Shown piece by piece: positions 1 through 43,557 of a stretch of 43,557 nt of DNA (position 1 is its first letter; every line of letters begins with the position of its first letter). The notes beneath the pieces were generated by a model. It was given only the letters and a program-made list of their open reading frames with translations. It did not search any database and was not told the DNA's origin. The position numbers and the translations under genes are program-made. Origin of the DNA: Akkermansiaceae bacterium (GTDB taxonomy: Bacteria; Verrucomicrobiota; Verrucomicrobiia; Verrucomicrobiales; Akkermansiaceae); contig CAIVSK010000247.1 in assembly GCA_903908495.1 (NCBI GenBank), positions 1-43,557 on the forward strand. Direction: 5' to 3'.

Positions 1-3000
1 TCCGGATCGATCACTCTAACGGGCGGAACCATCGCCGCCGGGGCCAGCGCCACGCTCGTCGTCAACGTCACCGGGACCACGTCCGGCGTGAAAAATGACA
101 CCACAGGCAGCGTGAGTTCAACCAATGGCGGCACCGGCGGAACCGCCAGCGCGTCGCTCACCGTGCGTCCGCCGGTGGACCATTTTGCCATCAGCGCTCC
201 ATCCGCTGCCACTGCGGGCGCACCCGTCACCGTCACGGTCACCGCCCAGGACATTGCCAACGCGACTGTCCCCGACTACAGCGGCACGGTGCATTTCACC
301 AGCAGCGATGGCAGTGCGGTGCTGCCGGCCAATTCCACACTCACCAGTGGTGTAGGCACCTTCGCCGTCACCCTCAAGACGAGCGGCAGTCAGACGGTCG
401 CGGTCAATGACGCGAGCATCGTCACGCTGACCGGCACCAGTGGACCGATCATCGTGGGTGCCGCCGCAGCCGATCATCTCGCCTTCACCCAACAACCGAC
501 TAACGCAACAGCCGGCGCTTCGATCAGCCCCGCGCTCAGCGTGCGGGTGCTCGACGTTTTCAACAACGGGGTCACCACCGACGGCTCTAACATCACGCTG
601 GCGCTGGGAACCAACCCGGGTAGCGGCACCCTCAGCGGGACCAAGACGGTCGCGGCAGTTGCCGGCGTCGCCACCTTCAGTGGTCTGTCTATCAATAAAA
701 CCGGTGCCGGCTACACGCTGGTTGCCAGCGATGGCGGTCTAACGGGCGCGACTTCCGCTGCCTTCACCATCACTCCGGCAGCTGCCAGTGTGGTGGTCTT
801 CACGTCAGTGCCTGCCGGTACCACGGCGGGTGTTAGCCTCAACTTCGTGGTTATGGCGAGGGATTCGTTCGGTAACGCCGCGACGGGCTTTACCGGCACG
901 CTGCACTTCACCAGCAGTGATGCCGCGGCGGTGTTGCCAGCCAACTACACGTTCGTCGCGGGCGACAGCGGCAGCCACACGTTCAGCGCCACCCTCCAGA
1001 CCATCGGCAGCAGAACGATCACGGCCACCGATACGGAGAACCCGTCCATCACCGGCACCAGCAGCACGGTGAGCGTGGCGGAACTCGTCTCCATCGCCGC
1101 AACCGACGCCAATGCGGCCGTCACCGGCGGCGACACCGGGACCTATCGATTCACCCGCAGTGGCAGCGGCGGCAGCTTCACGGTGAATTTCCAGCTGGAT
1201 GCGGCGTCCACCGCGCTGGCCGCGGACTTCTCGCTCTCCGGCGCTGGTGTTAGCTTCACGGCGGCTACGGGTGCGGGCACGGTCACCTTCCCTAACGGCT
1301 CGACCACTGTCGATCTCACCCTGACCGCAGCGGCCAACGCCAGCGGCGCGGCCAAGCCGGCGCTCACCGCGCAACTCGATGTTGCCAGCGGCACCGGTTA
1401 TGCCAGCACTCCGCCTAACCAGGCCACGGTCATCATCGCCCAGAACGGGTTTGTGGTGGTCAACACCAATGACGCGGGTGCCGGGTCGCTGCGCCAAGCC
1501 ATCCTCAACGCCAATGCCCTTCCCGGCACCGATACCATCACCTTTGGCGGCACCACTTTCACCGATGCCAGCGTGCCGGACGTCATCACCCTGACCAGCG
1601 GCGAACTCACCATCACCAGCCCCCTCAACATCATGGGCCCCGGTGCCAACGCGCTGCATATCAGTGCCAACCACAGCAGCCGCGTGTTGAATCTGGCGGC
1701 CGGTTCCTACGGGGTCCGCCTGGACGGCCTGACCCTCCGCGATGGCGCGGTGAGCGATCAAAGCGGTGCCGGTATCCAAAGCTCCACATCCGGATCTCTG
1801 ACAATCACCCGTTGCGTCATTCGCGATAACCAACTCACCAACACCGGCGGCACCGTCGAGCAAGGGGCCGGCATCTATCAAGCCGCCGGCCAGTTGATCA
1901 TCCGCGATTCCGCCCTCAGCGGCAATGCGGCCGTGAACGGTTGGGGCGGTGCCGTGTCAGTGGACAAAGCGGCGTCCCTCCAACTGGTCAACTCCACCGT
2001 CTCGGGCAACCAGGCCAACCAAGGAGCCGGCATCTGGGTCAACCCCGGCAGCCTCGTTAGTATCGTCCAATCGACGCTCAGCGCCAACGCCGCGACGGCC
2101 AACGGCGGGGGGATTTTCAACAACAACGGAGCCGTGACTCTGGCAAATTCGCTGGTGGCGGCCAATGCCGCGCCGGCCCAGCCGGATCTGTACTCCGCCG
2201 CCCCCGATCCCGGTGCGGGACTGTTCAGTCTCGGCGGCAACTTGCTCGGCAGCAACAGCACGGGCACCAGTACCTTCACCGCCGGCCTGCCCAACGCCAG
2301 CGCCGATTTCGTCGGTACCGCCGCGGCCCCGCTCAATCCCGTTGTCGGCCCGCTCGCCAATAACGGCGGCCCCACTCCGACCATCGCCCTGCTCAACGGC
2401 AGTCCCGCCATCAACGCCGGCAAAAATTCCAACATTCCCGCCGATACCTTCGACCAAAACGCCAACTCCAACCTCACCGAGTCGATTCCCTTCGACCAGC
2501 GCGGCAGCGGCTTCGCCCGGGTCATCGGCACCACCGTCGATGCCGGAGCGTTTGAAGCTTTTGCCTTCGAGCCCACCCTCAGCGCCACCACCACCGACGA
2601 GGATGTCATGAGTTCCAGCGGCCTCGTCATCACCGCCAACTCTGCGGATGGCGGTCTAACCACCCATTACAAGATCACGGGCATCCTCCACGGCACGCTC
2701 TATCAGAATAACGGCACCACGGTCATCGCCGCCGGCAGTTTCATCACCAAGGCGCAGGGTGCGGCCGGTCTGAAGTTCCTGGCAGATGCCAATCTCAATG
2801 GTGTGAACACGCCCGGCGGCTTCGGCTTCAGTGCCCAGGCGGCGGTTGGCAACACCGATGCGAATCTGCGCGGCACCGCCACGCCGGTGGTCATCTCGGT
2901 CACTCCGGTCAACGATCCACCCACCGTGGTGGCCCCGGGCATCGCCGATCAAATCATGCTCATCGGCCAGAATTTCCCGCTGCCCCTTGCGCCTGACTTC

Positions 3001-3795
3001 ACGGATATCGAGGGCGATACGTTGAGCTTCAGTGTTATATCTAACAGTAATAGTGCGGTCGCTTCGGCCGCGATCTCGGGCAGCTCGGTCACCCTCAGCG
3101 CCCACGCCAGCGGCCTCACCGACATCACCATCCAGGCCAACGACGGCCATGGCGGCACGGTCACCGACACGTTTGCCGTCGCCGTCGGCACCACCAATCC
3201 CACGCCCCTGCAAATCGGCACCACGGGCGCGCTCAACCGCCAGGACGGCTTGTTCGAACTCACCACTAACGTCACCAACACCACCCCGCGGCCGCTCAAC
3301 GGCTTCCGCCTGCACGTGAATTTCAATGCTTACAAGGCGGCCTATCCGAGCTTGCGGCTCTACAATGCATCCAGTCCGGCGGGCAGCTCCGACGTGTATG
3401 TCGACTACCCGTATCCGCTCGCGGTGGATGCCCAGGTAGCGGTGAAATTGTCGTTCTATACCAGCACGCGCACCTTCCCGGCGCCCTTCGCGCCGGTCCT
3501 CACCGTGGAAACCCTCGCCTCCTCGCAGGTGTCCGATACCAATGGCAATGGCGTGCAACCGCGCCTCGTCACACTGCCGGATAGCACGATCATGCTAGAG
3601 TTCCCGGCGGTCATCGGCCACTGGTACCGCGTGCGCTACAGCCCGGACATGGTCCATTGGTCGGATTGCCCGGTGCCACTGCAAGCCGGCTCCACCCCCA
3701 TGCAATGGGTTGACAGCGGCCCGCCATTCACCAATATTGCACCTGCAAAAGCACCGAGCCGTTACTATATCGTCAACGAAATCGTGGCGCCTTGA
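1..3795 (+). CDS. Giant secreted surface protein with Ig-like repeats and beta-helix (5' end off window)
   Basis: The frame is open to the left edge, so the true start and signal peptide lie outside; the GTG at 88 is only an internal codon. About 1,264 residues are visible. In order: a DUF11-like end; Ig/filamin-like repeats (nt ~170-1070), two of which share a GTxHFTSSDxxAVLPAN pattern; a Calx-beta-like segment (~1090-1440); a right-handed beta-helix region (~1450-2570) that begins with SLRQAILNAN and ends with the NNGGPTPT/SPAINAG/DAGAFE pattern of choice-of-anchor Q proteins; two cadherin-like segments (~2570-3190); and a C-terminal sandwich with a YRVRYSPD tail. Composition is rich in Thr, Ser, Gly and Ala, as in adhesins. 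Role inferred: cell-surface or secreted structural/adhesive protein. No catalytic residues are evident. An outer-membrane barrel gene follows 33 bp downstream. Confidence 0.85.
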   Translation, partial: SGSITLTGGTIAAGASATLVVNVTGTTSGVKNDTTGSVSSTNGGTGGTASASLTVRPPVDHFAISAPSAATAGAPVTVTVTAQDIANATVPDYSGTVHFTSSDGSAVLPANSTLTSGVGTFAVTLKTSGSQTVAVNDASIVTLTGTSGPIIVGAAAADHLAFTQQPTNATAGASISPALSVRVLDVFNNGVTTDGSNITLALGTNPGSGTLSGTKTVAAVAGVATFSGLSINKTGAGYTLVASDGGLTGATSAAFTITPAAASVVVFTSVPAGTTAGVSLNFVVMARDSFGNAATGFTGTLHFTSSDAAAVLPANYTFVAGDSGSHTFSATLQTIGSRTITATDTENPSITGTSSTVSVAELVSIAATDANAAVTGGDTGTYRFTRSGSGGSFTVNFQLDAASTALAADFSLSGAGVSFTAATGAGTVTFPNGSTTVDLTLTAAANASGAAKPALTAQLDVASGTGYASTPPNQATVIIAQNGFVVVNTNDAGAGSLRQAILNANALPGTDTITFGGTTFTDASVPDVITLTSGELTITSPLNIMGPGANALHISANHSSRVLNLAAGSYGVRLDGLTLRDGAVSDQSGAGIQSSTSGSLTITRCVIRDNQLTNTGGTVEQGAGIYQAAGQLIIRDSALSGNAAVNGWGGAVSVDKAASLQLVNSTVSGNQANQGAGIWVNPGSLVSIVQSTLSANAATANGGGIFNNNGAVTLANSLVAANAAPAQPDLYSAAPDPGAGLFSLGGNLLGSNSTGTSTFTAGLPNASADFVGTAAAPLNPVVGPLANNGGPTPTIALLNGSPAINAGKNSNIPADTFDQNANSNLTESIPFDQRGSGFARVIGTTVDAGAFEAFAFEPTLSATTTDEDVMSSSGLVITANSADGGLTTHYKITGILHGTLYQNNGTTVIAAGSFITKAQGAAGLKFLADANLNGVNTPGGFGFSAQAAVGNTDANLRGTATPVVISVTPVNDPPTVVAPGIADQIMLIGQNFPLPLAPDFTDIEGDTLSFSVISNSNSAVASAAISGSSVTLSAHASGLTDITIQANDGHGGTVTDTFAVAVGTTNPTPLQIGTTGALNRQDGLFELTTNVTNTTPRPLNGFRLHVNFNAYKAAYPSLRLYNASSPAGSSDVYVDYPYPLAVDAQVAVKLSFYTSTRTFPAPFAPVLTVETLASSQVSDTNGNGVQPRLVTLPDSTIMLEFPAVIGHWYRVRYSPDMVHWSDCPVPLQAGSTPMQWVDSGPPFTNIAPAKAPSRYYIVNEIVAP

Positions 3796-3828
3796 GGCCC
3801 GTTGCCACCGAACTAACATTAAGCTACC

Positions 3829-4914
3829 ATGACTGCCCGCCTTCCCTTGTTGACCCTGTCCGTGCTGAGTGCCGCCGCCGGCTGGGCCGGTGCCGGTGAG
3901 CCGGTCTCCCCCCTGCCGGGCTCGGATGGCACCGCGCCTGCCGCCCAATCGCGCTGGCGCTTCGGCGCGGGCTACGCGCCGATGTTAGGTCTGAAGACCG
4001 AGTTCAGCGGGTTGGGCCAGTTTCACAGTGCCTTCAGCCCGCAGGCGCTGGGCGGCGGAACGAATTACACCTATGACAACGGGTTTGTCCACGTCGATTC
4101 CTCCAACAATCTGGGCGGCAAAACCTGGAATTGGGGGTATGACGCTAACAGCCAGTATCATGCCGCCGGCAGCGGTTCGATCGATTATTCGCTGACCAAC
4201 AGCTTGGCTGACGGCCGCGTGAGCGAGGACAGTGCTGCCCGGCAAGGGTTCGAGTGCTACGCCTATCTGGACATGGGGGCCGTCACCCTCCCCGCCCTCA
4301 AGGACCTTGGCGCCAGCTGGGGCTTTCGCGGTGGCATCCATTACACCCGCGTCAATGCGGACAACGGCAATCTCGTCGCGGCGGGCGTCACCACGCTATC
4401 GGATAGTTTTGACCTCGGTGGCACCCTTCCGCCGCTGGCACCGTTCAGCGGTTCCTTCGGCGGCCCCGGCCCGCTCATCAATGACGCGCCGAGCCGCTTG
4501 CTGGCCACCGGCGGCCAGGCGCTCGTCGTCGGCTCCCGCGCCTTGGATGTGGATCTGACCACCTTCAACCTCGGTGCCTATCTGGAAGTGCCGCTGACCC
4601 GGAAATTGTCCGTGATGTTAGAGGCGGGCTTCAGTGCGGCCATCGCCGCGGGCACGTATGATTTCAACTCGGCGACCTCGATTGCCGGTCTCGGCACGCA
4701 GCAAAGTTCCGGTCACGATGCCTCCACCAGCGTGTTGCCAGGCGTGTATGTGGGGCTGGACGGGATCTATCAGTTAAATCAATCCTGGGCGATCCAAGCC
4801 GCCGCGCGCTACCAATACATGCATGATTACAGCCTGAGCTCCAACGGGTCCAGCGCCGCCTTGTCCTTCAACTCCGCCTTTGTCCTGTCCATCGGCGTGC
4901 GGTATTCGTTCTAA
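3829..4914 (+). CDS. Outer-membrane beta-barrel protein
   Basis: This 361-residue protein starts with a signal peptide (MTARLPLLTLSVLSAAAGWAGA) and ends in alternating aromatic/hydrophobic residues finishing in a terminal Phe (VLSIGVRYSF), the classic last strand recognised by the BAM machinery. The body alternates polar and hydrophobic residues with Gly and aromatics (for example WRFGAGYAP and AIQAAARYQYMHDYS), as in 8-12 strand barrels. The gene lies 33 bp after the giant surface protein on the same strand, so the two may be co-transcribed, and the barrel could help display or secrete that protein; this is inference. Its stop codon overlaps the stop of the convergent dsbD gene. No specific substrate can be assigned. 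Confidence 0.8.
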   Translation: MTARLPLLTLSVLSAAAGWAGAGEPVSPLPGSDGTAPAAQSRWRFGAGYAPMLGLKTEFSGLGQFHSAFSPQALGGGTNYTYDNGFVHVDSSNNLGGKTWNWGYDANSQYHAAGSGSIDYSLTNSLADGRVSEDSAARQGFECYAYLDMGAVTLPALKDLGASWGFRGGIHYTRVNADNGNLVAAGVTTLSDSFDLGGTLPPLAPFSGSFGGPGPLINDAPSRLLATGGQALVVGSRALDVDLTTFNLGAYLEVPLTRKLSVMLEAGFSAAIAAGTYDFNSATSIAGLGTQQSSGHDASTSVLPGVYVGLDGIYQLNQSWAIQAAARYQYMHDYSLSSNGSSAALSFNSAFVLSIGVRYSF

Positions 4915-7133
4915 CCGGCCGGCGCGGCGGGGATTTGCTTGCTGAACAGGTCCGTCAGATAGGCGGCTGACAGTATTTCCGGGGCGATGACGGGGGCCTT
5001 GCCGGGGACCAGCAGGACATTGACGGGAATGGCGGTGCGGCCGAGCTCGCGCATCTTGGCATCGATTTGCGGGTTGGGCTTGGTCTTGTCCGCCCTCAGG
5101 GCGACGACGTGTTTTAGGCGCATCAATTCGACGACTTCCGGCGTGTAGGCCCGCAGTTTGTTGACCTGGCAGGTGAGGCACCACTTGGCGGTGAAATCGA
5201 TGTAGACCGGTTGTCCCGCCTTGAGCAATTCGTCGACCCTGGCTTGTGACCACGGTTCCCAGGTGAGGGGCAGGGCTGCGGCGTTGGGGTCGGCTGGGGC
5301 GGCGCTCTTGGGGTCGGGCTGTTGCTGGCCGGGTTCCTTGGGCGGGATGGCGAGCAACACGCCGCCGGCGGCGAAGATCGCCGCGAAAATCACCGCCGCG
5401 CGGCGGGTGGCCGGCTTGCGGTGCGGCAGGAACCAGCGTCCATAAACCCAGGCTGCCAGCGCGATCAACACCAGCCCGCAGACCGGACCCAGCATGTTCT
5501 CGGCATCGATTTCGATCACGTAAACCCATAGCAAATACCCGGTGGTGCCAAACAACAGGAACGACATCCCCTGCTTGAAACTCTCCATCCATGCCCCCGG
5601 CCGCGGCAAACGCGCGAGCAGCTTCGGAAACGCCGATAGCACCAAATACGGCAACGACAAGCCGATGGCCATCGCCGAAAAGGCGGCGAAAAACTGCGCT
5701 GCCGGGAGTCCGACGGCCGCGCCGATGGCAAAGCCCAGAAACGGCGCGGAGCAGGGGGTGGCCACCACCGTGGCGAGCACGCCGGAGAAGAATGAGCCGG
5801 CCAAGCCCTGCTGGGTTTGTAGGCTGCCGCCGACCGAAGTGGCGGAGGTGCCGATTTCAAACAGCCCGAACATGTTGAGCGCCAGCACGAACATCAGCAA
5901 CATCAGGACGAGTACCACCCAGGGGTATTGGAGCTGATAGCCCCAGTTGATGTCGTGCCCGGCCTGCCGCGCCGCAAACAAGATGCCGCTCAACACCCCG
6001 AACGAGACCAGCACGCCGAACGTGAAAATCAGCCCGTGCGCCATGATTTTCCCGCGCTTGTGCCCGGCCTGGTTGACGAAACTCATGATCTTCAGGCCGA
6101 TGACAGGAAACACGCAGGGCATCAGGTTGAGGATCAGGCCACCCAGCAACATGCCGCCCAGCACCAGCAGAAAGCGCGCAAAACCGAGTGCTGGCACCCC
6201 CTTGGCCACCGGTGCCGCTGGGGTGGTGGCGTCGGCGTCGGCGGCGGGGGCGGCTGGGGGCGCGGCGATGCGGGTTTCCGGGACCAGGATGGCGGCGGCG
6301 TCGGCAGTGCCCGCTTTGCCGCTGAGGAGGATGCCCGAGAGAGTCTGGCCCACCGGGATGGGCTTGTCGAAAATGTCCAGCTTGTTCGGCTTGAGGGTGA
6401 GGATCCAATCGGCACCGTCGCGGGTGAGTGAGCCACCGTCGCTGAGCGTGCGCAGGAAATGCTCGTTGGGAATGAAGTCCACCGGGGCCGGTTGCGCAAC
6501 GCCGGCTGCGGCGCGCGGACTGAGCCGCAGCACGAAGTTGCCGCCGGCCGGATAGGCGCTGAGGGTCCAACTGGCATTGGGTTGCGGGATTTTGCCGCGG
6601 GCAGCGCGGAAGAAGTCGGCTTGCGCCGGATCCGCAGCCGCGGTGGCCGCCACCGGCAGGGTCAAGGAGAAATCCTTCTCTTCGTTCATGCAACTTTCCG
6701 AGCACATCTGCCAGCTGGCTTTCGCTGTTAGGGCCGCGGTTTGGCCGGCTTGCAGGCTGGCTGGCGCGGTGATGTCCACCAGCAATGCCGGACTGCCCGG
6801 GTACACAAAGCTTTTGCCGAAATCGCCGTCCTTGATGGTGGGGGTCGGCCATTGGATCGGCCCGGCGGTGAAGCCCGCAGGCAGTTGCCACTCGATGGTC
6901 GGCGAAAGCTCGATGCCGCCGGAATTCTTATAGTAGCTGTGCCAGCCTGCCGGGTGCTTGAGCTGCAGGGCCAGCGTGAACGATTGGCCCGGAGCGATGG
7001 ATTTGGCCTCCGCCACCAGGCTGGCTACGGTGCTCGCCTCGCCGGGCGCGCCCCCAAAAAGGTCATCGGGTTGGGCGGGGGAGGATGTCGCCAAAGTGGC
7101 AAGGATAAACAAAAAGGGAACGGCGCGGGTCAT
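4911..7133 (-). CDS. dsbD: Thiol:disulfide interchange protein DsbD
   Basis: DsbD carries electrons from cytoplasmic thioredoxin across the inner membrane to periplasmic reductants such as DsbC or cytochrome c maturation proteins. All three modules are visible in 740 residues: a periplasmic N-terminal domain with a CSESC pair (C144/C148), a multi-helix membrane core with the two essential cysteines in NLMPC (C340) and ATPC (C461), and a C-terminal thioredoxin-like domain with WCLTC (C652/C655). The ATG at 7133 is chosen because it gives a clean signal peptide (MTRAVPFLFILATLATSSPA); a GTG 33 bp upstream is in frame but adds a Pro-rich leader. A Pro/Ala-rich linker (roughly residues 290-310) separates the periplasmic and membrane parts. 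The DUF456 gene lies 84 bp upstream on the same strand. Confidence 0.95.
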   Translation of the reverse strand: MTRAVPFLFILATLATSSPAQPDDLFGGAPGEASTVASLVAEAKSIAPGQSFTLALQLKHPAGWHSYYKNSGGIELSPTIEWQLPAGFTAGPIQWPTPTIKDGDFGKSFVYPGSPALLVDITAPASLQAGQTAALTAKASWQMCSESCMNEEKDFSLTLPVAATAAADPAQADFFRAARGKIPQPNASWTLSAYPAGGNFVLRLSPRAAAGVAQPAPVDFIPNEHFLRTLSDGGSLTRDGADWILTLKPNKLDIFDKPIPVGQTLSGILLSGKAGTADAAAILVPETRIAAPPAAPAADADATTPAAPVAKGVPALGFARFLLVLGGMLLGGLILNLMPCVFPVIGLKIMSFVNQAGHKRGKIMAHGLIFTFGVLVSFGVLSGILFAARQAGHDINWGYQLQYPWVVLVLMLLMFVLALNMFGLFEIGTSATSVGGSLQTQQGLAGSFFSGVLATVVATPCSAPFLGFAIGAAVGLPAAQFFAAFSAMAIGLSLPYLVLSAFPKLLARLPRPGAWMESFKQGMSFLLFGTTGYLLWVYVIEIDAENMLGPVCGLVLIALAAWVYGRWFLPHRKPATRRAAVIFAAIFAAGGVLLAIPPKEPGQQQPDPKSAAPADPNAAALPLTWEPWSQARVDELLKAGQPVYIDFTAKWCLTCQVNKLRAYTPEVVELMRLKHVVALRADKTKPNPQIDAKMRELGRTAIPVNVLLVPGKAPVIAPEILSAAYLTDLFSKQIPAAPAG

Positions 7134-7217
7134 GGGTGGCGGGGCTGGGCAATCCAATAGAGGCACGAAGCGTGCGCTTCATCTAAAAAATCCACGAATT
7201 TGCGCCGCCACGCGGGC

Positions 7218-7781
7218 TTAGTGGATGACGAACACGTCGAGGAAAAACCACAGCACCATCAAGACGCCGACGCCGAACTTGACCACCAGCCCGGTGAGGG
7301 TGCCCACCACCGAGCCGACACCGGAGACCACCGCCGGCGTGGGCTGGCTCCGGGCGATGACCATTTCAAACACAAGCGCCCCGAATAACGGCCCGAGCAA
7401 CAACCCGAAGGGAAGGAAAAACAGCCCCACTGTGCTGCCGAGCAAGGCCCCAAGCGCCCCCCAGCGGGTGCCGCCAAACCACCGGGCACCGGCCGCGCCG
7501 CTCGCCAATTCAATGACTTGGGAGACGGCCATCAGCATGCCCAGCACCACAAACGACCACCAGTGCAGGCCTGAGCCCTCTGCTCCGAGCATCAAGCGGT
7601 GGGCCACCGCCGCGATCAGCAGGATCAAGTGCCCCGGCAGTACCGGCAGCACGCAGCCAACCATGCCCGCCAGCAGCAGGCAGCTGGTCACGACCCACGC
7701 CACGCCCACCCCCACACCATGCCACGGCACCCCGGATTGAATCGTTTCCCACACGCCCCTGCATAATCCAGTCCGCCGCAT
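7218..7781 (-). CDS. DUF456 family integral membrane protein
   Basis: A small hydrophobic protein of about 187 residues with four to five predicted membrane segments rich in Gly, Leu and Val. The phrases VLPVLPGHLILL, FFLPFGLLLGPLFGALVFE and the C-terminal Gly-rich helix match the DUF456 family, whose function is unknown. The ATG at 7781 is preferred because the open frame upstream (to 7904) is Arg/Pro/Cys rich and unlike the family; a slightly later GTG is possible. It reads in the same direction as dsbD, 84 bp upstream of it, and may share its transcript. The region 7782-7918 separates it from a divergent membrane-protein gene and should hold promoters for both. Confidence 0.75.
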   Translation of the reverse strand: MRRTGLCRGVWETIQSGVPWHGVGVGVAWVVTSCLLLAGMVGCVLPVLPGHLILLIAAVAHRLMLGAEGSGLHWWSFVVLGMLMAVSQVIELASGAAGARWFGGTRWGALGALLGSTVGLFFLPFGLLLGPLFGALVFEMVIARSQPTPAVVSGVGSVVGTLTGLVVKFGVGVLMVLWFFLDVFVIH

Positions 7782-7918
7782 CGCGCAACCTGACAAGCGC
7801 TGAAACAAGCACTTGCGCCGGCGAGTAAACTGTGGAACTGGTCTCAAGTGGCAGCGCAATGCTCCAATGCTCCGGCCTATCATGGGCAAAGGGAGCGTGG
7901 CCACTCACCACCCCATCC

Positions 7919-8737
7919 ATGCGAGAGACTTTGATTGTCGTTGGCCTGTTTTTTCTTGCGGTTGCGCTGCGAAGTGCCCGCTGGGCGTTGCTGCGCAAAT
8001 TCGGTGCGCTCATGTTCCTGATCGCCACTTTCTGGCTCGGCTTCTTCCTCTCCGGTAGCAGGTTGGGTGGCGCGGCCGCCGTGTCGTGTTGGTTTTTTCT
8101 TCCCTGGTTCGAGTTGCTCACTCACATCCGCCGCCTGCGCCTGCCGCTCAACAACCGCCTGCACCACCGCCGCGTCCCCGATCCGGCGTTTTTCCCCAAC
8201 GCGATGGAAGCCAGTGCCGCCATGGAAGCCGAGGGCTTCGAGCATGTTTCGGATTGCGGCTGGAAATGGGCCGGCATGCAGCAGTTTTTCCGTTTTTACT
8301 GGCACCCGGAAGAGCGCGCCATTTCGGCCATCTGCCTTTGCGAGCAAAGCGATGTGGCCTTTGCCTTCATCTCGGTGACCTCCCAGGATAGCGAGGGCCG
8401 CACTTGGCGCACCACCAATTTCCCGTTTTCGCTGACGTTGCAATGCTCGCCCCACATCCGCTGGAATTATGTCCCCTGCGAGCAGTATTGTTTCCACCGC
8501 ATCCTCAGCCATCATCGCGAATTCCTCGAACGCAACCAGGTCGACGCCGATGGATTGCGCATCCCTGATCCCGAAGACGTCGAAGACGCCCTCGAACGAG
8601 AAATGCACCATCAGGTCCAATACAACCTCGCGTCCGGCATCATCCGGCTCACCGGCGACGGCCACTTCCAATACTCCAAGCGCGGCCTGATTTTCCTCTG
8701 GGGCCAGTTCGTCAAGGACATGGTACGGCTTTGTTAG
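7919..8737 (+). CDS. Uncharacterised membrane-anchored protein
   Basis: I do not recognise a family. The 272-residue product starts with two or three hydrophobic helices (ETLIVVGLFFLAVALR, ALMFLIATFWLGFFLSG and a third with WFFLPWFELL), followed by a soluble part of about 190 residues rich in Trp, His and Cys with an acidic helix (PDPEDVEDALEREMHH). The ATG at 7919 puts the first helix directly at the N terminus; the frame is open upstream to 7832, but that stretch is not membrane-like. The gene is divergent from the DUF456 gene and convergent with the GH106-like gene. A REP-like repeat lies 41 bp past its stop. Coding status is supported by length, reading-frame bias and the sensible topology. 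Confidence 0.65.
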   Translation: MRETLIVVGLFFLAVALRSARWALLRKFGALMFLIATFWLGFFLSGSRLGGAAAVSCWFFLPWFELLTHIRRLRLPLNNRLHHRRVPDPAFFPNAMEASAAMEAEGFEHVSDCGWKWAGMQQFFRFYWHPEERAISAICLCEQSDVAFAFISVTSQDSEGRTWRTTNFPFSLTLQCSPHIRWNYVPCEQYCFHRILSHHREFLERNQVDADGLRIPDPEDVEDALEREMHHQVQYNLASGIIRLTGDGHFQYSKRGLIFLWGQFVKDMVRLC

Positions 8738-8778
8738 CTTGACGCGCATGCCTGTGATGGCCCAGGCGCGAGCCAATG

Positions 8779-8826
8779 CATGGAGTGCGGCGCGAAGGGC
8801 GCTGCCCGCCACGCCGCTTTGGCTCA
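8779..8826. repeat. REP-like hairpin repeat, copy 1
   Basis: A 48-bp element nearly identical to 16538-16586. Its outer stem pairs GCGGCG (8787-8792) with CGCCGC (8812-8817), and the inner stem is GGGC-GCT-GCCC. Compared with copy 2 only the inner loop and one G differ, so the fold is kept. It sits between two convergent genes, a usual place for REP elements, and could also stop transcription, although no T-run follows. Confidence 0.6.
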
Positions 8827-8933
8827 ACCGGGCGCGCTGCGGCGTCCCACGCAGGTGCAAGCCGTCTCGCGGATAGACATCGCACAAACCGGCAACGTGG
8901 TGTCGCGGTGACGGACCGGACCGGCAGTATTTG

Positions 8934-11900
8934 TCAGGGAACCGGTAATTGTGCCACCGGTTGCAGGCGGACCGGGCCTAACAATCCTGACGGTTGCAGC
9001 CGGTCGCCCTTTTTCCACAGCCGCCAACTGGTGAAGCTGATGCGTCCGGTCGGGCTCGGCTTTTCCTGTTGGACCCAGGCCGGCCAGGCGCGCAGGGTGC
9101 CATCCGGATTGCGCTCGCTGTCTTCCGGTAAACTCTCGTCGCCGATCTGGCGGTTGATCCAGAGGTTGACGACCTTGAGCTCCAGTCGGTTCTCACCGGA
9201 CTTGATGGCGGAGGTGACGTCGAGTTGATAGGGTGGCTTCCATGCGATGCCGAGATTCTTGCCGTTGAGCGTCACCTCGGCCATGACTTCGACCTTGCCG
9301 AGATCGAGCATCCAGCGGGTGTTTGGCGCTGCGTCGCTGGCGACGAATGTGGTTCGATAGACGGCGGTGCCGGAGTAATACCGGATGCCGTCCTCGGGCC
9401 GCTGGGCCCAATCCTGCAACTTGGGAAACGTGACCTCGCCCGGACCGCCGGCCGCGGGATCGAAGCGCACTTGCCAGGGGCCGGTGAGTTCCAGCGGCGC
9501 GGGCAATGTGGATAGAGTCAGCGCGGTGGTTTTGCCGCTGGCGCTTTGCAGTTCATAGTGGCCCGTCCGCCACGCGGCAAGCACCGTGCCGCCCGCGCCG
9601 CCCCGGAGTTCGGCCAACGGATCGGTTAGGTCAACCGCCGTGAGGGTGATGGAATCCGAATCGGTGCCGGTGGCGGTGAGTGCCTTGCCGCCGAGGGTGT
9701 ATTCGACCTCGAGGGTTTTGACCACGCCGAAGGCCGGGTCATCGCCGTCGGCCAATCTGGCCACCTCGAACGTGCGCTCGCCCTGATCGGCGAGCAGTTG
9801 TAGCTTGGTCCGCACGTCGCGGCTGTGCGGCGTGTCGCCTGGCAAGCCATAGGTCGCCTTGGTGATTTTGATTGGCAGCGCATCATCAGTTAGATTCAGG
9901 TTGTCGGGATCGGTGCCGCTCACGGCCGTCTTGTTGCCGGCGGCGGCATATTCGACGCTGAGGGTTTTGACCACGCCGAGAGCCGGATCATCGCCTTCCG
10001 CCAGGCGGGCGACCCGGATCTGGCGCTCGCCATGATCCACCAGGTTTTGGAGGGTCTTGGTCACATCGCGGCTGCGCTGCGCGTCACCGGGCACGCCGTA
10101 GGTCGCCTTGGTGATTTTGATGGTGGATTTGGGTCTATCCAGCGACCACATCGCTTCGCCGTCGTGGCGCAGGGCGACGATTGGATCGATGCCGCCGGAA
10201 GGTTTGCGGAACACCACAAACACCGAGCCGCTCGGCTCCAGGCGCAGGCGCAGGCGGGTCACTCCATCGCGCTCCTGAAATGAGACCGAGCTCTCCATGC
10301 GTCCGCTGTCGGGCCACCACAGTTCAGGCTGTTTGCCGGTCACGCGGAAGTCGGCGAGCGCCTCGATATTGCCGTGCTGCGGATTGGCAACGAAATAAAC
10401 ATCGGCCTCACCGATGCGGCGATGGATGTGGCGCAGCATCGGCACGGCAGCGAAATCCGCCGGCACACCGCGGGCGGCGAGCAGCTGCTGGGCGGTCTTC
10501 CCGGTTAGGATTTTCCCGGATGACCATAATTCCTCTGCCAGCTTGCGGAGTTTCTCGTCGCCCGCGCCCATGTCGGACAGGCCCGGCGCCTTGCGCGGTG
10601 GCTTGGCCGGACCTGCGATCATGGCGCCCGCATCGGCCAGTTGACGGATTTTTCCTAACAAAGCAGGCGTCATGGTGTCCACTTCCGGCAGCACGAGCGT
10701 GCGGTAGCTCATGCCGTCGGGCAGCACGATGCGGCCGTCCTTGACGCTCATGCGGGTGAGCACGACTTCGGCCGAGCAGCCGTCGAAGTCATAACCGCCG
10801 CGGATATGCGGCGCGATCTCGGCCTCCGGCGGCGCGGTGAAGCGGCGCGGTGCGCCTTCCGGGGCGAGGTAGGCGATGTCGGCCACGAAAAGCCCCTGTT
10901 GCAGCAGATGCTGGCAGCGTGTTAGATATAAGTGCCATGCCTTCGATTGTTCCCACCACGTCTGGGTGCGTTCGTAGTGAAGTCCCCAGGGGCCCATGCT
11001 CATGCCAGGGGCGGCCTTGAGCCAGGGCTGGGCGGCGTAGCGGTGAAACACGAAGCGGTTGACGCCTTCGCAGAATGCCCAGTCGCCGAGGTCCTTGATA
11101 TTGGCCGGGTGGCCCTGCCATTTCTCCCCGTCAGTGGCGGTGAAGGCTTCTGCGCCGAGGATGCGCTTGCCATAGGTGTGGGCGGCCGATGCCATTTCCG
11201 TGCAGCTGTAGGCCGCTCCGAACCGCGCCCATGACCAGAACTCGCCCATCGGCTCATCCGCCTGGCCGGCGTAGGCCATGTCGTCGGCCGGTTCTGCGTC
11301 ATAGGCTTCGATTGATAGACGGATGCCGTTTTGTTTGGCCAATTGGTGGAACGTGCCGGCGTAGTTTTCGATCAGCAGCTCGGATACCGTCTGCCGGAGG
11401 TCCCACAGGAAACGTTCCGTGACTTCGGTGCCGCCGACGATGCGTCCGGCAAACGCGGGCAGGAATGGCAGGATGTCATAGCCGCGGCGGGTGCGGAACT
11501 CCTCGCGCATTCGCGGCGTCCAATTTTGTGAACCGACCTCCCAACTGTCGATATGGGTGCTCACAAGGGCTTTGGTTTCCCCGGTGAGCGCCTTGTTCTG
11601 GCGGATGAGTTTTCCCATCAGATTGTCGAAATGCAGTGTGGCGGCCTGTTTGCTGAACTTGTCGCATTCGAGCCCGCGGCCCGTCGCGGGTGCCGGGTGG
11701 TTGTCCTTGCCGGTGGTGGTGTGGCCGAAGCGCATCACCAGCCACTTGCCGGGCGGCGGAGTCCACGTCAATTTGCCGTCTTTGCCCATGTGGGATGAGA
11801 TATCGATGATCCGGTCGCGAGGGATGACCGCCGCCGGCGCTTCCGTGAACTGCGCGGCGAGCGGCGGGAAATGTTGGGGGGTGAACGACGCCTTGCCCGC

Positions 11901-12428
11901 GATGTCCGCAATGCGTGTGTCAACGCTGGGTGCGGGCATGGCGAGCACCGCGATGTCCTGATAGAATCCGTTCACCGCCGCGGGTTGCGCTAGCACCACG
12001 GTTGCCGCCTGCCCGACGACCGCTTCGCTCCACACCACTTTCTGCATCGACATTTCCGGAGTGATCCACGGTCCGCCGCTGCCGCACCAACCGGCATCAT
12101 TGTTCATGTTGAGCTGGAGCCCGAGGCGTTTCGCCTCGCGGCAGGCGTGGCCGAACATCTCCATCCACTGCGGCCCGCCAAAGTCCGCCGCGCCCGCCGG
12201 CGCTCCCTGGTCGGTCTCCATATAAAGCGCCCCGCCGATGCCAACCCGCGCCATCGCCTCCAGGTCGGCGGTGATCCCTTCTTTGGTTAGATTTCCGCTC
12301 AGGGGAAACCAATAGACCCACGGCCGCGCCGCCGGCGGCGGGGTGGTAAAGCCCTCCTGCAAGTCATCCGCCATGGCGGGAACTGCGGCAACGGCTAACA
12401 TAAACAGGCGCATCAGGGAGCGTTTCAT
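8934..12428 (-). CDS. GH106-like glycoside hydrolase (alpha-L-rhamnosidase type) with tandem DUF3395-like domains
   Basis: A secreted enzyme of 1,164 residues with a signal peptide (MKRSLMRLFMLAVAAVPAMA). The N-terminal half matches the GH106 pattern: WVYWFPLSGNLTKEGITADL, then GGPWITPEMS, then DSWEVGSQNWTPRMREEF with RRGYD, which carries a conserved acidic site. The C-terminal part (LTGPWQVRFDP, YYSGTAVYRTTF, LGKVEVMAEVTLNGK) is the galactose-binding-like sandwich typical of the family. Between them lie two tandem ~80-residue units (about residues 768-848 and 850-930), each starting IKITKATYG and holding DDPAxGVVKTLxVEY, resembling DUF3395. The start at 12428 is chosen for the signal peptide; it lies 25 bp after the stop of the upstream GH99-like gene. 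Known role of the family: release of alpha-L-rhamnose from plant or bacterial glycans. The exact substrate is unknown. Confidence 0.85.
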   Translation of the reverse strand: MKRSLMRLFMLAVAAVPAMADDLQEGFTTPPPAARPWVYWFPLSGNLTKEGITADLEAMARVGIGGALYMETDQGAPAGAADFGGPQWMEMFGHACREAKRLGLQLNMNNDAGWCGSGGPWITPEMSMQKVVWSEAVVGQAATVVLAQPAAVNGFYQDIAVLAMPAPSVDTRIADIAGKASFTPQHFPPLAAQFTEAPAAVIPRDRIIDISSHMGKDGKLTWTPPPGKWLVMRFGHTTTGKDNHPAPATGRGLECDKFSKQAATLHFDNLMGKLIRQNKALTGETKALVSTHIDSWEVGSQNWTPRMREEFRTRRGYDILPFLPAFAGRIVGGTEVTERFLWDLRQTVSELLIENYAGTFHQLAKQNGIRLSIEAYDAEPADDMAYAGQADEPMGEFWSWARFGAAYSCTEMASAAHTYGKRILGAEAFTATDGEKWQGHPANIKDLGDWAFCEGVNRFVFHRYAAQPWLKAAPGMSMGPWGLHYERTQTWWEQSKAWHLYLTRCQHLLQQGLFVADIAYLAPEGAPRRFTAPPEAEIAPHIRGGYDFDGCSAEVVLTRMSVKDGRIVLPDGMSYRTLVLPEVDTMTPALLGKIRQLADAGAMIAGPAKPPRKAPGLSDMGAGDEKLRKLAEELWSSGKILTGKTAQQLLAARGVPADFAAVPMLRHIHRRIGEADVYFVANPQHGNIEALADFRVTGKQPELWWPDSGRMESSVSFQERDGVTRLRLRLEPSGSVFVVFRKPSGGIDPIVALRHDGEAMWSLDRPKSTIKITKATYGVPGDAQRSRDVTKTLQNLVDHGERQIRVARLAEGDDPALGVVKTLSVEYAAAGNKTAVSGTDPDNLNLTDDALPIKITKATYGLPGDTPHSRDVRTKLQLLADQGERTFEVARLADGDDPAFGVVKTLEVEYTLGGKALTATGTDSDSITLTAVDLTDPLAELRGGAGGTVLAAWRTGHYELQSASGKTTALTLSTLPAPLELTGPWQVRFDPAAGGPGEVTFPKLQDWAQRPEDGIRYYSGTAVYRTTFVASDAAPNTRWMLDLGKVEVMAEVTLNGKNLGIAWKPPYQLDVTSAIKSGENRLELKVVNLWINRQIGDESLPEDSERNPDGTLRAWPAWVQQEKPSPTGRISFTSWRLWKKGDRLQPSGLLGPVRLQPVAQLPVP

Positions 12429-12453
12429 GGTTGGTAATGGTGGGGTTGGGTTG

Positions 12454-15300
12454 TTAGTCCTTTGGATAAAGAATGCTAAAGCGGTGTTTCTGAGGTTCAG
12501 TCGGCATCGGATCTTGGTGGGGACTGCCGGAGGTGAAGACCTCGCGCAAGGCGTCGACATAGCCGAAACCGGCCAGGGCGGATGGCATGATGAAGTGGCC
12601 TTCGCCGAATTCGTTCCAGTTGGGGAGCATGACGATATTGTGGCCCAATGCTGAGTTCGGCAGCGACGGCATGAATTCATCTTTGGTCCATTGGGCCAGT
12701 GTCTTGTAAGCCGGCACCGACGCCCAACCGTTGCTTTCCGCATTGCCATTCCACGGGGACGTCTGCCAGCCGACCGAGACGCTGGGCATCATCGCGAAAC
12801 CGGCCTGCGCCGCGGCGTCGCGCTGGGCCAGGATGTTGCTTTTCTGGACGGCAGTATCGCCAGTGCCCCAGGTATAGGCATAGCAGCAATCCATCCCCAT
12901 CGCCTTCATCTCGCGCATGGCGTTGGCGTCGGCGTTGCGCAGTTCCATGAGGATGATCACACCGGGAAAGCCCGCCTTGGCGCACTCCGCGCGCAGGTGA
13001 TCGGTGGCCAGCCTGGCACCAGTCACGTCGCTGAAGTCGCGCTTGAAGTTATCGCGGTGATAGATCGAAATCACCGGTTTCCCATCGATCTTGAGGTAGC
13101 GCGGGTCCTTGAAGAAGTATTCTATCCAATAGGGGACGATGTGCTTTTGCCAATCGTCCGGGTTGGTCGCTCCCGCCCCTTCGTTGGTGTACATGATGGC
13201 GAATTTCTTGAGCCGGCTGTAGCGCGCGTTGAAGAGTCCCTCGCGGATGCCGTGCTCCAGCACGCCGTTTTTGATCGGACGATTGATCGCATCGTTGGGC
13301 CGGTACCAACAATACATCTCGAAACCAATGCCGTGCTCGGCCTGCCACTTGATCTCCCAGTCCGCCACTTCGGGACTGCCTTCATCATACCAGCCGAGGA
13401 GCGGCTTGCGGGTTTTGGCGAAGGGCCGCACGTACTCCCAACCGGCGTAGGCGTCGCCTTCTTTCCATAACGAGCAGCTTTGCACTCCCAGCAATTTGCC
13501 GCCCTGCACCAACGCGGGCCTGGGTTCGGGCACATAATCGGCAGGGTAATCGCGCCATGGATAGATTCTAACGTCATCCACCCACATCGTCCCCGGGCCC
13601 GCGAGCAGAAAGCGAACCCCGTCGAAGCCGGTTGCCACCGACGGAAAGCCGGCGGCGGCCTGCGCGAGTTTGCCGTTCACGAAGATCTCCGCCTTGCCCG
13701 ATTGGGGACTTACGAGTGCTTTCACGGAGTACCACAGGTTGGCTCGATAGTCCTGCACGAGCGGAACGGGCTGTCCGTGCAGGTTGACGAAGCAGAGATT
13801 GCCTCCCGTGGCAACGATGCGAAAAAATTTTTGCTGCCCGACGAGCAGTTCGGCGGCCGCACCATCGAGTTTCTCCGGCAACAGGAATTTGAATTCCCAC
13901 ACGGTCGTGCCCCCGCTGGCATCAAAGCGTTTGGTTGCAGTGGCCGAATCTAGCAGTTTTAGGCTGAAGGCATCCGGCTTGGCAGCGCAGGCCAGCGGCT
14001 CCACGGTGGCGTTGCCGCCTTGGCGGGCAATTTCCCAATCGTCCGGCGCGTGCCCGACGCCGCAGGTGGCGAACGTCTCACACACCGCGTAGCCGCGATG
14101 GACGTTGACCATTGCTAGCGACATCTCACCCCTCGCCGCATCACCGGTTTTGATCAGGACGCAGTCGAGGCTGGTCACCGGGTGCGCAAAGGCGGTCGCT
14201 TTTGCCTTGAGTTCGCCATCCACGTAGATGTCCGCGCGGCGGGCTTTCACATCGGCCACGACCTTGATGCCGTATTCGTGACCCACCGCCAGGGGAGTGA
14301 GCGCCACCGCGCTGTCAGCGGTTTCGTAGCATAGTTTGCCATCGTGCGTGACAATGCTAACAGCCGGTGCCTCGAGATCGCGCAGTTGCCAGGCGGCACC
14401 CTCCATGGCCGCCGGCAGCATGAAGCGAAATTCCCAGGTGACCAAGCCGTCCGATTGGCGGGCGATCTGGTGGCGGATAGTGACGGCGTGCTGGTTGCTG
14501 GTATCGCGCAGCCGGAACGATTCAACATGGAAGGCGAATTCGTTAGGAAAGAACCCGCTGGGCTTTTCCTCCCAGCCGCCGCCGCTTGGATCGGTGTCCC
14601 AGCCGCTGAGTCGCGGGTTCTGTTGCCAGATATACGGCCGGATCGCACGGAACGCGCAGTTCATCAGGTAGCCGGTCTGGATATCGCGCAACCAGGGGAG
14701 CGGCGGGCGGGGACCGGAGTTGAGCAATGCCGGGGCCACCCCCGCAGTGGAGAAATGCAACGTGGGCACCCCGTAGCCTTGTTCGTCGCCGCCGTATGTC
14801 TGGTCGGGAAAGCCGTCGCCCGTCGAGTAGACTCCTGGTCCCAGATCCGCCACCGCCAGATGCTCGCGGAGATCCCCAAGGTCCATCATTGGATCGCCGT
14901 CTTTCTCCTCGGCCGAGGTGAGCCGATAACTCCGGCCCTTCGTTAGTTGCGACGGAGTGGCTAACATCTCGCAGGCAAAACCTTGATCATCCTTGCTAGA
15001 CGCCGGCGAGACCATCACCCGCCCCAGCGGTTTTTCCGTGGTGCAATCCCACAGCGTCACTGCATGCGGCCGCCGGATCGCGCCGCCACTGACCGAACGG
15101 CCCAGGGCGGTCACGGAAATATCGGCCGCCGGGACAAACTCAAATCCCACCTGGCCGGAAAAGTCATTCCTTTGCCCGGCATGGTTCCGGGTGAACAGGC
15201 CCTTGCTAGAAGGCCCGGAATCCGCAGCCATGACCGGCCCGGCCATGCACGCTGCCACCAGGGCAAGCCAAGCTTTCAGATAGATGTTTCTGCAATTCAT
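12454..15300 (-). CDS. GH99/WbsX-like glycoside hydrolase with N-terminal LamG-like modules
   Basis: A secreted protein of 948 residues with signal peptide (LKAWLALVAACMAGPVMA). The ATG at 15300 is preferred to a GTG six codons earlier. The N-terminal ~130 residues resemble a DUF4082-type sandwich (VGFEFVPAADISVTALG). Two concanavalin-like modules follow, each with a TVWEFKFLLP or LVTWEFRFMLP strand and an AxIFVNG/ADIYVDG strand, the second ending WVDDVRIYPW. The last ~330 residues are a GH99-like (WbsX) barrel: LGWYDEGSP, EMYCWYRPND, YWIEYFFKDPRYLKIDGKP and NWNEFGEG. Such domains act on, or are structurally related to enzymes acting on, mannose- or rhamnose-containing glycans. It is the middle gene of an operon, 51 bp after the UroD-like gene. 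Confidence 0.8.
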   Translation of the reverse strand: MNCRNIYLKAWLALVAACMAGPVMAADSGPSSKGLFTRNHAGQRNDFSGQVGFEFVPAADISVTALGRSVSGGAIRRPHAVTLWDCTTEKPLGRVMVSPASSKDDQGFACEMLATPSQLTKGRSYRLTSAEEKDGDPMMDLGDLREHLAVADLGPGVYSTGDGFPDQTYGGDEQGYGVPTLHFSTAGVAPALLNSGPRPPLPWLRDIQTGYLMNCAFRAIRPYIWQQNPRLSGWDTDPSGGGWEEKPSGFFPNEFAFHVESFRLRDTSNQHAVTIRHQIARQSDGLVTWEFRFMLPAAMEGAAWQLRDLEAPAVSIVTHDGKLCYETADSAVALTPLAVGHEYGIKVVADVKARRADIYVDGELKAKATAFAHPVTSLDCVLIKTGDAARGEMSLAMVNVHRGYAVCETFATCGVGHAPDDWEIARQGGNATVEPLACAAKPDAFSLKLLDSATATKRFDASGGTTVWEFKFLLPEKLDGAAAELLVGQQKFFRIVATGGNLCFVNLHGQPVPLVQDYRANLWYSVKALVSPQSGKAEIFVNGKLAQAAAGFPSVATGFDGVRFLLAGPGTMWVDDVRIYPWRDYPADYVPEPRPALVQGGKLLGVQSCSLWKEGDAYAGWEYVRPFAKTRKPLLGWYDEGSPEVADWEIKWQAEHGIGFEMYCWYRPNDAINRPIKNGVLEHGIREGLFNARYSRLKKFAIMYTNEGAGATNPDDWQKHIVPYWIEYFFKDPRYLKIDGKPVISIYHRDNFKRDFSDVTGARLATDHLRAECAKAGFPGVIILMELRNADANAMREMKAMGMDCCYAYTWGTGDTAVQKSNILAQRDAAAQAGFAMMPSVSVGWQTSPWNGNAESNGWASVPAYKTLAQWTKDEFMPSLPNSALGHNIVMLPNWNEFGEGHFIMPSALAGFGYVDALREVFTSGSPHQDPMPTEPQKHRFSILYPKD

Positions 15301-15351
15301 AAACTGTTTAGGCTTCACAGAGTTAGCACAGGACAGCTGCGATTGTCATTC

Positions 15352-16338
15352 CTATTGGCTATATTCATCCAGCAGGCGCAGATAGATCCGGTAATTTTCC
15401 AGCGATACGCCCGGCGGGGTCTGGTGATCGACGCTGGGAATGAAGCCGCCGGATTGTATCAGGGGCCCCAAGCGCTCGAACTCGGCACGCATTGCCGTTT
15501 CGCCGCGGGGCATGGTCATTTTATCGAAATGGCCGATCATGAGCAAGTCCGGGAACTGCTGGCGCAAGGTGAACCCGTCCACCCCGGCCTGGCGCTCCAA
15601 GGGCAGCACGCCCTGCACACCGAGCGCCTTGAGCCACGGCACCAGCAATGTGACGTCGCCGTCGGTGTCCATGAACAGGGGGATTCCGCGCTCCTGCAAG
15701 CGGGGCATCAACTCGCGGTAGAACGGCGCGACGAATTCCTCAAACGTCCGCTGCGAGATCATCGGGCCGTTGTTGTAGCTCATGTCCTCGGCGATGGTCA
15801 TGAAGGTCGGCACGCAGACGTCAAACATACGGTCGAGCAGGCGCAGATTGAATTCCAAAAGATCGTGGTTGATCCGATGGAGTAGTTCGGGTTCATCGCT
15901 ATAGGCATACATCATTTTCTCGAAGCCCATGAGAGTTCGGGGAAACCAGAAGAAGCCTTCGAGGGTGGCCCAGACCACCGCCTCGCCGCGCCGCTGCCGC
16001 GCCGCCCAGGCCGCCATGCCTGCAATCGCCGCGCCGTGGTCGGGAAACAACTGCGGGCGGATCCGGAGGTAGTCGTCCATGGTTGAAACCATGCCTTCGA
16101 CGTGATGCTGGGTGGCCGCGATGGTGGCATCGGTGGTGCTGAACCAAAATTGCTGATAGGGATCGAGACCGAAATGTTGGGCGATGTCGAAGACCTGGTT
16201 GAATTTCAGTTCGCGCGGCAGCCCTTCGTGGTGCCAGCGCTCGATGGTTTGGTCCCACCACATGGCCCATTCCCAGCGTGGCAGGCGGTCCACCGCCTGG
16301 AAGTTGCACACCGCCCGAAAACGTTCAACGTGGTTCAT
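15352..16338 (-). CDS. Uroporphyrinogen-decarboxylase-like (URO-D superfamily) protein in a glycan operon
   Basis: The 328-residue product starts MNHVERFRAVCNFQAVDRLP, the usual opening of URO-D/methyltransferase (COG0407) proteins, and keeps superfamily signatures such as AEDMSYNNGPMIS, FYRELMPRLQERGIPLFMDTDG and the C-terminal PSVDHQTPPGVSLENYRIYL. It is not a true HemE: it lies with two glycosidases rather than haem genes, and the N-terminal substrate-binding motif of HemE is absent. Paralogues of this type often sit in carbohydrate-use clusters of Verrucomicrobiota and Planctomycetes, where their reaction is unknown; a corrinoid-dependent or other C1 transfer, or a lyase reaction, has to stay speculative. 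It is first in the operon and is preceded by an operator-like dyad. Confidence 0.8.
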   Translation of the reverse strand: MNHVERFRAVCNFQAVDRLPRWEWAMWWDQTIERWHHEGLPRELKFNQVFDIAQHFGLDPYQQFWFSTTDATIAATQHHVEGMVSTMDDYLRIRPQLFPDHGAAIAGMAAWAARQRRGEAVVWATLEGFFWFPRTLMGFEKMMYAYSDEPELLHRINHDLLEFNLRLLDRMFDVCVPTFMTIAEDMSYNNGPMISQRTFEEFVAPFYRELMPRLQERGIPLFMDTDGDVTLLVPWLKALGVQGVLPLERQAGVDGFTLRQQFPDLLMIGHFDKMTMPRGETAMRAEFERLGPLIQSGGFIPSVDHQTPPGVSLENYRIYLRLLDEYSQ

Positions 16339-16398
16339 GGACTTGGATTGGAGTTGATGGAGGCCGTCGGAGGGAAGTCTATCGCGTTTCGGCAGCCC

Positions 16399-16436
16399 GA
16401 TTCAATCCTGATTTTGATCAATCATTTGTTGAATTC
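16399..16436 (-). promoter_or_regulatory. Operator-like imperfect dyad upstream of the glycan operon
   Basis: An AT-rich island in GC-rich DNA lies 60-100 bp before the UroD-like start. ATTCAA (16400-16405) and TTGAAT (16429-16434) form inverted arms around a central palindrome TGATCA (16415-16420), with near-symmetric TGATT/AATCA steps between. The placement and symmetry suit a transcription-factor site controlling the operon. No regulator gene lies beside it, and no convincing -35/-10 pair is seen. Confidence 0.35.
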
Positions 16437-16537
16437 GACCTGATGGAAACCAAACAGCCGGGATCGAGATAAAGCGGTGTCGCGCTGGCGCTTGCCACAC
16501 GCACACGCATGCATGAGCCGCCCCTGCGCTGCCAAAC

Positions 16538-16586
16538 CATGGAGTGCGGCGCGAAGGGGCGGAGCCCGCCACGCCGCTTTGGCTCA
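16538..16586. repeat. REP-like hairpin repeat, copy 2
   Basis: A 49-bp second copy of the repeat at 8779-8826. Stem GCGGCG (16546-16551) pairs with CGCCGC (16572-16577), and the inner stem is GGGC-GGA-GCCC. It lies between the start of the glycan operon and the stop of gcvH, 38 bp after that stop. It may be a mobile REP element or a terminator for gcvTH. Confidence 0.6.
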
Positions 16587-16624
16587 GGGAGACCGCAGGC
16601 GCTTGCCGCAGGTTGCTCCCCGGT

Positions 16625-17002
16625 CTAACTGATCAGTGCGGTGTAGGCGGCCGCATCCAGCAACGCGAGGGCCTCGGCGGGATTTTTGACGCGCAGTTTG
16701 AAGAGCCAGCCGTTGCCGTAGGGATCGGTGTTGACCAGTGCGGGGTCGGCTTCGACGGCCGGGTTGATTTCGATCACCTCGCCGCCCACCGGGGCGTAGA
16801 TGTCACTGGCGGCCTTGACGGATTCGACGACGGCGGTGGGATCGGCGGCATCGACCTTGCGGCCAGGGGCGGGCAGTTCGACGAAGACGACGTCGGTGAG
16901 GGCTTCCTGAGCGTGGTCGGAGATGCCCACCGTGCCGATGTCGCCGTCGAGGCGCAGCCATTCGTGGGAGGAAGAGTAGCGGAGGTCAGCGGGGACGTTC
17001 AT
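16625..17002 (-). CDS. gcvH: Glycine cleavage system H protein
   Basis: The 125-residue lipoyl carrier shuttles the aminomethyl group between the P, T and L proteins of the glycine cleavage system. The lipoylation site is visible as ESVKAASD with lysine 63. The fold's other landmarks are present (SSHEWLRLDGD, VGISDHAQEALTDVVFVELP, PVGGEVIEINPAVEADPALVN), and length is normal. It follows gcvT on the same strand after a 250-bp gap filled largely by a heptamer repeat array. The gene for the P protein is not in the window. LipA, which makes the lipoyl group, is encoded at 35287-36237. Confidence 0.95.
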   Translation of the reverse strand: MNVPADLRYSSSHEWLRLDGDIGTVGISDHAQEALTDVVFVELPAPGRKVDAADPTAVVESVKAASDIYAPVGGEVIEINPAVEADPALVNTDPYGNGWLFKLRVKNPAEALALLDAAAYTALIS

Positions 17003-17060
17003 GGTGGGAGGGAGTTAGTACAGGTATGGGCAAAGTGGAAAGCTAAAAAGGCAAAGGGAG

Positions 17061-17214
17061 GACAGAAGACAGAAGACAGAAGACAGAAGTCAGAAGACAG
17101 AAGTCAGAGGTCAGAAGTCAGAGGTCAGAGGTCAGAAGTCAGAGGTCAGAGGTCAGAGGTCAGAGGTCAGAGGTCAGAGGTCAGAGGACAGAGGACAGAG
17201 GACAGAGGACAGAA
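17061..17214. repeat. Tandem heptamer array, 22 units of GWCAGAR
   Basis: Twenty-two back-to-back 7-bp units cover 154 bp. The unit is G(A/T)CAGA(A/G). GACAGAA/GACAGAG units lie mostly at the ends and GTCAGAG in the middle. The array lies between gcvT and gcvH. Because 7 is not a multiple of 3 it cannot be a coding repeat, although a spurious open frame runs through it. It resembles the short tandemly repeated (STRR) elements known from several bacterial groups. Confidence 0.95.
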
Positions 17215-17252
17215 GAAAAGAGCTGCGTCACTCTTGCTCTTGTCTTCTGTTT

Positions 17253-18329
17253 TTATTTCGCTTTGTAAAACGGCTTCTTGACGACGGTGGCGGGGAATAG
17301 GCGGCCGCGAACGTCGATCTGCAGGGGTGTGCCGAGTTTGGAAAAGGCGGTGGGGAGGTAGGCCATGGCGATGCCGGCATTGATGGAGGGCGAGAGCACG
17401 CCGCTGGTCAGTTCTCCCAGGGCTGTGCCGTCCGCGGCGAGCACCGGGTAGTGGGCGCGGGGCGGGGCACCCTTGTCGGTGTATTGGATGGCGCAAAGCT
17501 TGACGGCGGCACCCTCGGATTTTTGGAGCAGCAAGGTGTCGCGGCCAATGAAGTCGGGTTTTGTCAGGTCCACGAAGAACCCGAGGCCCGCCTCGATGGG
17601 CGAGCGGGTGGGGGAGAGGTCGTTGCCGTTGAGTGGGTAGCCCATTTCGAGGCGGAGGGTGTCGCGGGCACCGAGGCCGCAGGGGGCGGCTCCGGCGGCG
17701 ATGAATGTGTCCCAAGCGGCGATGCCGGCGGCGGCGGGACAGAAGAATTCGAAGCCGTCCTCGCCGGTGTAGCCGGTGCGGCAGACGATGGCAGCGGCGG
17801 CGGTGGTGGCGTAGCCGTTGCGTGGCGGCAGGGTTTCGCCGGGGCAGGCGGCGGCAAAGATCGCGCTGGCCTGGGGGCCTTGGATGGCCATGCCGGCCCA
17901 CAATTCGCTTTCGTTGCGCAGGATGATATCGGCGTCTTGGTGGCTTGCCATCCAGAAAAAGTCTTCCTCAATCATCGACGCGTTGACCACCAGAAAAAAG
18001 TCCGTCTCGCCGCTGCGATAGACGATGAGGTCGTCGATGACGCCGCCCTGCTCATTGAGCATGAGGGTGTATTGGCCATGGCCGGGGGCGAGCTTGTCCA
18101 CATTGTTGGTCAGCAAGCGGTTGAGCCAGGCGGCGCAAGCGGGGCCGCTGACCAGGAACTGGCCCATGTGGGAAATGTCGAAAATGCCTGCCTGCGAGCG
18201 CACGGCGTGGTGCTCGGTGAGAATCGAGGTGTATTGCACCGGCATGTTCCAGCCGGCAAACGGCACGAGACGGGCACCAAGCGCCTGATGGGCGGCTTCC
18301 AGCGGGGAATGTTTCAGTTCTGGGGTCAC
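17253..18329 (-). CDS. gcvT: Glycine cleavage system T protein (aminomethyltransferase)
   Basis: The enzyme moves the methylene carbon from aminomethyl-lipoyl-GcvH to tetrahydrofolate and frees ammonia. The 358-residue sequence is collinear with bacterial GcvT: HSPLEAAHQALGARLVPFAGW, IFDISHMGQF, then GGVIDDLIVYR with the catalytic-type aspartates D99/D100, then NGYATTAAAAIVCRTGYTGEDGFEF and TSGVLSPSINAGIAMAYLP. Length is typical. It starts only 17 bp from the divergent start assigned to the rhomboid-like gene. The order is gcvT-gcvH, with gcvP absent from this window. Confidence 0.95.
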   Translation of the reverse strand: MTPELKHSPLEAAHQALGARLVPFAGWNMPVQYTSILTEHHAVRSQAGIFDISHMGQFLVSGPACAAWLNRLLTNNVDKLAPGHGQYTLMLNEQGGVIDDLIVYRSGETDFFLVVNASMIEEDFFWMASHQDADIILRNESELWAGMAIQGPQASAIFAAACPGETLPPRNGYATTAAAAIVCRTGYTGEDGFEFFCPAAAGIAAWDTFIAAGAAPCGLGARDTLRLEMGYPLNGNDLSPTRSPIEAGLGFFVDLTKPDFIGRDTLLLQKSEGAAVKLCAIQYTDKGAPPRAHYPVLAADGTALGELTSGVLSPSINAGIAMAYLPTAFSKLGTPLQIDVRGRLFPATVVKKPFYKAK

Positions 18330-18346
18330 GCCGGAGGGTGGCCTGA

Positions 18347-19186
18347 ATGCCGAGGCTTGTCAATCGTCCGTGGTTGGCAATGATCGGTGGCGAGATGGTA
18401 TTTTCAAAAGGATTTGAGCGGCGGTTTGGCTGGATGGCGTTTCCGGGATTTTTGCGGTACTTCGCGCTGCTGCATGTGTTGGTGTACGTGCTGCGGATTG
18501 CGCGGCCCGGCATCGGTGTGCTGCTGATGTGGGACCGCGGGAGCATTCAGGCGGGCGAGGCGTGGCGGGTGGTGACATTTTTGTTTGCGTCCTCGGGCTT
18601 CGGCCAGTTCAACTCGATGGGGATGATTTTCATGGTGTTCATGGTGATGATCGCCTTCATGATCAGTGACGCCCTTGAGGCGGCTTGGGGCGTGTTCAAG
18701 ACGTCCATGTTCTACTATTGCGGTATACTCGGCCTCATCGTGGCCAATTTCTTCAACCCCGTGTGGGTGATGCCCTTTGACGGCATGTTTCTCTACGAGG
18801 CGGCGTTTTTCGCCTTTGCCACCTTGTTTCCGCGCGTCGAATTCCGCTTGTTTTTCATCCTGCCGGTGCAGGTCAGGTTCTTGGCCATCCTGGGCGGGCT
18901 GGGGCTGATTTCGCCGGTTTTCCGCAACCCGATGTGGTTGCTGTTCATGTTGCTCATTTTTGCCAATTACCTGCTGTGGGCGGGCATTCCCGCGATGCGT
19001 GGAATGGCGCGGGTGGTGAAAGCTGGCAAGCGGCGCGAACGTTTCCACGCGGCCAAGGCGGATGCCCAAAACGCGTTCCACCGCTGCGAGGTATGCGGCA
19101 AGAACGATGTCACCGATCCCCACGAGGAGTTTCGCGTGGGGCCGGATGGGCACGAGTATTGCGAGGACCATCTCGACGCACACTGA
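18347..19186 (+). CDS. Rhomboid-fold membrane protein without catalytic dyad, with C-terminal zinc finger
   Basis: The 279-residue protein has about six membrane helices. GEAWRVVTFLFAS and LEAAWGVFKTSMFYYCGIL match the rhomboid loop and second/third helix patterns, but the GxSG serine motif is replaced by FLYEAAFFAFATLFP and no helix carries the catalytic His, so it should be a pseudoprotease. The last 35 residues form a compact zinc-binding motif with C247, C250, C272 and H275 (CEVCGK...EYCEDH). The start is uncertain: ATGs at 18380 and 18395 would shorten the leader and leave more room for the divergent gcvT promoter. Function unknown; a role in membrane-protein quality control, as for derlins, is only an analogy. 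It converges with the M16 peptidase gene, with 22 bp between the stops. Confidence 0.7.
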   Translation: MPRLVNRPWLAMIGGEMVFSKGFERRFGWMAFPGFLRYFALLHVLVYVLRIARPGIGVLLMWDRGSIQAGEAWRVVTFLFASSGFGQFNSMGMIFMVFMVMIAFMISDALEAAWGVFKTSMFYYCGILGLIVANFFNPVWVMPFDGMFLYEAAFFAFATLFPRVEFRLFFILPVQVRFLAILGGLGLISPVFRNPMWLLFMLLIFANYLLWAGIPAMRGMARVVKAGKRRERFHAAKADAQNAFHRCEVCGKNDVTDPHEEFRVGPDGHEYCEDHLDAH

Positions 19187-19208
19187 GTTCAGCACGTCGG
19201 ATGCGGCA

Positions 19209-20450
19209 TCAGGTCGGCAGTCCGCCGATTTCGGCGCAGGCCGGTTCCTGCTCGTGAAAGACCAGACGGGCGGCATCTTGGATCGCGGCATCGTCCACCG
19301 CGGCGAGCCGCTCGCGCCATTGAGTCGGCGACGGGATTTCATCGAAATCCATCACGCCTTCACCGGCCCAAGCGGCGTGGGCGGCGGTGGATTCAAAGGC
19401 GAGTTTGCTTTGGGCGATGGCCAGTCGCTTGGCGCGCTCGAGTTCGCCGGGGCGTGGGCCGTTGGCGACGATATCGTTGATTTCCCGCAGGATGCACTCG
19501 ACGGCTTCCTCGCGGGCGTCCGGGTCGAGCCCCGCGCTGATCTCAAAGGCCCCGGTTTCATGGAACATCGTCACATCGCTGGTGATGTGATAACACAACC
19601 CGCGCTCCTCCCGCAGTTCCTGAAACAAGCGCGAGCTGGCGCTCTCCCCGAGCATCAGGCTGAGCAGGCGCAGCGCGTGCCGGATCGGATCCTGCCGCCC
19701 CGGCGTGTGCCAGGCCAGCGCGAGTTGCAGCTGTTCGGTGTCGCGCCGCTCGGCCACCCGCACCGGCGGCCCCCCTGGCCTGGCAAACGCCAACGCCCGC
19801 TTGGCGGCGTGAAACGTCCCCGCCAATCGCGGCTCAATGAGCGCCTGCACCTCCTCGAGCGTGAATGGCCCGGCGGCGGCAATCACCAAATCGTCGCGAA
19901 AATGTTGCCGGTTGCGGAAATCCAGCAATTTCTTGCGGGTGATCCTGGCGACCGATTCGGCGGTGCCGGAAATCGGGTTGCCCAGCGGATGGGGGGCCCA
20001 CAGCGCGCCGGATATCAAATCGCCGATGTGGTCGGAGGGCGTCTCGCGATACATCGTGATCTCCTCGCCGATGACTTCGCGCTCAAGCGCCACTTCAGCC
20101 TCCGCAAACGTCGCGTGCCACACCATGTCCGTTAGAACATCGGTCAACACCGGCAGCAGGCCCGCCTCGCCGCGCCCCTCGTACACGGTGTGGTCCTCGG
20201 TGGTGCCCGCGTTGAGCTGGCCGCCACCATTTTCAATTTCGAAACTCAATTCGCGGGCACTGCGGCGCGCGGTGCCCTTGAACACCATGTGCTCCACAAA
20301 GTGCGCCAGCCCGGCCGGCAGCCCTGTCTCATCGCGGCTGCCGGCCGGTACGTAGATCGATAGCGCGGCGCACTCGGAATCTGCCAGCGTGGCCACCGCC
20401 AGGCGCGGGCCGCCGGCCAGTTGCCGCCATGCGTAGGTTGCGGGACTCAT
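19209..20450 (-). CDS. M16 family zinc metallopeptidase (processing-peptidase-like)
   Basis: The 413-residue single-unit M16 protein has the inverted zinc motif HFVEH (H50, E53, H54) with the third ligand in EREVIGEEI (around E130), as in mitochondrial processing peptidase beta and bacterial PqqL/YmxG-type enzymes. The C-terminal half keeps the SSRLFQELREERGLCYHI substrate-clamp signature. No signal peptide is seen, so a cytoplasmic location is likely. The start ATG overlaps the ispD stop (ATGA, 20447-20450), so translation is probably coupled. It is the last gene of the lepA-prmC-murA-ispD run. The substrate is unknown. Confidence 0.9.
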   Translation of the reverse strand: MSPATYAWRQLAGGPRLAVATLADSECAALSIYVPAGSRDETGLPAGLAHFVEHMVFKGTARRSARELSFEIENGGGQLNAGTTEDHTVYEGRGEAGLLPVLTDVLTDMVWHATFAEAEVALEREVIGEEITMYRETPSDHIGDLISGALWAPHPLGNPISGTAESVARITRKKLLDFRNRQHFRDDLVIAAAGPFTLEEVQALIEPRLAGTFHAAKRALAFARPGGPPVRVAERRDTEQLQLALAWHTPGRQDPIRHALRLLSLMLGESASSRLFQELREERGLCYHITSDVTMFHETGAFEISAGLDPDAREEAVECILREINDIVANGPRPGELERAKRLAIAQSKLAFESTAAHAAWAGEGVMDFDEIPSPTQWRERLAAVDDAAIQDAARLVFHEQEPACAEIGGLPT

Positions 20451-21121
20451 TGGATTGTCAGGATGGCCCCAGCCAGCACCAGATCGGCCGGTCGGGTGAT
20501 TTTGGGATTCGGCTGGTTGGCCTCGATGAACTTCACGTGGATCCCGATGGCTTGCATGGCGCTGACCTCATCGGTAATCTCGAGGCGCTTGGCCGCCACC
20601 GCCGCATAGGCCGAGTGCAGCAACGATGCGTCAAACACCTGCGGGGTTTCCATCAACCACAGGTCGTCGCGGGCCACCGACTGGGTGCAAAAGTCATCGC
20701 CGTCCGCACGCTTCAATGTTTCACTCACGCGGCGGGCCAGGCTGGCGGCGCGAAACGTCCCGCCAGCCGCCACGCAACGGGCAATGTCGAGCGGACTGAC
20801 CAGCGGCCGCGCGCCGTCGTGCACGGCTATCAAATCAGCTCCGGCAGCCACGGCGGCCAGCCCGTTGGCGACGGAATCCTGGCGCGTGGCCCCGCCGTCC
20901 ACCCGCCGCACCGGCTTGGCAAATCGCCCGCCGGTGGCATTTTCTAATAATTTCCACCGCTCCGCCGAGCAGACCACGACGATTTCAGCGATGCAATCGG
21001 ATGTTAGAAATGCCTCGAGCGTGCGCCGCAACACCGGCACGCCCGCCAATGGCGCGGCGAGCTTGTCAAAGCCCATGCGCTGGCTGCTGCCCGCGGCGAC
21101 GATGATGGCGGTGGTGTTCAT
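20447..21121 (-). CDS. ispD: 2-C-methyl-D-erythritol 4-phosphate cytidylyltransferase
   Basis: This is the third enzyme of the MEP isoprenoid pathway; it joins MEP and CTP to give CDP-ME. The start at 21121 gives MNTTAIIVAAGSSQRMG, the nucleotidyltransferase opening with the conserved glycine-rich loop and the Lys of FDKLAAPLAG. Downstream are VHDGARPLVS, the family's central signature, and a final segment QTPQVF-like (METPQVFDASLLHSAY). A GTG at 21145 would add eight residues that do not match the family and would overlap murA by 4 bp; the ATG leaves a 20-bp gap. The length of 224 residues is normal. Confidence 0.93.
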   Translation of the reverse strand: MNTTAIIVAAGSSQRMGFDKLAAPLAGVPVLRRTLEAFLTSDCIAEIVVVCSAERWKLLENATGGRFAKPVRRVDGGATRQDSVANGLAAVAAGADLIAVHDGARPLVSPLDIARCVAAGGTFRAASLARRVSETLKRADGDDFCTQSVARDDLWLMETPQVFDASLLHSAYAAVAAKRLEITDEVSAMQAIGIHVKFIEANQPNPKITRPADLVLAGAILTIQ

Positions 21122-21141
21122 CCGGGGGGGCGTTGCGGGGG

Positions 21142-22410
21142 TCACTCTCTAACGCGCTGGAGGTCGGCTCCCAACATCAGCAGCTTCTCGTCGATGTGCT
21201 CGTAGCCGCGGTCGATGTGGTAGAGCCGGTTGATCGCGGTGGTGCCCTTGGCGGTTAGGGCGGCGAGCACCAGCGCGGCGGACGCCCGCAAGTCGGAGGC
21301 CATGACGGGCGCGGCGGAGAGTTGCGCCACACCGCGCACCACCGCAGTGCCATTGTCCAAGGTGATGTCCGCGCCCATCCGTTTGAGTTCCGCGCAATGC
21401 ATGAAGCGCTGCGGGAAAATCGTGTCCTTGACGACGCTGAGGCCCGGCGTGGTGGCCAGCAGGGCGGTCATTTGCGCCTGCATGTCGGTGGGATAGCCGG
21501 GGTAGGAGGCGGTGATCAGATCGCAGCCCGTCGGGTGCTCGCCGCGAAACACGCTGCACTCGTCGCCGGCGGCATTGAAATCGACGCGATGGCCGGCTTT
21601 GACTAGTGCCGCGGTGATCGCCTTGAGGTGATCGCGGCAGACGCGCCGCAAGGTCACGCCCTCGCCCGCCAGCGCGGCGGCGGCCATGAAGGTGCCCGCT
21701 TCGATGCGGTCGGGAATGACCGTGTGTTGCGCACCATGCAGCGCGGCGACCCCCTCGATGACGATGCGGCGGGTGCCGGCGCCCGTGATTTTAGCGCCCA
21801 TCGCATTGAGGAAATTGGCCAGATCGAGCACTTCGGGCTCGGCTGCGGCGGATTCAATGATGGTGATGCCATCGGCCAAGGTCGCGGCCATCATCACGTT
21901 GTCCGTTCCTAACACGGTTGGACCGTGCGTGCCGCAAAGGTCCACTTCCGCGCCGCGCAGGCCGTCCGGTGCTGTTAGGATGATGTTGCCTCCCTCGAAC
22001 TCGACGTTGGCACCCAGCGCCTGCAATCCACGCAGGTGGAGATCGACCGGGCGGTCACCAATGACGCAACCGCCGGGCAGCGACACCACGGCGCGGCCTT
22101 TGCGCGCCAGCAGCGGGCCCATGACGCAGATCGAGGCGCGCATCCGGCGCACCAGATCATAGGGGGCCTCGACCGACAACTCGCTGCATGAGATGCGCAC
22201 GGTGCCGGACGAGCGTTCGACGCTGGCCCCCAGCGCGCTGAGGATTTGGACCATGTAATTGGTGTCCGAGACATCCGGCACGCGGCCGATGATGCAGTCC
22301 TCGGCGGTGAGGAGGGTGGCTGCCAATATCGGCAGCGAGGCGTTTTTTGAGCCGGAGATGTTGATGGCTCCCCGCAGGGTGGCACCGCCGTGCACAAGCA
22401 GTTTGTCCAT
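21142..22410 (-). CDS. murA: UDP-N-acetylglucosamine 1-carboxyvinyltransferase
   Basis: MurA performs the first committed step of peptidoglycan synthesis, adding enolpyruvate from PEP to UDP-GlcNAc; it is the fosfomycin target. The 422-residue protein has K22 and N23 in SGSKNAS and the catalytic cysteine C115 in LPGGCVIGDRPVD. Because the residue is Cys and not Asp, the enzyme should be fosfomycin-sensitive by that criterion. Other signatures are RRMRASICVMGPLLA, GTDNVMMAATLADG and YPGYPTDMQAQ. It lies 54 bp after prmC and 20 bp before ispD in the same direction. Confidence 0.97.
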   Translation of the reverse strand: MDKLLVHGGATLRGAINISGSKNASLPILAATLLTAEDCIIGRVPDVSDTNYMVQILSALGASVERSSGTVRISCSELSVEAPYDLVRRMRASICVMGPLLARKGRAVVSLPGGCVIGDRPVDLHLRGLQALGANVEFEGGNIILTAPDGLRGAEVDLCGTHGPTVLGTDNVMMAATLADGITIIESAAAEPEVLDLANFLNAMGAKITGAGTRRIVIEGVAALHGAQHTVIPDRIEAGTFMAAAALAGEGVTLRRVCRDHLKAITAALVKAGHRVDFNAAGDECSVFRGEHPTGCDLITASYPGYPTDMQAQMTALLATTPGLSVVKDTIFPQRFMHCAELKRMGADITLDNGTAVVRGVAQLSAAPVMASDLRASAALVLAALTAKGTTAINRLYHIDRGYEHIDEKLLMLGADLQRVRE

Positions 22411-22464
22411 ACGTGATAAGGGTGAAAGGTGGCTTCGGGTGGGGTGGAGTGTGATAGGATCGGA

Positions 22465-23304
22465 TTAATGCGGGCGCCGGCCAAACGGGAAACGCGACAC
22501 TCCGGAGAGGTCGGTCTTGATTTCCAGCTGGCTGAAACCGCAGCGTCGTAGAATTTCGGCGACCTGTGAAGCCTGATCGTGACCGATTTCCAGGGCCAGC
22601 CAGCCGCCGGGCTTGAGCCGCGCGAAGGCGTCCGGGATGAAGCGGTTGATCACGTCGAGCCCGTCCGGCCCCCCGAATAGCGCCAGCGGCGGGTCGTGCA
22701 GCACCTCGCGACTCAGGCTGCTGCGCTCGGACTCGGGAACATAGGGCAAATTGGCCACGATGCCGTCAAACGTGCCAGTGATGGCGGAAAACAGGTCGCT
22801 TTCGCACCAGTGCAGGTTGGAAATGGCCAGGGCGGCGGCATTCTCCCGGGCCAGGGCGAGTGCGGCGGGGGCAACGTCGGCGAGGGTGACCTGCCAGTCC
22901 GGGCGTTCGGCCGCCAGCGTCAGGCCCAGCACGCCAGATCCGCAGCCCATGTCGAGCAGGGATTGATGTTGCGGGAAATCCATGCTGAGCAGCCATTCGG
23001 CGAGTTCCTCGGTTTCCGGGCGGGGGATCAGGGCTCGGGCGTCGGTCTTGAACTCGCGGTGGTGAAACTGCACCTGGCCTAGCAGATGTTGCAGCGGCAC
23101 CCCCTCGCCGCGCAGTTTCAGGGTCTCCCGCAGCGGTTGGAGGTCCGTCTCGGTGAGGGGGCGATCGAATTGGACGTAAAGGTCCATGCGGCTGCATTTG
23201 AGCTGATGGGCCACCAGCAATTGCATGTTTCGCCGCGCGTCGGCGATCTCCCGCTTTTCCAAGTAGCGGGTTCCGCCGTCGATGGTTTCCAGAACTGAGC
23301 TCAT
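22465..23304 (-). CDS. prmC: Peptide chain release factor N5-glutamine methyltransferase
   Basis: PrmC methylates the glutamine of the GGQ motif in release factors RF1/RF2. The 279-residue protein has the N-terminal helical domain ending in LIPRPETEELAEWLL, the SAM-binding LLDMGCGSGVLGL, and the substrate motif as NLPY (residues 185-188) where NPPY is the rule. The start at 23304 is chosen by fit to the family; the open frame to 23445 overlaps the end of the lepA region and adds a Ser/Arg-rich stretch. It follows lepA by 82 bp, so it is probably part of the same transcript. Confidence 0.92.
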   Translation of the reverse strand: MSSVLETIDGGTRYLEKREIADARRNMQLLVAHQLKCSRMDLYVQFDRPLTETDLQPLRETLKLRGEGVPLQHLLGQVQFHHREFKTDARALIPRPETEELAEWLLSMDFPQHQSLLDMGCGSGVLGLTLAAERPDWQVTLADVAPAALALARENAAALAISNLHWCESDLFSAITGTFDGIVANLPYVPESERSSLSREVLHDPPLALFGGPDGLDVINRFIPDAFARLKPGGWLALEIGHDQASQVAEILRRCGFSQLEIKTDLSGVSRFPFGRRPH

Positions 23305-23386
23305 GTATCGATGATGTGAAAGGGTCAGCATTCCAGACTCGCGCCCACCCGTCCCGGATCGGGATGGCAATCCGCCATCGTTCCTA

Positions 23387-25186
23387 TCAATCGCCGGTTT
23401 TGAGGACCTTGATGAAGGCGTCCTGGGGGATGTTGACTTTGCCAAAGAGTTTCATCTTCTTCTTACCTTCCTTCTGCTTCTCCAGCAGCTTGCGCTTGCG
23501 GGTGATGTCGCCGCCGTAACATTTGGCGGTGACGTTCTTGCGCATCGCGGAGATGGATTCGCGGGCGACGATCTTGCCGCCGACGGCCGCCTGGATGGCG
23601 ACGACGAAGAGGTGCGCGGGAATGACGTCCTTGAGGCGGCTGGCCAAGGCACGGCCGTAGGTTTCCGCCTTGTCGCGGTGCACGATGGTGGAGAAGGCCT
23701 CGACCGGATCGCCGGCGATGAGGATGTCCATTTTCACCATTTTGGCGGAACGGTAACCGGAGTGCTCGTAATCCATCGAGGCGTAACCACGGGTCATGGA
23801 CTTGAGCTTGTCGTTGAAATCCACCAAAATTTCGGCCAGCGGCAGCACACAGGAGAGGATGACGCGGGTTTCATCGATGGTTTCGGTGTGGGTCACCTCA
23901 CCGCGTTTCTCGAGCACCAATTGCATCATGTCGCCGATGTATTCGCCGGGGACCATGATATAGACGTTGACGATGGGCTCGAGGATTTCCTGGATGGTTT
24001 GCGGCTCGGGGAAGAGCGTCGGGTTATCCACGATAACCTCCGTTCCATCGGTTAGAACGACATGATAGATCACCGACGGATAGGTCGAGATCACGTTCAT
24101 GTCGAACTCGCGGCGCAGGCGCTCCTGGATGATTTCCATGTGGAGCAGCCCGAGGAATCCGCAGCGGAAGCCGAAGCCCAGCGCGGTGGAGCTTTCCTGT
24201 TGATAGGTGAACGCCGGATCGTTGATCTGGAGTTTGCCCATCGCCATTTTGAGGGATTCATAATCCACCGAATCGACCGGATAGATCCCGGAAAACACCA
24301 TCGGCTGGATTTCCTTGTAGCCGGGCAGGGCTTCCGGGCAGGGATGGGTGACATCGGTCATCGTATCGCCGACCTTCACTTCGGCGGCGGATTTCATGTT
24401 GGCGATGACGTAGCCGACGTCACCGGCCTGCAGGATCTCGCAAGCGGTCATCTTGGGGGTGAAGATGCCGACTTCCTTGACCTCGTAGGTATTGCCGGTG
24501 GCGAAGAGTTTGACTTTCTGGCCACGTTTGACCGAGCCGGAAAACACGCGGACGTAGGAGACGACTCCGCGGTAGGCGTCGTAAAGCGAGTCGAAGACCC
24601 CGCAGCGCAGCAACTTATCGGGATTTTCCACCGGTGCGGGGACGCGGGCGACGATGGCCTCGAGGATCTCCTCGATGCCGATGCCGTTCTTGGCGGAGGC
24701 GGGGATGCAATCTTCGGCGGGGATGCAGAGGATTTCCTCAAGCTGGCGCTTGCACTTGACGACGTCGGCGGCCGGCAGGTCGATTTTATTGAGGACCGGG
24801 ATGATCAGCAGGTTTTGCTGGGTGGCCAAATGGAGGTTGGCAACGGTCTGGGCCTCGACCCCTTGGGCGGCGTCGACCATCAGGATGGCACCCTCGCAGG
24901 CCGCCAGAGCGCGCGATACCTCGTAGGAAAAATCGACGTGGCCGGGCGTGTCGAGCAGGTTGAGCTTGTAGGTTTTGCCGTCCTTGGCGGTGTATTCCAT
25001 CGCCACCGGGTGGGACTTGATGGTGATGCCCTTTTCGCGCTCGAGGTCCATCGAATCAAGGAGTTGGTCCTGGCGCTGGCGCAGCGTGATGGTGCTGGTG
25101 GCCTCTAGCAGGCGGTCCGACAACGTGGTTTTCCCGTGATCGATGTGGGCGATGATCGAAAAATTGCGGGTCAGCTCGGTGGACAT
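23387..25186 (-). CDS. lepA: Elongation factor 4 (LepA)
   Basis: This ribosome-associated GTPase of 599 residues has all landmarks: NFSIIAHIDHGKTTLSDRLL (G1), DTPGHVDFSYEV (G3), NKIDLPAAD (G4), the ETGAFGFLG-like FGFRCGFLGLLHMEI in domain III/V, and the LepA-specific C-terminal domain ending KLFGKVNIPQDAFIKVLK. Length and domain order are standard. It is the first gene of the minus-strand run followed by prmC, murA, ispD and the M16 peptidase. Its start is 124 bp from the divergent GT9 gene, so a shared promoter region lies at 25187-25310. Confidence 0.98.
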   Translation of the reverse strand: MSTELTRNFSIIAHIDHGKTTLSDRLLEATSTITLRQRQDQLLDSMDLEREKGITIKSHPVAMEYTAKDGKTYKLNLLDTPGHVDFSYEVSRALAACEGAILMVDAAQGVEAQTVANLHLATQQNLLIIPVLNKIDLPAADVVKCKRQLEEILCIPAEDCIPASAKNGIGIEEILEAIVARVPAPVENPDKLLRCGVFDSLYDAYRGVVSYVRVFSGSVKRGQKVKLFATGNTYEVKEVGIFTPKMTACEILQAGDVGYVIANMKSAAEVKVGDTMTDVTHPCPEALPGYKEIQPMVFSGIYPVDSVDYESLKMAMGKLQINDPAFTYQQESSTALGFGFRCGFLGLLHMEIIQERLRREFDMNVISTYPSVIYHVVLTDGTEVIVDNPTLFPEPQTIQEILEPIVNVYIMVPGEYIGDMMQLVLEKRGEVTHTETIDETRVILSCVLPLAEILVDFNDKLKSMTRGYASMDYEHSGYRSAKMVKMDILIAGDPVEAFSTIVHRDKAETYGRALASRLKDVIPAHLFVVAIQAAVGGKIVARESISAMRKNVTAKCYGGDITRKRKLLEKQKEGKKKMKLFGKVNIPQDAFIKVLKTGD

Positions 25187-25310
25187 GGGCAGGGGAAATC
25201 AGCGGGGCGAGGCGGCAGCAAAGCAGAAACCCGCCGACAAGGCACGAAAAATCCGGCGCGGAAAATCCGGCGGGCTTGCATGGGGTGGGCGGGCGAGGTA
25301 GGCTGGGGGC

Positions 25311-26258
25311 ATGGAAGCCGGTGGGGGAATGTTGATTGGAGCGCCGGGGCGCTGGGATGATGCGTGTTTTGCGGTGCCGGCGCTGCGGGTGCTGGTGGCC
25401 TCCGGGGTGGGGGTCGGCGTGCTGTGTGCGGCCGAGCAACGGGCATTGTGGGAGACCCTGCCGGGGCTCACCGTGCTGGATTTCCCCGCCAAGGCGAAGC
25501 CGCGGATGCTGGCTGGCGGGTTGGCCGGCCGCTGGCAGGCGGCGCTGGTGTGGGAACCGGGCATCGCGGCCGAGGCCTGCCTGCGGGCCAAAATCCCCCG
25601 TCGCCTGGGACCCAACATCAAGACCCTGAAAAAGTATCTGACCCACCCGGTGCCGCAGGCGGCGGCGGGGCGCCCGCTTGAGCACCGCGTGCGGCATTAC
25701 CTCGCGGTGGTGGAATCCTTGGGGCTGGAGACGTCGCGGCCGGAGTTTTTCGCCGCGGCGACCCTCGGGGTGCCGCGCCCACCGAAAACGCTGCTGCTGG
25801 GCCCGGATTCGGATTTCGGCGCCAGTCATGAGTGGCCGCTGGCGCGCTGGGTCGAGGTGGCGCTGGGGTTGCAGGCGGTGGGCTGGACGCTGACCATCGG
25901 CGGCCGCGCGCAAGGCAACCGGCTCGCTGAAAAATTGCTCGACCAGCTTGGCGGCGGGCCTGCCTACGTCAATCTCGAGCCGCTGGCCGGCGCGCTGCCG
26001 GTTCTGGCGGCGCAAGCGCTGGTGCTGGCGGCGGATGGCTCGCTGCCGCACTTGGCTGCGCATGTGGGAACCGACTGCGTGACGCTGTTCGGCCCGAATG
26101 ACCCGGCATGGAGACGTCCCCTCGGCAAAAGTCATGTGACCGTGCGCCGCCATGTGGAATGCGCTCCCTGTCTGCTGCCAAAGTGCTCGATGGATGGTCG
26201 CTGTCAGAACGAACTGAGCGTCCAGCGGGTCCTCGCCGCGGTGAGCGGGCGCGGGTGA
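25311..26258 (+). CDS. Glycosyltransferase family 9 (heptosyltransferase-like)
   Basis: The 315-residue protein fits the GT9/ADP-heptose:LPS heptosyltransferase fold. The N-terminal MLIGAPGRWDDACFAVPALR matches the usual (I/L)xPGxxGD opening, PRRLGPNIKTLKKYL resembles the mid-protein loop, and the donor-site half has LAADGSLPHLAAHVGTDCVTLFGPNDPAWRRPLG followed by a Cys cluster (ECAPCLLPKC). It should add a sugar to lipopolysaccharide or a related outer-membrane glycan at the inner face of the cytoplasmic membrane; the sugar is not predictable. The ATG at 25329 is an alternative start closer to the family's beginning. It converges with the LamG-like operon with 35 bp between stops. Confidence 0.85.
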   Translation: MEAGGGMLIGAPGRWDDACFAVPALRVLVASGVGVGVLCAAEQRALWETLPGLTVLDFPAKAKPRMLAGGLAGRWQAALVWEPGIAAEACLRAKIPRRLGPNIKTLKKYLTHPVPQAAAGRPLEHRVRHYLAVVESLGLETSRPEFFAAATLGVPRPPKTLLLGPDSDFGASHEWPLARWVEVALGLQAVGWTLTIGGRAQGNRLAEKLLDQLGGGPAYVNLEPLAGALPVLAAQALVLAADGSLPHLAAHVGTDCVTLFGPNDPAWRRPLGKSHVTVRRHVECAPCLLPKCSMDGRCQNELSVQRVLAAVSGRG

Positions 26259-26293
26259 CCCGGTCCGACTGCCTCCCGTCCTCCTGCCCGCCG

Positions 26294-27703
26294 CTACATG
26301 CTTTCCTTGGCGCGCAGGTCGGTGATTTGCGGGTCGTAGATATTGAACTCGATGCGGTTGAAGGCAGCGAGCTTGAAGGTGGCTGTGCCGAAGAGTTGGC
26401 TGTGGCCGGTGAGGGTCTCCGAGGTCAGCGCATCGAGACAAAACACCAGCGACGAACCGTCGCCGAACCAGGCCCGCACATCGCCATTGCGGCGGATCGG
26501 CTCTTCCAGCGAGGCGGGTTTGAGGACGATGTTGCGGACGCGGGCCACCGGTAGTTTCACATCGGCAAACCGGGTTTTGATCGTGATGATGCCATCGACA
26601 ATCGAGGTCACCTCGCCGCGGATCGAATCGCCGTTGCGCAGCTTCATGCGGCCTTCCTCGGCGGGTTTGGGTTTGGACTCGGGCTTCGTCTCGGGAATGG
26701 CGAGGCCGCGCTGCAAGCGCAAATTCATGCCCATGCCCATGCCCTGCATGGCGGCTTCCTCGTCGGCGGCTTCCTCCGACGCCCCGTCCCAAGCCGCAAC
26801 TTTGATGGCGGAAATGCGCAGCGTCTCCTTGCCCTGCGGCACAAACTGGATGAATTTGCCGAACTTGCCCTTGGCCACGCCTGGGTCTTTCCACACCGCA
26901 CCGCAGCGGCCATTGACGTATAGGCAAATCTTGCCCGACGTGCGACTGGCCCGCACCTCGAGGCGGACTTTTTCATTTTCCTTGAATTCCGGAATGTTCG
27001 CCACATCGCCGAACTGCATGGCGGCATTCTGGCGGCGAATGGTGGCGTAATTGCCCTGGCAACTGATCTGATAGCCGACGGCCGGACTCTCCGAGCTAAC
27101 ATCCTCGGCAAAGAAATTGAAGTTGAGCATCAGACTGCCGCGCCAGGCGACATCAAAGCCGATGACACACTCGTCGGGCAAGCCCACGTCCCTGCCGATC
27201 GCCACACCCGAGCTTGTGCGCAACGCACCGTTCTCATAGGTCCAGGCGGCCACCTTGGCGGATTGGGTCCAGCCGTCCAAGCCGGTCGGTCCACTGAACA
27301 CCAGCGCGGGCCGGGCATCGATGGCGACGTCTCTAACCATGACGCGGCGGAAGCCCAGACGCCCGGCATACCAAGTGTCGAGGGTGACGGTATCGTCGGT
27401 CACCGCGGCGACCTGCCCCCTCACGGTATCCCCATTCATCAGCGTGACGGTGGCCTCGTGGGTCGCGTTGAACTCCGGCAGCGTCGCGGGCAGCGTCACT
27501 TCCAACACACTCTTCAGCCAGAACGGCGTCGGCTTTTCAAGGATGGGGGAATTCCACACCAAGCGGTCCGCGCTGAGGGCACCGAGGGAGCCGGAGAGCT
27601 GGTCCATCGTGGTGTTGGCGAAACGGATGATGGACGGCTGCGGCTCGGCGGTCACGCTGACCAGCGAGGCGGCTAAAACCACAAGGGCGAGGCGGGGTTT
27701 CAT
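26294..27703 (-). CDS. Secreted LamG-like protein with NGD-repeat motifs (paralogue 3)
   Basis: Last gene of a six-gene overlapping operon. The 469-residue product has a signal peptide (MKPRLALVVLAASLVSVTA). Two copies of a ~45-residue beta motif are clear: VTLMNGDTVRGQVAAVTDD...DTWYAGRL and MKLRNGDSIRGEVTSIVDG...KTRFADVKLP. The motif resembles the (L)xNGDxLxGxV...TxFAG pattern also seen in DUF481-type surface proteins and may be an Sm/SH3-like barrel. Between them is a concanavalin/LamG-like domain (FSGPTGLDGWTQ, ICLYVNGRCGAVWKDP). A Met/Glu-rich linker (MQGMGMGMNL, then KPESKPKPAEEG) joins the parts. Its ATG overlaps the stop of the preceding gene by 4 bp. Probably periplasmic or surface-exposed; function unknown. 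Confidence 0.75.
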   Translation of the reverse strand: MKPRLALVVLAASLVSVTAEPQPSIIRFANTTMDQLSGSLGALSADRLVWNSPILEKPTPFWLKSVLEVTLPATLPEFNATHEATVTLMNGDTVRGQVAAVTDDTVTLDTWYAGRLGFRRVMVRDVAIDARPALVFSGPTGLDGWTQSAKVAAWTYENGALRTSSGVAIGRDVGLPDECVIGFDVAWRGSLMLNFNFFAEDVSSESPAVGYQISCQGNYATIRRQNAAMQFGDVANIPEFKENEKVRLEVRASRTSGKICLYVNGRCGAVWKDPGVAKGKFGKFIQFVPQGKETLRISAIKVAAWDGASEEAADEEAAMQGMGMGMNLRLQRGLAIPETKPESKPKPAEEGRMKLRNGDSIRGEVTSIVDGIITIKTRFADVKLPVARVRNIVLKPASLEEPIRRNGDVRAWFGDGSSLVFCLDALTSETLTGHSQLFGTATFKLAAFNRIEFNIYDPQITDLRAKESM

Positions 27704-29067
27704 GGTTGTGGGGCCTCCTTGGATTTGGCACTGATGCGTTCAAAGGCGGTGATGCCGTCACGCTGGAGCGTTAACTTTCCTAACGATTGGTGAGTGGCCT
27801 CGACCTGCTCGCCGGCGAAGGCGCAGGCAGAGACGTGGAGTGAGCCACCGCCACGCAGTTGTAGAATGAACGGATCCTTGGCGGCATCGGCGGGGGCGTC
27901 CTTCTTGCCGACGACAAAGAAGACCGTGGAAATCTCCGCCTCGGGCACCTCGATGGCCTCGTCCTGAAACGCGCTCTTGAACACGTAGAGCAAGCCTTCC
28001 GGGCCTTTCTTCACCTCCACCAGCTTGCCGCTGAAGCGCTCGGACTTGCTGCCGATGAGCACATCCTTGGTCACATCGCCGCGATCCTCACTGCGGCGGC
28101 GCTCGCCCTTGAGATTCCAATCGAGCACTTCAATGTTGCTGAACTGGAGGGAGGAAGCCTCGTCGATCATGCTCTCAATGATGACGCCGTTGGCATCCGG
28201 CGCCTTGTCTAACGGATCCTTGAACGGGCCTTCCGGTTCGTCGTTGAGGTAAAGCTGCAGATTGCGGCCGACGCGGTCGACGCGGATTTCAATCGTCACG
28301 TGCTTGCCCGGATATAGCTTCGGCGGCCGGGCGAGGGTGGTGATGGTGGTATAGCGCTTGCCGCTGGACGCCTCGCGCTTGATTTCGATGCCGGCGGAAT
28401 TGAATGTCAGGTAGTAGCGGTCCAGCGGGGTCTCGCCGGTGCCCGGGGCCGCGGCGAAGTAGACCTTGATGTTAGGCTCGCTGACCCAACTCAGCTTGAA
28501 GCGGAAAACGAACTGCTGCGGCAGATCGAGTTGGCGGCTGATGCGGCCGCTGCCGCGCACGTGAAACGATCCGTCACTGAACGACCAGTGCTCCGAGGTG
28601 GCCGGCTCGCGTGACCAACCGTTAAGACCGTCCGGTCCGGCATAGATCGACTTTTCCTGGTGCACGCCAAGCTGGAGTGAATGGATTTGTGCGCGGGGGA
28701 TGACGAAATGGCCGGCGATGCTCGAATTGAGCGTCAGGTTCTGCTCGTCAGCCGCCTCGACGTCGCCTGGTAAAACATCTCCGTTGACGAGCGTGACGCC
28801 GCAGGTCGCGGCGTCGGGCTTGGTGGAGTGATCGCTGAACACGACTTTGCGAATACTATTGGGCTTGAGGGGGACCGGATCCGGCGAGAGCGGGGTTTCC
28901 AACAGCACCGAGCCGTCGGCGTTGATAGCCCGGACGCAGCCGGATAGCCGCTCGCTGCCCTCGAGCAACAACTCGTCGGCCGCGAGCGGCGGAGCGGCGA
29001 CGCCAGCGAGGCAAGCCAGCGCCATGGCGGTCATGGCCAGTTTGTTAGAATTGCGGATCCCAGTCAT
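27700..29067 (-). CDS. Secreted LamG-like protein with NGD-repeat motifs (paralogue 2)
   Basis: The 455-residue paralogue of its two neighbours has the same order of parts: signal peptide (MTAMALACLAGVAAPPLAA), an N-terminal motif (LSGCVRAINADGSVLLETP), a second with VTLVNGDVLPGDVEA...SSIAGHFVIPR, a LamG-like domain (YAGPDGLNGWSREP, LYLNDEPEGPFKDPLD) and a C-terminal motif SERFSGKLVEVKK. The start may be 29067 or the ATG at 29034, which gives a tidier signal peptide; with 29067 it overlaps the upstream gene by 23 bp. Its stop overlaps the next start as ATGA. The three paralogues probably arose by tandem duplication and may form a complex on the cell surface; this is inference. Confidence 0.75.
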   Translation of the reverse strand: MTGIRNSNKLAMTAMALACLAGVAAPPLAADELLLEGSERLSGCVRAINADGSVLLETPLSPDPVPLKPNSIRKVVFSDHSTKPDAATCGVTLVNGDVLPGDVEAADEQNLTLNSSIAGHFVIPRAQIHSLQLGVHQEKSIYAGPDGLNGWSREPATSEHWSFSDGSFHVRGSGRISRQLDLPQQFVFRFKLSWVSEPNIKVYFAAAPGTGETPLDRYYLTFNSAGIEIKREASSGKRYTTITTLARPPKLYPGKHVTIEIRVDRVGRNLQLYLNDEPEGPFKDPLDKAPDANGVIIESMIDEASSLQFSNIEVLDWNLKGERRRSEDRGDVTKDVLIGSKSERFSGKLVEVKKGPEGLLYVFKSAFQDEAIEVPEAEISTVFFVVGKKDAPADAAKDPFILQLRGGGSLHVSACAFAGEQVEATHQSLGKLTLQRDGITAFERISAKSKEAPQP

Positions 29068-30733
29068 CGAGAAAATTGTTAGATGGTTGAAAGTCGAGGA
29101 TTACGGCGGATTCGAGTTTGAGGTTGATTTCGCCGGCGTAAGGCGTGAGGAGTTTGAGGCAGCTGGCATCGCCGGCGAGTGGCTTGCCGCTGATATTGCC
29201 GATGGGATCGAGGTGGATGATGACGCGCTCGGCGGCGGCTTCCGCGGGTTTGGATAGGCTGTCGGCGGCGAAGCGGACCTCGGCGATTTGCTCCAGGGGG
29301 AGGGCGAAATTGCCGAATTTCCCGTGCAGGTGGAGCTTGCCGTTTTGGAAGTCGGTGACTTTGCCGGAGAAGCGATCGGTGCCGTTGGCTAACAGCACGA
29401 TATCCTGATCGTCCACCTGCATGCTGCGAGCCGAATCAGGCATGCCGTTCCACTCGGCGATGACCACATCGGAAACCCGCAGCGGCGAGTTTTCCATCTG
29501 GGTGAGGAAGCCGATGCCGCCGCCCTTGCCGGCGTAACCCGCATCTTGGGTCAGGCCCGGTTCTGCCCATTGCATGGAGAACTCGCCATCGACGTAGAGC
29601 ATGATGGTGCCCTTGATCCGGTCGCAGCGGAGTTCGAAGGCGGCCGCCCCGGTTTCCGGCAAGCGGATGCTTGGGTTGTTGGCTTGGATGCGCTCCATGG
29701 TCGGATTGCCCTTGTCATCGAAGCCGCAACGCAGCAACACCGCGTAGCCCGAGTTGATCTGGAGGATATAACTGTTGCCGAAGAGTTGCGGGAAACTGGA
29801 TGGATCGCCGGGCCCGAAACCATTCTGCATCATGCGCCGCTTGGCCTCTTCCCTGGCTTTTGCCTCGTCGCCATCTTTGGCGGCGGCTGGCTTGACCGGG
29901 CGGGCGAAATCCGCGTGAAAAGCCAGACAGACCATGAGCCGGTTGCGCCAGGCCAGATTGAAGCGCAGGATCGAGCGGTCAGTCATGCCCGTCTTGCGCA
30001 GCAATGCGGTGCAACCCTGCTTTTGATTCCAATACCACGCCGCACCCGAGAACTCCCAGCGCGGGATGGCTGATTTTTTCGCGGCCTTGACCTTGCCATC
30101 ATCCTCGCCATCGGCAGCAGCGTCCTGCTCCCCGTTGGCGTCCTCAACGGCCGCCTCGACTGCGGCGTCCTTGTCCTTGTCCGCATCCTTGTCCTTGTCC
30201 TTGTCGGCATCCTTGTCCGCCGCGGCCGCCGCGGCCGCCGCGGCCGCCGCGGCCGGGATGCCATCGGGAAACTCGGGATTGGTCATCAGCCAGCCGTCCT
30301 CGGAGTAGGGGCCATGATAGAGCACCCGCCCGCCCAGCGGCAGCGGCGCAATCATGCCCACCAGCTTGCGCGGCAGGTGCATCACTCCGGCAAACGTGGT
30401 GTCCACGGTGACCGACTCGTCATCCAGCGCGATGAGGGTGCCGGGAATGCGGTCGCCGTTGATCAAGGCGACGTGCGCAATGGATTCGTTGGACTTCTCG
30501 GGACGTCCGGAGCGCAGGATGATCTTCTGGATTTGGGTGGATTTGAACTCGCCGGGAGCCGTTAGGTCCGGACGTTGCCACACCGCCAGTCCGCCTGCTT
30601 TGATGCCTTGGAACGAACCGTGCAATTGGTCGCCATTGACAAAGCGCAACAAATCCTGGCGTGGCTGGGCAGGCACGGCTGCGAGCACTCCGGGGATGCT
30701 GGCTAACAATGAAAGGCAGAGCGGGCGGATCAT
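29045..30733 (-). CDS. Secreted LamG-like protein with NGD-repeat motifs and poly-Ala/Lys-Asp linker (paralogue 1)
   Basis: The 562-residue member of the paralogous trio. The ATG at 30733 gives a signal peptide (MIRPLCLSLLASIPGVLAA) and overlaps the stop of the upstream gene as ATGA; the longer open frame to 30877 is out of keeping. NGD motifs occur at residues 33-35 (FVNGDQLHGSF), 92-94 (LINGDRIPGTL...TTFAGVMHLPR) and near the C terminus (LLANGTDRFSGKV). A LamG-like domain fills the middle (GTIMLYVDGEFSMQW). Unlike its paralogues it carries a charged low-complexity insert: 12 alanines (161-172) followed by Asp-Lys repeats and an acidic stretch to ~215, placed just before the LamG domain. Function unknown; secretion and operon position suggest an envelope complex. 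Confidence 0.75.
   Translation of the reverse strand: MIRPLCLSLLASIPGVLAAVPAQPRQDLLRFVNGDQLHGSFQGIKAGGLAVWQRPDLTAPGEFKSTQIQKIILRSGRPEKSNESIAHVALINGDRIPGTLIALDDESVTVDTTFAGVMHLPRKLVGMIAPLPLGGRVLYHGPYSEDGWLMTNPEFPDGIPAAAAAAAAAAAADKDADKDKDKDADKDKDAAVEAAVEDANGEQDAAADGEDDGKVKAAKKSAIPRWEFSGAAWYWNQKQGCTALLRKTGMTDRSILRFNLAWRNRLMVCLAFHADFARPVKPAAAKDGDEAKAREEAKRRMMQNGFGPGDPSSFPQLFGNSYILQINSGYAVLLRCGFDDKGNPTMERIQANNPSIRLPETGAAAFELRCDRIKGTIMLYVDGEFSMQWAEPGLTQDAGYAGKGGGIGFLTQMENSPLRVSDVVIAEWNGMPDSARSMQVDDQDIVLLANGTDRFSGKVTDFQNGKLHLHGKFGNFALPLEQIAEVRFAADSLSKPAEAAAERVIIHLDPIGNISGKPLAGDASCLKLLTPYAGEINLKLESAVILDFQPSNNFLDDWDPQF
30164..30253. repeat. In-frame microsatellite coding Ala tract and Asp-Lys repeats
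   Basis: Repeated 9-bp CCGCGGCCG units (30218-30253) code for 12 alanines, and adjacent 6-bp TTGTCC-type units (30164-30217) code for Asp-Lys. Unit lengths are multiples of three, so slippage would change linker length without breaking the frame. Confidence 0.85.
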
Positions 30734-31713
30734 TTTTCGTAGATGGGCAGGTACCGGTAATTGAGGGCCAACGAAAGCAAGGCCCCGGCGGTATTGAACG
30801 AGGCACCCTGGTTTCCCGGGAACGCGCCCTCGCGGTTTTGAATGGTGCTGAGGTAGCGGATGTTGCGGGCGTTCCACTCGCGCCAGGCGTCGTCATCGGC
30901 GTGAAACAGCGCTTGGGACATGTAGTACTCGTAGTAGTAGGGGTAATACCTCTCGCGATAATCGAGGTTCTTTTTCAGATACTCCAAACTCGTCTTGTAC
31001 GCCTTGGTGTCTGTCTCCTTGGCCAGCGACGAGCACAGCACGCCAATGGCCGTGAGTGTCGGCTTGCCGCCAAACGAGGAAGTATATCCATAAGACCCCT
31101 CGCTGCTGCGGCATTTTGCCAGAAACGCGAGCCCTTTCTTGATGGCTTCGTCGGGCACCGGAATGCCGGCGTTGCGCGCGGCAAACAGGGTCACCATGTT
31201 GCAACCGGTCACGGTGGTGTCCGCATCGGTCGATTGCGGGGTGTAGCGCCAAGCGCCCAGGCGATTGCGCTTCTGGGCACTGAGAATGAGCTCCACCGCC
31301 TTTTTCAAGGCCGGCGCGATCTTCGGATTGTCGATGACCCCGTAGGCCTCGGCCAATGCCTTGGTGGCGAAGGCGTGATTGTACATGCTCGACCCGATGT
31401 AGCCGTTAGAGGCATCCTGCTGGGTGAGGATATAATCGATGCCGCGGCGCATGACCTTGGCGTATGGGCCGTTGGTCGGATCCTCGCCGTGAGCCAGAAA
31501 GGCGGCGACACACAGCCCGACGGCCGCCGGTTCGGAACCGGTGCTATCGTTCCATGAGCCGTGTTCGTTCTGGGCTTTGGCGAGGTATTGAAGCCCCTTC
31601 TCGTAGATCGACTCAGCCTGCGGCGGAACCGTGTCGTCCTGGCGATGAGTCAAGTCCTGAGCGCAAGCCAGCGCCGCCGATGCCAAGATGATAATTGTTG
31701 GGTAGCTGCGCAT
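30730..31713 (-). CDS. Secreted terpene-cyclase-fold (squalene-hopene-cyclase/prenyltransferase-like) repeat protein
   Basis: A 327-residue exported protein (signal MRSYPTIIILASAALACA) made of alpha/alpha-toroid repeats as in prenyltransferase beta subunits and squalene cyclases: GLQYLAKAQNEHGSWND, GIDYILTQQDASNGYIG, AVELILSAQKRNRLGAWRY, GLAFLAKCRSSEGSYGY and NIRYLSTIQNREGAFPG. It lacks the DxDD cyclase motif and is too short for a hopene cyclase, so it is probably a binding or scaffold protein. Proteins of this kind commonly accompany DUF4175-like and MoxR/vWA genes in Planctomycetes and Verrucomicrobiota. It follows the small secreted protein after 35 bp that hold short heptamers, and its stop overlaps the next start. 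Confidence 0.8.
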   Translation of the reverse strand: MRSYPTIIILASAALACAQDLTHRQDDTVPPQAESIYEKGLQYLAKAQNEHGSWNDSTGSEPAAVGLCVAAFLAHGEDPTNGPYAKVMRRGIDYILTQQDASNGYIGSSMYNHAFATKALAEAYGVIDNPKIAPALKKAVELILSAQKRNRLGAWRYTPQSTDADTTVTGCNMVTLFAARNAGIPVPDEAIKKGLAFLAKCRSSEGSYGYTSSFGGKPTLTAIGVLCSSLAKETDTKAYKTSLEYLKKNLDYRERYYPYYYEYYMSQALFHADDDAWREWNARNIRYLSTIQNREGAFPGNQGASFNTAGALLSLALNYRYLPIYEK

Positions 31714-31722
31714 AATTCCTAT

Positions 31723-31750
31723 AACTGATAACCAATAACCAATAACTCTT
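31723..31750. repeat. Short heptamer array (four units, AACCAAT type)
   Basis: Four 7-bp units in a row (AACTGAT, AACCAAT, AACCAAT, AACTCTT) fill the only gap inside the six-gene operon and run into the stop codon of the upstream gene. They have the same period as the 22-unit array at 17061 but a different sequence. Confidence 0.6.
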
Positions 31751-32399
31751 ACTTCACCTTTTTCTCCAAGCCGCGATTGTAGGCGTCGAGCGCCTTGCGG
31801 AATTCCTCGGGCAGGGCGTGGCCTGCGGCACCGGCGGCCTTGGGGATGCGCCGGATCTCGCTCTTGCCATCGCCCGCAGCCCCGCTGGGGTCGTTGGCGG
31901 CGTCCGAATCACCCGTCATCCCCTGGCCGCCCTGATCGCCGGGCTTTTTGCCTTTGCCATCCTTTTTATCGCCTTCCTTGCCCTCGCCTTCCTCCATCAT
32001 TTTTCCCATCATGTCCATCATGGCGCTGCCGGGCTTGCCGCCGCCCTGTTGTTTCTGGCGCTCCTTGGTGGCTTCATAAATTTTTTCGATCACATCGGTC
32101 TGGGCGGCGAGGGTGCGGCCGCCGGTATCGTAGTCGGCGAGCCAATCGGTGGCCTCGTCCATGATGCCTTCCACTTCCTTGAACATGTCGATGACCTTGG
32201 GGATGGTTTGCTCGATGGTGAGTTGTTGGACATCGGCGGAGAGTTCGTCCTGATCGTCAGCCACCTTGGTGGAACCCTCATGGTGCTTGGCGACGGGGTC
32301 CTCCGGCTTGGCGTCCGCGGCGGGCGGTTCGGATGCAGCCCATGCGGTGGCCGCCAGGGCCAGGCAGGTTGCAGTTAGGGTTAGGCGGAGGTGGTTCAT
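31749..32399 (-). CDS. Small secreted charged protein of the envelope operon
   Basis: The 216-residue product has a signal peptide (MNHLRLTLTATCLALAATAWA). A short helical part (DELSADVQQLTIEQTIPKVIDMFKEVEGIMDEATDWLADY) is followed by a Met/Lys/Gly/Asp-rich disordered region (MMDMMGKMMEEGEGKEGDKK) and a C-terminal helix LPEEFRKALDAYNRGLEKK. Helices of this last type close similar proteins found beside DUF4175-like genes. No enzymatic motif. Its ATG overlaps the stop of the DUF4175-like gene (32396-32399), so the pair is probably translated together and may bind one another in the periplasm. Confidence 0.7.
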   Translation of the reverse strand: MNHLRLTLTATCLALAATAWAASEPPAADAKPEDPVAKHHEGSTKVADDQDELSADVQQLTIEQTIPKVIDMFKEVEGIMDEATDWLADYDTGGRTLAAQTDVIEKIYEATKERQKQQGGGKPGSAMMDMMGKMMEEGEGKEGDKKDGKGKKPGDQGGQGMTGDSDAANDPSGAAGDGKSEIRRIPKAAGAAGHALPEEFRKALDAYNRGLEKKVK

Positions 32400-35074
32400 G
32401 GCTTGGGCGCGGGTTGAAGGGAACGGCGGAACTGTTCGAGGGCGCGGGTGCGGGCCCGCAGGTCCTGTTGCGTTTGGATCATTTTCATGACCCGCAGCAT
32501 GAACTCGAAATCGTCATCTTCGGGACTGGCACCGCCACCGTCGCCGCCGCCGCCCTGCTGGTCTTTTTTCATTTCGCCTTCGAGTTTCTTGGCCCATTCC
32601 GTGAGCTTGGCGGCCCAATCCGAGGCACCCTCGGTGGCGATGTACGATTGGTTGTCGCGCAGGCGGTTGCGGACGTCTTCCAGCCCAATATCAATCTTCG
32701 AGTCGCGCATCTCGTCAAAAATCTGCTTGAACGTGTCTTTCTCGGTGCGGGCGAAATAGTGTCCCAAGTCCTCCTGAATCCAGCGCACATCGCCAGCGGT
32801 GTCGGTTTGCTGGCGGTTGGCTTCCTTGAGGCGGCGGGCGTCCTTGGGATCGACCTCGCCGGGCTTGACGCCCAGAAAGATGGGGCTGGCAAAGGCCTCG
32901 ATCAAGGAACCTGCGACGGCGGTCTCCTCGGCCGCGGCTTTTTTCAAGCGGTTGACGAAGGTGCCGGCCTCCATTCGGCGGTTGGCATCGTTGGCCTTGT
33001 CGATGGCCTCCTTCATTTTTTCCACGACCTTGGCCTGCTCCTGTTTGGCTTTATCGACGTCCTTGCCGGTTTTTTCCGGGGTGTTGGATTGCTCCTGGGC
33101 ATCGGCCATTTTGCCTTCCACCTTGGGCATGTCCTGCTTGCCGAGTTCCTGCATGGACTTGAGCGACTCGGCCATTTTCTTGAGGGTGGCCTTGTCGATT
33201 TCGCCATTGCGGGCGGCATCCTTCATGAGTTGCTCGGTGCGCGCGGTGAGATCCTCCATCCGGCGGGTGGTTTCCGCCTCGGCCTGCTCCTGGGTGGCCA
33301 GACGCTTGCGATTTTCCTCTTTCTGGAGTTCTTCGCCGCCGAGGTCATCGAGGCGTTGGGTTTCGTCGAGTTGGCCTTCCTCGCGCCGGGCCAGGTCTTC
33401 CAGTTCGGTGATGACGCGGTCATACTGGCTCTTGAGCAATTGCGCGTGCTCGTCGCGAGTGAGCACATAAATGGTCAGCGGCTCGGAGTAGACCCGGCCA
33501 CGCCCCGGAAAATAATCCTCGGCGAAGCCACGCAGCGTGATTTTCTGCGGGGCAATCCCGAACGCCTTGGGCGAAAACGCAGCCGGGCGCGACACGTGCT
33601 GCTGCTGCGAGGCCCCTTCCACCAACTTCATTTCACCCTTGGCCGGCGCGTCGGCACTCGGCTTGGTGAATTCTCCAGACCACTCGATGCCCGCCAGCTT
33701 GATGCCAAAATCGTCCTCCGCGAGCACTTCAAAATCGAGGGTTTCCTCCGGCAGCATCACCTTTTGCCGCTCAATGCCCTGCAGATAGCAGGCGGGAGCG
33801 GAGTCGCCCAAGGCGTCCACCCGCAGCCGGAATCCCGCCTCTCCGGCCAGGCCGTATTGGTCCGTCCACGCAAAGGGAATCTCAAACGGCACCTTGCCAA
33901 CCTCAAAATCCGGTGTCAGCGAGTCGCAATCGTGCGGGGTGAGCACCCCCTCCAACGGCGTGTAGGGCGCAGGCGCGTCGGCCGCGGGAGTTGCCGACGG
34001 CTTGCCAGGGGCTGCCTCGGCATCGGCGGCCAGCAGCGCGCGGGTCGGCCCGTAGGTGGCGGTGGCAAGGGCGCGGTTGGTGGTCAGCTTGATGCGCACG
34101 TTGCTGCCGGCCACCGCGCTGAGCACACCGTTGCTCAGATCGACGGTTTGTTCCGGCAGTTCAAGGTAGGCGGGCGGCGTGACGCCGGCGCTCACCGCCT
34201 TGACCGACGGTCGCTGCAGCGGCTCGACTTTCAACTGGTGGAGGGCGTCGCCAATCCGAAACATCACCGTGCCGGGCTCCTGCTGGCCGGGAAAGGAAAA
34301 ATGATAGGCGTCGCCGTCGAGGCTGGCGCTCACGGCCGGTTGCAACCCGTAGCGGCCGCTGGCGCTGCCCGGGTGTTGCTCGGAATCCTTCGATAGCCGC
34401 AACAAAACATCGAACGCCTCCCCATACGGCACGGCCAGGTACCCCAACGGTTGCTCCAAGCGGGTGAAGGTGTAGCGTTCGGTGTCGGACAGCGGCATCA
34501 GCCAGCGCTTGAACGCGTTGATCCCGGCCCGCGGGGTCAACGTCAACACCGCAGTGGTCCCTCCCGCCAACACCAGCAAAGCCAGGGCCCAGCGCCGATG
34601 GCGGGGCGGCGGCAGCGCCTCATCCAGCGAGCGGCGGCCGGCCTCAGCAGCCACTACTTCCATCGCCGCCGCACGCAGCCGCGGCGACAGCGAGTCGGCA
34701 TTCTCGTGCTGGCTTTGCAGCTCGATGACGCCCAGCAGGCGGTCACCCAGGCCCGGGAAGCGGCGGGCAATCAAGCGCGCGAGCTGTGCCTCGCGGCGGT
34801 GCCGCCACACCCAGCGGTGCAGCCAAAACGGCGCGAACACGGCAAATAACGAGGTCCCGCCGATCAAAATGGCCAAGCGCACCATCTGCGGCGTGACCCA
34901 AATCCGGTCCAAGCCGTAAACCAACAAGAATGACACGAGCAAGCCGACCACGCCTGCGGCCATCGCCTCAAACACCTTCACCCGCCAAAGATGACGGCGG
35001 AAGGCCTCGAGCTGCCGGTGCAGCGACTCAGGAATGGCAACCGAAGGAGCGGGTGGGGGAGTGGGTTCGGTCAT
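32396..35074 (-). CDS. DUF4175-like membrane protein with long coiled coil
   Basis: First gene of the six-gene operon, about 892 residues from the ATG at 35074 (an upstream ATG at 35116 is possible; the longer frame to 35326 runs into lipA). It has two membrane helices near the N terminus (VFEAMAAGVVGLLVSFLLVYG and LAILIGGTSLFAVFAPFWL), a third after a charged stretch (RRWALALLVLAGGTTAVLTL), then a large periplasmic beta-rich part with Pro-rich strands, then a ~250-residue coiled coil rich in Glu, Lys and Gln (LEDLARREEGQLDETQRLDD, QAEAETTRRMEDLTARTEQL) and a Gly-rich tail. This arrangement fits DUF4175-type proteins of Planctomycetes and Verrucomicrobiota. Function unknown; a periplasm-spanning anchor for the secreted partners is my inference. 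Confidence 0.75.
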   Translation of the reverse strand: MTEPTPPPAPSVAIPESLHRQLEAFRRHLWRVKVFEAMAAGVVGLLVSFLLVYGLDRIWVTPQMVRLAILIGGTSLFAVFAPFWLHRWVWRHRREAQLARLIARRFPGLGDRLLGVIELQSQHENADSLSPRLRAAAMEVVAAEAGRRSLDEALPPPRHRRWALALLVLAGGTTAVLTLTPRAGINAFKRWLMPLSDTERYTFTRLEQPLGYLAVPYGEAFDVLLRLSKDSEQHPGSASGRYGLQPAVSASLDGDAYHFSFPGQQEPGTVMFRIGDALHQLKVEPLQRPSVKAVSAGVTPPAYLELPEQTVDLSNGVLSAVAGSNVRIKLTTNRALATATYGPTRALLAADAEAAPGKPSATPAADAPAPYTPLEGVLTPHDCDSLTPDFEVGKVPFEIPFAWTDQYGLAGEAGFRLRVDALGDSAPACYLQGIERQKVMLPEETLDFEVLAEDDFGIKLAGIEWSGEFTKPSADAPAKGEMKLVEGASQQQHVSRPAAFSPKAFGIAPQKITLRGFAEDYFPGRGRVYSEPLTIYVLTRDEHAQLLKSQYDRVITELEDLARREEGQLDETQRLDDLGGEELQKEENRKRLATQEQAEAETTRRMEDLTARTEQLMKDAARNGEIDKATLKKMAESLKSMQELGKQDMPKVEGKMADAQEQSNTPEKTGKDVDKAKQEQAKVVEKMKEAIDKANDANRRMEAGTFVNRLKKAAAEETAVAGSLIEAFASPIFLGVKPGEVDPKDARRLKEANRQQTDTAGDVRWIQEDLGHYFARTEKDTFKQIFDEMRDSKIDIGLEDVRNRLRDNQSYIATEGASDWAAKLTEWAKKLEGEMKKDQQGGGGDGGGASPEDDDFEFMLRVMKMIQTQQDLRARTRALEQFRRSLQPAPKP

Positions 35075-35201
35075 GAGAACGGGCAGAGGCTCAGCTTCGA
35101 GCAGGCGACGGAACATTGCAAAAAAATCTGCGGATTTCCAGCGGATTTCTCCGCCCGCTTGCACGCCGAACATAGCGACACCACCGGCCGCCTTTGCTTC
35201 G

Positions 35202-35221
35202 ATCGGGAAAAATCCCCCGAT
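35202..35221. promoter_or_regulatory. Inverted repeat in the lipA / envelope-operon divergent region
   Basis: ATCGGG (35202-35207) and CCCGAT (35216-35221) form a perfect 6-bp dyad with an A-rich 8-base centre, followed by an AT-rich TATTAAAATTTT stretch, in the 212-bp space between two divergent starts. It could be an operator or part of the lipA leader. No confident -35/-10 pair can be named. Confidence 0.3.
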
Positions 35222-35286
35222 ATTAAAATTTTCCCGGCTGTTTTCGGCATTGCGCTCGCTCTTTCCGCAGCTAGCTTGACCGGGCA

Positions 35287-36237
35287 ATGAGCGGCTGCGG
35301 CACAAAACTAGAATTGGATTCGTCACTTCACCGGGAAAAAAAGCCCCCCTGGATCAAGGTCAAGCTGCCGAGCGATCCGCAGTTTTGGTCCACCAAGTCG
35401 CTGGTCACCGACCTGAAGCTCGTCACCGTCTGCGAGGAAGCCCAGTGCCCGAACCGCTGGGAATGTTGGAGCCACGGCACCGCCACCTTCATGATCGCCG
35501 GGGAAAAATGCACCCGCGCCTGCGGGTTTTGCGCCATCAAGACCGCCCGCCCCGACCCACTTGAGGCCGACGAACCCGAACGCGTGGCCGAGGCCACCCG
35601 CCGCATGAAACTGCGCCACGTCGTCATCACCGCGGTGGCCCGGGACGATCTGCGCGATGGCGGCGCCGAGCATTTTCAACAGACGATCCAAGCGGTGCGC
35701 GCCGCCAACCCGGACACCATCATCGAGGTGCTCGTCCCGGACTTCAATGACCGCGATTGGGCGCTGGCCCTGGTGATGGAGGCCCGCCCGCACATTTTTA
35801 ACCACAACCTCGAAACCGTCCAACGCCTCACCCCGCTGGTGCGTTCCCGCGCCCAATACCAGCGCAGCCTCAGCGTCCTCCAAAAGGCCAAAGCCATGGT
35901 CCAGGGCAAGGTCGCCACCAAAAGCGGCCTGATGCTCGGCCTGGGTGAGCGGCTCGAGGAAATCCACCAGGCGATGGACGATTTGCGCGCCCACGACGTC
36001 ACCGTCCTGACCCTCGGCCAATACCTCCGCCCCTCGCCCAAGCACCTGCCGGTCATCGAATACATCGATCCGTCGGTCTTCGACGAACTCAAGCAAACCG
36101 CTCTCGCCAAAGGTTTCCGCCACGTCGCCAGCGGGCCGCTGGTCCGCAGCTCCTACCACGCCGCCAACTTCCGGCCCGAACTCGATGTGCTCGAGGCCAT
36201 CGATGCCGACCTGCGGGCCCAAGCAGGTCGGACTTGA
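35287..36237 (+). CDS. lipA: Lipoyl synthase
   Basis: This radical SAM enzyme inserts two sulfurs into protein-bound octanoyl groups to make lipoyl cofactor. Both iron-sulfur sets are present in 316 residues: the auxiliary cluster CEEAQCPNRWEC (C49, C54, C60) and the radical SAM CTRACGFC (C75, C79, C82). The C-terminal RSSYHA serine ligand motif, HNLETVQRLTP, KSGLMLGLGE and YLRPSPKHLPV are also standard. The start gives the usual short leader before WIKVKLP. One clear target is encoded here: GcvH (lysine 63). The gene is divergent from the envelope operon, and lipB is not next to it. Confidence 0.97.
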   Translation: MSGCGTKLELDSSLHREKKPPWIKVKLPSDPQFWSTKSLVTDLKLVTVCEEAQCPNRWECWSHGTATFMIAGEKCTRACGFCAIKTARPDPLEADEPERVAEATRRMKLRHVVITAVARDDLRDGGAEHFQQTIQAVRAANPDTIIEVLVPDFNDRDWALALVMEARPHIFNHNLETVQRLTPLVRSRAQYQRSLSVLQKAKAMVQGKVATKSGLMLGLGERLEEIHQAMDDLRAHDVTVLTLGQYLRPSPKHLPVIEYIDPSVFDELKQTALAKGFRHVASGPLVRSSYHAANFRPELDVLEAIDADLRAQAGRT

Positions 36238-37746
36238 GCCTGACCACGCCGCCAATGCCGTCGCTACGGCAAGGGACCGCACCCATACAGCGCCGTCCCC
36301 AGCGGGGTGGCGGGACTTGGCGGCGCCAGCGCCCTGTCGCAACCCGCTGCCCGGAGGAAACCGCCGCAATGCTTGGGGTTGCTCCGCGAGCGCTCTGCTG
36401 CCCGGACCCTCGGACCGCAGTGTCAGGCAATCCCCTTCTGCAGATTCCTAACACTCCACAGCGCCCCGGCCGCCGCGCTGCCCCGCATTCTCCGCACCCC
36501 GTCTTCCACCAGCACGCTCTTGAACGCGTCCTCTCACAGACCGCCCGTGCGACCGTGCGACCGTGCTTGCGCTTGCGCCATTGGGTGAAGCGCTGCATGA
36601 ACCCCTTCATGTACTCGCTCAAACTGTGCATCCGATACCCCAGGGCGCAGTTTTTCTTCAGACGCCCCGCCAGACAGTGGAACAATCGGACGAATTCCAC
36701 GACAACTGTCGAGCGGCGCGGTCACTGGCTTCCGGCGTTGCACTGACTGGCCCAACAGTGGTTCAACCTGATTCGGATTGAGCCTGGTCGAGCGCCCGTT
36801 CAATTTTCAGGTGGGGGTCAGCGCCGATGCTTGTGAGCCAGATCCAGATGAGTGATGGGTGGGATTGACATGGCTCTCACCTCATAGGTCTGGCCAGTCA
36901 TACCGCCAGGACGGTCAGCTGTCAGCCGAAAAACTCACTCCGAGAAATGGCCCGCCCGGCGATTGAAAATAATTGGCGCTCCTGATTATCTGTTAGCAAA
37001 ACTGGCCGAATTCGGGCAGTATTCGGGATTGCCAGGGTTTTGGTGTCAGGCTTTTAACTGTTAGGGAATCGCCGCCAGCCCCAGGGGCGTATGGCGGAGA
37101 GGGTCAGTTTGTGACGACTCCTGCGCCAATCGTTGATTCTGTGGGCTTTCGTGCGTGTCTGGATTCTGTGGGTGATGCATGGTTGAGACTGGTGGAACGG
37201 CTGGTTGTCAGAAATGCGTCAGAAATCGGGGGTCATTCTGTCGCGGAATTGCCGAAGGATTTGGCCCAGGGCAGATCCGCCCTGAATGGGGGCCGTCGTA
37301 GGGCAGGTTGTCTGGAATCCGTTCATCCGTCACACTTCTGCCATAACGCCGCCGCCGATCAAGGTCATTTTTAGGCAGCATGAATCTGTGGGTTTGCAGC
37401 ATATCGTCGGAAGCGGCGACGGGCTTTTGGTCCTGTGTGCCAGTTTCGCCGGGGTCCCGCGGGCGTTTTGCGTGATGCGGTACCATCCCCTGCCGGAAGA
37501 TTCCGCATTATCCGGCGTTGTCACAAGTTGCCGGTCTCAACAAGACAGGCTTATCGGTGTTCCACGGCCCTAACATGGTGAGGAAAGCCACTGTTCACCG
37601 GCTGTCTCAATAACAAAAACCGCCCTGTGGAACAATCACGGCCGGATTGCCTCCCGTGTCTTGGGCGGGATCGCACAGTGGCAAGTCAGCAAGAGGCAGG
37701 CCCTTTGCCCGGCGTGCTTGAACTCCTCTGAACGTCAGATAGCCGA
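36238..37746. other. Decayed intergenic region between lipA and the RHS array
   Basis: About 1.5 kb with no supported intact gene. Its left part carries the RAYT relic described separately. Open frames elsewhere (for example 37111-37374 plus and 37208-37486 minus) are short, lack a plausible start context and match nothing I know. Composition drops toward the right, where the AT-richer RHS partner gene begins. It looks like a graveyard of mobile DNA at the border between core and accessory sequence. Confidence 0.6.
36490..36700 (-). pseudogene. Relic of a REP-associated tyrosine transposase (RAYT, Y1_Tnp family)
   Basis: On the minus strand one frame reads SLSEYMKGFMQRFTQWRKRK (about 36572-36631), and after a frame change FKSVLVEDG (36500-36526). 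Together they match the C-terminal half of RAYT proteins, where (x)EFMKxLKQRFTQWxNR is followed by xxERFKSVLVExG. The catalytic Tyr part, the HUH motif and a start are missing, and at least one frameshift separates the two stretches, so this is a dead 3' fragment. RAYTs move REP hairpins, and REP-like hairpins occur elsewhere in the window. Confidence 0.6.
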
Positions 37747-38304
37747 TCAACGATCTCTCGAACCCTCGAGTGACTTAAAAATCCAATTCTCATCACCTTT
37801 GACTTGTATGCTAAACTCAGAATTAAGCATCACCGCATCCTTAACTTTCGCAAAACGAGGGTCATCTTCGCCAATCGTTAAATTTTCGGCAAGCCCACCG
37901 ACGAAAACGTACGCATCTAGATCCTTTGATTCACAGTGAAAGGCCACAGCAACGGTAAACGGATCAGAATCAGAAAGAATTCCATTTCGGGCAAAATATA
38001 CAGTTTTCCCATTGAGATCGGTGGTGATCTGCTGCCTTTCCGCTTGAGAGAATCTCAACAACGACCTGTTCACGTCATTCTCAGAAACGGCACCATGCAA
38101 TTGCAATAAATCATTAACTATCGGAACTATGCCCAAACCTCCCTCTTTCGCACTCATTTGTTCCTTTCCCCAAGTATTCTTGTGCCGCCACCCGGACGGG
38201 CCAAAGATGTAGTGCCCCTTGGAACAACAAACTGATAGAAAAGCCTCGGCACTGATGGCTGAAGCACCAATACAAATAAATAGAATGTGGCGGTTCCAAT
38301 ACAT
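37747..38304 (-). CDS. Putative immunity protein of RHS module 1
   Basis: The 185-residue product starts 13 bp after the RHS-1 stop on the same strand. The ATG at 38304 is preferred because it lies directly after the toxin gene and opens with a hydrophobic stretch (HILFICIGASAISAEAFLSV) that may be a signal peptide or anchor. The rest is a mixed alpha/beta sequence with no family I recognise (LRFSQAERQQITTDLNGKTV, SDPFTVAVAFHCESKDLDAY). Base composition is AT-richer than the flanking core DNA. Position and size suggest it protects the cell from the RHS-1 tip; this is inferred from gene order only. Confidence 0.6.
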   Translation of the reverse strand: MYWNRHILFICIGASAISAEAFLSVCCSKGHYIFGPSGWRHKNTWGKEQMSAKEGGLGIVPIVNDLLQLHGAVSENDVNRSLLRFSQAERQQITTDLNGKTVYFARNGILSDSDPFTVAVAFHCESKDLDAYVFVGGLAENLTIGEDDPRFAKVKDAVMLNSEFSIQVKGDENWIFKSLEGSRDR

Positions 38305-38317
38305 GAAGTCTATTGAT

Positions 38318-39226
38318 CTATTTGTATACAGGTCCATCCTTGCCAGGACTGACACCCTTATCTGGAAGCGTAATTTTTTGCCCTAACAGTTTCGACAACT
38401 CATTTTCAAGTGCTTCATCATGAGCCGAGCACCCATAGATGTTTATCTTCCCACCCTTGCACAAAAAACTCTTAATTGTCTTGAGGCTCGCCGCGAACTT
38501 TATGGCGTCTTTGTAAAGCGGAATTTCATACATTTTATGAAGTTTCCCATTGTCTCGTTCTTTTGGGTGGGCCTTGTAGTAGTCATATAAATCAAAAAAC
38601 TCATTTGCCCTTTTCATTGCCGCAGCATCGAATCCTTTCCCTGCGGGTTCATCTTCATATAACTGTCCCGGCCTACCCTCAAGATATAGATCAACTGAAA
38701 TTGCGCAATTACATGGATCCTTCCCGTCTTGATTGTAGGTTCCAATTATCTTAGTCATGCTTGACGTTACGTCATCCATTGAATCGACTATCATTGTGGT
38801 AGGCGCGTAAAACGTCTCATTTACCCAGCGGTCAAAGTCGCTCGAACCCTTCCATAAGTTATATGAGAAGGTGTATTGTTTAAGTCCAAGCAAATCCCAC
38901 CTTCCCACTCCATCGTTGCCGACGAACCCATAGAGATTCATCCCGCCATTTTCCTTAATCGGGTCCCTGGATGGCCAGCGGCCTGTCAGCGGATCGTAGT
39001 AACGATATCCGTAGTATGCTACATGGTTGATTTTGTTACTAGCTTGACTTTCACCTAATCCGTTATTGCTCAACGGATTGGGTGAATTTCCTGGTACTGG
39101 CGGTGTGGGCCGGGTCGGCGGCGAAAGCGGTCCGGATCCGGGTGAATGACCGGCGTAGCCGGTGTCCAGGCCGCCGGAATTCGGCGGCTTTAGAGTGGGA
39201 GTCGGGTCTGAAATGATTACTGTCAT
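38318..39226 (-). CDS. RHS C-terminal module 1 with unrecognised tip domain
   Basis: The 302-residue product has a Pro-rich N-terminal part ([16 protein letters not shown]...SPPTRPTPP), the end of the RHS core at residues 68-115 ([19 protein letters not shown] then [10 protein letters not shown]) and a variable tip from ~116. The tip is unknown to me; its end ([20 protein letters not shown]) recalls the Cys-His stretch of several RHS tips, but no catalytic set can be proven. The long RHS barrel and any secretion signal are missing, so this is an orphan module, not a full toxin; the ATG at 39226 is shared with module 2. The tip DNA is AT-rich compared with the core. It is followed by the putative immunity gene and preceded, on the other strand, by an IS66 relic. 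Confidence 0.7.
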
Positions 39227-39656
39227 GGCTGGATGTCGGAAACACCCCTCATACGGGACTTTTCCGGGTTGCGGCGCTCGGGCGAGGGCATCGTTCTAAA
39301 GCAGGTCATTTTCCAAGCGCAATGATGCGCCTGTTGGCGACCGATGGAAGTTCAATCGGCGAAGCCGAAAGGAATTGTGTCTGACCGGAAGGAAATGTGG
39401 CTTGGCTCTTCGTGGGAGGTGAGGCCACCCCTCAGCGCGCCGCGATCATTTATACCCTCGTGGAATTCGCCCGCCGCCACGGCCACCTCCCGGAAACCTA
39501 CCTCCGCGACGTGCTCGAACGCCTGCCTGTCATCACAAACCAAGACGACCGCGGCGCGTTGCTGCAGTCGCTGGCACCCAACCGCCGCTACCGGACCGGC
39601 CGCCGACGTTGAAGCCACGATCTGTCTGAGCTGAAGCATGCCGACTCATAGGTAAC
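38911..39656. repeat. Duplicated block, copy A (RHS core end + leader + IS66 relic)
   Basis: About 750 bp nearly identical to 41266-42017. It covers the RHS core end, the Pro-rich N-terminal part and ATG of the module, ~115 bp upstream of that ATG, and the IS66 3' relic on the opposite strand. Similarity fades on one side into the tip and on the other after GAAGC(A/G)TGCCGAC. The leader and relic are closest in sequence; the core end is more diverged. Confidence 0.9.
39397..39612 (+). pseudogene. IS66 family transposase 3' relic, copy A
   Basis: The frame reads WLFVGGEATPQRAAIIYTLV, then RRHGHLPETYLRDVLERLP, then a remnant of the LLP region. This is the C-terminal element of IS66 transposases, where (N)WLFxGSExGxxRAAxIYSLxE leads to YLRDVLxRIP. 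Everything upstream, including the DDE core and the end of GRKN, is missing or scrambled, so only the last ~70 residues remain. It is antisense to the RHS genes and lies ~170 bp from the RHS-1 start. Confidence 0.75.
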
Positions 39657-39755
39657 ATAAACATGGCCGCAGCCTAGCAGTCCCGGCCGACTTGACTGGG
39701 TGGTGAATTTAGACACGCTTACGTTTGATCCGGCAGGGGGGGCTCCACAACGCAG

Positions 39756-39871
39756 TGAGAATATTCCAGCGACACCTCGAACAAATGTTGCCATGCGAGG
39801 ACTGACCCCACCGATGAGAATATTTCAGCGACACCTCGAACAAATGTTACCATGCGAGGACTGACCCCACT
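39756..39871. repeat. 59-bp tandem duplication
   Basis: Two head-to-tail copies with a 59-bp period (39756-39814 and 39815-39871). Each holds AATATT(C/T)CAGCGACACC and a CATGCGAGGACTGACCCCA end. They differ at only a few bases. They lie between the IS66 relic and the immunity gene of module 2, in a stretch with no gene. Confidence 0.85.
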
Positions 39872-39963
39872 GAGGGGAGGCAACGAAATGGGATCTTCTA
39901 GGCTTTTCCGGCGAGAAGCTGTGTCTTACCGTGGCCCGCCTTGATTGGCCAGTCCGTCACAAC

Positions 39964-40536
39964 TCATTTTTCTACCTGAATAGACTTGAGCACATCACCA
40001 AATGCAGTCTTCAGAGCATCGTGATTTCGGGCGCTTAGGTGCTCGGGCAAGTTTGGCATTGTTACCAGTGATTGTCGATTCCCCAAGGGGTCAATGTATT
40101 CAAAGAGCCAGAGATCACCATCGCTGGCTGCCATTTGTGCTACAGCTTCGTCTAGGTCAATAGGTGCCGTTGGAGCCGATCTAATCAAGTTTTTTATGAG
40201 CTTCATAAAATCCCCGCTCGTTTCAACTCGGTTAATGGATTTCACCTCTCCTCGTGAGTTGATCGTTCGAAATATCAGCTTCCTTGACTCACCCTCAAAC
40301 AATACAAGTTCACCGCTTCCGTCCCTTCTTGAAACTCCAATTTGAACGACAAAAAGTTCTTTTGGACCAAGCCTGCGCATCAGAATTGACTTTGCATTGA
40401 ACCGATGCGTAAACTCTTCTGCAGGAAAATGCTGGTTGTCATCACCTGTAGCTCCTCCGGATAAACGAGCCGTGAAGGAAAGCAATACTGCTATCGATGA
40501 TATAATGAGGCACCAATACGAGTGTAATTTTTTCAT
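39964..40536 (-). CDS. Putative immunity protein of RHS module 2
   Basis: The 190-residue product starts at the ATG at 40536, which overlaps the RHS-2 stop as ATGA, so the two are probably translated together. It opens with an export signal or anchor ([28 protein letters not shown]). The mature part is unrecognised: mixed strands and helices with [20 protein letters not shown], then [22 protein letters not shown]. Composition is AT-rich. The tight coupling and small size suggest immunity against the JAMM-like tip; the signal would place it in the periplasm or outer envelope, which is where the toxin might then act. Confidence 0.65.
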
Positions 40537-41585
40537 GGGCACGGATTGTTCCTTGGTATCTGATGGGACTGTTCAAGGCTTTCAGTTCCATTTGGCAATC
40601 TTGATACCTTGGTTTGTTGGTATCCGGATACCCAACCAATAAACTCGGGAGTCTGAGAGCTTGGAGCTTGGCGAACGGACGTAAAGTTATCATTCTCAAC
40701 CATAACCCCGGCCCGCATTACCGCATCGTAACGATCTGGATGCGTAAAGCGTTCCCAATCCACACCTGAGGGATTATCAGAGGTCCCACCTATAGACATT
40801 GGATGAGAATGGTATTTAGCCAAAGCCTCATAGCCTTCCGGGCAAAGATCGAGATAAATCTTTTTTCCGTCCGCGGCTTTCTTTGTATTGTTCATCCAAT
40901 TATACACTTCCTCCCGCCCTTGGGTTGGTCCAGTGAAAATCACATGGTTCCGTTTTGTGCCATCACTACACTTGAAACATTTTGAGCAGACCATACCCCC
41001 ATGCTCTCTTTCTCCCTTGCCCATTGCCGCGGCCCCGCCATTAAGGGGAGCCAAAGAGAGTCGTAGCGACTCCATCGCAATTGAGTATCCAAAATATTCA
41101 CCGGCAGCAACCTTTTCATTATCTGCAACCCAGATTTCCTTGGGCCCATTGTAGGCCTCGATTGTAGGGGGCTTTCTTCTCCTATCTGACTCCGCTTGTC
41201 GCGCTGCGGCATCTCTTTCGCTCTTATTCGGCTTTTTCTCATTACCGAGATCATCAATCCAATCATTGGAATCATTCCCCACAAAGCCATATAGATTCGG
41301 CACGCCATCTTCACCGATGGGGTCCCTGGATGGCCAGCGGCCGGTGAGCGGGTCATAGTACCGGTATCCGTAATATGCCACATGGTTGATTTTGTCCCAA
41401 GGTTGACTTTCTTCCAACCCGTTCTTGGTCAATGGATTGGATGAACTTCCGGGTGCCGGCGGTGTGGGCCGGGTCGGCGGCGAAAGCGGTCCGGATCCGG
41501 GTGAATGACCGGCGTCGCCGGTGTCCAGGCCGCCGGAATTCGGCGGCTTTAGAGTGGGAGTCGGGTCTGGCATGATAACTGTCAT
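40533..41585 (-). CDS. RHS C-terminal module 2 with JAMM/DUF4329-like metallopeptidase tip
   Basis: The 350-residue module has the same Pro-rich start and RHS core end (residues 68-115) as module 1, then a charged spacer and a new tip. The tip contains YHSHPMS (H259, H261) followed by PSGVDW (S273, D276), the HxH...SxxD zinc signature of JAB/MPN (JAMM) metallopeptidases as used in DUF4329-type polymorphic toxin domains; the gap between HxH and S is longer than the usual seven residues. A Cys cluster CSKCFKC (C200, C203, C206) lies before it. Known relatives cut isopeptide or peptide bonds; peptidoglycan is a possible target. It is an orphan module without the RHS shell. The immunity candidate overlaps its stop. 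Confidence 0.75.
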
Positions 41586-42017
41586 GGCTGGATGTCGGAA
41601 ACACCCCTCATACGGGACTTTTCCGGGTTGCGGGGCTCGGGCGAGGGCATCGTTCTAAAGCAGGTCATTTTCCAAGCGCAATGATGCGCCTGTTGGCGAC
41701 CGATGGAAGTTCAATCGGCGCAGCCGAAAGGAATTGTGTCTGACCGGAAGGAAATGTGGCTTGGCTCTTCGTGGGAAGTGAGGCCACCCCTCAGCGCGCC
41801 GCGATCATTTATACCCTCGTGGAATTCTCCCGCCGCCACGGCCACTTCCTGGAAACCTACCTCGGCGACGTGCTCGAACGCTTGCCTGTCATCACCAACC
41901 AGGACGACCGCGGCCGCGTTGCTCCAGTCGCTGGCACCCAACCGCCGCTACCGGACCAGTCGCCGACGTTGAAGCCACGATCTGTCTGAGCTGAAGCGTG
42001 CCGACGCATACATAACA
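41266..42017. repeat. Duplicated block, copy B (RHS core end + leader + IS66 relic)
   Basis: Second copy of the block at 38911-39656, with the same order and orientation. It differs mainly in the RHS core end and by a single extra C in the IS66 relic. A third RHS core end is cut by the right window edge, so more copies may follow. Confidence 0.9.
41756..41972 (+). pseudogene. IS66 family transposase 3' relic, copy B
   Basis: Same fragment as copy A: WLFVGSEATPQRAAIIYTLV, then YLGDVLERLPVITNQDDRG. An extra base around 41912-41916 moves the last ~20 codons to another frame compared with copy A. It is antisense to the RHS-2 gene. Confidence 0.75.
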
Positions 42018-42033
42018 TACACACCAGTGTATG
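42016..42033. repeat. Small perfect inverted repeat at the end of block B
   Basis: CATACAC (42016-42022) and GTGTATG (42027-42033) form a 7-bp stem with a 4-base loop. It lies exactly where the similarity between blocks A and B stops, so it may mark a recombination or insertion end; copy A has no equivalent. Confidence 0.4.
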
Positions 42034-42438
42034 CGATCTATGCAAACCCGGCCAGCAGCTTCCAACGCCCACTCATAGAGCGCTTACGCCAGCACCGGTC
42101 AACATATCGTGACGGAACGGGCATCAAGCCAAAATCCCCGGCCGCCCGGTTCCCTGATTCACCATTACTTCGGGATTGTCACAAGTCGTGGGGAAGAACG
42201 AGGCAATGCTCATCAGTCATCCGGTGCCATTCTCACCCGACCCGATCTAGCAAATGAAATGTGGCAATTAAAGGACCAGCCCCACCGAAGTGGTTGCCCA
42301 ACAGACAGTAGGACACTGCCCGGAAAACCGAGAAATTCTCTGAATCTGATTATTTCACCGTCCCCATATACAATGCCCAACTAATTATTCATAATCTATC
42401 AAAGATAGCGGCCGAAATCCACAACTCAGTAGCTGTGG
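42034..42438. other. Spacer between IS66 relic B and immunity gene 3
   Basis: About 400 bp in which I see no gene, repeat or clear signal. Composition moves from GC-rich to AT-rich toward the immunity gene. Short open frames here have no start context or recognisable product. Confidence 0.5.
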
Positions 42439-42903
42439 CTAGTGCCCGTCGACTGATGGCTTTCCTTGAGAAGGGGCGCTCGCGTGTTCGGCAAATGGAT
42501 CTGGACCGGTCGCTTCATGCGCTTCCCATGCGGGAGGAGTTTTTTGCCGCTCTCCGTTCCGCTTAAACACCCCGAGGACCTTGCGATCTGGACCTTCCTT
42601 GGTAACAACACAAAGGTCGTCTGGAAAGAACACTGTAAACGTATATGTCACACCGCCTTTGCTAGTTTGCTCGAAAACCCACCCACCACTGTTGGGCGGA
42701 TATTCTTTACTTCTACCTCCAACGTACGCCCGGCTCGGGTTGAAAGGATCAATTCCTACTGCTTTAGCCATCTTTTGGCAGATACCAGCCGCTTCGACCA
42801 AGGAAACTGCAGGAACGACTCCGTCCGGCAAATGATAGGTGTCCGACCTAGAGTCGATCGACCCAAGGATTAGTATCGACAGAATTGTCAAGATGTATTT
42901 CAT
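42439..42903 (-). CDS. Putative immunity protein of RHS module 3
   Basis: The 154-residue product starts at 42903, 4 bp after the RHS-3 stop. It opens with a short signal peptide (MKYILTILSILILGSIDSRS). The mature part is unrecognised (YVGGRSKEYPPNSGGWVFEQ, GVTYTFTVFFPDDLCVVTKE) and ends in a Pro/Glu/Ala-rich tail. An upstream in-frame start at 42969 lies inside the toxin gene and is less likely. AT-rich like the other two partner genes. It probably protects against the HExxH tip in the periplasm; inferred from gene order and the signal. Confidence 0.65.
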   Translation of the reverse strand: MKYILTILSILILGSIDSRSDTYHLPDGVVPAVSLVEAAGICQKMAKAVGIDPFNPSRAYVGGRSKEYPPNSGGWVFEQTSKGGVTYTFTVFFPDDLCVVTKEGPDRKVLGVFKRNGERQKTPPAWEAHEATGPDPFAEHASAPSQGKPSVDGH

Positions 42904-42907
42904 AGCA

Positions 42908-43557
42908 CTATTTTCCACAAGATCCATATTCAATCGCTCCGCTGGCGGCGCTTCCTGACATTCTGCCATGATTCATATCTACAATCCAGCGAGACAATAC
43001 TTCGTCAAAATCTTTCTGCCTAGGTTGCAACAGGAGGCCGGGAGAATACGTTGTGTAATCCGCCTTGGATTTTGACCCAGGATTGATGAAGTGATCTGGG
43101 TCACAAACCAAGTCATTGAGGAGGTCATTATAGACATCGGTAAGGCGCTTCGCCGCGGCTTTGCACTGATCTGTCGATCCGTACATGCACGGCTCTTGGA
43201 TTAGTTTTCGAATAAGCCTATTCTTCACCCTCCATGCCCAGCTTATGACATGGAGCTTCTCATGATTCAGATTTCCTCTATAGTTTGCCGTCCCCTGCTT
43301 ATCTCTGCTGTTATTCATTTGAATCCATGACGCCGCAATAACCAAGCAGCGTACCGAACATCCCTTGCATTCGCAGGAAACGTTGCCCGCCACAGTGGTA
43401 ACCCCGTCGCGATCGCCCGGGGTGTCGCCATTATCAATCGTAACATTATTCGGTGTGGTGAAAAAGAAGTCAACGGGTAGCAGCCCCAGAGGATCATTGG
43501 CATCCACCCCATCATTCCCCACGAATCCATACAGGTTCGCTCCACCCTTTTCCCCGA
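42908..43557 (-). CDS. RHS C-terminal module 3 with HExxH metallopeptidase-like tip (5' end off window)
   Basis: The frame is open to the right edge, where it reads [10 protein letters not shown], the end of the RHS core, so the rest of the RHS protein lies outside; the GTG at 43522 is an internal Val. The visible tip is about 200 residues. It has a Cys cluster (CECKGCSVRC) followed ~30 residues later by LNHEKLHVISW, an HExxH zinc-peptidase motif at nt 43250-43264. A third zinc ligand cannot be named. This could be the tip of a full-length RHS effector or another orphan module; the sequence beyond the window decides. The immunity candidate follows after 4 bp. Confidence 0.7.
   Translation of the reverse strand, partial: GEKGGANLYGFVGNDGVDANDPLGLLPVDFFFTTPNNVTIDNGDTPGDRDGVTTVAGNVSCECKGCSVRCLVIAASWIQMNNSRDKQGTANYRGNLNHEKLHVISWAWRVKNRLIRKLIQEPCMYGSTDQCKAAAKRLTDVYNDLLNDLVCDPDHFINPGSKSKADYTTYSPGLLLQPRQKDFDEVLSRWIVDMNHGRMSGSAASGAIEYGSCGK

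Follow-up and report, generated by a model that had tools for sequence, protein, structure and literature searches.

Orphan RHS tip/immunity cassettes sharing a repeated 5' block: a likely reading of an Akkermansiaceae array

Three RHS C-terminal modules standing in line at the end of an Akkermansiaceae contig raise the question of how such an array grows and what the sequence repeated ahead of its modules contributes. The window, the whole stretch of DNA analyzed here, is all 43,557 nucleotides of contig C247 (CAIVSK010000247.1, assembly GCA_903908495.1), with its right limit at 43557; it belongs to a genome bin of 432 contigs, in which repeat assembly may hide or misplace copies. Between 37747 and 43557, modules A, B, and C all lie on the minus strand with two antisense IS66 3' relics in between, and each consists of the end of an RHS core, a distinct tip, and a partner gene. 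A preliminary description of three minus-strand modules with different tips and their own partners is borne out by the ORFs, by the RHS core model TIGR03696 on A and B, and by the failure of the tips to match one another.

Short RHS gene A (38318–39226, minus strand) comprises a leader (39017–39226), the core end (38885–39016), and a tip (38321–38878), and short RHS gene B (40533–41585, minus strand) has its tip at 40536–41237. TIGR03696 matched both genes above its cut-off of 32.5, at 52.2 bits (A) and 52.1 bits (B). RHS gene C (42908–43557, minus strand) has a tip at 42911–43471 and a 5' part lying past the contig end; the last 25 positions of TIGR03696 alone were matched, at 14.5 bits and below the same cut-off, and the leader and upstream relic of this module fall beyond 43557, outside the readable sequence. 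On contig C368 of the same genome, an RHS frame runs off the left edge just ahead of the core repeat. A partner ORF, annotated as a putative immunity gene, lies directly downstream of each tip on the minus strand: A at 37747–38355 (no family match), B at 39964–40542 (with a signal-peptide-like start), and C at 42439–42969 (with a signal-peptide-like segment that starts from an inner ATG, identified by eye). Core end, differing tips, and adjacent partner together identify the modules as orphan RHS tip/partner cassettes, as had been proposed.

Upstream of the short genes lie ORFs of 28 codons on the minus strand, at 39223–39309 (A) and 41582–41668 (B), whose stop overlaps the RHS ATG as ATGA. 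A conserved element at 39227–39340 (minus strand) seems to be left over from an RHS leader of a second type; a GTCTAAC motif found in that leader type may be integron-like. The plus-strand IS66 transposase relics follow at 39387–39663 (A) and 41746–42088 (B), the feature in A being taken from 39387 with the preceding 46 bases left outside. A 59-base repeat, without assigned strand, stands twice in tandem at 39756–39873 and recurs elsewhere in the genome.

The tips are probable toxins and the partners their putative immunity proteins. Pairwise comparison of tips A, B, and C gave no pair below E 0.3, and PDB sequence searches returned chance-level matches (best E 0.19), with no PDB relative for tip A. 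Tip B contains a JAB-like HSHP...SGVD stretch, at 14.7 bits below the Prok-JAB cut-off of 25; its structure model (pLDDT 35) was too poor for a fold search and was set aside. The partial model of tip C (pLDDT 57) had no fold match at E 0.001. An HExxH motif, HEKLH in tip C, is present in four of five aligned tips (window C, L148, L126, and a module on contig C334 of this genome) and absent from L077. Among the 73 genomes of the genus shared with Luteolibacter pohnpeiensis, the C/C334 tip family turned up in six, at eight places of which four are members of the search model itself, on frames of 132–400 codons that include module 3 of L142. None of the eight matches is on a frame of more than 400 codons, and tip B was found in this genome alone (1 of 73); thus no movement of tips onto full-length RHS genes is seen. 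Haloferula luteola (L077) has relatives of the C334 tip and partner next to each other, with the match to the tip split over two frames, and one tip family recurs behind different leaders.

Read from an inner ATG, partner A has a hydrophobic, signal-like N-terminus (about 38304–38337). By a simple rule, partners look exported in 38 of the 46 complete short modules having a partner ORF (51/70 once end-cut modules are included), in 11/22 middle-length RHS genes, and in 7/9 long ones. Long and short genes are alike in this respect (7/9 vs. 51/70, p 1.0), which makes an exported partner a general trait of these RHS systems. A first export background (9/49 frames) was discarded as it included spurious frames.

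The 5' portions of modules A and B are direct repeats spaced 2359–2360 bases apart, block A (38912–39663) and block B (41271–42023) aligning over 753 columns at 91.8% identity, far above chance. A third copy of the leader/relic block, 82% identical to A, lies at the end of contig C334. The preliminary description held that the repeat unit carries its own ATG and upstream region, which is true of A and B, the leader and relic of module C being outside the contig. It also called the copies nearly identical; this stands for the N-terminal half of the leader, the upstream region, and the relic of A and B, at 95–99% (94.9%, 99.1%, and 94.7%, respectively, against 75–88% to C334), and fails for the core at 80%, where A, B, and C334 are nearly equidistant (79.9/81.0/80.4%). 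In the relic tail the relationship is reversed, with 84% between A and C334 versus 40% between A and B. The resulting mosaic has breakpoints at about 39098–39116 and 39663, and the best single breakpoint gave a chi-square of 43.3, reached in none of 5000 permutations. Since the breakpoint near 39098–39116 exceeds all permutations, exchange of pieces through the shared block has probably happened, in keeping with the earlier suggestion that the block is the homology for swapping. That suggestion would have been undermined by copies scattered over the genome away from RHS tips. No full block copy apart from RHS modules was found in this genome, and the upstream element occurs at four places, each before an RHS module; a leader fragment of 62 bases at C147:29014, with the closest RHS core about 4.4 kb away, indicates that small pieces of the block do occur apart from RHS.

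We consider it likely that orphan RHS tip/immunity cassettes make up the array and that their shared 5' block acts as passive recombination homology. Each cassette would be a short RHS gene, made up of leader, last ~45 core residues, and variable tip, followed by a mostly exported-looking partner. The IS66 relic, upstream region, leader, and core would have no active role beyond homology, and recombination between blocks, presumably of the ordinary homologous kind, would exchange or add pieces, with tip and partner moving as a pair. The relic would most likely stem from an insertion upstream of one module that was afterwards copied along, and the short genes, in which no export signal is visible, may be held ready as spare parts for an exported RHS protein of full length.

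The spacing of blocks A and B as direct repeats would also be expected if the modules had simply been duplicated in tandem and had then diverged without exchanging pieces, the tips past recognition. We regard this as improbable: the copies with which a block agrees shift abruptly along its length, sharp changes that rate differences alone would not make, and the tips are unrelated next to flanks at 82–99%, the flanks matching between copies whereas the tips show no similarity. A different account of the relics would make the unit a mobile element that moves RHS cassettes by means of the 3' end and right terminus of IS66. The plus-strand frame at 39397–39612 matched PF13817, the IS66 C-terminal element, at 33.9 bits (cut-off 30; match at 39454–39564) and relic B at 18.5 bits, below the cut-off, so that the two antisense IS66 3' relics of the preliminary description are upheld. 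Unlike in an IS66 family transposase, the 3' end alone survives: both A and B match a 533-residue relative from its residue 459 onward, and neither relic is a complete transposase. The A-to-B homology ends at 39663, and relic B extends to 42088, where the element probably has its right end (GCGCTTACG at 42080–42088, placed from the end of homology), a sequence that may be an IS66 end motif. Movement by the element would further fit the orientation of the relic, which is antisense for 14 of the 16 module-by-side pairs with profile matches near RHS modules, and an IS66 piece in another species (G019:C360) whose junction with the same upstream element falls at almost the same residue of the transposase. 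It is nevertheless very improbable. No left end was noticed, short of a systematic search for ends or target duplications; IS66 C-terminal matches in this genome comprise relics A and B, those on C334 and C46, and a single weak one at another site, with no intact IS66 found among them; and the C46 relic lies downstream of its module on the same strand. Nor is the relic a fixed part of such cassettes, as had been thought: by profile, an antisense relic lies upstream of 4 of 86 deduplicated short modules (4/60 with a frame uncut by a contig or locus end), leaving 82 without one, at least 600 upstream bases being searchable in 58 of the 86 and the count being a non-neutral sample since loci were gathered partly by leader or IS66 similarity. 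Matches no more than about 5 kb away from an RHS core, counted by eye among the matches listed, numbered 8/80 for IS66_C, 2/53 for IS110, and 1/83 for rve (Fisher p 0.02), with the C334 and C46 cores coming from a separate search that favors this genome; without this genome, IS66_C fell to 5/77 among the matches listed (p 0.14). An IS66-specific association with RHS was therefore rejected, its excess over IS110 and rve hinging on this genome.

A further alternative gives the start block a function. It is conceivable, if doubtful, that short RHS genes of Verrucomicrobiota are complete expression cassettes, with the start block serving as expression signal and as the joint that trades tips between loci and species; such a cassette would run from a start region, with a promoter or a coupled upstream ORF, through leader and core end to the tip and its exported partner, in contrast to the silent fragments of enteric bacteria. 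That the short genes work alone, transcribed and translated from their own start and acting cage-free or by another export route, is likewise possible and unlikely. The ATG and open leader are present in A, B, and C334, as is an upstream ORF of 28–29 codons overlapping the ATG, and in C334 two indels summing to three bases leave the ATGA overlap in place. Changes between A and B are highest at third codon positions (9, 7, and 27 at positions one to three), and in A versus C334 the stretch 39272–39391 is conserved at 93–95% with flanks of 78% on both sides. The leader can be aligned with those of several other Verrucomicrobiota bins, and leaders of 20 modules from several bins align from the ATG, 14 of them with an MT start, although these modules were chosen by leader similarity. 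Against this reading, leader constraint is weak (median pN/pS 0.74, below one in 16 of 18 related pairs), and the leader may therefore be relaxed instead of functional. An ATG 195–245 bases 5' of the core occurs in 23/60 complete short, 9/25 middle, and 4/10 long frames; being as frequent in the latter two, its position alone is uninformative and was dropped as a sign of a real start. By eye, the aligned short-module leaders show no evident signal peptide, unlike some long RHS genes (2/13 by rule, with several more by eye: L104, L117, L140, and L146). A promoter-like, sigma70-like TATC motif precedes the ATG in six modules out of 68, whose leaders are all related and none of which lies in the window; its p of 0.016 ignores relatedness among modules, and we treat it as a lead only.

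Passive homology, the reading we prefer, can be set beside similar arrangements in relatives. In L140 (G026:C147) a full-length RHS gene has an antisense relic beyond its stop codon; an RHS module on the opposite strand comes next, and a short module after that. The core shared with the full-length gene is short there (110 bp at 87%), which weighs against the reading. L142 (G006:C367) has three short modules with a single leader type, and in L075 leader and relic are repeated.

Four published sources (PMC3482391, PMC3967940, PMC4927057, and PMC6336857) served for comparison. As described there, the orphan rhs-CT/rhsI modules of Enterobacteriaceae (PMC3967940) share with the array a variable tip after the core, a small downstream partner, a single orientation, and the use of the shared core as recombination arm; in Salmonella, orphan rhs recombines with the main rhs via 522 bp at 95% identity (PMC3967940). 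The array differs in its ATG leaders, upstream ORF overlap, and IS66 relic inside the repeated block. Enteric orphans usually have no translation initiation signals in that account (PMC3967940), so the putative use of an own ATG here sets the array apart without excluding it from the class. Transposases between orphan cassettes have been published for cdi arrays, in which tandem toxin/immunity cassettes are proposed to be a reserve or fossil record; those cassettes belong to CdiA rather than RHS, whereas here the transposase piece is repeated as one of the parts of the block, with the same mosaic history. Polymorphic toxin systems also have standalone toxin/immunity cassettes that feed a constant body (PMC3482391), unlike which the present cassettes carry their own leader; the Tox-JAB-2 motif H[ST]H, S, D of that source resembles tip B, which is below the Pfam JAB cut-off. 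Judged from titles and abstract openings, no literature on such RHS arrays in this group was found. The array is of a known kind, orphan cassettes, here with start block and relic repeated and in a short-gene form, in which a leader of 66–79 codons is joined to the final ~45 residues of the core and to a tip, and the partner in most cases looks exported.

The array offers a natural test bed for the growth of toxin arrays. If the start block were expressed as well as exchanged, orphan toxin cassettes would not have to await fusion to a full-length gene, and, were this true, the swapping joint could be read straight from the sequence in many verrucomicrobial genomes.

Three minus-strand RHS modules, A, B and C, stand in tandem with their partner genes at the right end of the window, where open reading frames (ORFs) and core matches bear out the preliminary description. 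The RHS genes of modules A (38318-39226) and B (40533-41585) carry the RHS-associated core model above its cut-off, and the ORF of module C (42908-43557) is cut at the contig end at 43557 and matches only the last 25 positions of the model. Partner ORFs of these minus-strand modules lie at 37747-38355 (A), 39964-40542 (B) and 42439-42969 (C). In each of the two gaps, A/B and B/C, the antisense IS66 3' relic described earlier was recovered as a transposase end on the opposite strand; in a profile search the relic beside A scored above the Pfam cut-off and that beside B below it. Judged from sequence, the anatomy of modules A to C is that of orphan RHS cassettes. The window is contig C247 end to end, in an assembly of 6.19 Mb and 432 contigs. 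In this assembly several contigs (C247, C334, C46 and C368) end in or close to an RHS gene; on C368 an RHS frame (L159, 2-1627) is cut by the end of the contig immediately ahead of the repeated core.

The repeated block (IS66 relic, upstream element, leader and core) of module A (38912-39663) aligned with that of module B (41271-42023) at 91.8% identity over 753 columns. A third copy, 82% identical to A, lies at the end of C334, next to an RHS module whose tip differs, and C46 carries, at its start, a shorter piece 5' of an RHS module. The near-identity of leader and relic claimed earlier holds for A and B over 39091-39663 (94.7-99.1% by segment, with C334 at 75-88%), but the core reaches only about 80%, being equidistant among the aligned A, B and C334 copies (79.9, 81.0 and 80.4%). 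Past 39663, A matches C334 (84%) and not B (40%), and this tail of A overlaps a repeat present on contigs C402, C52, C154 and C355. A 59-base tandem pair occupies 39756-39873, its core recurring on the same four contigs (L016, L018, L019 and L020); contig C334 terminates in this 59-base repeat, which resembles a dispersed REP-type repeat.

A mosaic break is located between 39098 and 39116: of the 166 informative sites up to 39663, the 46 to its left include 14 at which A equals B, against 100 of the 120 to its right. The chi-square of the break (43.3) was reached in none of 5000 permutations, the top permuted value being 23.3. Because a rate difference alone cannot alter which pair agrees, exchange within the block, or replacement of tip plus core, is the simplest account. 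The sharpness of this break in the A/B/C334 mosaic supports the proposal that the block is a site of exchange, in which it would serve as a passive homology stretch between cassettes. In this genome no complete block turned up apart from RHS modules: in a whole-genome search all four places with the upstream element precede RHS modules, and a 62-base leader fragment stands apart at C147:29014, approximately 4.4 kb from the RHS core of that contig. Outside this genome the upstream element occurs at three places in 2 of 72 other genomes. Two of the three precede an RHS core; no core was found at the third (G019:C360), where an IS66 piece is joined at a nearly identical junction.

Of the 127 deduplicated modules in the loci examined, 86 are short, with under 200 codons ahead of the core; a contig or locus end truncates 26 of these, and 60 are complete. 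Module frequencies are not neutral, as most loci were retrieved with the window leader and core as query, keeping the best 80 of 141 matches; Verrucomicrobiota is the label of 74 of the 78 loci, and four bear other labels (L066, L084, L103 and L123). Twenty modules picked for leader similarity, from this genome, six other bins and two further genomes (some possibly identical), have aligning leaders of 66-79 codons that begin at an ATG 198-237 bases 5' of the core, with an MT start in 14. ATG position alone is no evidence, since an ATG 195-245 bases before the core is no more frequent in complete short frames (23/60) than in middle (9/25) or long (4/10) frames. Over 18 related pairs, leader pN/pS had a median of 0.74. 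The start codon (ATG) of the RHS gene in A, B and C334 shares bases with the TGA that closes a 28-29-codon upstream ORF. The boldest remaining reading, autonomous expression of the short RHS genes, is possible. C46, G019:C102 and G029:C435 share a second leader type, of which the window's upstream element appears to be a remnant. A short inverted repeat of this type (TTTCGTT/AACGAAA in G019:C102 and G029:C435, among L147, L148 and L149) is not kept in C46 (L021, 1-330), and G019:C360 has a matching double change (TTTGGTT/AACCAAA).

Across the whole genome, IS66 C-terminal matches comprise the two in the window, those on C334 and C46, and one weak match (E 0.36, 817-codon frame). C46 is an exception to the antisense pattern, its relic and module sharing a strand, with the relic 3' of the partner. 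Relic B extends to 42088 with approximately 90% identity to contig-end stretches of genome G036, which are probably IS66 tails. By profile, no upstream relic was found in 82 of the 86 short modules, and antisense relics 3' of tips also occur in L076, L096, L132, L133 and L143. We take the IS66 relic to be a passenger in the block. In the one-contig genome G049 (L138, C1:3438000-3452000), an intact IS66 transposase lies opposite in strand to an RHS core and approximately 3.5 kb away from it, possibly an early state of the relic arrangement.

Arrays also occur in relatives, compared as one genome per species. In locus L142 (G006:C367) three short modules of a single leader type follow one another, with leader-core blocks 74-80% identical and an IS66-like stretch 5' of the second module. 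L075 has two modules, at 1874 and 4150, plus a third leader where the locus ends, and there too leader and relic are repeated. In L140 (G026:C147), a 2069-codon RHS frame is followed 0.8 kb past its stop by an antisense relic, then an opposite-strand RHS module and a short module.

No relative of tip A was recognised in this analysis. An HSHP...SGVD stretch occurs in tip B, together with a JAB match below threshold, and the C147 tip is related to tip B (27.6% over 87 residues, E 4e-4); tip B itself was found in 1 of 73 genomes, the present one. Tip C and the C334 tip both carry HExxH and have no direct match to each other, sharing a relative in G019:C102. This HExxH family occupies eight places in 6 of 73 genomes (frames of 132-400 codons; four of the eight are model members), one on a module of the G006 array. 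In this genome a further match of the family lies at G000:C379:25663-25863, and no RHS core match was obtained on that contig.

Of the 46 complete short modules having a partner ORF, 38 had a partner classed as exported-looking by a simple hydropathy rule; the count was 51 of 70 when cut short modules were added, and stood at 11 of 22 for middle-length and 7 of 9 for long RHS genes. In this genome an export-like segment opens each of the six partners examined (five by rule, C by eye). Partners in L064, L075, L142 and other loci often start with signal-peptide or lipoprotein-like segments, which would put the targets of the tips in the cell envelope. What is new over orphan RHS cassettes is the repeated start block, comprising leader, upstream ORF and relic, together with direct mosaic evidence inside that block.
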